Positions 1 to 64,000 of a DNA stretch of 64,000 bases are shown here, piece by piece (positions within the stretch are counted from its first letter, which is position 1; the number at the start of each line of letters is the position of its first letter). The translations under genes and the position numbers were made by a program. The notes beneath the pieces were generated by a model. That model did not search any database. It worked only from the letters and a program-made list of their open reading frames with translations, and was not told the origin of the DNA. Origin of the DNA: Melioribacteraceae bacterium (GTDB taxonomy: Bacteria; Bacteroidota; Ignavibacteria; Ignavibacteriales; Melioribacteraceae). Location of the stretch: positions 1,521,511 to 1,585,510 of the forward strand of contig CP129490.1 of the NCBI GenBank assembly GCA_030584085.1. The letters are read 5' to 3'.

Positions 1-80
1 GTACCGCCAAGTTTTTCGGACAATTTAAACTTGGCTATGGGTTTTTGGCATTGCATTTTAACTCGGCTTACTTGCTTTTG

Positions 81-110
81 GGCGGCGGGTTATTTGCAAC
101 GCCGTTAGGG
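81..110 (+). repeat. attC-like right half site (integron recombination site)
   Basis: The stretch ends in the core GTTAGGG preceded by a GGCGGCGGGTT arm. It is roughly complementary to the left half at 808-835 (CCCTAACAAGCGC...AACCCGACCGC), as the two arms of an attC site are. It shares the 14-mer GCAACGCCGTTAGG exactly with the site ending at 1036. Its own left half would lie at or before the window start. Reading it as the left border of a higBA cassette is inference; no integrase is visible. Confidence 0.45.
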
Positions 111-141
111 AACTAAATGGCGAGCCAAAAAATATTTGGAA

Positions 142-161
142 ATGTTAACGAATATGTTAAC
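142..161. promoter_or_regulatory. candidate operator of higBA: paired ATGTTAAC repeats
   Basis: The 8-mer ATGTTAAC occurs twice, 12 bp apart, ending 8 bp before the higB start codon. Each copy contains the palindrome GTTAAC. HigA-type antitoxins commonly repress their own operon by binding repeats or palindromes over the promoter, so this is a reasonable operator. No clear -35/-10 pair was identified. Confidence 0.4.
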
Positions 162-169
162 TTTAGAAT

Positions 170-520
170 ATGAAGAAAATCATATTTTATAAAACTGAAA
201 AAGGTGATTCTCCAGTAGAAGAGTTTTTAGATACATTGACTGATAAACAAGCCAAAAAAGTAGCTTGGGTTTTAAGAGTAATAAGAGATTTAGATTTTGT
301 ACCTCAAGAATATTTTAAGAAATTAAAACCAACAGAAATATGGGAAGTTCGAGCTCAAGTAGGAAATAACATTTTTAGAATTTTAGGATTTATTAATGGC
401 AAGGACTTGATTGTTTTAAAAAATGGTTTTCAAAAGAAAACACAGAAAACTCCACGTAAAGAAATAAAACTAGCAGAGAAAAGAATGAAAGATTATTTAA
501 GGAGAAAAAGCAATGGATGA
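170..520 (+). CDS. higB: HigB-like toxin of the RelE/ParE superfamily
   Basis: A 116-residue basic protein of the phage Gp49/HigB type, the usual size for the family. Such toxins are ribosome-associated mRNA endonucleases neutralised by the partner antitoxin. Family marks include the start [18 protein letters not shown], the central [18 protein letters not shown] strand block and the [13 protein letters not shown] segment. The toxin gene comes first and overlaps the antitoxin gene by 8 bases, which is the higBA order and implies translational coupling. The pair lies between attC-like half sites, a typical place for cassette-borne toxin-antitoxin genes. Activity is inferred. Confidence 0.85.
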
Positions 521-788
521 TTTAGAAAAATATGTAGAAAAACGAAAAGCAAAAAGTAAACGATTCGCAAAAGACTTTGAAATTGGGTATGAAAATTTCA
601 AGATAGGTGTTGCATTACGAAAAGCAAGAGAAGATGCTGGAATAACCCAAGAAGAATTAGCCCGAAAGATGAAGACAAAAAAATCAGCAATATCAAGAAT
701 AGAAAATCATTCGGAAGATATAAGAATATCGACGTTAAAAAATTATTTAGCAGCAATAGGTAAAGAGTTACAACTATACATAAGGTAA
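513..788 (+). CDS. higA: HigA-like antitoxin, XRE-family DNA-binding protein
   Basis: A 91-residue protein with a charged N-terminal segment and a Cro/CI-type helix-turn-helix at about residues 37-75 ([21 protein letters not shown]). HigA antitoxins bind the toxin and repress the shared promoter. The ATG lies inside the last codons of the toxin gene. No catalytic domain is present. The paired ATGTTAAC repeats upstream of higB are the likely target. The family is clear; pairing with the adjacent HigB follows from gene order and overlap. Confidence 0.88.
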
Positions 789-807
789 TTCACTAAAAAA
801 GGGTTGT

Positions 808-1036
808 GCCCTAACAAGCGCATCAACCCGACCGCTTAATTCTGTGTTGGCAGTTCAAATGTTTTTGGGGTAATCGTTCTAACAATGTTTGTATTGCAAA
901 GTTATCGTTCTAAATAAAATTGTAGCAAAAAATGTTTGCGAATAAAAATAAACATTTTTTGCTTTTAATTGTCCGGGTTGTCGTTCTACTCGTCATTGTA
1001 GTTATGGGCTGCGGCTTAGCAGCAACGCCGTTAGGC
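808..1036 (+). repeat. attC-like site between two cassette-like units
   Basis: The left half begins GCCCTAAC at 808 and runs to about 835. The right half (TGCGGCTTAGC then GCAACGCCGTTAGGC) ends at 1036. Both arms resemble integron attC arms. The distance of about 230 bp is longer than usual attC sites, so it may be decayed, or two half sites with inserted DNA. The interior carries three TCGTTCTA octamers at 874, 905 and 981 and has no convincing gene. Confidence 0.45.
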
Positions 1037-1086
1037 ACTTTTGTGAAATTGTTCTTTGAATTATTGAAATGGGAGGAGAGAAGAAG

Positions 1087-1713
1087 CTACTTTGCTTTTT
1101 TTAGTCCATTTAAGATTATTTGAAACATTTGACTCTCGTTGCCAGACATACAATCAATGGATGCTTGGATAAATAAATTATCTTCATCATTTTGTTTTAT
1201 TGTATCTTGGTAATCAATGTATTCATAGCCATTATATGTAGCAATCATATCAAAAAAGAGTCTTGTTATTCTACCATTTAGTTCTAAAAATGGATGTAGT
1301 GCAATTAGTTCACACATATAGAAGCCTATTTTTTCCGCAAATTCCTCTTTGGACTTTTCTGCATAATCTTTCAAATAATTATCATTTTCTAGTTTCTTGA
1401 ATATTTCATTAGAAGTTTGTTCTAGAAATCTTACTTGACAAAAGGTGGAATAGCCTTTTGAGATATTTACATTTCTATATTTACCAGCAAATTCATAGAG
1501 TTTGTTGAAAGTTTCTCTATGAAGTTCTTTAAAGTAGTTTTCATCAAAAATGGTGTTTTCAGCTAAATTCTTGTGGAAATGTTCATACCCTTTTAATAGT
1601 AGCTTTTGTTCTTCCTCTTAAAGTTTCCGTAAGTTCCGAATGTTGAGTTTGTTTCTAGGAATGTTCATGTCTTCGTAGTAAATGTAATTATTGTCGTGAG
1701 TATACTTTGACAT
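1087..1713 (-). pseudogene. fic: Fic-domain protein gene broken by an in-frame stop codon
   Basis: On the minus strand, ATG at 1711-1713 opens a Fic protein starting MSKYTHDNNYIYYEDMN. After about 31 codons the frame meets TAA (1618-1620). The same frame then continues as a typical Fic domain (EEEQKLLLKGYEHF, later ELHRETF and FAGKYRNVNISKG) to the motif HPFLELNGRITR and the stop at 1087. Fic enzymes usually transfer AMP to target proteins using the HPFx(D/E)GNGR histidine; here the first glycine is Leu. A TTG at 1372-1374 could only give a fragment of 95 residues. The ATG overlaps the stop of the upstream antitoxin gene (TAATG). A nonsense mutation is more likely than a frameshift because both halves share one frame. 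Confidence 0.75.
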
Positions 1714-1853
1714 TAGTTCTTTGTTTTGGATCTAGTTTTTTTGCGTTGATTGGTGGGTTTTCTGGATTGAATTTTGTGACCCTCAATTTTAGAGGATATT
1801 TCAACTGCTTTTTTAGCTTTTTGTAGTGAGAATCTTGGTTTGTTCATATCCAT
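1713..1853 (-). CDS. small VbhA/FicA-type antitoxin of the Fic protein
   Basis: A 46-residue protein starting MDMNKPRFSLQKAKKAVEIS; an alternative ATG lies two codons later at 1847. It contains SSKIEG, which fits the (S/T)xxxE(G/N) inhibitory motif whose glutamate blocks ATP binding in Fic enzymes. The Lys/Arg-rich tail is unusual. Its stop overlaps the fic start as TAATG, so the two are translationally coupled, antitoxin first, as in class I Fic modules. With fic broken, this antitoxin may now be solitary. Reading upstream to 1940 gives a hydrophobic N-terminus that is not antitoxin-like, so the internal ATG is preferred. Confidence 0.6.
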   Translation of the reverse strand: MDMNKPRFSLQKAKKAVEISSKIEGHKIQSRKPTNQRKKTRSKTKN

Positions 1854-2085
1854 TATCAAATTTTTCTCTTTGTTCAATATACAAAAACTGAAATGAAAGT
1901 AAAATATAAGTAAGTGCTTAACAAACAAATCAGACCACACACCTTCGTTCTACAAAATGAGCTAAGGCGGGTAAACTTCATTCTGCTTGGGCTTTTAGAT
2001 TGTGATTTAGGTTATCGTTCTAAAAAATATTTTGGCGCAGTGTTGTCATTTTAGCAGACATTGTCTCTACGTGCTACACTACCTA

Positions 2086-2101
2086 CCTAACTCTGTTAGG
2101 G
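2086..2101 (+). repeat. attC-like core pair CCTAAC-TCT-GTTAGGG
   Basis: An inverse core CCTAAC is followed after 3 bases by the core GTTAGGG, forming a short perfect hairpin 22 bp before the alpha/beta hydrolase start. The preceding 140 bp also contain two TCGTTCTA octamers (1946 and 2015). It may be the right border of the Fic unit and the left border of the hydrolase/SDR unit. A deleted attC site would look like this; chance is possible. Confidence 0.35.
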
Positions 2102-2122
2102 TTAATCACAACCATTAGGCGT

Positions 2123-3253
2123 ATGGATTTATTAATAATGAACTTATTAAAAAGAGTAAAGAAGTATATGATATTACTAGGTGGAATTACTGTTTTAATT
2201 ATAGCAAGTCTTTTTTTTATATTGCTTTTGCTGAGTCCCGGAAATCCCAAACAATTTCTTGATGAAAATGGGAATACAATGAATAATGGTATATCAGAAA
2301 AGATATTTCTGGAACTAAACGGCGCAACTCAAGGAATGTTTATAAAGGGAGAGAATTTAGATAATCCAATTATCCTTTATCTTCACGGTGGGATGCCGGA
2401 TTATTTTTTAACAGAAAAGTTTCCAACTCATCTTGAAAAGAATTTTACGGTGATATGGTGGGAACAACGAAATTGTGGTATATCTCATAACTCTAGTTCA
2501 GCAAATAATCTTACAACAGTTGAGCAAATTATTGATGATACGATTGATTTAACAAAATATCTGTTAAAACGTTTTGATAAGAGCAAAATTTATCTGATGG
2601 GGCATTCCGGCGGTACTTTCATTGGCGTTAATGTTATTGATAAAGCTCCGGAATTATGTTATGCATATATAGGTGTTGCCCAAATGTCTGATCAACTCAA
2701 ATCGGAAAAGATAGCATATGATTATATGATTAATAAATTTCTAGAACTCAAGAATGTTAAAATGTATCAAACTTTACAGCGCATTGTATTTAACCAAAAT
2801 GGAGAAGTACCGAAAGAATACGTGAGTATTAGAGATGCTGCAATGCACGAACTTGGTATTGGAACAATGAGAAATGCAAATAATTTATTCACCGATATTT
2901 TTCTGCCGTCTTTACTGTTTAGTGAATACACAATGTTAGAGAAGTACAACTTATGGGCGGGAAAGAAAAACTCGGGTATCAGTCAAAACTGGGATAGAAT
3001 GATTAATACGAATTTAATGGAAAGTAAGTTTTCCTTTAAAGTTCCCGTCTATTTTTTCCACGGTATATTTGATTACACTTGTTCTCATGAATTAGCAAAA
3101 GAATATTTTATTAAAATCGAGGCACCGATAAAAGGATTTTACACTTTTGCTAACTCAGCTCACAGTCCGATATTTGAGGAACCTAATAGGATGAATGAAA
3201 TCTTAGTCAACGATGTATTAAATTTACAAATTGAGTTGGCGGATGATATTTAA
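2123..3253 (+). CDS. membrane-anchored alpha/beta hydrolase
   Basis: A 376-residue protein with a hydrophobic N-terminal anchor at about residues 16-38, then an alpha/beta hydrolase fold. HGG (88-90) is the oxyanion region, GHSGG places the nucleophile at Ser162, and Asp317 (GIFDYT) and His347 (SAHSP) complete the triad. WWEQRNCGIS resembles the proline iminopeptidase WDQRGxGxS block, so the nearest relatives are probably prolyl aminopeptidase-like hydrolases. The anchor suggests the enzyme faces the periplasm. ATG 2123 was taken; ATG 2138 is also possible. It lies in the integron-like segment, 93 bp before an SDR gene on the same strand. The substrate is unknown. Confidence 0.8.
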   Translation: MDLLIMNLLKRVKKYMILLGGITVLIIASLFFILLLLSPGNPKQFLDENGNTMNNGISEKIFLELNGATQGMFIKGENLDNPIILYLHGGMPDYFLTEKFPTHLEKNFTVIWWEQRNCGISHNSSSANNLTTVEQIIDDTIDLTKYLLKRFDKSKIYLMGHSGGTFIGVNVIDKAPELCYAYIGVAQMSDQLKSEKIAYDYMINKFLELKNVKMYQTLQRIVFNQNGEVPKEYVSIRDAAMHELGIGTMRNANNLFTDIFLPSLLFSEYTMLEKYNLWAGKKNSGISQNWDRMINTNLMESKFSFKVPVYFFHGIFDYTCSHELAKEYFIKIEAPIKGFYTFANSAHSPIFEEPNRMNEILVNDVLNLQIELADDI

Positions 3254-3346
3254 TCAATATATTTGTCCGGCGTAACCGGTTATTATCAAGTCGGTAAAAT
3301 CTTTTCTCAATATATTCCGACGTAAAATATTTTACTATAGGTAACA

Positions 3347-4060
3347 ATGAAATCACTGGTTTTAGGTGCGAGCGGGGCTACGGGTAAATTAGTCGTACAA
3401 CAACTTGTCCAAAGAAAGTATCATGTACGAATTGTTGTGAGAGAAAAAGCCAATATTCCCACTCAATTTTCAGAAGATAAAAATATCGAGATCATTAAAG
3501 GGAATATCTACGATTTTAATATCGAGAATATCAAAAACCTTTTAAATGATTGTGATTCTCTTATCTGCTGTCTTGGTCATAACATAAGTTTTAAAGGGAT
3601 TTATGGCTCTCCCCATAAACTTGTTTCTGTTACGGTTGCAAAAATTATTGAAGCGTTACAAGAACTAAACACCAAACCGAAGTTTGTGCTGATGAGTACA
3701 ACCGCATATACTAACCAAAAAATAAATGAAGTAAACGACCTCAGAGAGAAAATCGTGTTCTCATTACTGGAAGTAATATTACCTCCTCACAAAGATAATA
3801 TGCTTGCAGCTAATCAACTTGTTAACAAATTAGGTTCTAAATCCGAAATAGAATGGGTAGCGGTTCGACCTGATTCGCTTTTCGATGAAGAAAATGTTAG
3901 TCAATATGAAATTCAGAATTCCAAAACTAGAAGTGCCATTTTTAATCCCGGCAAAACAAGTAGAATAAACGTAAGTCACTTCATGGCAGAACTTGTGACA
4001 AATGAAAACTTGTGGCAACAATGGAAACATAAAACTCCGGTCATTTATAATAAAGAATAA
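3347..4060 (+). CDS. NAD(P)-binding SDR/NmrA-like protein
   Basis: A 237-residue protein with an N-terminal Rossmann motif GASGATGKLV (residues 8-17), the pattern of atypical short-chain dehydrogenases (NmrA/YwnB-like NAD(P)H-binding proteins). The following strand HVRIVVREK and the later LMSTTAY block fit the fold. No complete catalytic YxxxK is obvious, so it may be a sensor or epimerase-like protein rather than a standard oxidoreductase. It follows the hydrolase gene in the same direction and ends 13 bp before a GCCTAAC attC-like core. Function beyond the fold is not known. Confidence 0.78.
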   Translation: MKSLVLGASGATGKLVVQQLVQRKYHVRIVVREKANIPTQFSEDKNIEIIKGNIYDFNIENIKNLLNDCDSLICCLGHNISFKGIYGSPHKLVSVTVAKIIEALQELNTKPKFVLMSTTAYTNQKINEVNDLREKIVFSLLEVILPPHKDNMLAANQLVNKLGSKSEIEWVAVRPDSLFDEENVSQYEIQNSKTRSAIFNPGKTSRINVSHFMAELVTNENLWQQWKHKTPVIYNKE

Positions 4061-4070
4061 TATTCTAGAT

Positions 4071-4083
4071 AACGCCTAACCCG
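4071..4083 (+). repeat. attC-like left core (AACGCCTAACCCG)
   Basis: GCCTAAC at 4074-4080 matches the inverse core of attC sites and sits just after the SDR gene, where a cassette end would be. No matching GTTAGGC follows within the next 100 bp, so this is at best a half site. It marks the right limit of the integron-like segment. Seven-base matches are common by chance. Confidence 0.25.
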
Positions 4084-4182
4084 TAAATTCAGATTGTTAA
4101 ATAATTTGCCGATTCAAGCGGAGGTATATTATTTTGTCCAATATAATTTATAAATTTCAATTCAGTGGAGGTTAAATAAAGT

Positions 4183-4755
4183 ATGAAAAAAATAGATAGT
4201 AAAAACAAATCGGCAGTAAATCAATATGAAGAATTATTACATACATTAAAAACTCGGTTCAAGAAAAATACGAATCGCCACAAAAGTATTAAGTGGGATG
4301 AAATACAAACAAAGTTGGAAGCAAACGCAAAAAAACTTTGGTCACTCAACGAAATGGAAAAAACCGCTGGTGAACCCGATGTTGTCGGTCTAGACCAATA
4401 CACCGGTGAATACATCTTTTTTGATTGTTCAGCCGAAAGTCCATCAGGTAGAAGAAGTCTTTGTTATGATCGAGAAGCTCTTGAGTCAAGAAAAAAACAT
4501 AAGCCCGAAAACAACGTCCTGGATATGGCTGCTGCTATGGGTATCGAACTTTTAACTGAAGAACAATACAGAGAGCTGCAAAAAATTGGAGAGTTTGATT
4601 TGAAGACCTCTAGCTGGGTAAAAACACCCGAGAAGATTAGAAAACTTGGTGGAGCTATATTTTGTGATCGTCGTTATGATACTGTTTTTACTTATCATAA
4701 TGGTGCGGAATCATATTATGCGAGCAGAGGTTTTAGAGGAGTAATTCGAATATAA
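4183..4755 (+). CDS. DUF4256 family protein
   Basis: A 190-residue soluble protein recognised as DUF4256 from its blocks: LLxTLKxRF near the N-terminus, EKTAGEPDVVG, FFDCSAESPSGRRSLCYD and NNVLDMAAAMGIELL. The family is widespread in Bacteroidota and Firmicutes but has no established function. The start ATG follows a good ribosome site (GTGGAGG). No membrane segment is seen. It is the first gene after the integron-like segment and is followed by a small membrane protein on the same strand. Confidence 0.8.
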   Translation: MKKIDSKNKSAVNQYEELLHTLKTRFKKNTNRHKSIKWDEIQTKLEANAKKLWSLNEMEKTAGEPDVVGLDQYTGEYIFFDCSAESPSGRRSLCYDREALESRKKHKPENNVLDMAAAMGIELLTEEQYRELQKIGEFDLKTSSWVKTPEKIRKLGGAIFCDRRYDTVFTYHNGAESYYASRGFRGVIRI

Positions 4756-4837
4756 TTGTTAGATTCAGGTAGAAGTTAATCAAAACTATTGTCGCAATTA
4801 TAATAGCTTAATTACATTTCAATAGGAGGAAATAATA

Positions 4838-5284
4838 TTGGATATAAATATAAAATATAAATATAGCAGAAACCTAATTCGCTATGGTATTATACTTTTC
4901 ATTTTGGGATTAATAACCGGATTCTTGATCCCCGCATTGGAAAATCCCCGCATGGGACTTTCAAGTCATCTCGAAGGTACGCTTAACGGAATGTTATTAG
5001 TAATATTTGGTGTGATCTGGGTGAGACTTAACTTGTCTGATCGCGCACAAAAATATGCTTTCAACTTGGCACTATTCGGAACATACATAAATTGGTTTAC
5101 GACTTTGATGGCAGCTTTATGGGGTGCGGGTTCGGAGATGATGCCGATTGCCGGTGGAGGACTTCAAGGTAGTGATATTCAAGAAATATTAATCAAAATC
5201 GGATTGATCAGTTTATCGATTGCCATACTTGCTTCAAGTGGAATTATTCTTTATGGTACTAGAGGAAATGAACCAAAATATTAA
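4838..5284 (+). CDS. hydroxylaminobenzene mutase-like small membrane protein
   Basis: A 148-residue protein with four predicted transmembrane segments. The block IPALENPRMGLSSHLEGTLN and the later FGTYINW and MPIAGG resemble the Hab mutase family (HabA/HabB), which rearranges hydroxylaminobenzene to aminophenol. Many members of the fold have no tested activity, so the substrate is open. The start is TTG at 4838, chosen because a full AGGAGG lies 7 bases upstream and no ATG is available before the first membrane segment. It lies downstream of the DUF4256 gene with an 82-bp gap. Confidence 0.65.
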   Translation: MDINIKYKYSRNLIRYGIILFILGLITGFLIPALENPRMGLSSHLEGTLNGMLLVIFGVIWVRLNLSDRAQKYAFNLALFGTYINWFTTLMAALWGAGSEMMPIAGGGLQGSDIQEILIKIGLISLSIAILASSGIILYGTRGNEPKY

Positions 5285-5348
5285 ATTGTGATCTTGTCAG
5301 TAACAAAATATCTTTAATGTATAATAAAATTTGTATTTAGAGGTTTCA

Positions 5349-6224
5349 ATGAAAAAAATTACCATTCTCTTCTTTACAATTATTCTTTTCGTACAAACAA
5401 ATCTTACAGCACAAACTTATGAAGAGTTAACTAAACTTGATGATTTCTCAATCGATGTTTATTTCAGTCCCGGCAATGAAGAGCGAACTAACATAATTGC
5501 AAATAGGTGTGATAGCGCAATAAAATATATCAAAGATTTAATAGGATTCGAACCGAAAGTTAGCCTCCTTGTCTTAAATCCCGAACATTGGAAAAAGTAT
5601 GCGACATTTCCGGTTTACGGAATGCCTCATTATCTTGGAAATAAATCTCTGGTTGTAGCATCGGATGATAATGATTTCTGGAGAAGTTTTTTACCACCTT
5701 TGGAACAGCTTCCTAAAGAACTTGCGGACAGAATAAAAGATACATATAGTTTAGATGACGGAACAATAAGTATGAAGGCATTTTTTGATTTGCTGGCTTT
5801 ACATGAACTCGGACATGGTTTTCATTTGCAAGCCGGTTTAAAGATGCAGCGATTATGGATGCAAGAATTTTTCAGTAATTTATTGCTTCATACATATATG
5901 GCAGAAAATGAACCGGAAAACTTACCCGCAGTTGAAGTATTTACGGAAATGGTTGTTGCAGCCGGTTCAAGCGAATATCAATTTACTTCATTAGCCGATT
6001 TTGAAAAAATGTACGACTCAATGGATCCGAAAAATTATGGATGGTATCAAAGCAAACTGACTGTCGCTGCTAAGAATGTTTACAATTCCGGTGGTAAAGA
6101 TATTTTGGTAAAACTTTGGCATGCGCTTAAGAATAACCAAAGTAAAATGAATGATGAGGAACTAGCAGTTTTGTTAAGAAATGAAGTGCATGAAAAAGTT
6201 GCTAAGATTTTAACCGATTGGTAA
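5349..6224 (+). CDS. exported zincin-like protein with HELGH motif
   Basis: A 291-residue protein starting at ATG 5349, with AGAGG upstream; an in-frame start six codons earlier would spoil the signal peptide. A signal peptide ends near LTAQ. Then comes a soluble domain with HELGH (His152, Glu153, His156) and a downstream Glu173 in MQEFF, which fits the third zinc ligand of gluzincin metallopeptidases. No family name was recognised. It is probably periplasmic or secreted. The motif is seen; protease activity is inference. Confidence 0.6.
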   Translation: MKKITILFFTIILFVQTNLTAQTYEELTKLDDFSIDVYFSPGNEERTNIIANRCDSAIKYIKDLIGFEPKVSLLVLNPEHWKKYATFPVYGMPHYLGNKSLVVASDDNDFWRSFLPPLEQLPKELADRIKDTYSLDDGTISMKAFFDLLALHELGHGFHLQAGLKMQRLWMQEFFSNLLLHTYMAENEPENLPAVEVFTEMVVAAGSSEYQFTSLADFEKMYDSMDPKNYGWYQSKLTVAAKNVYNSGGKDILVKLWHALKNNQSKMNDEELAVLLRNEVHEKVAKILTDW

Positions 6225-6243
6225 TTGTAGCTTTGCGATAGAT

Positions 6244-6807
6244 TTAATGATCGTTGTTATAATCCAATTTACGGATTATTAATTTTATCCATTCATCATT
6301 ATTGATTTGTTGAGATTCGAGTTGTTCGACAAGTTCTTCAATCGTATTCTTATTTTTGAGTTCTTTTTCTGTCAGCATTGCCAATAATATTGAAGGAGTT
6401 TTTAATAACTTATCTGAACCTAAAATCTTCTCAAATGAATCAAAATCCATTTTAGAATTTTCTCTCAATTGTCTGATAACGTACGCGACCTCGAAGGGAT
6501 TAGTTCTTCCGAATATAAATTCTTCAATTATTTTTTTAACAAAATCCGGTATCAATTCTTTTTCTACTTCTGATATGTCCAACCATAATTTGTAAACTCT
6601 TCTTTTATTATTCTTTGCCGTAGATGTGAAATAAAAATAAATCTCACCACGTTTCATCTTTTCTAACTTATCTTTAACTACCGGATCCTTTATTCCGTTA
6701 AAATGGAAAAATACATTTTCGGAATAATACAGACTTGTTAAAAATCCATATCCTTTTTCCGATATTTTCTTCACTCTGCAATAGTCAAGTGGTTCATCTA
6801 CGATCAA
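6244..6807 (-). CDS. protein with N-terminal cold-shock-like domain
   Basis: A 187-residue protein. Residues about 9-75 resemble a cold-shock/OB domain: KGYGFLTS is RNP1-like and VFFHFNGI is RNP2-like. The remaining 110 residues are helical and charged and match no family known to me. Such CSD-plus-helical proteins may bind single-stranded RNA or DNA. It converges with the upstream zincin gene (19-bp gap). The upstream 257 bp to icd hold no gene or clear signal beyond a small inverted repeat GAATGAA/TTCATTC at 7001-7019. Confidence 0.6.
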   Translation of the reverse strand: MIVDEPLDYCRVKKISEKGYGFLTSLYYSENVFFHFNGIKDPVVKDKLEKMKRGEIYFYFTSTAKNNKRRVYKLWLDISEVEKELIPDFVKKIIEEFIFGRTNPFEVAYVIRQLRENSKMDFDSFEKILGSDKLLKTPSILLAMLTEKELKNKNTIEELVEQLESQQINNDEWIKLIIRKLDYNNDH

Positions 6808-7064
6808 AATAATTCTCCGAAATTCATCTGTAAAATAATGATTCTTAGAAAGAACTCAATAAAATCTTACTCTGAGCTTCAAATTTATTGCGGGAATTAT
6901 TATTCGGATCAAATAGCAGATAACATATCCCTGATAAACTTGTAGCAATAGAAAATCTTTTAATTCACCTCAAAGATGCGTAATTTTCAATTCTAATTTT
7001 GAATGAAGACAATTCATTCCGCTTAACTAATTTATTTAACTTTGTATAAATATAGGATGTATGA

Positions 7065-9293
<2,229 letters not shown>

Positions 9294-9323
9294 TGAACTA
9301 TTATTTTGCATTTGTATTTAATG

Positions 9324-9359
9324 AAAGGGATTTGCATTTTATTGTAAATCCCTTTTTTC
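9324..9359 (+). terminator. intrinsic terminator of icd
   Basis: A 10-bp perfect stem AAAGGGATTT/AAATCCCTTT with a 12-base loop runs straight into a T-run (CCTTTTTTCT). It lies 30 bp after the icd stop codon. Confidence 0.9.
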
Positions 9360-9434
9360 TTGATTATAATTTTTATGAAAGTGCTATCAAATTGCAATGA
9401 ACTCAAATTATATAGATATGAAAACGAGGGCAAA

Positions 9435-10910
9435 ATGAAAAAAAGTATATTGTCTTTAATCATAATTGTTATCCTTTCAGCGAATGTACTTTATGCGCAA
9501 GAGGGCAGACCGCAGTATAAAATCAGAAACGAAAGAGCAGGTGCTTATATCGGTGATATAATTATTGAATTATTTCCTTATGTAGCACCCCTTCACGTTG
9601 CAAATTTTGACAGTCTTGTTGCAATATCATTTTATGATAGTACCGCTTGGCATAGAGTAGTCCCTAACTTTGTTATTCAAGGAGGAGACCCGAATTCTAA
9701 AAATGGTCCAAGAAATACTTGGGGTGAAGGTGATTCGACTCAAGCAACAGTTCTTGCCGAATTTAGTAAAGTTTCACATAGAATCGGAATTATTGGCGCT
9801 GCAAGAGACACTGATATTAACAGTGCGACCTCTCAATTTTATATTAATACTTTTAATAATACCGGATTAGACGGAAACTATACAGCATATGGAGTTGTGG
9901 TTGAAGGAATGGATGTTGCTTATGATATTGAAAGTTCTCCTCGTGACGGAAACGATAATCCGCTGGAAAAAATTGAAATGTTTATCTCAAAACTCGGCGT
10001 TAATGAAAGTGTTCCGGATGTTCCCGCAATGATAAGTCCCGTTGATGGGTTTAATGGTTTTCAAAGAAACACGAGTATTTCTTGGTCTCAGATCGAGAAT
10101 GCCGTTTTAACATTTTTAGAAATTGCTCGAGATGAGGCTTTCAATGAAATTGTTTTTGCGGATAGTTTTGCAGTAACCGGAAATGATAATTCAATTATGT
10201 ATTCAAATGTTGAGTTAGGAGAGAAAACGTACTATTGGAGAGTTCGAAGTAATAACGGAGCTAAGTTTAGTGAATATTCCGATACAAGAAGTTTTGTAAC
10301 ATCAATAGTTCCTCCAATACTTGTTTCACCCGAAAATTCTTCAACAAATATATCGGTAAATCCATTATTAAATTGGGAACCGGTTGAAGGTGCTGTTTCC
10401 TATAGAGTTCAAATCGTTCCAACGTTACCGAATTTTGCAGAATCCAGATTAGTTTTTGACGAATCCGGAATAACCGATACAGAAGTTCAAGTTATGGGTT
10501 TAAATCCTAACACAAGATATTATTGGAAAGTTGCTTGTGAAACAGATACATATGAAACACCATATTCTGAAGTTTGGTTGTTTACTACAGAAAGTACTAG
10601 TAATGTTGAAGACAACCAAGTTCCGACTAAATTTTCTTTATCACAAAATTATCCGAACCCGTTTAATCCGAGTACAACGATAGAATTTACAATACCGAAC
10701 GTAGGAGACGAATATATTCGTCCCCTACAAACCAAATTAATCGTATATGATATTATTGGACGAGAGATTAAGACATTGGTAAGCGAACATAAAACTCCCG
10801 GCTATTATGAAATTAATTTTAATGCTGAAAATCTTTCAAGCGGAATTTATTATTATAAACTTGAATCGGGAGATTTTACCCAAACCCGTAAAATGATTTT
10901 ATTGAAGTAA
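9435..10910 (+). CDS. secreted cyclophilin-type peptidyl-prolyl isomerase with Fn3-like repeats and T9SS sorting tail
   Basis: A 491-residue protein starting at ATG 9435 (GAGGG upstream; earlier in-frame ATGs would precede the signal peptide). Domain order: signal peptide ending near LYAQ; a cyclophilin domain with the WHRVVPNFVIQGGDP block and SQFYIN; two fibronectin-III-like regions with matching YYWRVRS and YYWKVAC strands; and a C-terminal type IX sorting domain (QNYPNPFNPST ... IVYDIIGREIKTL ... ARKMILLK-like end). Cyclophilins isomerise proline peptide bonds. The tail implies export across the outer membrane and surface attachment or release, so this would be an extracellular foldase. 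Confidence 0.88.
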   Translation: MKKSILSLIIIVILSANVLYAQEGRPQYKIRNERAGAYIGDIIIELFPYVAPLHVANFDSLVAISFYDSTAWHRVVPNFVIQGGDPNSKNGPRNTWGEGDSTQATVLAEFSKVSHRIGIIGAARDTDINSATSQFYINTFNNTGLDGNYTAYGVVVEGMDVAYDIESSPRDGNDNPLEKIEMFISKLGVNESVPDVPAMISPVDGFNGFQRNTSISWSQIENAVLTFLEIARDEAFNEIVFADSFAVTGNDNSIMYSNVELGEKTYYWRVRSNNGAKFSEYSDTRSFVTSIVPPILVSPENSSTNISVNPLLNWEPVEGAVSYRVQIVPTLPNFAESRLVFDESGITDTEVQVMGLNPNTRYYWKVACETDTYETPYSEVWLFTTESTSNVEDNQVPTKFSLSQNYPNPFNPSTTIEFTIPNVGDEYIRPLQTKLIVYDIIGREIKTLVSEHKTPGYYEINFNAENLSSGIYYYKLESGDFTQTRKMILLK

Positions 10911-10937
10911 TCTGATTTAATATTTATCGGAGAAGAA

Positions 10938-11726
10938 ATGACAAAGAAAAATATAGTTACTTTAGTTATAATATTATTCCTCTTCGCTTGCGGAAAGAAG
11001 GATGAATTCCCAAGTGTCAACTATACTGATGATCAGCAAAAAGCAACTCTAAAAGTTGAAGGGCATGAAGGGGCAGTCGATATAAAATTAAATTCTATTA
11101 ATATTGTTAATCCGACAGACTCAATTTTTGCAGCAAGACTCAATTCAGAAATCGATTCATTTTTATTGAGCAAATATTATATCAACGGTACATTTAAAAG
11201 TTTTGATGAATTAAAGGATACTTTATATCAAGAGTATAAAGATTTGGTTACAGAATTTCCCGACGTTCGCTACGTCTATTCACTTCAAAGAGAAGTGAAA
11301 GTTGAAACAGATACTCTCGGAATTTTTTCGATATCAAAATTTGAAATGACATTTTTAGGCGGTGCTCATCCGAATTCTACCTTATTCTATTCAAATTATT
11401 CAACGACAAATAATTCCGTAATCACACTGGAAGAGTTAATAATTGATAACGGTATCGAAAAACTTACACAAATTGCCGAGCAAATATTCCGGAAAGAAAA
11501 ACAATTGGCAAGTGATGCCGATTTAAACGAGGCTGGTTACTGGTTTGAAAATGGGCAATTCAGATTGAATGATAATTTCTTAATTCAAAAGGAAGGGCTT
11601 TTGTTTTATTACAATAATTATGAAATAACTGCTTATGCTGTTGGTCCGACAGAATTATTTATTCCTTATAATGATTTTAATAACTTGATTAAAGAAGATA
11701 GTCCATTGAGAGTATTTCTTCATTAA
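10938..11726 (+). CDS. lipoprotein with DUF3298/DUF4163-like domains (RsiV-like)
   Basis: A 262-residue protein with a lipoprotein signal (LFAC, Cys18). The body matches the DUF4163-DUF3298 arrangement: SLQREVKVETDTLGIFS, then FLGGAHPNST, LEELIIDNG and a final YEITAYAVGPTELFIPYND. In Bacillus this fold forms the lysozyme-binding anti-sigma factor RsiV, and free periplasmic copies are common in Bacteroidota. No lysozyme role is implied here. It starts 27 bp after the cyclophilin gene and leads a run of three lipoprotein genes. Confidence 0.8.
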   Translation: MTKKNIVTLVIILFLFACGKKDEFPSVNYTDDQQKATLKVEGHEGAVDIKLNSINIVNPTDSIFAARLNSEIDSFLLSKYYINGTFKSFDELKDTLYQEYKDLVTEFPDVRYVYSLQREVKVETDTLGIFSISKFEMTFLGGAHPNSTLFYSNYSTTNNSVITLEELIIDNGIEKLTQIAEQIFRKEKQLASDADLNEAGYWFENGQFRLNDNFLIQKEGLLFYYNNYEITAYAVGPTELFIPYNDFNNLIKEDSPLRVFLH

Positions 11727-11746
11727 TTTACAGTTGAGATTGGATC

Positions 11747-12175
11747 ATGAAAGAATTACTTAATAAACTTATTTTCCTATTCCTTATAAGTATAGCATTT
11801 TTATCATGTGAGTTGGTTGATACTCCAATCGAACCAGATGATCCTATCCCGACAAGAAATATCCGATATGTTGTGGGGATGACAAGTTCTTCGAATAATT
11901 CAAGTCCGGTGATTAATTATACAAATAATATCGGTGGAACAACTGAACTACGAGCTTCCAGTTTAGATTTAACTGTTGCAATAGACAGCGGATCAGTTAT
12001 TAATCTTTCTGCTTCTTGCAGCGGTTTTTATTCACCTATAACAAGAAATGCATTCGCTTCGGTTGATGTAAAAATATTTCTTGCCGATTCACTTCTCGCT
12101 GATAGTCTTAATTCACAATCCTCAACGTTCGGAAACGTTAATGCAAGTGCTACGCTCACGATCCAGGTTGATTAA
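11747..12175 (+). CDS. small lipoprotein of unknown function
   Basis: A 142-residue protein with a lipoprotein signal (FLSC, Cys21) and a Ser/Asn-rich beta-type body. No family was recognised. The mature part keeps a pattern of alternating small residues (SSSNNSSPVINYTNN; LADSLLADSLNSQSS) that suggests a single beta-sandwich domain. It lies 20 bp after the DUF3298 lipoprotein gene and 33 bp before the DUF3574 lipoprotein gene, so the three are probably one operon. Confidence 0.7.
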   Translation: MKELLNKLIFLFLISIAFLSCELVDTPIEPDDPIPTRNIRYVVGMTSSSNNSSPVINYTNNIGGTTELRASSLDLTVAIDSGSVINLSASCSGFYSPITRNAFASVDVKIFLADSLLADSLNSQSSTFGNVNASATLTIQVD

Positions 12176-12208
12176 TAAAATAAACTCAAATTTAGCAGGT
12201 GATAATTA

Positions 12209-12631
12209 GTGGAAAGTATATACAGCAGAAATTTATTTTTCGCACTGCTTCTATCAGTATTGCTGCTTGTTTCATGTTCTACTCATAATCTTATTCAATG
12301 CCCCGAAGGTCTCACTCAGTACAATAAGGCAACTCTCTATTTTGGAACTTCATTTCCCGGCGGGATAATATCAGATGAACAATGGCAACAATTTCTTGAT
12401 GAAGTTGTAACTCCAAATCTACCGGAAGGAATGACTGTTATCGATACATATGGTCAATGGCTCAGACCGGATAAATTGATAGTTAAAGAACCCGGCAAAG
12501 TTATAATTCATTTATATCCTTACGAGGAGAATAAGTCAGATAAGATTCAAGCGGTGATTGACGGATTTAAAGAAATGTTCAAAGCACAATCCGTAATTTG
12601 GGAAGAGGAAATTGTTTGTGCTTCCTTTTAA
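12209..12631 (+). CDS. DUF3574 family lipoprotein
   Basis: A 140-residue protein starting at GTG 12209, with a lipoprotein signal (LVSC, Cys23). The body fits DUF3574: TLYFGTSFPGG, the SDEQWQQFLDEVVTPNLPEG block, VIDTYGQW and a closing VIIHLYPY strand. The fold is thought to be ferredoxin-like; its function is unknown. It is third in the lipoprotein run. The 126 bp after it hold no gene or terminator that I can see. Confidence 0.78.
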   Translation: MESIYSRNLFFALLLSVLLLVSCSTHNLIQCPEGLTQYNKATLYFGTSFPGGIISDEQWQQFLDEVVTPNLPEGMTVIDTYGQWLRPDKLIVKEPGKVIIHLYPYEENKSDKIQAVIDGFKEMFKAQSVIWEEEIVCASF

Positions 12632-12757
12632 GAATATATTAAAGTCATTCTATAAACAAATTCATGTCGTAACTATCTCTACCTAAAAATTATTTTGGAA
12701 TTTATGATTTGTCATTTTTGTTTTAATTAATTTCGAGAAGATAATTCTGAGGACAAT

Positions 12758-14677
12758 GTGAAAAGGATATTCGGCTTTCTATCAATTTTATTTGTAATTG
12801 TTCTTTCAAACTCCGCACAAGAAAGTTCTAACGATAACACAAAATATCCGGTTATACTTGAAAGAGATACGCTTTTCTATATTGATAAAGGTATTGGAGA
12901 ATTTAGCGCGAGTAAACGCGCTGCTGAAATAAATAATTCGCTTTCAAAAATTGCTGAAGACGAGAACCTCAGACTCGATTCGGTTCGAATAGTGGACCAA
13001 GGCGATCACCTTCTTCTAACTATTGATAGTAAGGTTGTTATGGGGTTCTATTATTTTGATAATCCCGATACATCAATTACAATTGACTCTTTGGCAGCTC
13101 AATATGCGGATATAATAGTCGCAAAAATTAAAAAGGAAAGAAAAAATTATGCACAGGATAAAATTCTTAAAAATGCAATCATCACATTAGTTTATCTGCT
13201 TGCACTCGGTTTGTCTCTATGGTTATTAAGTTTCTTATTCCCCAAAATCACCAAAAGAATTGAAACACTTGACGAATCATTAAGTGATAGAATAGTAATT
13301 AAGAATAAAAAAATTATCAAGCATGAATATCTAATTAAGACTCTTAAGGTTTTATCAACCGGGTTAAGGTTTGCGCTAACTCTATTTTTTATTTATCTCT
13401 TTTTCTTAAAAACATCAGAGCTATGGCCATTCATTAGTAATCTCAATATACAGCCGATAATTAAAGGAATAGCATTATTTATTTTTTATACCGCTCTAGC
13501 ATATTCAATAATCAAAGGAATAAATGCATTTGTAGTATATCTTACTACTCAATATCAAAGTTGGAAAGGAATAAAAATTAAGTCGGTGAAAATCCGTTCC
13601 TTCGAAATACTCTCAGCCGATAGAACAGTTGAAATACTTTTATTTTTTACTCGGGTTGCACGATTTGTTCTATTCGGAATATTATTTTACATGTATATCA
13701 CAATTGTCTTCAGTCTGTTTGATTTTACAGAGACATGGGCTGAGACCTTATTAAGTTACATCCTAGATCCTCTTACTGTTGCACTTACTTCATTTCTGAA
13801 ATTCTTGCCTAATTTGTTTTTTATAATAGTTCTCTCATTTGTTTTTTCATACTTGATAAAATTTGTGAAGGTGATATTTAATGAGATCGATAAAGGTAAT
13901 TTGGAGATTCCGGGATTCTATAGGGAATGGGCAATCCCAACTTTTAAAATAGTTCGTTTCTTAATTTTAATTTTAGCAGCTATTGTAATCTTCCCATATT
14001 TGCCCGGTTCAGACTCTCCATTTTTTCAAGGGATTTCAGTTTTCCTAGGTATTCTTTTTTCATTCGGTTCATCATCCGCAATTGCGAATATGGTTTCGGG
14101 AATTGTAATTACTTACATGCGTCCATTTAAAATAGGAGATAGAGTTAAAATTGCAGAAACAATGGGAGATGTAATCGAAAAAACTTTGTTAGTTACAAGA
14201 ATTCAAACCACTAAGAATGTCGATATTACAATTCCGAACGCAATGGTACTTGGAAGTCATATTATTAATTTCAGTTCCTCTGCTGCTGAAAAGGGTTTGA
14301 TACTTCATACAACAGTAACAATCGGTTATGATGCTCCGTGGAAGAAGGTTCATGAACTTTTAATTTCGGCTTGTAACGAAAATGAATTTATTCTCAAAGA
14401 TCCGAAACCATTTGTACTTCAGACAAGTTTGGATGATTTTTATGTTTCATATGAACTAAATGCTTATACGCGTCATCCGGAGCGAATGGCATCTATTTAT
14501 TCATTGCTTCATGCGGCGATTCAAGATAAGTTTAATGAAGCCGGTGTTGAAATTATGTCACCGCATTATGGAGCAATGCGTGATGGCAACCAAACAACAA
14601 TTCCGGAAGATTATCTCCCTAAAGATTACAAAGCCCCGTCATTTAAAATATTTGGGCAGAATCTTTTTGGTAAGTAA
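12758..14677 (+). CDS. mechanosensitive ion channel of the MscS family
   Basis: A 639-residue protein starting at GTG 12758 (GAGGACAAT upstream). It has a signal peptide, a periplasmic N-terminal region of about 120 residues, five or more transmembrane segments, and the MscS core: a pore helix FGSSSAIANMVSGIV followed by the beta domain YMRPFKIGDRVKI and TIPNAMVLGSHIINFS. It belongs to the large MscK/YbiO-like group rather than the ~280-residue MscS. Such channels open under membrane tension and release osmolytes. It appears to be transcribed alone. Confidence 0.92.
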   Translation: MKRIFGFLSILFVIVLSNSAQESSNDNTKYPVILERDTLFYIDKGIGEFSASKRAAEINNSLSKIAEDENLRLDSVRIVDQGDHLLLTIDSKVVMGFYYFDNPDTSITIDSLAAQYADIIVAKIKKERKNYAQDKILKNAIITLVYLLALGLSLWLLSFLFPKITKRIETLDESLSDRIVIKNKKIIKHEYLIKTLKVLSTGLRFALTLFFIYLFFLKTSELWPFISNLNIQPIIKGIALFIFYTALAYSIIKGINAFVVYLTTQYQSWKGIKIKSVKIRSFEILSADRTVEILLFFTRVARFVLFGILFYMYITIVFSLFDFTETWAETLLSYILDPLTVALTSFLKFLPNLFFIIVLSFVFSYLIKFVKVIFNEIDKGNLEIPGFYREWAIPTFKIVRFLILILAAIVIFPYLPGSDSPFFQGISVFLGILFSFGSSSAIANMVSGIVITYMRPFKIGDRVKIAETMGDVIEKTLLVTRIQTTKNVDITIPNAMVLGSHIINFSSSAAEKGLILHTTVTIGYDAPWKKVHELLISACNENEFILKDPKPFVLQTSLDDFYVSYELNAYTRHPERMASIYSLLHAAIQDKFNEAGVEIMSPHYGAMRDGNQTTIPEDYLPKDYKAPSFKIFGQNLFGK

Positions 14678-14793
14678 AATCAATCAAATAATAAATTTTT
14701 GTTGAAAATATTTGCTATAAGGATAAATCTTTCCGGACTTTGCTGCGTCTAAAACTTGGATAAACTACATTCATTCATAAAAAAGGAACAAAA

Positions 14794-17577
14794 ATGAAAA
14801 AGAATTCATTTTTTCTCTTTGTACTAACTCTCCTTCTTTTCACAGCAATTATTAAAGCACAAAACATTTCCGAAATTGAAATTCCATACACAAAATATGT
14901 GCTTGATAATGGACTGACATTAATTGTTCATGAAGACCACAAAGCACCTATTGTTGCGGTAAATATTTGGTATCATGTCGGCTCAAAAAACGAAAAGGTT
15001 GGGAAGACCGGTTTTGCTCACTTATTTGAACATCTTATGTTCAACGGAAGTGAGAATTTTGACGATGACTATTTTCAAGTTATGGAAAGAGTCGGCGCTA
15101 CCGATTTAAACGGAACTACAAGTAATGATAGAACAAACTATTTCCAAAATGTACCGGTTTCTGCGGTCGATTTAGCATTGTGGATGGAATCCGATAGGAT
15201 GGGACATTTGCTTGGTGCTGTAACACAAGAAAAACTTGATGAACAACGCGGTGTTGTTCAAAATGAAAAACGGCAAGGTGAAAATCAACCTTATGCAGTT
15301 GCTTGGGAATTAATCACAAAAGGAACATATCCGGCCGGTCATCCGTATTCATGGTCTGTTATCGGTTCGATGGAAGATTTGGATGCCGCAACTTTAGAAG
15401 ATGTTCATGAATGGTTTAAAACTTATTACGGTGCGGCGAACGCAGTTTTAGTTGTAGCCGGTGATATTACACCCGAAGTGGCAAAAGAAAAAGTTGAAAA
15501 ATATTTTGGTGACATTCCTGCCGGTCCGCCGATTGCAAAATACGATACATGGGTTGCAAAAATGGAAGGATCGAAAAGACAAATTGTTCAAGACAGAGTT
15601 CCTCAAGCTAGAGTTTATAAAGTATGGAATGTACCGGAATGGGGTAATGAAGAATTAGCTTATCTTGATTTGGCAAGCGATGTTTTAGCCTCGGGCAAAT
15701 CTTCTCGTTTGTACAAAAAATTAGTTTATGAAGATCAAATAGCCACGGATGTTGCAGCTTATTATTCTCCGGGTGAAATAGGTAGTCAATTTAATATTCA
15801 CGCAACTGTTAAACCGAATGGCGATTTAGCAGAAGTTGAAAAAGCAATTGACGAAGTATTAGCCAAATTCTTGCAAGAGGGACCAACTGAAGAAGAATTG
15901 CAGAGAGTAAAAACCAAACATGTTGCAAACTTTGTTCGTGGTATTGAAAGGATTGGCGGGTTTGGCGGTAAATCCGATATTCTTGCACAATCTCAAGTTT
16001 TCGGAGAAAATCCTGATCATTATAAAATATATTTGGGTTATGTAGTTCATGCAACGGTAAAAGATATTAAAGATGCTTCGGTAAAATGGTTAAGTGATGG
16101 TGTATATATTTTAGAAGTTCATCCGTTTCCAAATTATCAAGAACTTGCGGTTGGTGCTGATAGATCAAAACTTCCCGAGACCGGAACTCCTCCGGATGTA
16201 TCTTTCCCGGAAATTCAGACAGCAACTTTATCAAATGGTTTGAAGGTAATGCTTGCTCAAAGATCTTCTGTTCCATTAGTTAATTTGAGTTTATTGGTTG
16301 ATGCCGGTTATGCTGCAGATCAATTTGCGATTCCCGGTACCGCCGGATTAGCTATGGCTATGCTTGATGAAGGAACAGCAAAATTAAAATCCCTTGAGAT
16401 TAGTGACATGTTGGATAATCTTGGTGCGAATCTTGGCACCAATTCTAATTTGGATATGTCATTTGTCAACATGTCCTCTCTGAAAGAAAAACTAGATCTC
16501 TCGCTTGAATTGTATGCCGATGTAATTCTTAACCCGTCATTTCCCGAATCTGAATTAGATAGATTAAAGAAAGAAAAAATTGCACAGATTCAGAGAGAGA
16601 AATCAAATCCTGTTCAAATGGGATTAAGAACATTTCCCGGACTTATTTATGGTAAGGATCATGCTTACGGTTTACCTTTCAGTGGAACAGGTTACGAAGA
16701 AACCGTAGTAAAAATTCAACGGGATGATTTGGTAAAATTTCACGAAACATGGTTCAAACCCAATAATGCCACAATTATAGCTACAGGTGATATTTCTATG
16801 GCAGAGTTATTGCCAAAATTAGAAAAACATTTTAGTGATTGGGAAGAAGGAACGGTTCCAAAGAAGAATATTAGCGAGGTTAAAAGTGTAGAAAAGCCGG
16901 TTGTTTACATGATGAACAAAACCGGTGCTCCGCAATCAATTATTTTTTCCGGTCATCTTGTACCAGGAAGAGGAGTAGAAAATAATCTTGAAATAGAAAC
17001 AATGAATGACATTCTTGGCGGAAGTTTTACTTCAAGAATTAATATGAATTTACGCGAAGATAAACATTGGTCTTACGGTTCGCAAAGTTTAATCCTTGGT
17101 GCGCGTGGTCAACGTCCTTTCATTGTATTTGCAATGGTACAATCTGACAAAACCAAAGAATCTTTTGCTGAAGTTTTGAGAGAGGTTAAGGAATTTACTA
17201 GCACTACTCCAGCTACAGAAGATGAACTCAATAAAATAAAACTTAATAATACTTTAGGTTTACCGGGTAGTTGGGAGACAAATAATTCTGTCGGTAATTC
17301 ACTTGCTGATATTGTTCGCTACGATCTTCCTATGGATTACTTTAGCACATACAGCAGCCGAGTGAAAAATCTCAATCTTAATGAAGTTCAGGACGCTGCA
17401 AAACAAACTCTTAACGCCGACAATCTTGTTTGGATTGTTGTTGGTGATAAAACTCAATACGAAGAAAAACTTAAGGAGTTTGGATATGATATTCATGAAA
17501 TTGACGTAGATGGAAACATTATTGATAAAGAACTCAAAACACCGACTAAAACTGAAACTCCAAAAACTTCTGAGTAA
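14794..17577 (+). CDS. exported M16-family zinc peptidase, two-module
   Basis: A 927-residue protein with a signal peptide ending near IKAQ. The first half has the inverted zinc motif HLFEH (His76, His80) and the distal ligand Glu158 (VVQNEKR) of M16 peptidases. The second half repeats the fold (LSNGLKVMLAQRSSVPLVNL) but has GLAMAMLDEGT where the zinc motif would be, so it is the inactive partner module. The M16 clan includes pitrilysin and processing peptidase-like enzymes that degrade small peptides inside a closing chamber. It is probably periplasmic. A terminator follows at 17606. Confidence 0.93.
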   Translation: MKKNSFFLFVLTLLLFTAIIKAQNISEIEIPYTKYVLDNGLTLIVHEDHKAPIVAVNIWYHVGSKNEKVGKTGFAHLFEHLMFNGSENFDDDYFQVMERVGATDLNGTTSNDRTNYFQNVPVSAVDLALWMESDRMGHLLGAVTQEKLDEQRGVVQNEKRQGENQPYAVAWELITKGTYPAGHPYSWSVIGSMEDLDAATLEDVHEWFKTYYGAANAVLVVAGDITPEVAKEKVEKYFGDIPAGPPIAKYDTWVAKMEGSKRQIVQDRVPQARVYKVWNVPEWGNEELAYLDLASDVLASGKSSRLYKKLVYEDQIATDVAAYYSPGEIGSQFNIHATVKPNGDLAEVEKAIDEVLAKFLQEGPTEEELQRVKTKHVANFVRGIERIGGFGGKSDILAQSQVFGENPDHYKIYLGYVVHATVKDIKDASVKWLSDGVYILEVHPFPNYQELAVGADRSKLPETGTPPDVSFPEIQTATLSNGLKVMLAQRSSVPLVNLSLLVDAGYAADQFAIPGTAGLAMAMLDEGTAKLKSLEISDMLDNLGANLGTNSNLDMSFVNMSSLKEKLDLSLELYADVILNPSFPESELDRLKKEKIAQIQREKSNPVQMGLRTFPGLIYGKDHAYGLPFSGTGYEETVVKIQRDDLVKFHETWFKPNNATIIATGDISMAELLPKLEKHFSDWEEGTVPKKNISEVKSVEKPVVYMMNKTGAPQSIIFSGHLVPGRGVENNLEIETMNDILGGSFTSRINMNLREDKHWSYGSQSLILGARGQRPFIVFAMVQSDKTKESFAEVLREVKEFTSTTPATEDELNKIKLNNTLGLPGSWETNNSVGNSLADIVRYDLPMDYFSTYSSRVKNLNLNEVQDAAKQTLNADNLVWIVVGDKTQYEEKLKEFGYDIHEIDVDGNIIDKELKTPTKTETPKTSE

Positions 17578-17605
17578 TCCGTTATTGGTAAAGAATCCTT
17601 TAATT

Positions 17606-17638
17606 AATGCCCCGAGAATTATCGGGGCATTTTTTTTT
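17606..17638 (+). terminator. intrinsic terminator after the M16 peptidase gene
   Basis: A 10-bp perfect stem AATGCCCCGA/TCGGGGCATT with a 6-base loop is followed by at least eight Ts. It lies 28 bp after the M16 stop. Confidence 0.93.
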
Positions 17639-17691
17639 AATTCATCAAAATAATTGGTTTTACACTTGGTTAAATTAGGCAGCTTATAAAT

Positions 17692-18774
17692 CTATTTCAC
17701 TTTATTGTATATCAATATTTCTCCTACTGGTCTTCTTACACTAATGGCTTGAGGATAAGAATCTACATACCCGATGCGAGCAATAAATTGTAATACTCCG
17801 GGTAAACACAATTTATTGTTTGCAGATTTTTCAAAATTATCTTCTTCTATCAATTGATTCATCGGATGAAAACCGATCATTAATTCTGTGCATTTAAGAT
17901 TCAGCTTTTGGTATATCCTCCCGGTTTCAATCCACTTTTGCGGAGTATCTTCATTTTGAGTAATTACAATCCATCCACCGCAATTTTCGGTCTGCTCTTT
18001 TACTTTTTCTATTCCGGTCTCAATAAATCCATCTTTCATTGAATCTTCCGGTTTATAGAAGTTTCGAACAAAAAATCCGCCGATTCCGTTAATCCCCATA
18101 CCGGCGGTAGTAAGTCCGTCACGATATCTTTTTACATCGCTATTCGAAAACCTTATCCAGTTTGATAGTTCTTGTTTTGCTTGATCATCCTTTGCTTGCT
18201 GGCTGTAAGCTGCAAGAGTCTGATCTGCAATAAATTTCCCCTCAGTTGATGAAGCATTAAAAAAGAATATTTCCTTGCTTCCTGTATCAATAAGTTTATT
18301 CAAATGTTCTGCTGTTATCTCATCATTCCGAAAAGGAGTACGCAAAGTTCTTCGCATCTCAATTATATTCAAAGCATAACCGGTTACTGCTGATTTGCTT
18401 ATTCGAATTGTAGCAACGTTCGGATCATTTTTGTGCTTAGCTGTAATTTCAACCAGTGCTTTATAACCGAGACTGCCAGCCGCAATTTCGAAATTCTCTA
18501 TAAAAGCTCCTAGTGAAATGAATAATCCTCTTGAATCGGGATCCACAATATGAAGTTTTCTGGAAAAGTCGGCAATAATATGAACTGTAGTATCATTCTC
18601 AATCTCAACTATCCAAGGTTGAGTATTATGTGAGTTTCCGGCAAGTGATGCATAATAAACAAGTTTTTCCAAGGGGTTAGGTAAATTTTCCTTAAAATGT
18701 TCTCTGGTAAGTGAAGCACAGCTTGAGAGTATTGCAGCAAAAGAAAAGAGTAGTAAAATATTAGTTGTTTTCAT
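17692..18774 (-). CDS. Acg-family nitroreductase-like lipoprotein
   Basis: A 360-residue protein with a lipoprotein signal (LSSC, Cys19), then two nitroreductase-like halves. AGNSHNTQPWIVEI is the flavin-side motif of the Acg/Rv3131 family, and RRTLRTPF and a C-terminal LMIGFHPMNQ also fit. Acg members are FMN-binding proteins that lack normal nitroreductase activity in mycobacteria and are thought to sequester flavin. A lipid-anchored version is less usual. It lies 91 bp downstream of a Crp/Fnr gene on the same strand, with a dyad between them that could control it. Confidence 0.75.
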   Translation of the reverse strand: MKTTNILLLFSFAAILSSCASLTREHFKENLPNPLEKLVYYASLAGNSHNTQPWIVEIENDTTVHIIADFSRKLHIVDPDSRGLFISLGAFIENFEIAAGSLGYKALVEITAKHKNDPNVATIRISKSAVTGYALNIIEMRRTLRTPFRNDEITAEHLNKLIDTGSKEIFFFNASSTEGKFIADQTLAAYSQQAKDDQAKQELSNWIRFSNSDVKRYRDGLTTAGMGINGIGGFFVRNFYKPEDSMKDGFIETGIEKVKEQTENCGGWIVITQNEDTPQKWIETGRIYQKLNLKCTELMIGFHPMNQLIEEDNFEKSANNKLCLPGVLQFIARIGYVDSYPQAISVRRPVGEILIYNKVK

Positions 18775-18851
18775 TTCATCCTCGTGGTTGTAAAGTTATT
18801 TTTGACACTTCAAAGCTAATATGTAATCGAGGATAAAAACCTTGACTTAAG

Positions 18852-18869
18852 TTAAGAAATTATTCTTAA
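18852..18869. promoter_or_regulatory. candidate Crp/Fnr-type operator TTAAGAA-N4-TTCTTAA
   Basis: A perfect 7-bp inverted repeat with a 4-base spacer covers the stop codon of the Crp/Fnr gene and lies about 80-95 bp upstream of the Acg-like gene. A second, overlapping dyad ACTTAAG-N13-CTTAAGT uses the same bases. The half-site spacing is like that of Fnr sites. That the neighbouring regulator binds here is inference. Confidence 0.35.
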
Positions 18870-19459
18870 GTGCGATTTCTGATGCGGCTGAGTGATTCGG
18901 GTGTTATTCCAAGAAATGATGCAAGGTAATGCAGAGGTATATTTTTTATGTATTCGGGATATTCGCGTATTAACCATTCATATCTTTCTTGCGGTGAATC
19001 ATTAAGAAAACTAAATAGATGTTTTTCGGAAGAAATGTAAACTTGTTCGGCTATAAGTCGTCCTAATCTTTCAATTTTATGCTCTTGATCATACAGTGCA
19101 ATGAGATTTTTATATTTAATATAAAGTAAATCCATTTTAACCATAGCTTGTATATTTACTATTGATGGTTTTTGTTCGATAAGACTTGTGAACGAAGTGA
19201 TAAATCCCGGTGCAAAATAAAAATCATTAGTTACTTCGCTGCCATCTTTTTTGGTATGAAAAAATCTAACAAAACCCTCCGGTAAAAAATAAATTCTGTC
19301 AGCTACTTTTCCGGATTCAAGCAGTAATTCTTTTCTAGCAACTTTATAATATTCAAAATTGTTGAAGATTGTATCAAATAACTCATCATCGGTTTGAATA
19401 AACTTGTTTACAAAATCATGTAACGATTTTTTCATTTCCGTTGATATTGGTGATTTCAT
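18866..19459 (-). CDS. Crp/Fnr-family transcriptional regulator
   Basis: A 197-residue protein from ATG 19459; an in-frame TTG at 19495 would add 12 hydrophobic residues and is not favoured. It has an N-terminal cyclic-nucleotide-binding fold (LLLESGKVADRIYFLPEGFVR) and a C-terminal helix-turn-helix (IPLHYLASFLGITPESLSRI). No iron-sulfur cysteines are present, so it is not an oxygen sensor of the Fnr type. This is the single-domain Bacteroidota type that often controls an adjacent oxidoreductase. The Acg-like gene downstream is the likely target. Confidence 0.88.
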   Translation of the reverse strand: MKSPISTEMKKSLHDFVNKFIQTDDELFDTIFNNFEYYKVARKELLLESGKVADRIYFLPEGFVRFFHTKKDGSEVTNDFYFAPGFITSFTSLIEQKPSIVNIQAMVKMDLLYIKYKNLIALYDQEHKIERLGRLIAEQVYISSEKHLFSFLNDSPQERYEWLIREYPEYIKNIPLHYLASFLGITPESLSRIRNRT

Positions 19460-19572
19460 AATTAATAGTATTAATAAATAACTAATTACTTGCAATTCAC
19501 TGTCAAATATATGAAAAAAGTAAGTGGTGTATATTTTGGGCTGTATTAAATAATTGGTAAGTGATTCTATTC

Positions 19573-21726
19573 TTATTTTGTCTTCGATGCAATGTAATAG
19601 ATACGGAGCAGATGTAATTCATTATAATCAATTTTTTTATTTAACGCTTCGAATATTGGTGAGAGTTGCTCAGTTCCAAGTTCATCAAACTTATCCAGGA
19701 CTAGCTTTATTTTAACTTCCGAAAGATTTGATTCTTCCAATAATCTTTCCGGATTATTAATTTTATTTTCTGATAAGAAATTTAAAAGATGACCGAAGAT
19801 TGTACTCTTCTTGTACTTTGTTTCTTGACATATTTCACTTATCGATCTGCCCGAATTAAATTTTTCCCCCGTTGTATGAAACGAACGAACTTTATTTGGT
19901 TCACTTTTTACAATAATTTTCTTCACATCCGATTTCAAATTATTCTCGTCACAAAATTCGATGATAATATTGAGGAAAGTGTAACCGTATTTTTCGTATT
20001 TAATTTCACCGAGTCCATGAATTTGCAGCATTTCTTTTTTATTAACCGGTAGAAAAGTTGCCATCTCTGTTAATGTTTTATCGGAGAAGATTACATATGG
20101 TGGTAAACTAAGTTTATCTGCGATTGATTTTCTTTTCATTCTAAGTAATTCAAATAGTTCGCTATTATAATTCCCAACTCTTTCGTCAACGTACTTTTCA
20201 TCAAAATCTTCTTTGATTTTACCGTTAACGGTTAGTTCACCTTTTAAAACTTTGTACGCATTATTGGTTAGTTTTAAACTTCCATGTTCATCAGTCGGTT
20301 GTATTAAATTCAAGTGAATGAATTGATGAGATAAATACAACCATTGTTTTTTAGAATATTCATTCCCGATTCCGTAAGTGCTTAGTTTATCATGATTATT
20401 TTCTAAAATTTTGGCAGCTTTTGATCCTTTAAGAATATCGACAATGTAGTTTGCTCCATACAATTCGTTTGTTCGTTTAATGCACGATAAAAATTTCTGA
20501 GCGGGAATTGTTACATCTACCAAATCACGTTCGCTGGAATTGCAATTATCGCACATTCCGCATTTTCTGGTTTCAAACTTTTCACCGAAATAGGAGAGTA
20601 GTGGAATTCTTCTGCAAACACCGGTTTCGGCAAAATTTAATAAAGCTGTTAAATGTCGCTCGGCTATTTTTCTTTCGTGATCATCTTTTTGATTTATGAA
20701 ATATCTTATTTTTTGAATATCACCATAACTGAAAAGCAATAAACAATGAGAACGTAATCCGTCTCTTCCGGATCTTCCTATTTCTTGATAATATGATTCT
20801 ATATTCTTTGGTAAATCATAATGAACTACAAAACGTACATTGGATTTATTAATACCCATACCGAATGCGATTGTTGCCACAATTATATGGACATCATCTT
20901 TTATAAATAGTTCTTGATTTACTTTTCTATCTTCATCGGATAATCCGGCGTGATATGGCTTGACGGAGTAACCAGCATTATGTAGAGAGATATAAAGTGA
21001 ATCAACCTGCTTTCTTGAAAAACAATAAATTATCCCGGATTGCCTCGGATATTTTCTCAAGAATTTCATCGTTTGTTCAAGTGCAGAAGTTTTCGGAACA
21101 ATTTCTAAAAATAAATTTTCTCGGTTAAAACTTGCTATAAAACTTTTATTACTTCTTAGTTTCAAAGATGTTATTATATCTTTTTGAACTCTGGGTGTTG
21201 CTGTAGCTGTAACAGCAACGCATACTGCTTTTGGAAATAGTTCTCTTACTTCAACAATCTTTCTATACTCCGGTCTAAAATCGTGACCCCATTCTGAAAT
21301 ACAATGGGCTTCATCGACTGTTATGCAATCAATTTTAAGAGATTTTAATAGTGATATTGTTTTATCAAGAAATAAAGTTTCCGGTGCAAGATATAATAGT
21401 TTGATTTTACCGCTGGTTACTTCGTTAACGTTTTTAGTGTATTCCATTTGCGACAAAGAACTATTTAAATAAACCGCACTTATTCCCAACTCGACTAATT
21501 GTTCAACCTGATCTTTCATCAATGAAATAAGTGGAGATATGACAATTGTTAGTCCGTCAAAGATCAAAGCCGGTATTTGGTAACATAACGATTTACCGCC
21601 GCCGGTGGGCATTATTACTAGTGTATCATTTTTTTTAAGTATTGAACTTATGATATCTTTTTGAAGCGGACGAAATGTCTTGTAACCAAAGGTCCTATGT
21701 AAAATCTCAGATGCTTTATCTATCAT
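19573..21726 (-). CDS. recQ: ATP-dependent DNA helicase RecQ
   Basis: A 717-residue 3'-5' DNA helicase. Walker A TGGGKS ends at Ser46, the DEAH box is at 138-141 within DEAHCISEWGHDFRPEYR, the IGRSGRDG motif VI is present, and the zinc site includes CRRI...CGMCDNC. An RQC winged helix, an HRDC domain (ELFELLRMKRKSIADKLSLPPYVIFSD) and a C-terminal helical domain complete the RecQ/WRN-like layout. It acts in recombination and replication-fork repair. It is transcribed alone, divergent from the AraC gene with a 160-bp gap. Confidence 0.95.
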   Translation of the reverse strand: MIDKASEILHRTFGYKTFRPLQKDIISSILKKNDTLVIMPTGGGKSLCYQIPALIFDGLTIVISPLISLMKDQVEQLVELGISAVYLNSSLSQMEYTKNVNEVTSGKIKLLYLAPETLFLDKTISLLKSLKIDCITVDEAHCISEWGHDFRPEYRKIVEVRELFPKAVCVAVTATATPRVQKDIITSLKLRSNKSFIASFNRENLFLEIVPKTSALEQTMKFLRKYPRQSGIIYCFSRKQVDSLYISLHNAGYSVKPYHAGLSDEDRKVNQELFIKDDVHIIVATIAFGMGINKSNVRFVVHYDLPKNIESYYQEIGRSGRDGLRSHCLLLFSYGDIQKIRYFINQKDDHERKIAERHLTALLNFAETGVCRRIPLLSYFGEKFETRKCGMCDNCNSSERDLVDVTIPAQKFLSCIKRTNELYGANYIVDILKGSKAAKILENNHDKLSTYGIGNEYSKKQWLYLSHQFIHLNLIQPTDEHGSLKLTNNAYKVLKGELTVNGKIKEDFDEKYVDERVGNYNSELFELLRMKRKSIADKLSLPPYVIFSDKTLTEMATFLPVNKKEMLQIHGLGEIKYEKYGYTFLNIIIEFCDENNLKSDVKKIIVKSEPNKVRSFHTTGEKFNSGRSISEICQETKYKKSTIFGHLLNFLSENKINNPERLLEESNLSEVKIKLVLDKFDELGTEQLSPIFEALNKKIDYNELHLLRIYYIASKTK

Positions 21727-21886
21727 TCATCCTATTTCTATTGTATTTCATGGAGAATAAAAATAATTTAACTCATAGCAATATCAAAGTCTTATTTCGA
21801 ACTTGATTTATATATATGACTTTCTTGTTCAAAAATTTTGAGAATTTTTCTTAAGTATTCATAAACATTTTATATAAATCATAATC

Positions 21887-22717
21887 ATGCCGGAATCACA
21901 ATTTTTCTTACCATCTCAAAGTTGTTCAGCTTTGGTTTTAAATTATATTATAATTAAAACCGCTCTTGATGAAAAAAAATTAGAGGACAAATATATTCCC
22001 GACGGGCATACTGCAGTTGTCATTCACTTTACCGAGAGCGAAAGATTTATAAAAACTGAAACCGAACGTTTCAAGCTTCCTAATCGATTTTTTACGATGC
22101 CGGTTAAAATGAACCTTATATTTGAAGCGGAAGCTGAACTTGAGACCTTAATTATAAACTGTAATACTTCGGTTTTTTCAAAAGTATTTGGTATTCGAAT
22201 GGATAATATACCAAATAAATTGTTTAGCAATTTTGATGATTATATGAACGATTATGTGTATGACAAATTAAAACTAGAAAAGAATAACCAAAAGCGAATA
22301 AAAATTTTCGAGAATTATCTGCTCGAAAATTATCCTATAGTAGATTATGAATTGGACGAAGTTGATTTAATATATCGGGAAATTACCTCTAGCGTTAAAA
22401 ACCAAAAAATATGTGAGCTCTTATCAGAGATTAAGATGAATCATAGATCTTTTAGAAGACAGTTTTTACGTCGCACCGGAATTAGTGCAAAAGAATTGTT
22501 GCGTATTGTTAGAGTTAATCATGTCTGGGAAATGTACAGAAGAAATCCAAAACTAAATTTTAATGATATTGTTTATGAATTAAGCTTTTTTGACCAAGCT
22601 CATTTTATAAATGATTTTAAAAAAATAATTGGTGAAACGCCCAAGAAATTTTTCAGCAGAGACCTGAGGAAAGTTGAAACATTTTCCGGGAAGAATAATC
22701 AAATCGCTCTTGAATAA
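21887..22717 (+). CDS. AraC-family transcriptional regulator
   Basis: A 276-residue protein. The N-terminal region FFLPSQSCSALVLNYIIIK with DGHTAVVIHF resembles the DUF6597 sensor domain common before AraC domains. Residues about 170-265 form the two-helix-turn-helix AraC DNA-binding domain (SFRRQFLRRTGISAKELLRI and FFDQAHFINDFKKIIGETPKKF). The ligand and targets are unknown. It is divergent from recQ and convergent with a small exported protein gene. Confidence 0.88.
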   Translation: MPESQFFLPSQSCSALVLNYIIIKTALDEKKLEDKYIPDGHTAVVIHFTESERFIKTETERFKLPNRFFTMPVKMNLIFEAEAELETLIINCNTSVFSKVFGIRMDNIPNKLFSNFDDYMNDYVYDKLKLEKNNQKRIKIFENYLLENYPIVDYELDEVDLIYREITSSVKNQKICELLSEIKMNHRSFRRQFLRRTGISAKELLRIVRVNHVWEMYRRNPKLNFNDIVYELSFFDQAHFINDFKKIIGETPKKFFSRDLRKVETFSGKNNQIALE

Positions 22718-22725
22718 AAACTTAT

Positions 22726-23244
22726 TTAAAAATTTTCTAATCTTTCCAAATCTATATTGTTAATTAAGGATTCTATTTCACTTGTCAGATTGCCTTTCTC
22801 ACCGCTTATTTGAATTAAGAAACGATCATCCACAGAAAAAGTATAAGTACATTGTTGAATTCCAAAATCATTTTCGACAATTTCTTTCCAACCTTCATGC
22901 TTATTTTTTACTAGTAAGTAAGTCTGTGACTCTGATCCGAATTCTAACATTGAACTCAGATATTCACTGGCACCTTTACAATCAGTTAAAGAAAGACTAA
23001 TAGTTTGTCCTAAGTCTGTAAACTCCTCCCCAATATCACCTTGACCTATATTGTTATATAAAATTGTTACAGTCGGCAAACACTGCTCACAAGGATCATC
23101 AATAATGATTTCACTTCGTGTAAATTTTCCAAAAGATTCAACTGAAGGAAGATATTCAACAAGATAATCATAACTCCCTTGTGCGTTTATAAGAGAAATG
23201 AAAGAATAAAAGATTATAGCACCGAATACAAATTTCTTAAACAT
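22726..23244 (-). CDS. exported protein of unknown function
   Basis: About 172 residues from ATG 23244 (GTGAG just upstream); a GTG at 23256 is the alternative start. It has a signal peptide ending near INAQG. The mature part has four cysteines, including CEQC near the start, and an ISLSLTDCKG strand. No family was recognised. It converges with the AraC gene, leaving only 8 bp between stop codons. Probably periplasmic. Confidence 0.65.
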   Translation of the reverse strand: MFKKFVFGAIIFYSFISLINAQGSYDYLVEYLPSVESFGKFTRSEIIIDDPCEQCLPTVTILYNNIGQGDIGEEFTDLGQTISLSLTDCKGASEYLSSMLEFGSESQTYLLVKNKHEGWKEIVENDFGIQQCTYTFSVDDRFLIQISGEKGNLTSEIESLINNIDLERLENF

Positions 23245-23463
23245 ATTCTTACTCACAATTAATTTTACTTCTATTTATTAATAAAAAATATCAGATCGTT
23301 TATAAATCCTCTTGTAAAAAATGGTCAACTATTTATTTCAAAATCTTGCGAATTGATCTAAGATACAAGTGACCATTTTTTACAATTAACTATGGATGTT
23401 GATGTCTAATTTAAATTGTTAGGAATATCAAAAATTATCTTACAATTTCCCAAAGGTGAGGTT

Positions 23464-24699
23464 ATGGCAAAAAAACTAATCTTTTTAATCATTTCAATAA
23501 TGCTAATTGTGCCGGTTAATGCACAATTCTTAAAAGAACTAACTCAAAAAGTACTAGAGAAGACAGAGGACAGAGCAAATCAGAAAATCGATGAAAGTAT
23601 TGATAAAACATTAGATGCCGCTGAAGGAAGTTTTGATGAAGATGGGAATCCGATTGAAGAAGAAAGTGCGGAGACAAATAATCAAATCAATGTTAATTCA
23701 ACTCAGCAACAAGACTTCCAAACATATTCCAAATTTGATTTTATTCCCGGTGAAGAAGTTATATTCTTCGATGATTTCAGTGATGTGCCGGTTGGTGATT
23801 TCCCGCTTAAGTGGAATACAACAGCATCAGGTGAAATTGTAACAGTCAATAACGTACCGGGTAAATGGCTGACACTTGTGGAAGATTATTCATATTACTC
23901 TCCCGAAATTGGTATCACTTATCCGGAAAATTTTACGATAGAATTTGATATGATTTATCCCGGCAACATTGAATGGTTGATGGAATTATATGTAAATAAT
24001 ACTGATTACATAAGCGACGCATACTATCCGGGTGAAGGTGGAATTAGTATTAACGCCCTCGGTGAAGATATTATAATAGGAAATTATAGCAATAGAGGAG
24101 AGGGTGAGTTGCGTGAAGTTGGGAAAGGTGTCGGACCGGAAATTAATCCGGGTAAAATAGTAAGATATTCAATTTGGGTACAAGGACAACGATTGAGAAT
24201 CTATGTGAATGAGAACAAAGTAATTGATATTCCACGAGCACTTCCCAAACAATTTGATGAAAATTATTTAAGAATTTGTACACTTGAAAAGGTATTGATC
24301 AGTAATTTTAGACTGGCTGTCGGAGCACCAGATACAAGAAGCCGTCTACTTACCGAAGGCAAACTTGTCACAAGAGGAATTACTTTCGACTCAGGTTCGG
24401 ATGTAATTAAAGCAGAATCTTATGGTGTAATTAAAGAGATAGCCGACGTTTTAAAGGAAAATGGGTCTATACGGATAAAGATTGTCGGACATACAGATAG
24501 CGACGGTGCAGATGACATGAATTTAACATTATCAAAAAAACGTTCTACGGCAGTTAAGAACGCACTTGCTAACCAATTTGGAATTGATGCTTCTAGAATA
24601 GAAACCGATGGTAAAGGTGAAAGTGAACCGGTTTCACCAAATAATACTTCGGAAGGGAAAGCAAACAATCGTCGCGTTGAATTTATAAAACTAACCTAA
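23464..24699 (+). CDS. OmpA-family protein with a lectin-like central region
   Basis: A 411-residue protein from ATG 23464, preceded by AAGGTGAGG; the in-frame TTG at 23416 would bury the signal peptide. Layout: signal peptide to NAQF; an acidic, probably coiled-coil linker to about residue 80; a beta-rich region at about 85-300 (FDDFSDVPVGDFPLKWN, FTIEFDMIYPG, LRIYVNENKVIDIPRA) resembling concanavalin/LamG-like folds; and a C-terminal OmpA peptidoglycan-binding domain (KIVGHTDSDG ... NRRVEF). It would anchor to peptidoglycan and hold a ligand-binding domain in the periplasm. First of four closely spaced genes. Confidence 0.85.
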   Translation: MAKKLIFLIISIMLIVPVNAQFLKELTQKVLEKTEDRANQKIDESIDKTLDAAEGSFDEDGNPIEEESAETNNQINVNSTQQQDFQTYSKFDFIPGEEVIFFDDFSDVPVGDFPLKWNTTASGEIVTVNNVPGKWLTLVEDYSYYSPEIGITYPENFTIEFDMIYPGNIEWLMELYVNNTDYISDAYYPGEGGISINALGEDIIIGNYSNRGEGELREVGKGVGPEINPGKIVRYSIWVQGQRLRIYVNENKVIDIPRALPKQFDENYLRICTLEKVLISNFRLAVGAPDTRSRLLTEGKLVTRGITFDSGSDVIKAESYGVIKEIADVLKENGSIRIKIVGHTDSDGADDMNLTLSKKRSTAVKNALANQFGIDASRIETDGKGESEPVSPNNTSEGKANNRRVEFIKLT

Positions 24700-24711
24700 A
24701 TGGGGATAAAA

Positions 24712-25662
24712 ATGAAAAATTATATTGTTTGGTTGGTTCTATTTTTATTTATCGTTTTTAGTGGCTGCAGTAAAGACGAGAGTAACCCGGTTGTGCCGGA
24801 TACTGGCGGAACGGGAACGGTATCGGGACAAGTGTTTTCTAAAAACGGACTTGAGAAGATTCAAGGTGCTTCCGTTACGGTAGAAAATCTAAACAACTCT
24901 CCACAAACATTTTCGGATTTTGAAGGAAAGTACACTTTATCCGGTGTTCCGACAGGTAGCCAAAATCTATTAATCCAAAAAGGATTATTCAAATCTATAG
25001 TTTCAGTAACCGTAACCGAAGGTGCGACTGTAAATGCTCCAGCGGCTCAGTTAGAAGCATCCGGTAAACTTGGATTCGTTTCCGGATTGTACGATAATAT
25101 TCAGCATATCATTAGAAATAATCTCGGTTACTCTATAGATAGTTTGGGCATACTCGATTTAAGGAATACAGCCTTACTTTCAAATTACAAAGCGATTTTT
25201 ATTAACTGCGGCGCTGATGAAATATTGATTTATGACGGGCAAGGTATGGATGCGTTAACGAATTATATTCAAAACGGTGGAAGTATATATGCATCAGATT
25301 GGGCGGGTGAGTTTGTTGAATTTATGTTCCCAGATAAATTAACGATTGAAACTACCGGGATGAGTCAAGTAATTACTGCTAAAATTGTCGATCAAAATCT
25401 TAAAAACTTTATTGGAAAGGAAACGGTTGTTATTGATTATGATCTTGGTGGTTGGGGTGAAGTTTCATTTGCTGGTCAATCCGTAACAACACTTTTGAGT
25501 GCCGATTATACAGATTATATGGGCAATAATCTTACTAATAAACCATTGGCAGTTACTTTCAATCACGGAGCAGGAAAAGTAATTTATACATCCTTCCATA
25601 ATGAAGCAAATGTAACCACCGATGCAATAAAGGTGCTTATAGGATTTCTTTATACTTTATAG
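24712..25662 (+). CDS. lipoprotein with CarboxypepD_reg-like domain and Rossmann-like C-terminal domain
   Basis: A 316-residue protein from ATG 24712, 12 bp after the OmpA gene, with a lipoprotein signal (FSGC, Cys19). Residues about 35-110 form a carboxypeptidase-regulatory-like beta sandwich (VSGQVFSKNGLEKIQGASVTV ... FEGKYTLSGVPTG). The rest, with YKAIFINCG, YIQNGGSIYASDWAG and NHGAGKVIYTSFHN, resembles class I glutamine-amidotransferase/ThuA-like folds without a catalytic Cys. An in-frame ATG at 24700 is less likely. The role is unknown. Confidence 0.72.
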   Translation: MKNYIVWLVLFLFIVFSGCSKDESNPVVPDTGGTGTVSGQVFSKNGLEKIQGASVTVENLNNSPQTFSDFEGKYTLSGVPTGSQNLLIQKGLFKSIVSVTVTEGATVNAPAAQLEASGKLGFVSGLYDNIQHIIRNNLGYSIDSLGILDLRNTALLSNYKAIFINCGADEILIYDGQGMDALTNYIQNGGSIYASDWAGEFVEFMFPDKLTIETTGMSQVITAKIVDQNLKNFIGKETVVIDYDLGGWGEVSFAGQSVTTLLSADYTDYMGNNLTNKPLAVTFNHGAGKVIYTSFHNEANVTTDAIKVLIGFLYTL

Positions 25663-25686
25663 TAAAAAATATATGGAGTTTTTGTT

Positions 25687-26379
25687 ATGAAAAAAATATT
25701 AGCATTAATACTAATTGGACTATTTGTAATAATCGGTTGCGGAGAAGATAAACAAACAGATAAAACAAGCGATACCGATAAAGTATTGAAAGAAACAACG
25801 GGTATGACTCAGAGTGAAATTGAGACAGAAGCAAAAGCCGTAACAGTTTCTAAAAAGTATCCGATTAAATCCGGTATTATAACATTTGAACGAAAAGGAA
25901 TTATAGGCACTCAAAAAATTATAGTTTACTTTGATGATTACGGAATTAAAGAAAGAAGCGAAACTTATAATGAAGACGGTTCTTTGGATGAAATAAAATT
26001 TAGCGATGGCGAAAATATGTACATAAAAAATAAATACAGCGAAGACGAAAAAGTATTCTATATAATGGGTCCCGGCAAATTCGGAACTGAAATGAAATTT
26101 GAACCTGATCCATTTAAAAATGATGCAAAAAGAGCGGAGAAATATAAATTCAAAAAACAGTCGAATATGAACATACTCGGAAAAGATTGCGAAGCTTACA
26201 GCACAACTATAAGTATGGGAACAACAACTTTTGCCGGATGTGATGGAATTCTTTTATATACAAAAGCAGAACTTTCAATTGGAATTTCCGAAACAATAGC
26301 TGTTGATTTTAAGGAAGATGTAGAAGTTGATCCAAGTATGTTTAGAGTTCCTGAAGGTTATAAAACACAAAAATCCTAA
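25687..26379 (+). CDS. lipoprotein, possibly LolA/DUF4412-like
   Basis: A 230-residue protein with a lipoprotein signal (IIGC, Cys18). The mature part is a run of beta strands (IVYFDDYGIKERSETYN, MYIKNKYSEDEKVFYIM) with a late ILGKDCEAYSTT segment, a pattern seen in LolA-like and DUF4412 periplasmic proteins. The family call is weak. It lies 24 bp after the preceding lipoprotein gene, so it is probably cotranscribed with the OmpA protein. Confidence 0.65.
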   Translation: MKKILALILIGLFVIIGCGEDKQTDKTSDTDKVLKETTGMTQSEIETEAKAVTVSKKYPIKSGIITFERKGIIGTQKIIVYFDDYGIKERSETYNEDGSLDEIKFSDGENMYIKNKYSEDEKVFYIMGPGKFGTEMKFEPDPFKNDAKRAEKYKFKKQSNMNILGKDCEAYSTTISMGTTTFAGCDGILLYTKAELSIGISETIAVDFKEDVEVDPSMFRVPEGYKTQKS

Positions 26380-26422
26380 AAAAGAATTTTAATTTATAAG
26401 AGAGTTCTGTGTAGGAGGAAAT

Positions 26423-27187
26423 ATGAAACCCAAAATATTTTTATTTGTGTTCGTTTTTACACTTACAATTGCCGCACAGCAATGGCATGGATTCTATAAT
26501 AGAATTCCAAATTGGCCTAATGATATTAACACTACTAACATTGAAAACTTTATTGCTGAATTGAATCAATTGAGACAAGAAGTACAAGACGGAATGCCGA
26601 ATTATACTGCTAATTACGAAAACTTGTCTCAAGCCGAAGCTATGAAAATAGCAATGGAGTATCAGAAGAGCGCAATGAATATGTCGGCTGCGGAAATGGC
26701 AAGAAGAGCAGAGCAAAATCAATATTCGACGGATGTTGAATTACCTGAAGAGATCGAATTGAATTCAAGATTAGCAAGCGTCAAAAATGAATTCGATCAA
26801 AAATTACATTCAGAAATTGATAAACTGAAACAAACTTACAAATGTGATCCTGGTCTTGGAGATACAGGCTGTGATGTTCTTTCAGCCGAATTGAAAAAAT
26901 TATCAGAGAAGCTTTCGGTAGAATATTTTACGGGAAATCAAGCAAAAATTATATTAATAACAGATGAAGTAAATGATTATATGATTAAGAAGAAATTACC
27001 TCTACAAGTTCAGAAAGAAAAGGATCAATTTAAATTGATGGGGGATAATGTAACCGGTGATTACTCAGCTTTTCAAATGGTCGACGCATGTTTGCAAACT
27101 TTGTTATCTGCTGCTGAGAGAATGGAATGGCTTGCAAGATTAAAAGATGACGGAAATGTTTTCTATTCTCCGGGTCAGCAGTATTAG
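26423..27187 (+). CDS. exported helical protein of unknown function
   Basis: A 254-residue protein starting at ATG 26423 after GTAGGAGG, with a short signal peptide ending near IAAQ. The mature protein is mostly helical and rich in Gln/Glu/Met, with predicted coiled-coil stretches (NEFDQKLHSEIDKLKQTYK) and three cysteines, two of them flanking a Gly/Asp turn (CDPGLGDTGC). No family was recognised. It is the last gene of the four-gene envelope run and is followed by a strong hairpin at 27234. Confidence 0.65.
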   Translation: MKPKIFLFVFVFTLTIAAQQWHGFYNRIPNWPNDINTTNIENFIAELNQLRQEVQDGMPNYTANYENLSQAEAMKIAMEYQKSAMNMSAAEMARRAEQNQYSTDVELPEEIELNSRLASVKNEFDQKLHSEIDKLKQTYKCDPGLGDTGCDVLSAELKKLSEKLSVEYFTGNQAKIILITDEVNDYMIKKKLPLQVQKEKDQFKLMGDNVTGDYSAFQMVDACLQTLLSAAERMEWLARLKDDGNVFYSPGQQY

Positions 27188-27233
27188 TTTATGATAAAGT
27201 GAATGTTGGTTTGGAGGGCATCCAAACTATTCA

Positions 27234-27268
27234 ACCGGAGGAAGTGTCTTCATGATACTTCCTCCGGT
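27234..27268 (+). terminator. strong hairpin, probable transcription end of the OmpA gene run
   Basis: A 12-bp perfect stem ACCGGAGGAAGT/ACTTCCTCCGGT with an 11-base loop lies 47 bp after the last stop. The sequence after it (CTGAATCGATTTAATTTTT) has only a delayed, weak T-run, so it may act as an mRNA-stabilising hairpin instead of a terminator. Confidence 0.5.
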
Positions 27269-27377
27269 CTGAATCGATTTAATTTTTGATGCATAGTTGA
27301 AAAACCTGTTGTGCTAAATAGAAATGGCTTTAAGAAAAATTGTTAAATCAGTTCGTAAATTAAAGCTCTTTTTCTCT

Positions 27378-27442
27378 AACCCACGATTTAAATCGTCGGT
27401 TAATAAGAATAGTAACAGAAAAATCAACCGTTTTAACGGTTT
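27378..27442. repeat. REP-like double hairpin, copy 1
   Basis: Two hairpins in tandem: AACCCACGATTTAAATCGTCGGTT (27378-27401, one mismatch) and AACCGTTTTAACGGTT (27426-27441). The same two-hairpin arrangement with GGTTAATAAGAA between the arms recurs at 38064-38126. Paired palindromes of this type are mobilised by REP-associated tyrosine transposases in many bacteria; none is encoded here. This element occupies the otherwise empty 27269-27513 gap. Confidence 0.7.
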
Positions 27443-27513
27443 TAAAATTCATTTCACACAATTAGTTTAAAAAGTTTTCATATTTATTAATGATCGGGAA
27501 CGGAGCTGCATCA

Positions 27514-28314
27514 ATGAAAATATCGATAGTTCGAATAATGGTGGCTTTAGTTCTATTTACGACTTCAATCTTTGCTCAATTACCAACAGATATTGAAAAC
27601 ATCCCAGTAATGCCCGGTGCCAAGTATTCGGAAAATTATACTCAGATTGTAATAAACGGTGGGTTCGAAGCACTGCATTTTGAATTATTCGGACTAAATT
27701 TTATCGAAACAAAAAAGAAGGGTTTTATAACAGATGCTTCATACGAGCACGTTGTAGCTTATTACAAAAAGGTTCTCGGCGCTAAGGAATCAGATTATAT
27801 ACCGGATGTAAAAGACTTTGCCAAAATGAAAAATAACAGTACTGCATTTATTCAATCCGAAGATTCCGGGTACAATGTCTACTTTACATGGATTTACAAA
27901 AAAAGTCAAAATGAAGTCTATAAATTTTACGTAACCATCAATAAAGAAATGAATTACAAAGACGAGAAGGGAAACAGTGTATTTCATTTTATTCAAAACA
28001 GGTACGGAAAGAATATTCCTTTGGAAAAACAATCTCATGGTAAGTTATATGCTCCGTTATACCCCAATGCTATATATTTGCCGGAAGAATCATTAGAGAT
28101 GGGCAGAGCCAGTCAGCAAGTTTTTGTAACAAATGATAAAATTGAAGACATTCTTAAATTCTATGAAAAAGAATTGAATCAGAAACACATCAAAGATGAA
28201 TCCGGTGATGTGGGATTCCTAAATTACCATAATGATTATCCAGATGACTTAATCGCAATTAGAAGATTAGAAACAGGCGAAATTAAAATCACTTACTCAA
28301 TATCAACAAGATAG
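27514..28314 (+). CDS. exported protein of unknown function with a duplicated domain
   Basis: A 266-residue protein from ATG 27514, with GGAG upstream; an in-frame ATG at 27490 adds 8 residues before the signal peptide. The signal ends near IFAQ. The mature part seems to hold two related halves: MPGAKYSENY with YEHVVAYYKKVLG, then YPNAIYLPEES with IEDILKFYEKELN. No named family was recognised. It stands alone between the REP-like element and the tetR gene. Confidence 0.68.
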   Translation: MKISIVRIMVALVLFTTSIFAQLPTDIENIPVMPGAKYSENYTQIVINGGFEALHFELFGLNFIETKKKGFITDASYEHVVAYYKKVLGAKESDYIPDVKDFAKMKNNSTAFIQSEDSGYNVYFTWIYKKSQNEVYKFYVTINKEMNYKDEKGNSVFHFIQNRYGKNIPLEKQSHGKLYAPLYPNAIYLPEESLEMGRASQQVFVTNDKIEDILKFYEKELNQKHIKDESGDVGFLNYHNDYPDDLIAIRRLETGEIKITYSISTR

Positions 28315-28406
28315 AGCACAAACAGCTTTCTCACTATTCTTGAAAAACTTCTGGAATAAAATCCAATTCCCAAATATTCATTGTAAGTGTGAACACTATT
28401 TAATAA

Positions 28407-28440
28407 ATTAACACTGTTAATTATTTGTTATGGTGTTAAT
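28407..28440. promoter_or_regulatory. candidate operator upstream of the TetR gene
   Basis: The inverted repeat ATTAACAC-N18-GTGTTAAT ends at the base before the ATG. Nested in it is a perfect 13-bp palindrome TTAACA-C-TGTTAA (28408-28420), and GTGTGAACAC (28387-28396) is another short palindrome just upstream. TetR regulators usually repress their own genes through such dyads. Binding is inference. Confidence 0.45.
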
Positions 28441-29034
28441 ATGGCCAAAAATTCCATTCAAGAAGAACGAATGAAAGGGTATTTCATTCAAGCTACTAAA
28501 GATATTTTACGGGGTGAAGGATTAAAAGTTGTTAGTGTTCGTAATATTGCAGAGAGAGCGGGTTATTCATATGCCACACTTTACAATTATTTTGATGATG
28601 TAAAAGAACTCATTTTTGAGTGCATTACAGATTTCCAAGAGGAGTGTGAAGAGTTTATCAAAGAAAGAACCAAAAAATCAGAGAGGGGAATAAAGAAAAT
28701 TGAAGAAATCGTAAAAGCCTATGCAAATTTTTTCGTTCAACATCCCGGAATTTTTGAGCTATTCTATCTTGAAAAACAAAGTGATATCTCAAAGAAACAA
28801 CCAACCTTGGACTTGATCTATAACTTTCTTGATAAACTTACAATGGAAGAATGGGTTTACTGCATAAAGAATAATATCAAAAAAATGGATGAAGCCGAAA
28901 GAATGAAAAGTGAGCTAAGATTTCTAATACCCGGATTATTGTTGATTTATCTAAATAGAAAACGACCTGAAACTTATAGTGAATTCTCTAATATTCTTAA
29001 TTCCCAAGTACATTATATTCTTCACAAAGAATAA
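28441..29034 (+). CDS. TetR-family transcriptional regulator
   Basis: A 197-residue protein with the TetR helix-turn-helix at about residues 25-47 (SVRNIAERAGYSYATLYNYF) and a helical ligand-binding C-terminal domain. The ligand is unknown. Palindromes directly in front of the start suggest autorepression. A DCC-type oxidoreductase gene begins 25 bp downstream on the same strand, so the two are probably cotranscribed and functionally linked. Confidence 0.9.
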   Translation: MAKNSIQEERMKGYFIQATKDILRGEGLKVVSVRNIAERAGYSYATLYNYFDDVKELIFECITDFQEECEEFIKERTKKSERGIKKIEEIVKAYANFFVQHPGIFELFYLEKQSDISKKQPTLDLIYNFLDKLTMEEWVYCIKNNIKKMDEAERMKSELRFLIPGLLLIYLNRKRPETYSEFSNILNSQVHYILHKE

Positions 29035-29059
29035 TTAATAATATTGGGAGCATGATTAA

Positions 29060-29461
29060 ATGAAAAAGTCCGGACAAATAATTCTTTTTGATGGTGTGTG
29101 TAATTTCTGTAATGGAAGTGTAAATTTTTTGATTAAAAGAGACCCAAATGGAATTTTCAAATTTGCTCCCTTGCAATCGGAAATTGGACAACAACTAATT
29201 ACAAAGAATAATATTACTGGGGAGATAGACTCAATAATTCTGGTTAAAGAAAATATTGTTTACATTAAATCGGATGCTCTAATTGAAATAATAAAAGAAC
29301 TTAAGTGGTATTGGAGAATGTTTAGTGTTGTGAAAATCCTTCCGAGAAAATTTCGAGATTTATTATATGATCTCATTGCCAATAATCGTTACAAATGGTT
29401 CGGAAAGATGGATTCTTGCATGATCCCGGATGAAAATGTAAAATCGCGATTCATTTCATAA
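29060..29461 (+). CDS. DCC-family thiol-disulfide oxidoreductase-like protein (DUF393)
   Basis: A 133-residue protein that starts with the family hallmark LFDGVCNFCNGSVNFLIKRD (DGxCxxC), followed by FKFAPLQS and the SDALIEIIKEL region of DUF393/YuxK-like proteins. The CxxC is thioredoxin-like, but the redox activity of the family is not well tested. No signal peptide is seen. It follows the TetR gene and converges with the GlxA-type regulator. Confidence 0.88.
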   Translation: MKKSGQIILFDGVCNFCNGSVNFLIKRDPNGIFKFAPLQSEIGQQLITKNNITGEIDSIILVKENIVYIKSDALIEIIKELKWYWRMFSVVKILPRKFRDLLYDLIANNRYKWFGKMDSCMIPDENVKSRFIS

Positions 29462-29476
29462 TTAATTCAATGAATT

Positions 29477-30460
29477 TTACGGAGCAACCGCAAATTGGTT
29501 GTACTTATTTCTATACTCAACCGGAGTAAGACCGGTTATTTTCTTAAACGTGCTCCGGAATGCTTTGTTATCGTTATAGCCTACTTTATACATAATTTCG
29601 CTGATATTTTGACTGGATGATTCTAAATTCATTTTTGCTGCCTCAATTTTTACACGCTGAATGTATTCACTGATTGTATTTGCTGTAGCCTTCTTAAATC
29701 TCCGCTCAAAATTTCGTCTGCTTAAAGCAAACATGGAAGCCAATTCACCGACTGTAATCTTTTCTTGAAAATTATTTTCGATGAATTCCTGAGCTTTTTT
29801 AATTTGTTCGTCATCGTGTTCTTTTTGTCCTCTAAACATAATGAAAGGTGATTGGCTGTATCTATCTAAATCAATCATAAACGATTTTGCCGTAAGAATT
29901 GCGATGTCTCTCCCGGCATGTTTCTCAACTAAATACAAAATTAAATTTAAATACGAGTATGCACCGCCGCTTGTATAAATTCCGGCTTCTTCGGTTAATA
30001 TTTTATCGTCAAGTAACTTAACTTGCGGAAACATCGATCTAAACTCGTTTGCAAATCTCCAGTGAGTCGTGGCTGGTTTCCCATCCAATAATCCTGTAGC
30101 GGCTAAGAAAAATGAACCCAAACAAAAACTCGCAATCTCAGCTCCATTATTATATTGTTTGCTCAGCCAAGGTATAAATTCTTTATTCTTCTCAGCGGCT
30201 TTATATTGATCTCCATGAATCGCGGGAATAATTATAATATCTGTTTTCTCTACATCATGGATTAGCAAATCGGGTTTAACAACAAACAAACCGGTTGACT
30301 GCTCGGTGTTTTTAGATACTCCGACTAGATGAACATCAAACAATTTATCTTTACCAACTTCATTTAGAATTTGATTAACATTGGAGAATATCTGATGTGC
30401 GCCTTCTATATTGACTAGACTTGTATGTCCGCGAGGTATTAAGATTGAGATATGTTTCAT
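29477..30460 (-). CDS. GlxA-type transcriptional regulator (DJ-1/PfpI plus AraC domain)
   Basis: A 327-residue protein from ATG 30460; upstream in-frame codons to 30517 give a hydrophobic extension that is not part of the family. The N-terminal DJ-1/PfpI domain has IASFCLGSFFLAATGLLDG, where the family Cys nucleophile sits. The C-terminal AraC domain (FALSRRNFERRFKKATANTI, YNDNKAFRSTFKKITGLTP) binds DNA. It is divergent from the VOC gene at 30632 with a 171-bp gap and may control the cluster that follows. Confidence 0.9.
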   Translation of the reverse strand: MKHISILIPRGHTSLVNIEGAHQIFSNVNQILNEVGKDKLFDVHLVGVSKNTEQSTGLFVVKPDLLIHDVEKTDIIIIPAIHGDQYKAAEKNKEFIPWLSKQYNNGAEIASFCLGSFFLAATGLLDGKPATTHWRFANEFRSMFPQVKLLDDKILTEEAGIYTSGGAYSYLNLILYLVEKHAGRDIAILTAKSFMIDLDRYSQSPFIMFRGQKEHDDEQIKKAQEFIENNFQEKITVGELASMFALSRRNFERRFKKATANTISEYIQRVKIEAAKMNLESSSQNISEIMYKVGYNDNKAFRSTFKKITGLTPVEYRNKYNQFAVAP

Positions 30461-30631
30461 GATTTTTCCGCCCCAATTGTGTAAATAAAAAATAAAAAGA
30501 CAAATTGTCGGAATCAACCCTAAAGATTGCCGTATTTACCCCTATTGATTAATAATTCATGAACTTAAATTTGTGTTGTTAGTTGATTCGTTAGGCGAAT
30601 ATAATCATCATAAAATAATGGAGTGAGTATT

Positions 30632-31069
30632 ATGAAATCAGTAAACCCGTACCTAAATTTTCAAGGAAATACAGAAGAAGCATTCAACTTTTACAAAAAA
30701 GTTTTTGGCGGTGATTTTTTGGGAGGAATATTCCGTTTCCAAGATACAGAAATGGCTGCCAAACTGAGTGAAGAAGAAAAACAGAAAGTAATGCATATTG
30801 GTCTTCCGATGGGTAATCAAAATTTTTTAATGGCAACCGATGCACTTGAATCCTTTGGGCAGAAAGTTGTTTTTGGAAATAATTTCTATATCGCAATTGA
30901 TGCCGAAAGTAGAGAAGAAGCAGATAAATTATTTGCGGGACTTTCAGAAGGAGGAAAAGTTGAAATGCCGATGGATGATCAATTTTGGGGTGACTATTTT
31001 GGTTCTTTAACTGATCAATTCGGTGTGCAATGGATGGTTATTTACTCACCACCAAAAGCTGAGAACTGA
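30632..31069 (+). CDS. VOC-family protein (PhnB/glyoxalase-like)
   Basis: A 145-residue protein from ATG 30632; the GTG three codons upstream overlaps the GGAGTGAG ribosome site, so ATG is preferred. PYLNFQGNTEEAFNFYKKVFGG is the typical PhnB-like start, and GDYFGSLTDQFGVQWMV is the typical end. These vicinal-oxygen-chelate proteins form dimers around a metal or ligand; most PhnB-like members have no assigned substrate. First gene of the VOC/RibD-like/SRPBCC cluster. Confidence 0.9.
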   Translation: MKSVNPYLNFQGNTEEAFNFYKKVFGGDFLGGIFRFQDTEMAAKLSEEEKQKVMHIGLPMGNQNFLMATDALESFGQKVVFGNNFYIAIDAESREEADKLFAGLSEGGKVEMPMDDQFWGDYFGSLTDQFGVQWMVIYSPPKAEN

Positions 31070-31108
31070 TTTGCATTATATGATTCCGGTTAAAATATCG
31101 ATAATAAT

Positions 31109-31405
31109 ATGACCTCGTCAAAACGAAAACTCAAAATCTGCAGTCGCGGTCATAAATATTATAAAAGCAGCGACTGCCCGACTTGTCCAATTTGCGAAAA
31201 TGAACGTAAGCAAAAGGAGGGTTTTCTTTCATTACTATACGCACCCGCAAGAAGGGCATTGGAGAATAAAGGAATCACAACATTAAGAAAACTTTCAAGA
31301 TATACAGAATATGAAATAATAAACTTACATGGAATGGGTCCAAGTTCAATTCCAAAATTGAAAAAAGTACTAAATGAAAATGGACTCTCTTTTAAAAAAT
31401 CTTAA
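31109..31405 (+). CDS. small zinc-ribbon plus helix-hairpin-helix protein (RpoA C-terminal-like)
   Basis: A 98-residue protein. The N-terminal part has CSRGH and CPTCPIC, a possible zinc ribbon. The C-terminal part ALENKGITTLRKLSRYTEYEI with LHGMGPSSIPKLKKVL matches the helix-hairpin-helix domain of RNA polymerase alpha C-terminal domains. Free copies of this domain are found in Bacteroidota near VOC and RibD-like genes. DNA binding is likely; its target is unknown. It is followed 10 bp later by the first RibD-like gene. Confidence 0.8.
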   Translation: MTSSKRKLKICSRGHKYYKSSDCPTCPICENERKQKEGFLSLLYAPARRALENKGITTLRKLSRYTEYEIINLHGMGPSSIPKLKKVLNENGLSFKKS

Positions 31406-31415
31406 GGTGCAAAAT

Positions 31416-32003
31416 ATGAGAAAATTAAAACTTCAGATGCAGATGTCAATTGACGGATTCGTTTCCGGGCCAAACGGAGAACTAGACTGGATGACCTGGG
31501 ATTGGAGTGATGATATTAAAAACTTTGTTGGTGATTTAACGAATTCAATCGATACAATATTACTTGGCAGAAAAATGACCGACGGGTTTATCGGGCATTG
31601 GTCAAGTGTGTTGGAAAATAAAGATAATCCCGAATATGAATCAGCAAAAATTTTTATTGAAACACCAAAGGTGGTTTTTACAAAAACACTTGAAAATTCC
31701 CCTTGGAATAACACGGTTCTTGCAAAAGGTGATTTGGTAACCGAAATAAATCAACTAAAAAAACAAGATGGTAAGGATATTATTGTTTACGGTGGTGCCG
31801 GCTTTGTCTCATCGCTGGTAAAAAATAATCTGATTGACGAATATCATTTATTTATCAATCCGGTAGCAATTGGTAAAGGATTATCAATTTTTGGAGAACT
31901 CGAGAATAGTCAAAATCTAACACTCGAAAAATCTATTATATTTGATTGCGGCATAGTGCTTCATAATTATAAACCAAAAAAAACTAGTAGCAAAGGAATA
32001 TGA
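31416..32003 (+). CDS. dihydrofolate reductase/RibD C-terminal-like protein, copy 1
   Basis: A 195-residue protein from ATG 31416, preceded by AAGGTG. RKLKLQMQMSIDGFVSGPNG is the typical start of stand-alone RibD-C/DHFR-like reductases, and DIIVYGGAGFVSSLV and FINPVAIGKG form the nucleotide-binding end. Members are thought to use NADPH on pterin- or pyrimidine-like substrates, but few are characterised. Its stop overlaps the start of copy 2 (ATGA), and the two are strongly similar, so they arose by tandem duplication. Confidence 0.88.
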   Translation: MRKLKLQMQMSIDGFVSGPNGELDWMTWDWSDDIKNFVGDLTNSIDTILLGRKMTDGFIGHWSSVLENKDNPEYESAKIFIETPKVVFTKTLENSPWNNTVLAKGDLVTEINQLKKQDGKDIIVYGGAGFVSSLVKNNLIDEYHLFINPVAIGKGLSIFGELENSQNLTLEKSIIFDCGIVLHNYKPKKTSSKGI

Positions 32004-32572
32004 TATTGCGAAAATTAAAATTGCAGATGCAGATGACGCTTGACGGATTCGTTTCGACTGGTCCAAACGATGAACAAAAGTGGGTTACTTGGGCTTGGAA
32101 CGAAATAAAACATGATGTACTTGAATTGGCTAACAGTTGCGACACAGAACTAATTGGCAGAAAATTAGCTGTCGACTATATTCCGTATTGGACAGATACC
32201 TTATTGAGACCTGAGTCAACGATGTATCAAGTAGCCAGAATAAAAGCCGGTCAGAAGAAAATCGTTTTCTCAAAGACATTGAACAAATCTATTTGGGAAA
32301 ACACAGAGCTTGCAAAAGGCGATTTAGTAGAAGAAGTAAAAAAACTTAAGAACCAGGATGGAAAAGATATAGTCGTTTACGGCGGAACTTCATTTGTTGC
32401 TTCATTAATAAAAGAAGGGTTAATTGATGAATTGAACCTTTTTATTAATCCTGTTGCAATAGGTAAAGGAGAATCAATCTTTAGTAGTATGCACGAATTT
32501 CGAAAACTGCAACTCAAAAAAGCAGTTACTTACGACAGCGGAATCGTGCTGTTGAATTATGAGCCCGAATAA
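32000..32572 (+). CDS. dihydrofolate reductase/RibD C-terminal-like protein, copy 2
   Basis: A 190-residue paralogue of the gene before it. It shares LRKLKLQMQM, DGFVS, KDIVVYGG and LFINPVAIGKGESIF nearly word for word. The start ATG overlaps the stop of copy 1 by 4 bases, which indicates translational coupling. Different residues around the presumed substrate pocket (SGPNGELDW versus TGPNDEQKW) suggest the copies may differ in substrate. No substrate is known. Confidence 0.88.
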   Translation: MILRKLKLQMQMTLDGFVSTGPNDEQKWVTWAWNEIKHDVLELANSCDTELIGRKLAVDYIPYWTDTLLRPESTMYQVARIKAGQKKIVFSKTLNKSIWENTELAKGDLVEEVKKLKNQDGKDIVVYGGTSFVASLIKEGLIDELNLFINPVAIGKGESIFSSMHEFRKLQLKKAVTYDSGIVLLNYEPE

Positions 32573-32599
32573 AAATTTTATTAATTTGGAACATCTTAT

Positions 32600-33250
32600 A
32601 TGCAAAAGCTAAGAGTTGCAAGTTTCGCATTATCAATCGATGGTTTTGGAGCCGGTCCAAATCAAAGTCTTGAAAATCCCTTGGGTGTTGGCGGTGGGGA
32701 ATTACATAAATGGTTTTACCCAACCAAAACTTTTCAAAAAAATGTACTCGGGAAAAATGACGGTACAACCGGAATTGATAACGATTTTGCAATTAAAGGG
32801 TTTGAAAACATCGGTGCATGGATTCTAGGAAGAAATATGTTTAGTCCATTTCGCGGACCTTGGAAAGATGAAAATTGGAAAGGTTGGTGGGGTGATAATC
32901 CTCCGTACCATGTCCCGGTTTTTGTATTAACAAATCATAAGCGTGAACCAATTGAAATGAAAGGTGGAACTACTTTTTATTTTGTTACAGATGGAATTCA
33001 TTCAGCACTTGAACTTGCATTTGATGCTGCTAAAGGAAAAGATGTAAGAATTGGCGGGGGAGTAAATGTAATTCGTCAATATCTAAAAGAAAAATTAATT
33101 GATGAATTACATCTCGTTAGTTCTCCCGTTTTTCTTGGATCCGGTGAGAATCTTTTCGCCGATATTAATTTGAACTCGTTGGGCTATAAATGCACCGAAC
33201 ATATACCATCTGAGAACGCCACACATTTGATTATCAAAAAAGTATCTTAG
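32600..33250 (+). CDS. dihydrofolate reductase/RibD C-terminal-like protein, copy 3 (longer subtype)
   Basis: A 216-residue protein of the longer subtype, with the start LRVASFALSIDGFGAGPNQ, the block ILGRNMFSPFRGPW and the nucleotide-side motif VRIGGGVNVIRQYL. It is more distant from copies 1 and 2 than they are from each other, so it is not part of the recent duplication. It starts 27 bp after copy 2 on the same strand and is probably cotranscribed. Confidence 0.85.
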   Translation: MQKLRVASFALSIDGFGAGPNQSLENPLGVGGGELHKWFYPTKTFQKNVLGKNDGTTGIDNDFAIKGFENIGAWILGRNMFSPFRGPWKDENWKGWWGDNPPYHVPVFVLTNHKREPIEMKGGTTFYFVTDGIHSALELAFDAAKGKDVRIGGGVNVIRQYLKEKLIDELHLVSSPVFLGSGENLFADINLNSLGYKCTEHIPSENATHLIIKKVS

Positions 33251-33278
33251 TTATATGTAAAAAATGTAGGAGAGAATC

Positions 33279-34370
33279 ATGCAAATTAAAAAACACATAA
33301 TTAATAAGTTGAGATTAGTTTTATCTTTTTCGATACCGATTTTATTCTTTTTTAGTTCGGTGTCTATAATAAAATCAGAAACAGATTCAAAAATAACGCG
33401 CAATACTATAGATGAGAATGGGAGGACAGAGACAATGAATAAACAAAAAATTGTACCATGTTTATGGTTCAACGATAATGCAGAAGAAGCAGTAAGCTTT
33501 TATTTATCGATTTTTTCAAACACCAAACTTGGAAAAGTAATAAAATATGATGAAGCATCCGCAAAAGCTTCGGGTCGTCAGGTAGGGAGTGTATTAACAA
33601 TGGAATTTGAGTTAGAGGGTTATAAATTTCTGGCATTAAACGGAGGACCAATGTTTGAAATCAATCCATCGATTTCATTTTTCTTAAACTTCGATCCTTC
33701 TAAGGATGAAAATGCTGCTGAACAATTGGACTCAACTTGGAAGAAATTATCCGAAGGTGGTACCGTTTTGATGCCGTTGGACAAATATCCGTTTGGTGAA
33801 AAATATGGTTGGGTGCAGGATAAATTTGGAGTCTCATGGCAATTAATATTATCAGATCCATCCGGAGACGATAGACCGTTTATAATTCCGGCTCTTCTTT
33901 TTGTTGGTGATGTAAATGGTAAAACAGAAGAAGCAACAGACTTTTACATGTCAATGTATGATGAGTCTAATCGCGGTCAAATCGCAAGATATTCCGATGA
34001 GATGGGAGGGAGTATGGAAGGTTTGATTATGTACACCGATTATAAACTAAATGATCAGTGGTTCGTGGCGATGGATGGGGGTACTATACACAATTTTACA
34101 TTTAATGAAGCCATTTCATTTATGGTAAATTGTTCTGATCAAGAGGAAATTGACAAGTATTGGTATCAACTATCAGCAGTTCCGGAAGCCGAACAATGCG
34201 GCTGGTTGAAAGATAAGTATGGAGTTTCATGGCAGATTGTTCCGGAAAATTTATCTCAATTAATTTCCGATAACGATCCGCAGGTCGCTCAAAGGGTTAT
34301 GCAGAAAATGCTGGGTATGAAAAAATTAGATATCAGAGAATTACAGAATGCAAAAACTGAAAAAGAATAA
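33279..34370 (+). CDS. exported double-VOC (PhnB-like) protein
   Basis: A 363-residue protein with two PhnB-like VOC modules: residues about 54-190 (KIVPCLWFNDNAEEAVSFYL) and about 200-330 (IIPALLFVGDVNGKTEEATDFY). Each ends in a KFGVSWQ or KYGVSWQ motif. GTAGGAGAG precedes ATG 33279, and the first 33 residues form a signal-peptide-like segment, which is unusual for this cytoplasmic family. A second start, ATG 33435, is preceded by GGGAGGACAG and would give a normal cytoplasmic protein. Either or both may be used. Confidence 0.82.
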   Translation: MQIKKHIINKLRLVLSFSIPILFFFSSVSIIKSETDSKITRNTIDENGRTETMNKQKIVPCLWFNDNAEEAVSFYLSIFSNTKLGKVIKYDEASAKASGRQVGSVLTMEFELEGYKFLALNGGPMFEINPSISFFLNFDPSKDENAAEQLDSTWKKLSEGGTVLMPLDKYPFGEKYGWVQDKFGVSWQLILSDPSGDDRPFIIPALLFVGDVNGKTEEATDFYMSMYDESNRGQIARYSDEMGGSMEGLIMYTDYKLNDQWFVAMDGGTIHNFTFNEAISFMVNCSDQEEIDKYWYQLSAVPEAEQCGWLKDKYGVSWQIVPENLSQLISDNDPQVAQRVMQKMLGMKKLDIRELQNAKTEKE

Positions 34371-34391
34371 ACACTTTATAATGGAGGAAAG

Positions 34392-34841
34392 ATGATTAAG
34401 ATAAAATATTCAATTACAATAGATGCCTCAAAAGAAAAAGTATGGCACACAATGCTTGATCAAGAAACTTACAAACTATGGACCGAAGCATTTTCGCCCG
34501 GCTCGCATTATGTAGGCAACTGGGATAAAGGAAGTAAAATTCATTTTCTCGGACCGGATAAAGATGGAAATTTGGGAGGAATGGTCAGCCGGATAAAAGA
34601 AAATAGACCTTACGAATATATCTCAATCGAACATCTTGGTTTTTTTATAAATGGGAAAGAAGATACAGAAAGTGAAGCGGCGAAGTCTATGGCTGGAGCG
34701 CTTGAGAATTACACACTAATAGAAAGCGACGGTAAAACAGAAGTATTGGTGGATATGGATTCAACTGAGGAATATGAGGAAATGTTTAATGATATGTGGC
34801 CTAAAGCTCTAAACAAATTAAAAGAGCTTGCTGAAAAATAA
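34392..34841 (+). CDS. SRPBCC-domain protein (AHSA1-like)
   Basis: A 149-residue single-domain START-like protein. SITIDASKEKVWHTMLD opens the fold, and MWPKALNKLKELAEK is the closing helix of the AHSA1/SRPBCC family. These bind hydrophobic ligands in a deep cavity; no activity can be named. GGAGGAAAG lies just upstream of the ATG. It starts 21 bp after the double-VOC gene and ends the VOC/RibD-like/SRPBCC run. Confidence 0.88.
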   Translation: MIKIKYSITIDASKEKVWHTMLDQETYKLWTEAFSPGSHYVGNWDKGSKIHFLGPDKDGNLGGMVSRIKENRPYEYISIEHLGFFINGKEDTESEAAKSMAGALENYTLIESDGKTEVLVDMDSTEEYEEMFNDMWPKALNKLKELAEK

Positions 34842-34879
34842 TTTAATTTTATAATTTCATATGGGTTTTCGAAAAAATA

Positions 34880-36322
34880 TTGAAAGAAGATTCTGAATTA
34901 AATCAGCAAATTGATCAATTGGCAAATCAACCTAATTCTGTTTCTGTATGGCAGCAATTAAAAGAAGCAATCCGTGGAAGTGAAGCCGATTATACTAAGA
35001 TTCCTATCGGTAAAGCCATTTTCTTACTTGCCATCCCTATGATTCTCGAACTAATAATGGAATCGACTTTTGCAGTCGTTGATATATATTTTGTCGGTAC
35101 ACTCGGTGCTTCTGCAGTTGCTACAGTCGGACTAACCGAAACTTATTTATTCCTTATTTACTCCATCGCAATGGGTCTTGCAATGGCTGTAACTGCAATT
35201 GTCGCCAGACGTATCGGTGAAAAAGAAAAAGAAAAAGCCGGTATTACAGCAGTTCAAGCTATTTTCATTGGTATTTTAGTTTCCTTGCCCTTTAGCTTAG
35301 CCGGATTATTTTTCTCTAAAGATCTGCTTGCACTCATGGGTGCAGATCAGTGGATTCTCGATCACGGTTACACATATACTCAATGGATGCTCGGCGGAAA
35401 CGTTGTGGTCATGCTTCTTTTTGTTATCAACGCAATTTTTCGTGGTGCAGGAGACGCGGCTATTGCAATGCGTGTATTATGGATTGCAAACGGTATTAAC
35501 ATCATACTTGACCCCATTCTAATATTTGGTTTCGGACCGATTCCCGCTTACGGTCTTGAAGGTGCGGCAATTGCAACTACAATTGGCAGAGGCATTGGTG
35601 TTCTAACTCAAATATATCTTTTATTAAAGGGTGGTAAACATATTCGAGTCTTAGGGACATACATCAAAATTAATTGGTATGTAATTAAGAAAATTGTTCA
35701 AACTTCTTTAGGCGGTGTGGGACAAATGATTATTGCTATGGTTTCATGGGTTTTCATTATTAGAATAATTGCCGACTATGGAAGTGAAGCTGTCGCCGGA
35801 ACTACAATTGCTCTTCGTATATTGATGTTTACAATGATGCCGGCATGGGGAATGTCTAATGCTGCCGCAACTCTTGTGGGACAAAATCTCGGCGCTAAAA
35901 TGCCTGACCGGGCTGAACGTTCTGTATGGATTACCGGTCTGTGGAATATGGTGTTTTTAGTGGGAATTTCATTTGTTTTCTTCTTTTTCAATGAGGAATT
36001 GATTGCAATTTTTACAAACGATTTGAAGGTTATCTCGATTGGTGCTGAATGGATGAAAATAATTTCTTATTCCTATTTCGTTTACGGTTGGTGGATGGTG
36101 GCAATTCAAGCATTTAACGGTGCTGGCGATACAGCTACACCAACTAAAATTAATTTTTTCTTCTTTTGGCTCCTTGAAATTCCGCTAGCTTATTTTATGG
36201 CTAAAACAATTGGTCTGGAACACACAGGAATATTTTGGGCTATTTTTATCGCTGAAACCTCCGTCGGTTTATTCACGCTTTGGATTTTCACAAAAGGAAA
36301 ATGGAAAAAGGTAGTCGTCTAG
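34880..36322 (+). CDS. MATE-family multidrug/cation exporter
   Basis: A 480-residue protein with about 12 transmembrane segments and MATE marks: IGKAIFLLAIPMILELIMES and the VDIYFVGTLGASAVATVGL block in the first half, and SNAAATLVGQNLGAKMPDRA in the second. MATE proteins export cationic drugs or flavonoid-like compounds using Na+ or H+. The start is TTG 34880; no ATG lies before the first membrane segment in frame and no good ribosome site is seen, so the exact start is uncertain. Confidence 0.9.
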   Translation: MKEDSELNQQIDQLANQPNSVSVWQQLKEAIRGSEADYTKIPIGKAIFLLAIPMILELIMESTFAVVDIYFVGTLGASAVATVGLTETYLFLIYSIAMGLAMAVTAIVARRIGEKEKEKAGITAVQAIFIGILVSLPFSLAGLFFSKDLLALMGADQWILDHGYTYTQWMLGGNVVVMLLFVINAIFRGAGDAAIAMRVLWIANGINIILDPILIFGFGPIPAYGLEGAAIATTIGRGIGVLTQIYLLLKGGKHIRVLGTYIKINWYVIKKIVQTSLGGVGQMIIAMVSWVFIIRIIADYGSEAVAGTTIALRILMFTMMPAWGMSNAAATLVGQNLGAKMPDRAERSVWITGLWNMVFLVGISFVFFFFNEELIAIFTNDLKVISIGAEWMKIISYSYFVYGWWMVAIQAFNGAGDTATPTKINFFFFWLLEIPLAYFMAKTIGLEHTGIFWAIFIAETSVGLFTLWIFTKGKWKKVVV

Positions 36323-36394
36323 ACATTTGCATTCTGATTGAATAAGGTAGTTATCGTCAATCATTAGTATAATGCTGTAATGATCCAATCATAA

Positions 36395-37624
<1,230 letters not shown>

Positions 37625-37936
37625 ATGGAGTTGATATTTGCAATGGCTCCTCAAGGTGGCGATGGCGGCGGAAGTATGATAAGTACGCTAATTATGTTCG
37701 GTGCTATTTTTGCTATTTTTTATTTTATGATTATTCGTCCGCAGCAAAAGCGCGCCAAAGAACGCGATAAAATGTTATCCGCGGTTGCTAAAGGTGACAA
37801 AATCGTCACAAGCGGCGGTATCCATGGTACTGTTGCCGGACTCGATGAAAAAACCGTTTTAGTTGATGTTGGTAACAATGTCAAAATTAAAATGGAACGC
37901 TCTGCTATAGGAAGTATTGTCCAAAATAAAGAGTAA
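37625..37936 (+). CDS. yajC: preprotein translocase subunit YajC
   Basis: A 103-residue protein with one transmembrane segment (about residues 20-38, IMFGAIFAIFYFMIIRPQQKRAKE is the hallmark region) and a cytoplasmic part with VTSGGIHGTVAGLDE. YajC assists the SecDF-YidC part of the Sec system. The ATG directly follows the tgt stop and AAGGAGG lies within the last tgt codons. secD and secF are not adjacent here. Confidence 0.95.
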   Translation: MELIFAMAPQGGDGGGSMISTLIMFGAIFAIFYFMIIRPQQKRAKERDKMLSAVAKGDKIVTSGGIHGTVAGLDEKTVLVDVGNNVKIKMERSAIGSIVQNKE

Positions 37937-37960
37937 ATTTCAGTTTGTTATGTAAAGAAA

Positions 37961-37992
37961 AAAGAGGCTTGTTTGAGTCTCTTTTTTTATTT
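37961..37992 (+). terminator. intrinsic terminator after tgt-yajC
   Basis: The stem AAAGAGGCT/AGTCTCTTT (one G-T pair) with loop TGTTTG is followed by TTTTATTTT. It lies 24 bp after the yajC stop. Confidence 0.88.
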
Positions 37993-38063
37993 TAAAGCAC
38001 CCGAAGCTAAGTTCTTAATTTGGGAAGCCGTCAAAACGTTCATCTATCAATTTGCATTTCGAT

Positions 38064-38126
38064 AACCCACGACTTAAGTCGTGGGTTAATAAGAAAGATT
38101 TAACATGATTAACCGTTTCAACGGTT
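38064..38126. repeat. REP-like double hairpin, copy 2
   Basis: AACCCACGACTTAAGTCGTGGGTT (38064-38087) is a perfect 24-bp palindrome. AACCGTTTCAACGGTT (38111-38126) is a second hairpin. Both arms and the GGTTAATAAGAA link match copy 1 at 27378-27442, and compensated changes in the stem keep pairing. It lies in the gap between yajC and speB. Confidence 0.75.
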
Positions 38127-38175
38127 TTTTGATAAATATAAAAATTAGTAATATTAAAAAGGTCGAAAGGCACAA

Positions 38176-39066
38176 ATGAAAACACTCGGAATAAAAAAGA
38201 ACTTTCTAGCAATTGAAAAGGAAGTTTCGTCGTACGAAAAATCTAAAATTGTAATTCTCTCCGCACCGTTTGAAAAAACAGTAAGCTACGGAAAAGGTAC
38301 TGCTTCCGGACCAAAAGAAATTCTAAAAGCTTCACATTATGTTGAGTTTTATGATGAAGAACTAGACAGAGAATTAGTATTTGAAAAGGGCATAGCAACT
38401 TTACCGGAATTGAAATTCAAAAATGAATCGGTAAAAAAGGGAATCGAGAAAATTTATAAGAATGTTAAAAAGCTTATCGCCGATGGTAAATTTGTTGTGA
38501 CATTGGGTGGTGAACATTCATTATCATCAGCTCCGGCAAAAGCACATTTTGAAGCTTATGAAAATTTATCAGTTCTTCAAATTGATGCCCATTCGGATTT
38601 GCGCGATTCTTATAATGGTTCAAAATATTCACATGCATCAGTTATGGCAAGAGTTGCCGAGTTCACAAAAGATATAGTTCAAGTCGGTATCCGCGCTCAA
38701 TGTATTGAAGAATCGGTCTTTATCAGAGAAAATAACATTAAAACCTATTATGCACGTGATATTAAAAACGGTAAACACGGTGAAAATTGGCAAGATAAAG
38801 TTGTAAACGATTTAAAAGAAAATGTGTATGTTACATTTGATGTTGACGGACTTGATCCCTCAATAATCGCGGCGACGGGAACGCCGGAACCCGGTGGATT
38901 GTTATGGGATGAAACAATGAATCTTTTCAAGAAAATCGGTGAGAAGAAAAACATTGTCGGATTTGATGTTGTAGAACTCGCTCCTTCAAAATATCATGAA
39001 AGTTCAAGTTTTATGACTGCTAAGTTGGTTTACAAATTATTAAACTACAGTTTTCTCAATAAGTAA
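38176..39066 (+). CDS. speB: agmatinase/arginase-family ureohydrolase
   Basis: A 296-residue manganese enzyme. GGEHSLSS, QIDAHSDLRDSY and FDVDGLDPS supply the metal ligands. Agmatinase splits agmatine to putrescine and urea; the family also contains arginase and other ureohydrolases, and agmatinase is preferred on overall similarity. It follows the REP-like element and is 11 bp before nfeD on the same strand. No speA is visible. Confidence 0.85.
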   Translation: MKTLGIKKNFLAIEKEVSSYEKSKIVILSAPFEKTVSYGKGTASGPKEILKASHYVEFYDEELDRELVFEKGIATLPELKFKNESVKKGIEKIYKNVKKLIADGKFVVTLGGEHSLSSAPAKAHFEAYENLSVLQIDAHSDLRDSYNGSKYSHASVMARVAEFTKDIVQVGIRAQCIEESVFIRENNIKTYYARDIKNGKHGENWQDKVVNDLKENVYVTFDVDGLDPSIIAATGTPEPGGLLWDETMNLFKKIGEKKNIVGFDVVELAPSKYHESSSFMTAKLVYKLLNYSFLNK

Positions 39067-39077
39067 GTGAGGTAAAC

Positions 39078-40391
39078 ATGAGAAGGTTATTAACAATATT
39101 ACTCCTTCTCTTAAGCGTATCGATTTTTGGTCAATCTAAAAAAGTCTATTACGGAAACATTGAAGGTGATATCGATCTAGGTTTAGCCCCGTATGTTAAA
39201 CGAATAGTTGATGATGCGAATAAAAATTTTGCCGATGCCGTTATATTTAGAATAAATACTTTCGGCGGTAGAGTTGATGCAGCAACTCAAATCAAAGATG
39301 CTATACTCAACAGTAAAGTTCTTACAATTGCATTTGTTGATAAGCGTGCGATCTCAGCCGGATCATTAATCGCGCTTTCATGCGAAAAAATTGTAATGGT
39401 CCCGGGCGGTGCGATGGGAGCTACGACGGTGGTTGATCAAGCCGGTGCTAAGCAAGCGGAAAAAGTTCAATCTTATATGAGATCCGAAATGCGGGCGACT
39501 GCCGAAAGAAACGGACGACGAACCGATATCGCGGAAGCAATGGTTGATGAACGTGTCGTTATTGAAGGTCTGGTTGATTCAACACAACTTTTGACTTTAA
39601 CTTCGGAAGAAGCTCTAAAATATGGAATGGCAGATACGCTTATTGCAACCTTTGATGAAGTTTTAGCCGCATTTAATCTAGAGAACGCCGAAATTATCGA
39701 AGAAGAAACGAATTGGGGCGAAGACGTAGTTAGATTTTTATCACATCCAATTGTTTCTTCAATTCTAATTATGGTTGCAATGATTGGTCTTTTTACCGAA
39801 ATGAAAACTCCCGGCTGGGGTTTACCCGGCACTGCCGCATTAATTGCTCTCGTCCTTTTCTTCGGCTCGGGTTTAATTCTCGATTTAGTCTCTCTGCTTG
39901 AGATTATAATTTTTATAGTCGGGGTAATTTTACTTCTTATTGAAATTTTCGTGGTTCCGGGATTCGGTATATTTGGCTTACTCGGAATTGTGGCGGTTAT
40001 TGGAAGTTTATTCCTCGGTCTGCTTGCAGATTTTGAAATTGTTACGTGGGAAATGCTTTCGACAGCAATATTACAATTAGCCGTTGCATTTGTAGTTACT
40101 TTTATTGCAGCATATTTTTTATCAAAACTTTTACCCAAGACATCATTTTTTAGCCGATTGATATTACATGATAATATTCTTACTAGATCCGGTTATGCAA
40201 CCGAACCTGAAGCAAAGGAGTTAGTTGGGAAAGATGCTGAAGCGCTTACTGATTTACGTCCTTCCGGTACAGCACTAATTGACAACAAACGCATTGATGT
40301 TGTTACGGAAGGAGTTTTCCTTTCAAGAGGTACCAAGCTTGTTGTTATAAAAGAATCCGGATCAAAAGTTGTTGTAAGAGAAAAGAAATAG
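39078..40391 (+). CDS. NfeD-family membrane serine protease (ClpP-like, long form)
   Basis: A 437-residue protein: signal peptide ending near IFGQ, a ClpP/SppA-like domain with RINTFGGRVDAATQI and KRAISAGSLIALSC (Ser93 the likely nucleophile), four transmembrane segments at about 225-345, and a C-terminal OB-fold NfeD domain (GYATEPEAKELVGKDAEAL). Long NfeD proteases usually partner a stomatin (SPFH) protein that they cleave. No stomatin gene is adjacent here. ATG start 11 bp after speB. Confidence 0.9.
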   Translation: MRRLLTILLLLLSVSIFGQSKKVYYGNIEGDIDLGLAPYVKRIVDDANKNFADAVIFRINTFGGRVDAATQIKDAILNSKVLTIAFVDKRAISAGSLIALSCEKIVMVPGGAMGATTVVDQAGAKQAEKVQSYMRSEMRATAERNGRRTDIAEAMVDERVVIEGLVDSTQLLTLTSEEALKYGMADTLIATFDEVLAAFNLENAEIIEEETNWGEDVVRFLSHPIVSSILIMVAMIGLFTEMKTPGWGLPGTAALIALVLFFGSGLILDLVSLLEIIIFIVGVILLLIEIFVVPGFGIFGLLGIVAVIGSLFLGLLADFEIVTWEMLSTAILQLAVAFVVTFIAAYFLSKLLPKTSFFSRLILHDNILTRSGYATEPEAKELVGKDAEALTDLRPSGTALIDNKRIDVVTEGVFLSRGTKLVVIKESGSKVVVREKK

Positions 40392-40413
40392 GGTTGACGG
40401 TAAGGCCAACCCT
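40390..40413. terminator. weak hairpin between convergent nfeD and the DUF6263 gene
   Basis: The stem AGGGTTG/CAACCCT has a 10-base loop, overlaps the nfeD stop codon and lies in the 30-bp gap between convergent genes. No T-run follows on the plus strand; on the minus strand the T-run comes before the stem. It could be a simple read-through barrier. Confidence 0.3.
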
Positions 40414-40421
40414 GTAAAAAA

Positions 40422-41480
40422 TTAGTTTACTTTCAAAAGCTCAATAAAATTTCTATTAACTGAAAGATCCGATCTTCTAGCCGTTTCAGTTACGCCGCTT
40501 GGATTTTTTGCGGTTACTACTACATTCATTTCGGTTGTTGTAGTTAATTCTGATTTAATAACAATATTTTTCTCTATGTTAAAATAAGTTATTGCGTTAC
40601 CGTCAATTTTTGGTTCTTCAAATTGATATGCCGCTTCACCTTGTTTTATATATCCGTCACCTTCGTAAGTGACATTCAAATCAGTCGTAATCTTTGCAAC
40701 TAAATTATCGTCTTTTTGAACCACATCTCTCAGAGTACTTGTTGCAGTATTTGTTAGATTATAAAGTCCCATTGGCGATTCATAAACTAGATCCCAAGTA
40801 GAATCTATATTAGTTTCTTTTTCAGGTAAATATCTGAATAGTTGTTGAACTAATGGTTTCAATGCTTGTTCTTTCAACTGTGAGTTTATCTGCTCACGTT
40901 CTTCCGGTTTAATTGCGGGGGCTTGTTGAATCTCAAGATATCTATCAACTATTCCGGTGATATTATTTACTTCGACAATTCTTCCTTGATTGTTAATAAC
41001 GACATCAAATGATTGATTTGGAAGTGAGCTGTATTCGGCGAATTTTAAATTGGTCTGCTCGTCATTAATAGCTTTTGAATCAAATGAAACAACCTCACCG
41101 TTATAATTAGCGGAAATTTCAACTGACTCAATTGATATTTTGACACGAGTATTGTTATCTGCTTGACCTAGTGATTCTAAATTAAAAATATAATTTAGTG
41201 TCTGTGAAACTTCATTTGTTATAGTGGAATCGGCAATGATCTTTTGATTAGTTGTGGCGACTGAAGTCAACTTGTAGGTCATTTTCTGACCTTGCGGAAT
41301 TTCATAGTTTAATGCAAAAGCTTCGTTACGATCAATTCCGGAAGCCGCCTCAAATTCACCCGGAGCTTCAATCGAAGACTGACTTTCAGTATTGTCATTG
41401 CCGGATTCATTTTTTTTCTCATCACTTCCGCAGCTTATAAATATCATCAACGAAAGCAATAACACAAATAGTTTTTTCAT
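40422..41480 (-). CDS. lipoprotein of the DUF6263 type
   Basis: A 352-residue protein with a lipoprotein signal (FISC, Cys17), a low-complexity Asn/Glu/Ser linker to about residue 48, then a beta-rich body. NYEIPQGQKMTYKLTS and a run of paired strands match the DUF6263 pattern common in Bacteroidota; function unknown. It starts 10 bp after the NamZ gene stop on the same strand, so the two may be cotranscribed. Its linker suggests a domain held off the membrane. Confidence 0.75.
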   Translation of the reverse strand: MKKLFVLLLSLMIFISCGSDEKKNESGNDNTESQSSIEAPGEFEAASGIDRNEAFALNYEIPQGQKMTYKLTSVATTNQKIIADSTITNEVSQTLNYIFNLESLGQADNNTRVKISIESVEISANYNGEVVSFDSKAINDEQTNLKFAEYSSLPNQSFDVVINNQGRIVEVNNITGIVDRYLEIQQAPAIKPEEREQINSQLKEQALKPLVQQLFRYLPEKETNIDSTWDLVYESPMGLYNLTNTATSTLRDVVQKDDNLVAKITTDLNVTYEGDGYIKQGEAAYQFEEPKIDGNAITYFNIEKNIVIKSELTTTTEMNVVVTAKNPSGVTETARRSDLSVNRNFIELLKVN

Positions 41481-41490
41481 TTCTTTTCCT

Positions 41491-42708
41491 TTAATAAAGT
41501 AAATAGTTTTTTCTAATCTCTTTAAACTCTGCTAAGTCTTTCCCCCAAGAATCTATAATTTCATTAACAGATTTATTGGAATTAATAAAATCTTTTATTT
41601 TAGCATTTCCCCAAAGCAAATCAAAGTGAGAAGTAAACTCAAAATTATCTCCATATAATTGTTGTAATGTTGTCAACAAGGTCAAAGCAGTTTTTAATGG
41701 ATTATAATTTTCTCTACTAACTAATTTTAATTGAATACCTTCGCATATTTCGTTTTTATATTTAGGATTAGAAGCTTTATCCTCAATTGATACCGGAACA
41801 AATTCAATTGCTCTCAAAATAAAATCACCACTTAATATTGGAGTAAGTTCATCTTTCAACTTCTTGCTGTCTATAAACGGGGCACCAAAAATATGAAAAG
41901 GTGTATATGTTCCTCTTCCTTCAGAGATATTTGTTCCTTCAAAAAATACCGTAATAGGGTAGAGGAGAACGGATTCAAAATTTACAATATTCGGTGATGG
42001 ATCCCGCCAAGGCAATTCCAATTCATCCCAGAATTTTGACCTATCCCAATTTTGCATTTTTATAACTTTTAGATCAGCTTTTGGAGCTATTCTATCATTA
42101 AAAAATAAGGCAAGCTCACCGATCGTCATTCCATGTATAACCGGAATATTGTCAACACCGACAAATGACTTAAAATTATCTTCGAGAATCGGACCGTCAA
42201 CTAAAATTCCGCCAAGAGGATTCGGTCTGTCTAATACGATAATATCTACATTGTTTTCACCACATGCTTCTAAAAGATATAGCAATGAAGATATGTAAGT
42301 ATAAAATCTCGTTCCGATATCTTGAATATCGAAAATAATTATGTCAAGATCAGCCATCATTTGCGGTGTCGGTTTTTTGTTTGAACCGTAAAGGGAGTGA
42401 ATTTTTATTTGTTCAATTGTGGAATTTGGGATGACGACCCCCGCACCTTTTTGTAATTCGAAGCCGTGTTCTAATGCAAAAACACTTTGTATGGTTATGC
42501 CATCCAAATCTAATAATGCATCTATAAATCGCTCTCCGCTTGATAACGTTGCAGCAGTGTTTGTAACCACACCGATTCTTTTTCCTTTAATCAGGTCTAA
42601 GTGCTCGGTGAGCAGAACATCGTTACCAAGTTTAATCTTCTGTGCGTATAAAAAAGAAAATGCGGCAAAAAATATTGCCGCATAATTCAAAAATCTGTTA
42701 TTGATCAA
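41491..42708 (-). CDS. NamZ-like exo-beta-N-acetylmuramidase (DUF1343)
   Basis: A 405-residue exported enzyme of the DUF1343 family, whose characterised member NamZ releases terminal N-acetylmuramic acid from peptidoglycan fragments. GKRIGVVTNTAATLSSG, FALEHGFELQKGAG, FDIQDIGTRFYTY and DRPNPLGG are hallmarks. The signal peptide ends near LYAQ. The start is TTG 42708 and lacks a ribosome site. The codons for the signal peptide form a terminator-shaped hairpin (42650-42683), so the start or its regulation is open. It follows ndk on the same strand. Confidence 0.85.
   Translation of the reverse strand: MINNRFLNYAAIFFAAFSFLYAQKIKLGNDVLLTEHLDLIKGKRIGVVTNTAATLSSGERFIDALLDLDGITIQSVFALEHGFELQKGAGVVIPNSTIEQIKIHSLYGSNKKPTPQMMADLDIIIFDIQDIGTRFYTYISSLLYLLEACGENNVDIIVLDRPNPLGGILVDGPILEDNFKSFVGVDNIPVIHGMTIGELALFFNDRIAPKADLKVIKMQNWDRSKFWDELELPWRDPSPNIVNFESVLLYPITVFFEGTNISEGRGTYTPFHIFGAPFIDSKKLKDELTPILSGDFILRAIEFVPVSIEDKASNPKYKNEICEGIQLKLVSRENYNPLKTALTLLTTLQQLYGDNFEFTSHFDLLWGNAKIKDFINSNKSVNEIIDSWGKDLAEFKEIRKNYLLY
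42650..42683 (-). terminator. terminator-shaped hairpin inside the namZ signal-peptide codons
   Basis: On the minus strand, ATGCGGCAA-TATTTT-TTGCCGCAT (9-bp perfect stem, 6-base loop) runs into TTTCTTTTTTAT. It lies 45 bp after the ndk stop, where an ndk terminator would be expected, but within codons about 9-20 of the NamZ-like gene. It may end most ndk transcripts and limit expression of namZ. Confidence 0.6.
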
Positions 42709-42727
42709 AGTAAAAATCCGAATAAAA

Positions 42728-43159
42728 TTAAAATCCGTTTATATCTAACAATTCTTTTCTTGTGAAGAAATGAGAAATTTCTTTAGCTGCGTTTTCATCG
42801 GAATCCGATCCGTGAACTATATTTTGTTCGATGTTTTCAGCATACATTTTTCTGATTGTTCCTTCAGCAGCTTTTGATGGATCGGTTGCACCGATTAATT
42901 TTCTGAATTCCTCAACTGCATTTTCTTTTTCCAATGCGATCGGTACACATGGTCCGCTTGTCATATACTCCAACAAATCATTATAGAAAGGTCTTTCTTT
43001 ATGAATTTCATAGAACCCGCCGGCTGAATCTTTTGTCAATCTAACCATCTTCATTCCTAATACTTTGAATCCGGCATCTTGTATGTGCGATACAACTTTT
43101 CCGATCAGATTTTTTCTTACACAGTCAGGTTTCAATATTGCTAATGTTCTGTTACTCAC
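42728..43159 (-). CDS. ndk: nucleoside diphosphate kinase
   Basis: A 143-residue enzyme that balances NTP and dNTP pools by transferring phosphate through His116 ([12 protein letters not shown]). [29 protein letters not shown] and [12 protein letters not shown] are family signatures, and the length is standard. It reads toward the NamZ-like gene with a terminator-like hairpin between. The gap upstream of it carries an inverted-repeat element at 43191-43290. Confidence 0.97.
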
Positions 43160-43190
43160 TATCTAACTCCTTTGGTTTATATCTATTTTG

Positions 43191-43290
43191 TCATTCTGAG
43201 GAGTGATGATTTTTATCGCGACGAAGAATCTCACTTTATCTTTTATAAAATTCTCGCGACATTCATTCCGCTATGTTTAACTCAGAATGA
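43191..43290. repeat. 100-bp element with perfect 10-bp terminal inverted repeats
   Basis: TCATTCTGAG at the left end matches CTCAGAATGA at the right end exactly. Inside are GCGACGAAGAATCTC and TCTCGCGACATTC, which carry smaller repeats (GCGAC). The size and ends look like a small MITE or REP-type sequence. No target-site duplication is visible. It fills most of the ndk-sucD gap. Confidence 0.55.
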
Positions 43291-43306
43291 TTATTAATTA
43301 ACTTAT

Positions 43307-44233
43307 TTATTTCTTCTTATTTTTCTTTTTTGCTTTGCTCTTTTTTTTCTTATCACCGTAAAATTCATCAAGTGCTTCTTTCATTTTAATACCGATTTCA
43401 GCCGGACTTAACGCAACTTTTATTCCTGCTTTTTTCATCGCTTTGATTTTTTCATCAGCTGTTCCTTTACCACCGGAAATAATTGCACCGGCATGACCCA
43501 TTCTTCTTCCGGGAGGTGCCGTTCTACCGGCAATAAATCCAACTACAGGCTTGTTAACATATTTTTTAACATAAGCTGCTGCTTCTTCTTCTGCACTTCC
43601 GCCGATTTCACCGATCATTACTATTCCTTCGGTATTCGGATCTTCATTGAACAATTTTATAATATCTATAAATTGAGAACCGATAATCGGATCACCACCA
43701 ATACCAACGCAAGTAGATTGTCCGATTTTCAAATCACTTAATTGTTTTACTGCTTCGTAAGTTAATGTTCCGCTTCTTGAAACAACACCGACTTTACCTT
43801 TACGATGAATGAATCCCGGCATAATTCCGATCTTTGCTTTTCCGGGTGATATTATACCCGGACAGTTCGGACCAATTAATCGCACATCCATATTTTTAAT
43901 TGAATTATAAACCTTAGTCATATCTTTTACTGGTATGCCTTCGGTGATACATATTATTAATTTTACACCGGCATTTGCTGCTTCTAAAATTGCATCGGCT
44001 GCAAAACCGGGTGGCACAAAGATAACCGATGCTTCAGCTTTCTTTTTTTCAACCGCATCCGCAACAGTATTAAATACTGGAATACCTTGAAATTTGGTTC
44101 CGCCTTTACCGGGAGTTACACCGGCAACAACATTTGTCCCGTATTCAACCATTTGACCGGTATGAAAAGAACCTTCACCACCGGTGATTCCTTGAACTAC
44201 AACTCTTGTTTTTTTGTCGAGTAGAATACTCAT
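43307..44233 (-). CDS. sucD: succinate-CoA ligase alpha subunit
   Basis: A 308-residue subunit with the CoA-binding Rossmann start [15 protein letters not shown] and the phosphohistidine His247 (RRMGHAGAI). With SucC it makes ATP or GTP and succinate from succinyl-CoA in the TCA cycle. sucC is not next to it. The C-terminus extends the usual ~290 residues with a Lys-rich tail ([14 protein letters not shown]), encoded by A-rich DNA. It is transcribed after the gatA operon terminator, from its own promoter. Confidence 0.95.
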
Positions 44234-44335
44234 ATTATTTCCCGTTTATTTTTTACTAAAATTAGAATTATTAACTAAGCAAGTTATAAAAAATTGATAA
44301 ATTTTACTTCGCTATTTGAGTTCGTCAGGAATCTT

Positions 44336-44368
44336 AAAAGCCCAACTTTTTCAAAAAGTTGGGCTTTT
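44336..44368 (-). terminator. intrinsic terminator of the psd-gatA operon
   Basis: A near-perfect stem AAAAGCCCAACTTTTT/AAAAAGTTGGGCTTTT with a one-base loop centre; the stem ends supply the T-run on either strand. It lies just downstream of the gatA stop and before sucD. Confidence 0.85.
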
Positions 44369-44388
44369 ACCTTTTACTTTGGTAAACT

Positions 44389-45795
44389 TCATTTTGTCAT
44401 TTGCTCTGCAATTTTTAGTAGTTTTTCTTCCATAAAATGCGGCGCCATAAATTGTATTCCTACCGGAAAAGAATCCTTCTCTTTCCATGGAATACTGATT
44501 GCCGGAATACCGGTTAAATTTGCAGATACAGTATAAATATCACCTAGATACATTTGAAGCGGATTATTAACAGTTTCACCAATTTTGTATGCTGGTGTTG
44601 GCGCTGTTGGAGATATTATCAAATCAACTTTTTCAAATGCTCTATCGAAATCTTCTTTTATCAATCGCCGGACTTTTTGAGCTTTTGTATAATATGCATC
44701 ATAATATCCCGATGAAAGCACATAAGTCCCCAACATAATTCTTCGTTTTACTTCTTTCCCGAATCCTTCTGTTTTTGTCTTATCATACAATTCGTCGAAT
44801 GATTTGATTTCTTTACTTCTTAATCCATAACGCACACCGTCAAATCTTGCCAAATTTGCCGATGCTTCGGCAGTGACTAAAATATAATATGTGGCAATCG
44901 TAAATTCTGAGTGGGGAAGTGAAATATCAACTATTTCATGCCCGAGATTTTTGAGCTTGTCAATTGATGAATCAATTGCAGCTATAACATTTTCGTCAAG
45001 TCCTTCGACAAAATATTCCTTTGGAACACCAATTTTTAGATATCCATCTAAAGAATTTTTTTCAACACTGTAAGAATCAATGTCAACGGATGTAGAATCA
45101 AGATCATCTTTCCCGGTTAAAACATCGAGCAATAATTCTAAGTCTTGCTGATTCTTTGTAATCGGCCCAACACAATCAAATGATGATCCATATGCTGTCA
45201 GTCCGTAACGTGAAACTCTGCCGTATGTCGGTTTCAAACCAAAAGTTCCGGTAAAAGCCGCCGGTTGTCTAATTGAACCGCCGGTATCCGTCCCGATTGC
45301 AGCATCGCAAAGATTTGCAGCGACTGCTGCAGCCGAACCACCGCTTGAACCACCCGGGACTCTAGTTCTATCAAGTGGATTTAACACAGCTCCGAATGCA
45401 GAATTTTCGTTGGTAGAACCCATTGCGAATTCATCACAATTTGTTTTCCCGATTATTATTGCATCCTCATCGATCAATTTTTGAATTGAAGTGGCTGTGT
45501 AAACTGATTCAAATCCGTTCAATATTTTTGATGAGCAGGTGAGAGGTTTGTCTTTAATTGCTAGTAAATCTTTAACCGCTATTACCATCCCGGCAAGTTT
45601 GCCGTGATTCCCGCTTAATATTTTCTGCTCGATTAACTTTGCATTCTCAATCGCATCTTCAAATACAAAGTTAAAGGCGTTTATATCCTTTTGATTAGAA
45701 ATATGATTCAAAAAAAACTCAACATTCTCCACGAGAGATAGTTGAGCTTTTCGAATTAATTCAAGTTTTTCAGTGTGATTTTTATACAACAGCAC
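44389..45795 (-). CDS. gatA: Asp-tRNA(Asn)/Glu-tRNA(Gln) amidotransferase subunit A
   Basis: A 468-residue amidase-family subunit that frees ammonia from glutamine for transamidation of Glu-tRNA(Gln) and Asp-tRNA(Asn). The catalytic Lys75, Ser150 (PGGSSGGSAAAVAA) and Ser174 (TDTGGSIRQPA) match the GatA triad with a constant offset of 4 from the S. aureus numbering. gatB and gatC are not in the window. It is the last gene of the operon, 7 bp after tatA, and ends at a terminator. Confidence 0.95.
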   Translation of the reverse strand: MLLYKNHTEKLELIRKAQLSLVENVEFFLNHISNQKDINAFNFVFEDAIENAKLIEQKILSGNHGKLAGMVIAVKDLLAIKDKPLTCSSKILNGFESVYTATSIQKLIDEDAIIIGKTNCDEFAMGSTNENSAFGAVLNPLDRTRVPGGSSGGSAAAVAANLCDAAIGTDTGGSIRQPAAFTGTFGLKPTYGRVSRYGLTAYGSSFDCVGPITKNQQDLELLLDVLTGKDDLDSTSVDIDSYSVEKNSLDGYLKIGVPKEYFVEGLDENVIAAIDSSIDKLKNLGHEIVDISLPHSEFTIATYYILVTAEASANLARFDGVRYGLRSKEIKSFDELYDKTKTEGFGKEVKRRIMLGTYVLSSGYYDAYYTKAQKVRRLIKEDFDRAFEKVDLIISPTAPTPAYKIGETVNNPLQMYLGDIYTVSANLTGIPAISIPWKEKDSFPVGIQFMAPHFMEEKLLKIAEQMTK

Positions 45796-45802
45796 TTTTT
45801 GA

Positions 45803-46006
45803 TTATTCGTTTTTGTCTTTAACTTCTTTTTTAACTTCTTTATCCGTTGTTTTTATATCATCTTCAACATCACGGACAGCCTTTTTGAATTCCTTCATCC
45901 CTTTTCCGATACCTTGAGCGAGTTCGGGAATTTTTTTAGCACCGAATAAAATCAAAATTGCTAATACGATTAATATTATTTCAGTTGCGCCTAAACTTCC
46001 AAACAT
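45803..46006 (-). CDS. tatA: Sec-independent translocase protein TatA/TatE
   Basis: A 67-residue protein with one transmembrane helix at about residues 6-22, the FGxKKIPELAQGIGKGMKEF amphipathic region typical of TatA, and a charged Lys/Glu/Asp tail. It forms the pore-like component for folded, twin-arginine proteins. It sits between purQ and gatA with gaps of 11 and 7 bp. tatC is not in the window. Confidence 0.93.
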   Translation of the reverse strand: MFGSLGATEIILIVLAILILFGAKKIPELAQGIGKGMKEFKKAVRDVEDDIKTTDKEVKKEVKDKNE

Positions 46007-46017
46007 AATTCACCTCA

Positions 46018-46713
46018 TTAATTAAATAAACTATTTGCAATCGACTTAAAGATAAGCTGACCGTCTGTCTTTCTCAATATCGGGTCGCATGCATTTTCCG
46101 GATGGGGCATAAGTCCCATTACATTTTGTTTCTTGTTCATTATACCGGCAATGTTGCTAATTGATCCGTTTGGATTATATTCATTGCTGACTTTGCCGTT
46201 TTTAGAAGAATATCTAAATATTATTTGCCCGTTCTTCTCTAATTCGGTCACGGTTTTTACATCTGCGTAATAGTTTCCTTCGCCATGTTTAATAGGAATC
46301 TTAATCGGATCTTTGTCGATTGAGTTGGTAAACGGTGTATTTTTATTCTCGACTTTCAAATAAATATCCTTGCAAACAAATTTTAGTGATTCATTTACTT
46401 GCATTGTTCCGGGAAGTAATCCTGCTTCAAGTAAGATCTGAAAACCGTTGCATATACCGAGAACAATTCCACCTTTTTCCGCAAATTCTGTAACTTGATC
46501 CATAATTGGTGAGAACTTCGCAATTGCACCTGTTCTGAGATAATCACCGTATGAAAATCCACCAGGTAAAACTATCACATCTATTCCATTGAACGAAGTA
46601 TCCTTGTGCCATAAGAATTCCGCATCAAAGTCTAAAACTTTTTTAATTGCATAGAAAGCATCATAATCACAATTTGAACCGGGAAAAGTAACTACTCCGA
46701 ATTTTGGTTTCAT
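46018..46713 (-). CDS. purQ: phosphoribosylformylglycinamidine synthase subunit PurQ
   Basis: A 231-residue glutaminase subunit of the three-part FGAM synthase. Nucleophile Cys88 (LGICNGFQ) and the MPHPENACDP end with the catalytic His/Glu mark the class I amidotransferase. VVTFPGSNCDYDAF is the usual start. It overlaps purS by 4 bases (ATGA), so PurS and PurQ are coupled. purL is not in the window. Confidence 0.96.
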   Translation of the reverse strand: MKPKFGVVTFPGSNCDYDAFYAIKKVLDFDAEFLWHKDTSFNGIDVIVLPGGFSYGDYLRTGAIAKFSPIMDQVTEFAEKGGIVLGICNGFQILLEAGLLPGTMQVNESLKFVCKDIYLKVENKNTPFTNSIDKDPIKIPIKHGEGNYYADVKTVTELEKNGQIIFRYSSKNGKVSNEYNPNGSISNIAGIMNKKQNVMGLMPHPENACDPILRKTDGQLIFKSIANSLFN

Positions 46714-46961
46714 TTTACTTTTTCCAGGCGAAATTCAAAATCTTCCATGATGGGATTAGAAAGAAGTTTCTCACTGTATTCTTTTACTTCCTTTTCAGCG
46801 GATTTTTCATCATTTGTATCGATGTTGAACTCAATATATTTCCCGATTCGAGTTCCGGAAACATTATTAAATCCAAGCAATTTTGCGCCTTGTTCGGCGG
46901 CCTTACCTTGCGGATCCAAAATTTTTGGTCTTCTTTTTACTATAACCGTGGCTTTATACAA
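46710..46961 (-). CDS. purS: phosphoribosylformylglycinamidine synthase subunit PurS
   Basis: An 83-residue subunit that bridges PurQ and PurL. KATVIVKRRPKILDPQGKA opens the family fold, and VSGTRIGKYIEFNID is the second typical block. The size is standard. It overlaps purQ by 4 bases and follows pssA with an 11-bp gap. Confidence 0.95.
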   Translation of the reverse strand: MYKATVIVKRRPKILDPQGKAAEQGAKLLGFNNVSGTRIGKYIEFNIDTNDEKSAEKEVKEYSEKLLSNPIMEDFEFRLEKVK

Positions 46962-46972
46962 AATTTATCCTT

Positions 46973-47725
46973 TTAGTTTGTTTCTTCGGTTAATGAATCA
47001 TCACTTGAAGAGTTTGAGATAAGCTCAAATACTTTTCGAAAAATACCAAATAAAACCAACACAAAAAATACATAAAAAAGAAAATTACCTTCCGAATAAA
47101 TTAATGCGATAATCGAAAGAATAATAAAGCCGATAAAAACCGGTTTCCTTTTTAGTGAATCAATAGAAATTTTTGGCAAAGCATTATACTTTACGGTACT
47201 TACCATCAATATGGATAGGATAATTATCAAAGGAATCACAAAACTGTCATAAGGAGAAATTATTGAACCATCGGAATAAAAGTTCCAAACAAATGATGAT
47301 AATGTTAATGCAGCAATGGGAATCGGTAAACCTTTGAAATCCGTTTTGACTGAATAATCGCTGACTTGTACATTAAATCTTGCTAATCGAAATGCACCGA
47401 ATACGACATAAGCACCGCTGATTAAAATGCCTAACCAACCGAATTCATAAAGTGAAGTATGATAAATTAAAAAAGCCGGGGCGACTCCGAAACTAATCAC
47501 ATCGGAAAGTGAATCCAATTGAACACCGAATTCACTGCTGGTTTTTACTAATCTCGCCAATATGCCGTCAAACAAATCAAACAATCCCGCGAATACAATA
47601 AAGAAAAAAGCCATTTCATATTGCGAGTTAACACTCAATGTAATCGAAATATAACCGCAGAGCGCATTAAGTGCCGTAAAAGAATTTGGTATGATTGCTT
47701 TGGAAAGTCTGAAATTTTTCTTCAT
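46973..47725 (-). CDS. pssA: CDP-diacylglycerol-serine O-phosphatidyltransferase
   Basis: A 250-residue integral membrane enzyme with about 7 hydrophobic segments. The CDP-alcohol phosphotransferase motif is present as FDLFDGILARLVKTSSEFG followed by LDSLSD. It makes phosphatidylserine from CDP-diacylglycerol and serine. Its start directly abuts the psd stop, so the two enzymes of phosphatidylethanolamine synthesis are translated from one message, product enzyme first. Confidence 0.93.
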   Translation of the reverse strand: MKKNFRLSKAIIPNSFTALNALCGYISITLSVNSQYEMAFFFIVFAGLFDLFDGILARLVKTSSEFGVQLDSLSDVISFGVAPAFLIYHTSLYEFGWLGILISGAYVVFGAFRLARFNVQVSDYSVKTDFKGLPIPIAALTLSSFVWNFYSDGSIISPYDSFVIPLIIILSILMVSTVKYNALPKISIDSLKRKPVFIGFIILSIIALIYSEGNFLFYVFFVLVLFGIFRKVFELISNSSSDDSLTEETN

Positions 47726-48373
47726 CTATCTCTCAAATAAAATTGTTTCACCGGCTGCAACTATATCACCTTCTTTAACATTAATCTTCCAACCTTTAGG
47801 TACAATAACATCAACTCGACTTCCAAATTTTATCATACCGAAACGTTCACCGATTCTTACCTCATCACCAAGCTTCAGATCATAAACAATTCTTCTTGCA
47901 ACAAAACCGGCAACTTGTGTAAATAGTACTTTACCATGTTCTGAAGTTATGCCAATTTCACTTCGTTCATTTGCAGAATCTGCTTTGTCGTGATAAGCTA
48001 CAAGGTATTCACCTTCAACATAGTTCAAGAAGTCAACTTTACCATTGATGGGGATTCTGTTTACATGAACATTTAACGGAGACATAAAAATAGAAACTTG
48101 AATTCCTTCGGAATTAAGGAATCTTTTTTCGAATACATCCTTTATAATCAGTATTTTCCCGTCAGCCGGAGAAATAATTACATTTTCTGTTTTGGGTGGA
48201 GTTCTGTCCGGATCGCGGAAAAAATTGAGTGAGAATACAATTAAGAAAAGACTAATCGCACCCAGAATATATCTTAAATATGTGTGATTGACCAAAACAG
48301 CAATTGCTATTAGTATAAATACGACTAAAAATACCCAGCCTAATGTTGAATACCCATATTTTGTTAAAAACAT
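47726..48373 (-). CDS. psd: phosphatidylserine decarboxylase (short form)
   Basis: A 215-residue enzyme with two N-terminal transmembrane segments and the short-form decarboxylase body. It matures by self-cleavage at the Gly184-Ser185 bond (IKFGSRVDV), where Ser becomes the pyruvoyl group. PDRTPPKTENVIISPADG is typical of the family. It opens the six-gene operon psd-pssA-purS-purQ-tatA-gatA. It is divergent from ybaB. Confidence 0.94.
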   Translation of the reverse strand: MFLTKYGYSTLGWVFLVVFILIAIAVLVNHTYLRYILGAISLFLIVFSLNFFRDPDRTPPKTENVIISPADGKILIIKDVFEKRFLNSEGIQVSIFMSPLNVHVNRIPINGKVDFLNYVEGEYLVAYHDKADSANERSEIGITSEHGKVLFTQVAGFVARRIVYDLKLGDEVRIGERFGMIKFGSRVDVIVPKGWKINVKEGDIVAAGETILFER

Positions 48374-48432
48374 AATTTTACTTTTTGCCCTTTAAAATGA
48401 ATTGAAAAATAACATTTTTACTCTTCAATTTC

Positions 48433-48460
48433 TTTGTGTATCAATTTTTTGTTAATTTTG
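48433..48460 (+). promoter_or_regulatory. candidate promoter of the ybaB operon
   Basis: TTTG (48433) and TAATTTTG (48453-48460) resemble the Bacteroidota -33 (TTTG) and -7 (TAnnTTTG) elements, but the 16-base spacing is shorter than the usual 19-21. It lies in the divergent psd-ybaB gap about 50 bp before ybaB. Low confidence. Confidence 0.25.
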
Positions 48461-48512
48461 ATTTTAATTAAAAAACGCAATTTTTTTATTTAAGGAATTA
48501 TCAGGAGGAAAA

Positions 48513-48839
48513 ATGAAAGGCGGAATGCAAGGGATGATGAAACAAGTCCAGAAGATGCAAGCCGAAATGGAAAGGGTTCAGAATGAACTTGGGAATAAAA
48601 CTGTTACTGAAGAAAGCGGCGGCGGTGTTGTTAAAGCTACCGTCAACGGAAAAAAAGAGTTGATCTCTATCCAAATAGATGAAGAAATTATCAAAGGTGA
48701 AGATCGCGAAATGTTAGAAGACTTAGTTGTCGCGGCAGTAAATAAAGCTTTAGAAAGTGCCGGGAAAATGGCCGAAGAAGAAATGGGTAATGTTACGAGA
48801 GGTATGATACCTCCCGGATTAAATATTCCGGGGTTCTAA
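48513..48839 (+). CDS. ybaB: YbaB/EbfC-family nucleoid-associated protein
   Basis: A 108-residue protein with the typical MQGMMKQVQKMQAEMERVQ start, GGGVVKATVNGKKEL centre and MIPPGLNIPGF end. It binds DNA as a dimer. CAGGAGG lies 6 bases before the ATG. It is first in the ybaB-recR pair, an arrangement conserved in very many bacteria, and recR follows after 1 bp. Confidence 0.94.
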   Translation: MKGGMQGMMKQVQKMQAEMERVQNELGNKTVTEESGGGVVKATVNGKKELISIQIDEEIIKGEDREMLEDLVVAAVNKALESAGKMAEEEMGNVTRGMIPPGLNIPGF

Positions 48840-48840
48840 A

Positions 48841-49437
48841 TTGCAAATTGCGGAACCACTCCAAATAGCTATTGATGAATTGAGCAAACTTCCTTCTATC
48901 GGGAGGAAGACTGCTCAACGTCTTGCTCTTCACCTTCTTAAAACCGATCATGCAAATGTTGAAAGTCTTGTTAAAGCAATTACAGATCTAAAGGATAAAA
49001 TTAGATTTTGCTCAATCTGTTTTAATTTATCGGTAGATGAAACATGTGACATCTGTAAGAGTCAAAAACGAGATCGATCGGTAATTTGTGTCGTTGAAGA
49101 AGCAAGCGATATAATTGCAATCGAAAGAACTAACGAGTTTAACGGAATATACCACGTTATAGGAGGTGTGTTATCTCCGCTTAGTGGTGTTGGCGTCGAC
49201 GATCTTCACATACATGAATTAATCAAGCGGCTTCACTCCGAAGAAATTAAAGAAATTATACTAGCCTTGAATCCCGATACCGAAGGGGACACAACTTCAC
49301 TCTATCTTGCAAAACTTATTAAACCACTCAATATCAAAGTCACCAGAATTGCGCGTGGATTACCGATCGGCGGCGATCTTGAATTTGCAGATGATGCGAC
49401 AATCGGACGTGCAGTTTTAGGTAGAAGTGATCTGTAA
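48841..49437 (+). CDS. recR: recombination protein RecR
   Basis: A 198-residue protein that loads RecA with RecO. The helix-hairpin-helix LPSIGRKTAQRLALHLL, the zinc finger Cys57, Cys60, Cys69, Cys72 and the Toprim region VVEEASDIIAIERTNEFNGIYHVIGG are all present. The start is TTG 48841, which directly follows the ybaB stop; no ATG gives a full-length family start. It overlaps the methyltransferase gene by 1 base. Confidence 0.96.
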   Translation: MQIAEPLQIAIDELSKLPSIGRKTAQRLALHLLKTDHANVESLVKAITDLKDKIRFCSICFNLSVDETCDICKSQKRDRSVICVVEEASDIIAIERTNEFNGIYHVIGGVLSPLSGVGVDDLHIHELIKRLHSEEIKEIILALNPDTEGDTTSLYLAKLIKPLNIKVTRIARGLPIGGDLEFADDATIGRAVLGRSDL

Positions 49438-50171
49438 TGGGGCAATGGTACGAAGATTGGTTCGCATCTGATCTTTATCTTGACGTGTATAAGCATCGCA
49501 ATGTAGAAGATGCTCAAAAACTCTTAAAATTAATAACTAATAACTTATCCGTATCAAAAAATGATCTTATTCTGGACGCAGCCTGCGGAGCGGGTCGATA
49601 TTCAAATTTGTTGTTAAAAAATGGATTCAACGTTATTGGTTTTGATCTTAGTTTACCTTTACTGAAAAACGCACAAAAAAACTCTAAGAAAATTATTAAT
49701 GAAAATATCTTCTTTCGTGGTGATATTCGTTCGGTTCAACTAAAAAAGAAATTCGGGTTGATATTAAATGTCTTCACAAGTTTCGGATACTTTGATACTG
49801 ACGAAGAGAATTTCATGTTTATTAATAATTCCATAAATTTTCTTAATGAACATGGGTATTTTGTATTTGATTATATTAATAAGAAACAATTGATTCAAAA
49901 TCTTGTACCATATTCCGAGCGAAATGACGAAGACTTTATTATCAAAGAAACGAGAAGAATATATAACGAACGTGTAATTAAGGATATCGAAATTCATAAA
50001 GAAAATAAGAAGTTTAATTTCACTGAATCGGTAAGACTATATAGTTCAGATGAACTGATAAAAGTATTTCAACAAAGCGGTTATAAAGTCATAAATGTTT
50101 TTGGTAATTATAAGGGCGATCAGTATAATAGTGAAAATTCTGAAAGGATTATACTCTTTCTACAAAAATGA
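49437..50171 (+). CDS. class I SAM-dependent methyltransferase
   Basis: A 244-residue protein with the SAM-binding motif LILDAACGAGRYSNLLLKNG (about residues 41-60) and the acidic loop VIGFDLS. The rest of the fold is typical of small-molecule methyltransferases, with YxDYxNKKQLI-like C-terminal part. The substrate is unknown. ATG overlaps the recR stop (TAATG) and its own stop overlaps the next start (ATGA). Confidence 0.88.
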   Translation: MGQWYEDWFASDLYLDVYKHRNVEDAQKLLKLITNNLSVSKNDLILDAACGAGRYSNLLLKNGFNVIGFDLSLPLLKNAQKNSKKIINENIFFRGDIRSVQLKKKFGLILNVFTSFGYFDTDEENFMFINNSINFLNEHGYFVFDYINKKQLIQNLVPYSERNDEDFIIKETRRIYNERVIKDIEIHKENKKFNFTESVRLYSSDELIKVFQQSGYKVINVFGNYKGDQYNSENSERIILFLQK

Positions 50172-50740
50172 AAATTAAGATCACCATATTACTATTAGTT
50201 GTATTTATTTTTTCTTGCGATTTATTCACTACGCGCGATGAAGAAGAACCGAAAAATATTGGTTCGACATACGTACCGCCGACTACACCTCAACTCTTAT
50301 TTGAAAATCTTAAAAATTCTCTTTCTGAAAAAGTTATCGAAAATTATTTAGCTTCGTTCGTCGATTCTGCATTTATCAATTCAAAATTTAAATATATAGC
50401 TGCATCCGGTGCGGCAGCTACTTTTCAAACATTAGCCGATTGGGATTTATCGGCCGAAAGAATTTATATCAACAATGTATTTTCATCGGTTCAAAACGGT
50501 AAAATTATTCTCTCACTAATTAATGAAAATTCAACTCCGCAAGGTGACAGTTCAATTTACTTTTTTGATTACTCATTGAATGTACCTTTAAGCAATCCTG
50601 AATTACCAAGTGTTTATGGCGGAAGTGTTGAATTTGTTATCAAACTCGATTCACGAAATCAATGGGTAATTACAACTTGGCGTGATATTCAAAAAGAAAA
50701 TTTACCTAGCTGGAGTGAACTAAGAGGAAGATTTTATTAA
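50168..50740 (+). CDS. lipoprotein of unknown function
   Basis: A 190-residue protein with a lipoprotein signal (IFSC, Cys17). The mature part opens with an acidic linker (TTRDEEEPK), then an alpha/beta body with YLASFVDSAFIN, reminiscent of NTF2-like periplasmic domains (long helix, then curved sheet, ending VITTWRDI). The NTF2-like call is tentative. It overlaps the gene before it (ATGA) and the next gene at TTATTAA. Confidence 0.7.
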   Translation: MKIKITILLLVVFIFSCDLFTTRDEEEPKNIGSTYVPPTTPQLLFENLKNSLSEKVIENYLASFVDSAFINSKFKYIAASGAAATFQTLADWDLSAERIYINNVFSSVQNGKIILSLINENSTPQGDSSIYFFDYSLNVPLSNPELPSVYGGSVEFVIKLDSRNQWVITTWRDIQKENLPSWSELRGRFY

Positions 50741-51236
50741 GTCGATTTTTTTTATATCATTTATTTTAATATTTATATCGGTAAGCTGTGTAAATCCGTT
50801 TGCACCGGCATTGGATGAGAACATCTCAGGTGGCGACGGTCTAATCACCGATCAGACTAATATCAACGGTGTTTTTCAAAATTTCCAATACGCTTATAGT
50901 TTCAGAGATACTACAATTTATGGGGATTTATTAGCGAAAGATTTTATATTTACATACCGAGATTATGATCTTGGTTTTGATATTTCCTGGGGCAGGGAAG
51001 AAGAAATGCGTGTTACTTATGGATTATTCCAAAACGTTCAACGTCTTGATCTTATTTGGAATGAAATTGTTTCCCTAACATCCGATTCAACAAATATTAT
51101 TAGAAGCTTTGATTTAACTATTACCTTTAATCCAACAGACATTATTGATGTCGATGGAAGAGTTAATTTAACACTTCGAAAAAATGAAAACAGTAAATGG
51201 CAAATTGTTAACTGGCTTGATGAATCCAACTTCTAA
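50736..51236 (+). CDS. lipoprotein of unknown function, probable ATT start
   Basis: About 166 residues if translation begins at ATT 50736, which lies 7 bases after GAGGA (50724-50728) and overlaps the preceding stop. Only this extended frame includes the hydrophobic stretch IFFISFILIFISVSC, a clear lipoprotein signal with Cys18. The first usual start, TTG 50811, would remove the whole signal. The body (YGDLLAKDFIFTYRD, a late WQIVNW) resembles the previous lipoprotein, so the two are probably paralogues with NTF2-like folds. Upstream of GAG 50724 is an in-frame TAA. Confidence 0.65.
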   Translation: MKSIFFISFILIFISVSCVNPFAPALDENISGGDGLITDQTNINGVFQNFQYAYSFRDTTIYGDLLAKDFIFTYRDYDLGFDISWGREEEMRVTYGLFQNVQRLDLIWNEIVSLTSDSTNIIRSFDLTITFNPTDIIDVDGRVNLTLRKNENSKWQIVNWLDESNF

Positions 51237-51242
51237 ATTTAT

Positions 51243-52115
51243 ATGATACTATTTTATTTATCCGAAGCTTTCCGATCGATCAAGCAATCTAAACTTGCAT
51301 CCTTTATCACTATTGTTTCTCTCGCGATTGCAATCCTTGCTACTAATACTTCGGTTTTGCTTTTATTGCTTTCTAATAAAATTGACAGCGAGTTGAAAGA
51401 AAGAGTTGAACTTGATATTTTCTTGAAAACGGAACTATCACAATCAGAAATTGATTCATTCGGTTCACAGCTTAAAAAAGATCAACGTCTGCAGTACGTC
51501 AGATTTATTTCTAAAGATCAAGCTGAAAAGAATTTTATTGAAGAGACAGGAGAAGATTTCAAATCGATTTTGGAAGCAAATCCATTGCCGTCTTCGTTTA
51601 AAGTGAAATTTAAATCTGAAGTTGTTGCCGAAAACGCAATACAAAAATTTGTATCCGAAATTGAAAAAAACAAAGTTGTAGACGAAGTAATTTATGACTA
51701 CTCAACAATCATTTCTCTAATTAATTTTATAAATTCAAGTAAGTATATAATATTCGGTATCTCATTTGTGTTTGTATTACTTGCGATATACTTAGTATAT
51801 TCCACAAATAAATTACAGATTGAGCATAAGTTAGATAAATATAATACCATGAAATTGGTCGGAGCAAAGGTAAGCACACTTAAAATACCAATATATTTAA
51901 CCGGAATTTTCTTCGGAATAATTGCAGGTGTAATCTCTATCACATTCATATTGGGCATCGGTGAGTTTATTCAAAAATTTTATTATAATTTTAATTTCCT
52001 TAATTATATTTATTTTGGTACATTAATTATCTTATTTTCTGGTATTGTTTATGGCATACTTGGAAGTATGATCACATCGCGTGGTATTACATTAAAAATT
52101 AATAAACTCAAATAA
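51243..52115 (+). CDS. ftsX: cell-division protein FtsX (permease-like)
   Basis: A 290-residue protein with four transmembrane segments (one N-terminal, three C-terminal) around an extracytoplasmic loop of about 110 residues. LSEAFRSIKQSKLASFITIVSL is the typical FtsX start, and the loop ends PLPSSFKVKF as in other FtsX proteins. With FtsE it links to cell-wall hydrolases at the divisome. ftsE is not next to it. It starts 6 bp after the lipoprotein gene. Confidence 0.9.
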   Translation: MILFYLSEAFRSIKQSKLASFITIVSLAIAILATNTSVLLLLLSNKIDSELKERVELDIFLKTELSQSEIDSFGSQLKKDQRLQYVRFISKDQAEKNFIEETGEDFKSILEANPLPSSFKVKFKSEVVAENAIQKFVSEIEKNKVVDEVIYDYSTIISLINFINSSKYIIFGISFVFVLLAIYLVYSTNKLQIEHKLDKYNTMKLVGAKVSTLKIPIYLTGIFFGIIAGVISITFILGIGEFIQKFYYNFNFLNYIYFGTLIILFSGIVYGILGSMITSRGITLKINKLK

Positions 52116-52133
52116 GCTTTTCAGAGGAATTTT

Positions 52134-52652
52134 ATGAAGCTAAAATATCTTCTTTTGTTGCTGCTCTTTGCAACTATTTCGGTCATCGGACAGGTTAAAG
52201 ATTATGAAATTGGCGTCTCCGCTATTGATAGAACTGCCAGGCAAGGCGGATTGTATGATTACTCCGATCCTTCCTCCGTAAATATGAAAGTAGCCGTTTG
52301 GGGTTTTATGCGTTATCCGGGTAGATATATCGTTCCCATAAATACAACTGTAGCCGATTTACTTTCCTATGCAGGAGGACCAACCGACGATGCAAATTTG
52401 GAGGATGTTAGACTCTATCGTGTGCTCGAAGATTCATCACAGATTATGATGAAAATAAATTATAATGACCTTCTATGGGAAAGTCATCTCGAGAGACCTA
52501 AAAAATTTATTCCATCTTTGAAAGGTGGTGACATATTATTGGTACCAGGCGCTCCACGTTTGTACTTTAAGGATTGGTTTAGTATCACCTTATCGGTTGT
52601 TTCTACTCTGATTTCTCTGGCTATCTTAATTATAAATATTGTTAGAAAATAA
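52134..52652 (+). CDS. exported SLBB-domain protein of polysaccharide export type
   Basis: A 172-residue protein: signal peptide ending near VIGQ, an SLBB domain with VWGFMRYPGRYIVPINTTVADLLSYAGG (about residues 62-90), and a C-terminal hydrophobic helix at about 148-168. In Wza-like exporters SLBB domains lie beside a poly-export domain, which is missing here, so this is a short stand-alone form with a membrane anchor. The BY-kinase gene follows 16 bp later, which supports a role in surface polysaccharide. Confidence 0.78.
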   Translation: MKLKYLLLLLLFATISVIGQVKDYEIGVSAIDRTARQGGLYDYSDPSSVNMKVAVWGFMRYPGRYIVPINTTVADLLSYAGGPTDDANLEDVRLYRVLEDSSQIMMKINYNDLLWESHLERPKKFIPSLKGGDILLVPGAPRLYFKDWFSITLSVVSTLISLAILIINIVRK

Positions 52653-52668
52653 TTCCGAGGTATTACAA

Positions 52669-54933
52669 GTGAAGAATCAAGATTTTATGCAAGAACAAAA
52701 TGAAACGACATTAAAAGATTATATAAATTTAATAAGACAGAATCTACTTCCGATAACCGTTATTACTTTAGCGGCTGTTGGTATTGCCATCTTCTATGCA
52801 CTCACAGCTACGAATATTTATACCAGTACAACTTCAATGAAGTTGAACAAACCTTCCGGAAATATTTTGGAAGCACCTCTTTTACCAGAATTCCAAGATT
52901 TTGGAAGTGATCGCTTTATTGCAAATGAAATAGAAATTTTAAAAAGTTACACTACAAGATATCAAGTCGCACAATCTCTTATAGATTCTTTTAGAATCTC
53001 AGATCATCCTGAAGATTTCCATTTAATTTATGACCAGGAAAAATTTTTCGATAACAATGAGCGAAGAGAATTAAAATCTTTAAATTCTTTGGCTGGAATG
53101 TTTTCTTCTGCAGCCGGCGTAGTTACTATTGAACAAAAAAGGGGATTGGATATTGTCGAAATTTCGGTCGAATCACCTTCCCCTAAAGAAGCAGCTTTAA
53201 TAGCAAACATCTATGCCGATAGCTATCTGAATCTAAATCTTAATTATAATAGAAAACAACTTGTAGTAGTAAAAGAATTTCTTGAAGAGCAGCGAAAAGG
53301 TAAACTTGATGAACTTTTATTTGCCGAAGAACAGTTAAAAACATATCAGGAGGAAAGAGGTGTTGTTGATATTACTCAACAAGCACGTGCTTTAATTGAT
53401 CAGTTGACTACCTTTGAGTCGCAAAGAAATTCGACACGTATTGATATGACCATTTCTAAAAAAAGTTTGGATCAATACAAGAATGAACTTGAAAAACAAG
53501 ATCCGAGGATTAAGGATTATTTGGAAAGTTTTGCCGCAGAACCATATATCAAGAGTTTGCAGACTCAGATAGCTCAATTACAATCGCAGAGAGACTTGGC
53601 TTTATCCAATATTGAACAAGGAAGTATTTCTAATAGTCCGGTTACACGCGAGTATGATAAAAAGATTGAGGACTTAAAAAATAAACTAAATGATCAAATC
53701 CAAGTTTATAAAGCTGGAATTTTTGCGTCAAACCCTGAGCAGATCCAAGAACTTACTGCAAAAGTTTTGGAAGAGGAAGTACGTTATCAATCATTATATT
53801 CATCATATAATGAATTAGATGAACTTGTTCAGAGATATGAAACAAGATTTAATGAAATGCCGAAACGTACTCTTGATCTAGCACGGCTCCAAAGAATTAA
53901 AGAAGCAAACGAGAAACTTTATTTATTAGTCGAAGAAAAATATCAAGAAGCTCAGATAAACGAGCAGTCAACCCCCGGCAACGTTTTAATTGTTGATGAT
54001 GCTAGGGTCGCTGATCAACCTTCCAAACCAAATAGAGTTTTAATTATTGCCGTTGGCTTAGTCCTAGGACTTGGTTTAGGTTTTGGTTTTGCATTTATTA
54101 AAAATTATTTTGATAATACCGTTAAGACTCCCGAAGAATTGCAGCAGAAAAATATTAGCTTACTTGCATGGATTCCTGAAATGTTTATCGCCGATAAACA
54201 AAAGGCATCCGGAAGTGAGTTCATCGTCAATAAAAAATCCGATTCCACAGCTAGTGAAGCTTACAGAGCGCTTCGTACAAGAATTCGATATTCGGGAACG
54301 GAAGGAAATTTACCTAAGAAATTATTAGTTACGTCTTCATCGGCAGGTGAAGGGAAAACTACTACCGCCGTAAATCTAGCAGGTAGTTTTGCTCAGGCTA
54401 ATCAAAAAGTTTTATTACTCGACTGCGATTTGCGTAAACCCAGAGTTCATAAGGTTTTCGGTGATGAACGTTATCCCGGATTTATTGATTATTTCTTCGG
54501 GCAAGCTACATTTGATGAATTAATAAGAAAAACTGAACAGGCAAATCTTTATTATATAACAGGTGGCACTATACCTCCTAATCCCGCAGAAATTCTCGGC
54601 TCTCATAAGATGGAAGAATTCCTTGCAAAATTAGAAACACAATTTGATTTAATTATCATCGACTCACCACCAATCATCGCTGTGACGGATTCTGAAATTT
54701 TAGCTCAAAGTGTTGACGGTGTTGCTTTGGTTATTGCAGCAGGTATTACCGAGTACGATATTCTATACAAATCACTAGATGTGCTTAAAATGGCTAAAGC
54801 TCAATTCCTTGGTACTATCCTTAACAGATTCGCATATAGACCTGGTTACGGTTCTTATTACAAGTATTATTACTATTATTACAATACAACCGGTAATGGT
54901 AAAGAGGATAGGAAAAAGCTCTCAAAAGTATAA
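52669..54933 (+). CDS. polysaccharide chain-length/tyrosine kinase fusion (Wzz plus BY-kinase)
   Basis: About 754 residues from GTG 52669, preceded by CCGAGG; an in-frame TTG at 52639 overlaps the previous gene. It has a Wzz domain between two transmembrane segments with long coiled coils, a GNVR-like QQARALIDQ region, then a bacterial tyrosine kinase: Walker A SSAGEGKTT (Lys563), Walker A' LLLDCDLRKP and Walker B LIIIDSPP. The C-terminus holds ten Tyr in 17 residues, the autophosphorylation cluster. It controls chain length and export of capsular polysaccharide, but no synthesis genes are in the window. Confidence 0.93.
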   Translation: MKNQDFMQEQNETTLKDYINLIRQNLLPITVITLAAVGIAIFYALTATNIYTSTTSMKLNKPSGNILEAPLLPEFQDFGSDRFIANEIEILKSYTTRYQVAQSLIDSFRISDHPEDFHLIYDQEKFFDNNERRELKSLNSLAGMFSSAAGVVTIEQKRGLDIVEISVESPSPKEAALIANIYADSYLNLNLNYNRKQLVVVKEFLEEQRKGKLDELLFAEEQLKTYQEERGVVDITQQARALIDQLTTFESQRNSTRIDMTISKKSLDQYKNELEKQDPRIKDYLESFAAEPYIKSLQTQIAQLQSQRDLALSNIEQGSISNSPVTREYDKKIEDLKNKLNDQIQVYKAGIFASNPEQIQELTAKVLEEEVRYQSLYSSYNELDELVQRYETRFNEMPKRTLDLARLQRIKEANEKLYLLVEEKYQEAQINEQSTPGNVLIVDDARVADQPSKPNRVLIIAVGLVLGLGLGFGFAFIKNYFDNTVKTPEELQQKNISLLAWIPEMFIADKQKASGSEFIVNKKSDSTASEAYRALRTRIRYSGTEGNLPKKLLVTSSSAGEGKTTTAVNLAGSFAQANQKVLLLDCDLRKPRVHKVFGDERYPGFIDYFFGQATFDELIRKTEQANLYYITGGTIPPNPAEILGSHKMEEFLAKLETQFDLIIIDSPPIIAVTDSEILAQSVDGVALVIAAGITEYDILYKSLDVLKMAKAQFLGTILNRFAYRPGYGSYYKYYYYYYNTTGNGKEDRKKLSKV

Positions 54934-54960
54934 TCGATTTATCTGAATTTTCGATACATA

Positions 54961-54996
54961 AAAAAAGCAGTCAAATTATTGACTGCCTTTTTTATT
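54961..54996 (+). terminator. intrinsic terminator of the ybaB-BY-kinase operon
   Basis: The stem GCAGTCAA/TTGACTGC with loop ATTA is followed by CTTTTTTTATTT, and preceded by an A-run, so it could act in both directions. It lies 33 bp after the kinase stop. Confidence 0.93.
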
Positions 54997-55000
54997 TCAC

Positions 55001-55063
55001 GTCTCACATCTCTGTACTCATTTCTCACATCTCTATACTCACATCTCAAATCTCACATCTATC
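55001..55063. repeat. short degenerate tandem repeat TCTCACATCTCTRTACTCA
   Basis: Two adjacent copies of a ~20-bp unit (TCTCACATCTCTGTACTCA and TCTCACATCTCTATACTCA) are followed by two partial copies ending at the groEL stop codon. The stretch TTCACGTCTCACAT also occurs at about 61152-61165, linking it to the pyrimidine-rich repeats further on. Confidence 0.6.
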
Positions 55064-56719
<1,656 letters not shown>

Positions 56720-56766
56720 TTATTTATAATAATGCAAAATTTTTATTTCGTGTATGATGCACTTTG

Positions 56767-57063
56767 TTAATTAACGATTCCGTAAATATCTGATTCACGC
56801 ATGATCAAATATTCTTCGCCTTCAATGTTTACTTCGGTTCCCGAGTATTTTCCGTAAAGAACTTTATCGCCTTTCTTTACCGACATTTTAACTTCTTTAC
56901 CTTCTTCTGTTACTCTTCCGGGACCAACAGCTATAATAGTTCCTTCAATCGGTTTTTCTTTAGCTGTGTCAGGTAGAATAATTCCACCTTTGGTCTTCTC
57001 TTCAGCTGCCATCGGTTTTACGACTACTCTGTCTGCCAATGGTTGAATTTTGAAATCTGCCAT
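56767..57063 (-). CDS. groES: co-chaperonin GroES (10 kDa)
   Basis: A 98-residue protein with [33 protein letters not shown], where the mobile loop (about residues 17-34) contacts GroEL, and the usual [19 protein letters not shown] end. GGAGGAA lies 4 bases before the ATG. It opens the groES-groEL operon. Confidence 0.99.
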
Positions 57064-57109
57064 GGTTTATTCCTCCGTTTATGTTGTTTGTTTAATTGAA
57101 AAATTAATA

Positions 57110-57136
57110 TTAGCACTCATTATTGACGAGTGCTAA
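57110..57136 (-). promoter_or_regulatory. CIRCE operator (HrcA binding site) of groES-groEL
   Basis: TTAGCACTC-N9-GAGTGCTAA is a perfect match to the CIRCE consensus, 46 bp upstream of the groES start. HrcA binds this site to repress heat-shock genes. No hrcA gene is in the window. Confidence 0.98.
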
Positions 57137-57163
57137 TATATAACATAAGCTGTGATTTGTCAA
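57135..57163 (-). promoter_or_regulatory. sigma70-type promoter of groES-groEL
   Basis: On the minus strand TTGACA (57163-57158), 17 bases, then TATATT (57140-57135). The -10 box touches the CIRCE operator, so HrcA binding would block RNA polymerase. Confidence 0.85.
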
Positions 57164-57379
57164 GCGTAGGTTCGATGAAAAGTTGTGAAAATTAAGCAGA
57201 TTCGAAATATTTCTTGAGATATCTGATCTTCTTTTAGATTAAATGTATGTCTTTTATTAAAAAATTAATATGTGATTTTTTAGATAAGATTTGGAATTTG
57301 TGATACGAATATCAGTAAATGGGATTACTACACCTTTAGACATGGAAGATTTTTTTAATCTATTTCAGGACAAGACATT

Positions 57380-57721
57380 TTATTCTGACTCCTAACTTCT
57401 GTCTTCTGCTTTTTCACATTTGACGTTTTCCTTTTGCCCTTTGCTTTATTCTGACTCCTGTATTCTGACTTCTGCTTTTACTCCGTGAAACTCTGTGTTA
57501 TGCTTTTGCTTAAAATTTTTCTCTGATCTGTCTAAACCTTAATAGCACGAATATGTGAATTGATGAATTATCGGATTGACGAATTACTAATTTTGTTTCA
57601 TTTTTCGATCTTTGCTTTATTCTGAGTTCTGACTTCTGTATTCTGACTTCTGCTTTTACTCCGTGAAACTCTGTGTTATGCTTTTATTCTGACTCCTGTA
57701 TTCTGACTCCTGACTTCTGCA
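57380..57721. repeat. pyrimidine-rich degenerate repeats with a 50-bp direct repeat
   Basis: This gene-free stretch between groES and purB is built from TTCTGACT/TCCTG/TTCTGC words. A 50-bp segment starting CTGTATTCTGACTTCTGC and including CTCCGTGAAACTCTGTG occurs at 57458-57507 and again, identical, at 57636-57685, 178 bp apart. The rest (57137-57379) holds no gene or clear signal beyond the groES promoter. The words CACATTTGACGTTTTC and GAATTACTAATTTTGTTTCA recur in 60960-61200. Confidence 0.8.
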
Positions 57722-59026
57722 CTACCACTCTCTCTCAACCGAACGAGCAAAAATATAATCAACATTCTTAAGCATTTTTTTGCTGTCGAACACTTCATCG
57801 ATTTCTTCTTTTGTTAAAAGCTTACTCACATCACTATTATTCAAAAGTTCATCCCTTAAATTCTTGGACTTATCATTCCATACATCCATCGAGCATGTTT
57901 GAACTAGTTTATATGCTTCTTCTCTGGTAATACCTTTATTTACTAACATCAACAAAATAGTTTGAGAGAATACTAATCCTCTTGTAAGATTTAAATTCTC
58001 TAACATTTTATCCGGATATATTATCAAATTATCAACAAGCTTTATCATCAAATCAAGCATATAATTCATCAATATGCAGCTATCCGGCATAATAACTCGT
58101 TCAACAGAAGAATGTGAAATATCTCTCTCATGCCAAAGGGCAACATTCTCAATTGCCGCCATTGCATTGGATCTGATTAATCTTGCCAATCCGGTAATCC
58201 TTTCGGAAACTATCGGATTACGTTTATGCGGCATCGCGGATGAACCTTTTTGTCCTTTTGAGAAAAACTCTTCGGCTTCTAGGACTTCGGTTCTCTGCAA
58301 GTGACGAATTTCAATCGAAATTTTTTCTAACGATGCGGCAACAATTGCAAGCGTTGAGATAAATTCTGCATGTCGGTCACGTTGAATTACTTGCGTAGAA
58401 ACCGGTGCCGGCTTTAATCCCATCTTTTCACAAACATACTCTTCAACTTTAGGGGAAAGGTGTTCGAATGTTCCTACCGCTCCTGAAATTTGTCCCACAC
58501 TTATTGATTCAATAGCATTTTCTAAACGATTAATATTCCTTTTACATTCTTCATACCAAAGTGCAAATTTTAATCCCATTGAAGTCGGTTCGGCGTGTAT
58601 GCCGTGACTCCTTCCTACACATACAGTATTTTTATGTTCATATGCTCTTTTCCTCAAAACATTCTTTAACTCAATTAATTGCTTTAATAAAATTTCACCG
58701 GATGATTTTAATTGGTAGGAGAGTGTTGTATCTAAAATATCCGAAGATGTCATCCCGTAATGAATATGTCTTGATTCCGGTCCGACATATTCTGCAACAT
58801 TCGTTAAAAAAGCAATCACATCATGTTTTGTTGTTTCCTCAATTTCTAAAACTCGCTTCACGTCAAACTTTGCTTTTGATTTAATTACGTCAACATCTTC
58901 TACCGGGATTTCACCAAATTTAGCTCGTGCTTCACATGCAAGTATCTCAATTTTAAGCCAAGTTGAATATTTGAATTCATCTCCCCAAATTTTGCCCATC
59001 TCGGGACGTGTATATCTCTCAATCAT
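57722..59026 (-). CDS. purB: adenylosuccinate lyase
   Basis: A 434-residue enzyme of purine synthesis that splits SAICAR and adenylosuccinate, releasing fumarate. YTRPEMGKIW at the N-terminus, SRHIHYGMTSSDILDT, GRSHGIHAEP and the signature KGSSAMPHKRNP are all present. Its start overlaps the htrA stop by 8 bases, so plsY-htrA-purB is one operon. The stop abuts the pyrimidine-rich repeats; no terminator was seen. Confidence 0.97.
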   Translation of the reverse strand: MIERYTRPEMGKIWGDEFKYSTWLKIEILACEARAKFGEIPVEDVDVIKSKAKFDVKRVLEIEETTKHDVIAFLTNVAEYVGPESRHIHYGMTSSDILDTTLSYQLKSSGEILLKQLIELKNVLRKRAYEHKNTVCVGRSHGIHAEPTSMGLKFALWYEECKRNINRLENAIESISVGQISGAVGTFEHLSPKVEEYVCEKMGLKPAPVSTQVIQRDRHAEFISTLAIVAASLEKISIEIRHLQRTEVLEAEEFFSKGQKGSSAMPHKRNPIVSERITGLARLIRSNAMAAIENVALWHERDISHSSVERVIMPDSCILMNYMLDLMIKLVDNLIIYPDKMLENLNLTRGLVFSQTILLMLVNKGITREEAYKLVQTCSMDVWNDKSKNLRDELLNNSDVSKLLTKEEIDEVFDSKKMLKNVDYIFARSVEREW

Positions 59027-60200
59027 TTCGCTTTTCTAATCTCATTGTTTTTGTAATTGTTTTGTTTTCTCTGATAATTGTAAGTGTAAAAGTATCACCC
59101 GTTTTGAATTCCTGAAGCACTCCGATCAACGTATTGTCGTCATTGATTTTGTATTTGCCGACTCTCAATATTATATCACCAACCTTTAAATCAGCTTTTT
59201 CTGCCGGAGAATTCGGAGATACATTTGTTACTATTACACCTCGTGTGGATTGTAAGTTGTAATATTTTGCAATGCCTTCATCAACCGCTTGGATTCTCAA
59301 TCCAGTCCAAAAATCTCTATCTACTTTACCGTTACGTTTTAATTCATTAATGATCTTTTCAATTTTCTCGACCGGAATTGCGAAACCGACTCCGACATTC
59401 CCGCGTGAGCCGTCGGCTGTGAATATCAATGTATTCATTCCAATTAATTCACCTAAGCTGTTCACAAGCGGACCGCCGCTGTTTCCCCCGTTTATCGCCG
59501 CATCGGTTTGAATCATGTTAACGTAGTACCTGTTATTAGCTTGACCTAAATTCATTCCGGTTGAACTAATTACTCCAACCGTAACTGTAGGTTGATCGTT
59601 AATGTCAAACAATCCGAAAGGATTTCCAAGTGCTACAACCCATTCACCGATTAGTAAATCATCCGATTTGCCGAAGGGGACATATGGAAGATTTTTTGCG
59701 TCAATTTTTAATAAACAAATATCCGAAACCATATCACTTCCAATTACTTCGGCTTTGTACTGCATTCCGTCTGTCATGGTTACTATGACTTCAACCGCAT
59801 TTCCCGCGACGTGATCGTTGGTTACGATATATCCATCGGGCGAAATAATTACACCGCTTCCCAAACCTTGAACACGTTGTTGCCTTCTGAAATAATCTCT
59901 GAAATATGGATCATCTCTAAAAAAGTTGTACCAAGGCGATCGTATTTCACGGATTTCCACAACGTTAATTCCTACTACAGCCGGACTAACATTCTTAATT
60001 GTCTTCGTTATGATTGTTTCTCTGCCGCGTGAAATCGAATCCGTGATAGAAGCTTTCTCAATCACTAAAGAAGAATCACTTTCATTAACTTGTGTATTTT
60101 CATCGGCAAATCCTTCATTGTAATAAAAGATTGCAAAAATGCCTGATAAAATTAATATCGTAATAAACGACGAAAGAAAAGCTACTTTAATTTGTTTCAT
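59019..60200 (-). CDS. HtrA/DegP-like periplasmic serine protease with PDZ domain
   Basis: A 393-residue protein with an N-terminal signal anchor (about residues 7-27), a trypsin-like domain with His130 (TNDHVAG), Asp160 (DICLLKID) and Ser241 (GGNSGGP), and one PDZ domain from about 300 (LQSTRGVIVTNVSPNSPAEKADL). It degrades or refolds damaged envelope proteins. A short DDPYFRDYFRR segment forms the usual LA-type loop. One PDZ domain makes it DegS-like in layout, but it has a complete catalytic triad, and its exact role is open. It overlaps plsY by 14 bases. Confidence 0.92.
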   Translation of the reverse strand: MKQIKVAFLSSFITILILSGIFAIFYYNEGFADENTQVNESDSSLVIEKASITDSISRGRETIITKTIKNVSPAVVGINVVEIREIRSPWYNFFRDDPYFRDYFRRQQRVQGLGSGVIISPDGYIVTNDHVAGNAVEVIVTMTDGMQYKAEVIGSDMVSDICLLKIDAKNLPYVPFGKSDDLLIGEWVVALGNPFGLFDINDQPTVTVGVISSTGMNLGQANNRYYVNMIQTDAAINGGNSGGPLVNSLGELIGMNTLIFTADGSRGNVGVGFAIPVEKIEKIINELKRNGKVDRDFWTGLRIQAVDEGIAKYYNLQSTRGVIVTNVSPNSPAEKADLKVGDIILRVGKYKINDDNTLIGVLQEFKTGDTFTLTIIRENKTITKTMRLEKRND

Positions 60201-60843
60201 TGGTATCCTTAATAGATTTTCTCTTTTGATTTAAAAACCACTCCTTGAAAGGTTCTATATGTTTGCTCATTATTATTGCCATAACAAATGCAACCGATAT
60301 CCCAAATATCCAATTTTCATCGGCACTTTCATTTGTATATTTATTTAATATATCGGAATTGGAAAGAGCAATTGCGCCGGTTAAAATTGTAGCGGCCATA
60401 TTAGCAAAATGAATGTGACGTCTGAATAAATATGCTACAATCCAAAATGCAATCCATATCACGGGAATCGCATATACGAATAGAATACTTCCTCCTAATG
60501 CAGTTGCTAAACCTCTTCCGCCCTTGAAATTAATCCATGGTGAATAACAATGAGACAAGACCGCGCCAGTTATAGCAAGTGACGAATACAGAAAATCATC
60601 ACCAAAAATATTTTGAACTAAATACACAGCCAAGAATCCCTTAGTAAAATCGATAATGAAAACTACAATGCCGATTAGATACGAGTTGCTGACCTCAAAC
60701 GAGTTCATCGCTCCTACATTACCCGAACCCGCTTCGGTAATGTTGACCCCCTTTAACTTTTTCATAAGTATATATGCTGTAGGAAGAGAACCGAATATAA
60801 TTCCAATCATCATAGAAATTAAAAATTCCATTACCACTTTCAT
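60187..60843 (-). CDS. plsY: glycerol-3-phosphate acyltransferase PlsY
   Basis: A 218-residue membrane protein with about 6 transmembrane segments and the three PlsY motifs: GSLPTAYI, GSGNVGAMNSF and KGGRGLATALGG. It transfers the acyl group from acyl-phosphate to glycerol-3-phosphate, the first step of phospholipid synthesis. It opens the plsY-htrA-purB operon. ATG 60843 lies in frame with the N-terminal hydrophobic segment. Confidence 0.95.
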   Translation of the reverse strand: MKVVMEFLISMMIGIIFGSLPTAYILMKKLKGVNITEAGSGNVGAMNSFEVSNSYLIGIVVFIIDFTKGFLAVYLVQNIFGDDFLYSSLAITGAVLSHCYSPWINFKGGRGLATALGGSILFVYAIPVIWIAFWIVAYLFRRHIHFANMAATILTGAIALSNSDILNKYTNESADENWIFGISVAFVMAIIMSKHIEPFKEWFLNQKRKSIKDTNETN

Positions 60844-60939
60844 TTTATTTGAAATTCCAATTTAACATTTTGTCCCCGAATTTAATAATGCATTTGTTTC
60901 GAACCTCGTTAAACTATATTATATAATTCTCAATATTAG

Positions 60940-61210
60940 CGAATTTGCGAATTCCCGGATTCACGAATTATTAATTTAGTTTCATCCTTTACCTTTGCTT
61001 TTCTGCTGACTCCTGCTATTGAACTTCCCCATTTTTCCAATACTCCAACACTCCATCACTCCATCACTCCATTGCTCCATTTCATTCCATTCAACTCTGA
61101 AACCCAGCATTCGTTTGATCTTTACCCAAGATGAAGACGGGCTTTTAAAACTTCACGTCTCACATTTGACGTTTTTCATTTGTCTTTTACCTTCTTAATT
61201 TTCCCCACCT
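60940..61210. repeat. pyrimidine-rich degenerate repeats before glgP
   Basis: The 508-bp gap between plsY and glgP contains CTCCATCACTCCATCACTCCATTGCTCCATTT-like short tandem units (about 61040-61080) and words shared with 57380-57721: GAATTATTAATTTAGTTTCA-type and CACATTTGACGTTTTTC. The stretch TTCACGTCTCACAT is shared with 55001-55063. No gene is seen here. Confidence 0.6.
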
Positions 61211-61300
61211 CCTGACTTTTGCCAAAATGATTCATATTTTTCACTTTACTATTTTCACAGAAAAGAAATCACTAAAAATCAATATTGATATTAGTTTTTT

Positions 61301-61329
61301 TTGATACTAAATAGCTTGTCATTTATTTT
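61301..61329 (+). promoter_or_regulatory. candidate sigma70-type promoter of glgP
   Basis: TTGATA (61301-61306), 17 bases, then TATTTT (61324-61329), about 21 bp before the glgP ATG. A TGGAG ribosome site lies at 61340-61344. Both boxes are imperfect. Confidence 0.4.
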
Positions 61330-61350
61330 GACTAAACTTATGGAGTATTC

Positions 61351-63918
61351 ATGGTTAACTTTATTGGGACCTTCAACGTCGTCCCATCGTTACCTAAAAA
61401 ATTATCAGCACTATTAGATATAGCATATAATTTGTATTGGACTTGGAATCAAGATGCGGTTGAACTCTTTCGTAGATTAGACAGAGATCTCTGGGATTTG
61501 TTAAATCACAATCCCGTTTTACTGCTTGGTAAGATCAATCAAGAACGATTACTCGAAGCCGCTAATGATGACGGATTTTTGGCACACCTGAACAGAGTAG
61601 ATAATGACCTGAAAACCTATCTTCAAGAACAGTCTTGGTATCAAAAAAATTACAAAAAAGAAAAAGAACCATACGTTGCTTACTTTTCAGCAGAATTTGG
61701 GCTAACTGAATGTCTGCAAATTTATTCGGGTGGATTGGGAGTTTTAGCCGGTGATCACTTAAAATCTGCTAGCGATTTGGGTGTCCCGCTAGTCGGAGTT
61801 GGACTCGGTTACCGGGAAGGTTATTTCCAGCAATATTTATCAAGCGATGGATGGCAGCAAGAACGTTATGAAATGACTGACTTTTATAATCAACCGTTGA
61901 CTCTTGTTACTGATAAAGATGGTAATCCGATAAAAATTGATCTTCAATTTCCCGGCCGAAAAGTCTTCTTCCAAATTTGGAAAATTCAAGTCGGTCGTGT
62001 TCCTTTATTCTTATTAGATACTTATGTTGACGAAAACAGCGAAGAAGATAAGAACATTACAAGATCACTATACGGCGGAAATGTTGAGACAAGAATTCAG
62101 CAGGAAATTGTACTTGGTATCGGCGGTATTCGTGCTCTTCATGCAATGGAACTGATTCCTGTTGTTTGCCACATGAATGAAGGACATTCGGCATTCCTCG
62201 CTCTTGAACGTATAAGAACATTGATTAATAAAAATAATCTTACCTTCGATCAAGCACGTGATATAAATTTGTACTCGAACGTATTTACAACCCACACTCC
62301 GGTCCCTGCCGGAATCGATGTCTTCCCGAATGAACTTATTGAAAAATATTTCGGAGACTATTATAGAAAAGAACTTGGAATCGGCGATAAACAGTTCTAT
62401 AAACTCGGTACAATTATTAAACATAAAGAACCATCTAACTTCAATATGGCTCATCTTGCGATGAACATGGCTTCTTTTGTAAATGGTGTTAGTAAATTGC
62501 ACGGACATGTATCTAAAAAAATGTGGGTTGCCGGTTATCCCGATATCCCATTCGATGAAATACCAATTGATTATGTTACAAACGGTATTCATACAATGTC
62601 ACATCTATCGTATGATATGAATGAACTGTTCTATCGTTATCTGGGTGATAAATTTATTTACGATCCGGCAGATAAAAGTGCATGGGAATCAATAAATGAA
62701 ATTCCGGATGAAGAACTTTGGCGTACTCATGAAAGAAGAAGAGAAAGATTAATTGCATTTGCGAGAAAGAGATTAAAACAACAGATCATTAATAGGGGAG
62801 GATCCGATTCCGAAATTAGATCAGCTTCCGAAGTGCTTAACGCATCCGCTCTCACAATAGGATTTGCAAGAAGATTTGCTACTTATAAAAGAGCGACACT
62901 AATATTTAAAGATATCGAACGACTAACAAGTATTCTCTATAACGCAAAACGCCCCGTGCAATTGATCATTGCCGGTAAAGCTCACCCAAGAGATGAAGAG
63001 GGTAAAGCGTTAATCCAAGAAATTATTGATCTTGCAAAGGATGATATGCTCCGTAAGCGCGTTGTCTTTCTTGAAAATTATGATATGAACGTAGCTCGCT
63101 ATATGGTTGAAGGTTGTGATATTTGGCTAAATAACCCACGCCGGCCTTTAGAGGCTAGCGGAACATCCGGTATGAAAGTGATAGCAAATGGTGGCCTCAA
63201 TTTTAGTGTGCTGGATGGCTGGTGGGATGAAGGTTATACTCATGAAGTCGGTTGGAAAATTGGCAACGGTGAAGAATATGATGATCTCGATTATCAAGAT
63301 GAACTTGAATCAAGAATGATATATGATACTCTAGAAAACGAAATTGTACCGAAGTTTTATGAGAGAGGAGATGACAAGCTCCCGCGTGATTGGATTAAAA
63401 TGATGAAAGCTTCTATGAAAAATCTTGGTCCGGTCTATAATACCAATCGAATGGTTGAAGAATATACAAGCAAGTTCTATGTAAATTCTCTTGAAAAAAG
63501 AACACAACTCCTAAAAGATAATTGTAAAACAGCAAAAGAGTTTTCCGCTTGGAAATCTCATGTATTGCAAGGTTGGAGTAAATTAAATTTTGTGAAAGTT
63601 GAACATGTAAAAGATTCTTCTGATATAAAAGTCGGTTCAAAGTTTACAGTAACTGCCGAAGTCGATCTTGGTGACCTTTCGCCTGATGATGTTGAAGTTC
63701 AAATATACTTCGGTAAATTAGTAGCCAACGGAGATACTCAAAATAATTCTTATTCAATAATGAGCCATGTTGCAAAAGGGAAAACAAAAGTGCATAATTA
63801 CAAAGGTGAAATTACTTGTAAGGATACAGGCCAGTTTGGTTACACCTTAAGAATATTGCCGAAACATAAATTGCTCGTGAATCCGTTTGAACTTGGCGTA
63901 ATTAAGTGGGTTAAATAA
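61351..63918 (+). CDS. glgP: alpha-glucan (glycogen) phosphorylase
   Basis: An 855-residue enzyme of the DUF3417-containing alpha-glucan phosphorylase group, which releases glucose-1-phosphate from glycogen or maltodextrin. The N-terminal DUF3417 block (LLDIAYNLYWTWNQDA), the substrate region YFSAEFGLTECLQIYSGGLG and the PLP site EASGTSGMKV (Lys609) are present. A C-terminal beta-rich extension (about 730-855, FTVTAEVDLGDLSPDDVEVQ) is typical of this subgroup. It has its own promoter candidate, and a partial reading frame starts 5 bases after it. Confidence 0.96.
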   Translation: MVNFIGTFNVVPSLPKKLSALLDIAYNLYWTWNQDAVELFRRLDRDLWDLLNHNPVLLLGKINQERLLEAANDDGFLAHLNRVDNDLKTYLQEQSWYQKNYKKEKEPYVAYFSAEFGLTECLQIYSGGLGVLAGDHLKSASDLGVPLVGVGLGYREGYFQQYLSSDGWQQERYEMTDFYNQPLTLVTDKDGNPIKIDLQFPGRKVFFQIWKIQVGRVPLFLLDTYVDENSEEDKNITRSLYGGNVETRIQQEIVLGIGGIRALHAMELIPVVCHMNEGHSAFLALERIRTLINKNNLTFDQARDINLYSNVFTTHTPVPAGIDVFPNELIEKYFGDYYRKELGIGDKQFYKLGTIIKHKEPSNFNMAHLAMNMASFVNGVSKLHGHVSKKMWVAGYPDIPFDEIPIDYVTNGIHTMSHLSYDMNELFYRYLGDKFIYDPADKSAWESINEIPDEELWRTHERRRERLIAFARKRLKQQIINRGGSDSEIRSASEVLNASALTIGFARRFATYKRATLIFKDIERLTSILYNAKRPVQLIIAGKAHPRDEEGKALIQEIIDLAKDDMLRKRVVFLENYDMNVARYMVEGCDIWLNNPRRPLEASGTSGMKVIANGGLNFSVLDGWWDEGYTHEVGWKIGNGEEYDDLDYQDELESRMIYDTLENEIVPKFYERGDDKLPRDWIKMMKASMKNLGPVYNTNRMVEEYTSKFYVNSLEKRTQLLKDNCKTAKEFSAWKSHVLQGWSKLNFVKVEHVKDSSDIKVGSKFTVTAEVDLGDLSPDDVEVQIYFGKLVANGDTQNNSYSIMSHVAKGKTKVHNYKGEITCKDTGQFGYTLRILPKHKLLVNPFELGVIKWVK

Positions 63919-63922
63919 TTTT

Positions 63923-64000
63923 ATGCTTCTTGAAACACTCGACATACGAAAAAAAGATGTAATGATTTTCTCCCAAAATCGTTTTGATTTTAATGACAAT
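63923..64000 (+). CDS. partial reading frame at the window end, function unknown
   Basis: ATG 63923 opens a frame of 26 codons (MLLETLDIRKKDVMIFSQNR...) that stays open to the window end. It starts 4 bases after the glgP stop on the same strand, so a cotranscribed gene is likely. The visible part is too short to name. No ribosome site is obvious; translational coupling to glgP is possible. Confidence 0.45.
   Translation, partial: MLLETLDIRKKDVMIFSQNRFDFNDN

Follow-up and report, generated by a model that had tools for sequence, protein, structure and literature searches.

The Genes around namZ

The window, that is, the whole stretch of 64,000 nucleotides of DNA that was analysed, belongs to a genome of 3.74 Mb assembled as a single contig, which also encodes Rho. 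On its minus strand, four genes follow one another: sucD, for the alpha subunit of succinate-CoA ligase (43307–44233); ndk, for nucleoside diphosphate kinase (42728–43159); namZ, for an exo-beta-N-acetylmuramidase family protein, with a TTG start codon (41491–42708); and, directly 3' of namZ, a gene for a DUF6263 protein (40422–41480), judged from the look of its N-terminus to be a lipoprotein. The assignment of namZ, read as an open reading frame, is based on matches of its product to PF07075 (2.3e-73) and PF20732 (7.4e-47); no NCBIfam match to the product was found. The stop codon of ndk and the start codon of namZ are separated by 19 nt, and ndk is the gene that the putative terminator described below would end. 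This row of genes, with sucD as an upstream member, is conserved; indeed, among the loci of the best 30 matches, searched with flanks of 1.5 kb, ndk adjoins namZ in 29 of 30, sucD is present in 27 of 30, and the DUF6263 gene in 24 of 30. In 12 distant loci taken from a wider contig scan, ndk was not found within the stored flanks.

Two further features lie upstream of ndk. The interval from sucD to ndk includes a 51-nt piece (43189–43239) with two more copies in the genome, at 84%, which looks like a small dispersed element; these copies are placed near both contig ends (G000 C1, 2508–2558 and 3733924–3733974), and, since they match with equal score, span, and strand, the ends of the single contig may overlap. 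Between sucD and an ORF at 44389–45795, which from its look we take to be gatA, there is an inverted repeat (44335–44369) whose 17-bp arms match perfectly around a loop of 1 nt; it is terminator-like on the plus strand and is not among the minus-strand candidates.

A Terminator-Shaped Hairpin in the First Codons of namZ

The first codons of namZ contain a terminator-shaped hairpin (42660–42683, minus strand), in which positions 42683–42675 pair with positions 42668–42660 to form a 9-bp stem closed by a 6-nt loop. Its 5' arm is ATGCGGCAA, its loop TATTTT, and its 3' arm TTGCCGCAT; the stem is perfect, with five G-C pairs, and, as in intrinsic terminators, this G+C-rich stem is followed by a U tract, TTTCTTTTTTAT (42648–42659, minus strand), with seven T in eight positions. 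The hairpin alone has a folding energy of -14.0 kcal/mol, and its 101-nt context gives a z-score of -4.35, a fold that none of 200 dinucleotide shuffles equalled. The stem lies on the sense strand, starting 44 nt past the ndk stop codon and 25 nt into namZ; the former distance is long, falling in the upper 6% of those observed in this genome, where the distance from stop to stem has a median of 22 nt, quartiles of 10 and 27 nt, and reaches at least 40 nt in 6% of cases.

The original prediction had claimed an intrinsic terminator past ndk whose bases also encode the N-terminus of NamZ. As to shape, the first part is borne out by the stem, the tract, and their position, from which termination is suggested; the second holds as well, the stem falling in frame within namZ codons 9–17 (YAAIFFAAF) and the U tract within codons 17–21 (FSFLY). 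Both are contained in the putative signal-peptide codons (MINNRFLNYAAIFFAAFSFLYAQ; 42640–42708, minus strand), the signal peptide being called from the look of the N-terminus, the reading frame, and the aligned N-termini of sister genomes. The range first proposed, 42650–42708, is correct in that it includes the hairpin proper (42660–42683) and too wide in that it also covers the start codon. A later start of namZ, which would leave the hairpin upstream of the gene, was considered and rejected; within 90 nt of the start, the frame offers no further ATG, GTG, or TTG except a TTG at 42690, which precedes the stem by 7 nt.

Similar Hairpins across the Genome

Terminator-like hairpins were scanned for with thresholds of at least seven stem pairs, at least four G-C pairs, and six T in eight positions, in a sample of 1.264 Mb (34% of the genome) that combines the window with 60 segments of 20 kb each and contains 958 called genes. 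Genes were called with a simple home-made caller, which also served for codon usage, the density scans, and the Shine-Dalgarno counts and which, in the codon-usage count, began namZ at the inner TTG. The sample holds 133 hairpins; the 120 nt past stop codons account for 80 of them, a density of 145 per 100 kb, whereas 33 lie in the remaining non-genic DNA (8.2 per 100 kb), 12 on the antisense strand of genes (1.16 per 100 kb), and 6 in the sense orientation in genes beyond their first 100 nt (0.64 per 100 kb). The first 100 nt of genes contain two (2.1 per 100 kb), with 0.6–1.1 expected from the in-gene densities over about 950 starts; in one of the two (L098), the called start falls within the hairpin itself and is probably wrong. 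The density just past stop codons is thus more than 100 times that of gene bodies, and strong terminator-like hairpins mostly avoid coding sequence, 8 of the 133 being in the sense orientation within genes. A smaller pass over 464 kb gave 48 hairpins (30 past stops, 10 otherwise non-genic, 5 antisense, 3 in genes), and the namZ hairpin was the sole gene-start case among the three in genes. Because the class concentrates after stop codons, a hairpin of such form that follows a stop codon very probably represents a terminator; the location statistics do not by themselves prove the case of namZ, since 0.6–1.1 chance cases are expected in the gene starts.

Conservation in the Genus

The genus sample consists of four genomes, in three of which the locus is present, namely the window genome and its sisters G001 and G002; the fourth, G058 (same species, 80% complete), gave no match to the locus. 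Compared with the window, the sisters are 63% identical in NamZ and 92–94% identical in NDK, and the aligned NamZ N-termini read MINNRFLNYAAIFFAAFSFLYAQ in the window, MTKKLLIYAAVISAAFLFVYAQ in G002, and MTKKLLIYAAVISAAFLFVYSQ in G001. At the same namZ codons, both G002 and G001 carry ATGCGGCTG TAATTT CAGCCGCAT followed by TTTTATTTG; their T tract (TTTTATTTGTTT) still has seven T in eight positions, though two of the five residues encoded by the tract differ. Seven of the nine stem pairs are unchanged, two are changed on both sides, and none is broken; the four altered bases fall in the third position of an Ala codon and in codons where Ile is replaced by Val and Phe by Ser. In pairs 2, 5, and 8 of the stem, each of the two bases occupies a third codon position. 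Over the hairpin and the tract, 27 of 36 alignment columns are identical; the ndk-namZ spacer has diverged with gaps. The Ala codons of the hairpin include GCG and GCC, the two rarer Ala codons here (12% and 15%), which are kept in all three genomes; over the whole gene, the third bases of shared Ala codons are the same in 6 of 16 (G002) and 9 of 15 (G001), and within the hairpin in three of four, the fourth having changed along with its partner.

Conservation of the pairing at synonymous and third codon positions among relatives, which had been put forward as a check, therefore speaks in favour of the hairpin, and the paired changes place it above chance within the genus. G001 and G002 are identical here, so that the two distinct hairpin sequences provide a single evolutionary contrast; column shuffles, in which the observed pairing score was reached in 120 of 500, cannot resolve this single contrast.

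In G002, another terminator-shaped hairpin occurs in the middle of namZ (L036, 4549–4588; 16 pairs including G-U, seven T in eight), and it is not among the candidates for the window or G001; terminator shapes can thus arise in namZ without being kept. A further match in G002 (L034, C10) was set aside, as it is a resemblance lying in the start of another membrane protein in which a matching 5' arm was not seen by eye.

A Putative Leaky Terminator within an Operon

The reading that we favour, and hold to be probable with moderate confidence, is that the hairpin is a leaky intrinsic (Rho-independent) terminator within an operon sucD-ndk-namZ-DUF6263, placed inside namZ codons 9–17. For most polymerases leaving ndk, transcription would end at the U tract, while a read-through minority would yield a message for namZ and the DUF6263 gene, ending at the hairpin 3' of the latter; the outcome would be a step-down from the genes of central metabolism to the cell-wall gene namZ. 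Termination in the cell, its leakiness, and the shared transcript are what we infer from the sequence. As in intra-operon terminators, the downstream genes lie on the same strand and are followed by a later terminator-like hairpin; this second terminator-shaped hairpin (40390–40413, minus strand), 8 nt past the DUF6263 gene, is the probable end of the longer transcript. Since each of the three genus genomes has a hairpin of this kind past the DUF6263 gene, that gene and namZ are probably transcribed together once the first hairpin has been passed. Since the pairing of that first hairpin is kept in the sisters despite changes of both bases and amino acids, expression of namZ is probably lowered by it.

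A sigma-70-like scan of the minus strand from 43307 to 42690 found no promoter-like site, a weak test given that 14 sites were found in the region and 14.6 in shuffles. The Bacteroidota-type promoter motif TTG/TAnnTTTG had no match in 42500–43500, again a weak test.

With regard to the ribosomes that would travel along this transcript, a close parallel in geometry is provided by the tR2 terminator construct W48 of Li et al. (PMC4824070), which lies about 48 bp past a stop codon and 30 bp past an AUG, to be compared with 44 and 25 nt at namZ; it differs in being engineered on an E. coli plasmid, whereas the namZ hairpin is natural and kept in the genus. The same paper reports that, in E. coli, termination is full when the distance from stop to stem exceeds about 27–30 nt. 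Because the two geometries nearly match, ribosomes on ndk should not disturb the namZ hairpin, and those on namZ should disturb it little, if matters are as in E. coli. On the whole, the namZ locus is a genuine case of a conserved and uncommon overlap between a probable terminator and coding sequence, in which the parts are ordinary and the placement is unusual.

Alternative Explanations

It had originally been proposed that the overlap may work as an attenuation-like switch. On this reading, a ribosome promptly initiating on namZ would cover the 5' arm and let the polymerase pass, and in the absence of initiation transcription would stop, so that production of namZ mRNA would require that namZ be translatable. 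Several features speak for such a translation-controlled attenuator. Because the stem starts 25 nt into the coding frame, a ribosome translating namZ has to melt it; the 19 nt between the ndk stop and the namZ start make re-initiation conceivable; and, when the 3' arm is omitted from the fold, bases in the core of the 5' arm form upstream pairs, the probability being 0.8–1.0 in each genome. Precedents are also available: translation into the terminator of the Streptococcus gallolyticus pil1 leader relieves it (PMC3894217), pyrBI is cited as an attenuator in PMC4824070, and a coupled ribosome is reported to prevent the formation of intrinsic terminator hairpins (PMC5021804). Against the switch, PMC4824070 gives a cost of only about 10% of efficiency for translation of tR2 placed 30 bp past an AUG in E. 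coli. Moreover, when 160 nt upstream were folded, the upstream partner of the 5' arm differed among all three genomes, and an antiterminator shared in the genus was accordingly rejected as far as tested. Nor was a separate leader peptide found upstream, the frame that runs over the stem being namZ itself, only 19 nt after ndk; and no Rfam family reached the gathering score in the window.

The signals for initiation on namZ bear on the same question. The original prediction had pointed to the TTG start and the lack of a ribosome-binding site; both are indeed present in the window, yet the sisters have ATG at a neighbouring codon, and the lack of a site is common in this genome. In particular, a Shine-Dalgarno-like 4-mer precedes 318 of 826 sampled genes, the corresponding count for a control position being 46 of 826, and none is found before namZ in any of the three genus genomes (the sisters being inspected by eye). 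The absence of the site in the window weighs against the switch, and weak initiation on namZ is plausible, though most sampled genes also do without a site. Given the loss of about 10% reported for tR2 and the lack of an antiterminator common to the three genomes, the switch is less likely than the leaky terminator; as a claim it is not supported, and we regard it as unlikely. Slightly more doubtful is the stronger version, according to which the signal-peptide codons are also a conserved terminator whose pairing limits the residues open to the signal peptide, the speed of namZ translation would govern namZ transcription, and a full namZ message would be made only if its first codons are being read.

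By a further alternative, an Ala- and Phe-rich signal peptide produced the hairpin by coincidence and descent then preserved it. When the window protein was kept fixed and its codons were resampled according to their usage in the genome, 1.0% of 20,000 redraws yielded a 9-bp stem with five G-C pairs, and the same procedure with the G002 protein gave 1.9% of 20,000; the folding energy was matched in 1.3% (window) and 1.0% (G002) of 3,000 synonymous redraws. With two Ala-Ala pairs, the Phe-rich peptide therefore raises the odds of such a hairpin, which on this account would arise in about 1–2% of redraws per signal peptide; if the codons that G002 shares with the window are fixed along with the G002 protein, 20% of redraws give a 9-bp stem. 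The roughly 950 gene starts should moreover include about one background case, one of 37 other loci has a comparable hairpin whose T tract is poor (L052, see below), and G002 carries the unrelated terminator shape in the middle of namZ. What tells against coincidence is that both partners have changed together at two pairs, that the hairpin block keeps its pairing next to a spacer that has diverged with gaps, and that neutral retention of the nine pairs is expected in only about 0.1% of cases. The last figure comes from a model of neutral codon evolution whose parameters were taken from the remaining 382 codons of namZ, with a fitted divergence at the edge of the grid (t = 4), in which the 12 window codons were evolved in 100,000 runs: all nine pairs were kept in 0.14%, in 0.04% with at least five G-C pairs, and nine pairs together with at least two double changes were obtained in 0.064%. 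At the fitted setting, the simulated peptide identity was 0.54, against 7 of 12 observed; a higher omega gave at most 0.003%, but with a far lower peptide identity. Chance followed by descent is, on this evidence, improbable.

Least probable of all is a role of the hairpin on the mRNA, where it would protect or mark a processed ndk 3' end or slow ribosomes on the signal peptide for export, a role with which the pairing conserved in the genus would agree and for which the U-rich tail might partly be expected from a hydrophobic peptide in a genome of 35% G+C; against it, hairpin and T tract together cluster past stop codons (80 of 133, versus 8 of 133 in the sense orientation of genes), and the tract stays at seven T in eight in the sisters despite the change of two of its five residues.

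Comparison with Known Systems and Significance

Partial terminators within operons, which determine the expression ratios of the operon genes, resemble the putative leaky terminator of namZ in consisting of a hairpin and a U tract between co-directional genes, with a later terminator-like hairpin at the operon end; they are described as sited between genes in PMC4824070, whereas that of namZ is inside the codons of the next gene. Because of this placement, terminated RNAs would carry the start codon and no stop codon in the namZ frame, and ndk messages ending in this way are predicted. RNA 3' ends internal to ORFs have been mapped in E. coli by Adams et al. (PMC7815308), at least one of which (aceK int) has an intrinsic terminator score; those ends were mapped by RNA sequencing, whereas the namZ case is drawn from the sequence and would serve the upstream gene. 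In S. gallolyticus pil1, as at namZ, a coding frame runs into the terminator stem; according to PMC3894217, control there is exerted by a separate leader peptide with variable repeats, whereas the namZ stem is covered by the structural gene itself. Among the open-licence matches listed, no title or abstract describes a terminator at the namZ locus or in signal-peptide codons.

A natural and conserved overlap of this kind would show that a regulatory RNA signal can be accommodated in a signal peptide, tolerant as the latter is in its residues, and the overlap would offer a compact means of setting the ratio of two neighbouring genes.

The Locus outside the Genus

Of the loci available for comparison (L001–L077), for which two of the searches gave at most the best 30 matches each, 73 were taken, L031–L034 being left out, and these comprise 16 without ndk in the stored flank, 17 repeats, and 40 distinct ndk-namZ pairs, 3 from the genus and 37 from outside it. 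Outside the genus, a looser threshold was applied (six pairs, three G-C pairs, five T in eight positions). A terminator-like hairpin was found in the namZ start in 1 of the 37 pairs (L052, with a weak T tract) and between ndk and namZ in 5 (L014, L025, L057, L059, and L063); in L057, L059, and L063, the gap exceeds 500 nt and may hold a gene. Among the pairs examined, the genus alone has the strong form in the namZ start.

The hairpin of L052 (genome G087) is a different one, with a 9-bp stem (GTGCTGGTT/AGCCAGCAC) in the namZ signal-peptide codons, 29 nt past the ndk stop and at almost the same position in namZ as in the window. It is a possible second, independent case; since its T tract is poor and 1–2% of peptide redraws give such a stem, it is left here as a possible coincidence.

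In 20 of the 37 pairs (L005, L008, L009, L011, L018, L020–L024, L026–L029, L057–L060, L063, and L073), the gap between ndk and namZ measures about 480–630 nt and may hold another gene. In L059, this gap contains three near-identical CCAACTTTTT...GAGTTGG hairpins, about 100–130 nt apart, which perhaps form a tandem repeat array.
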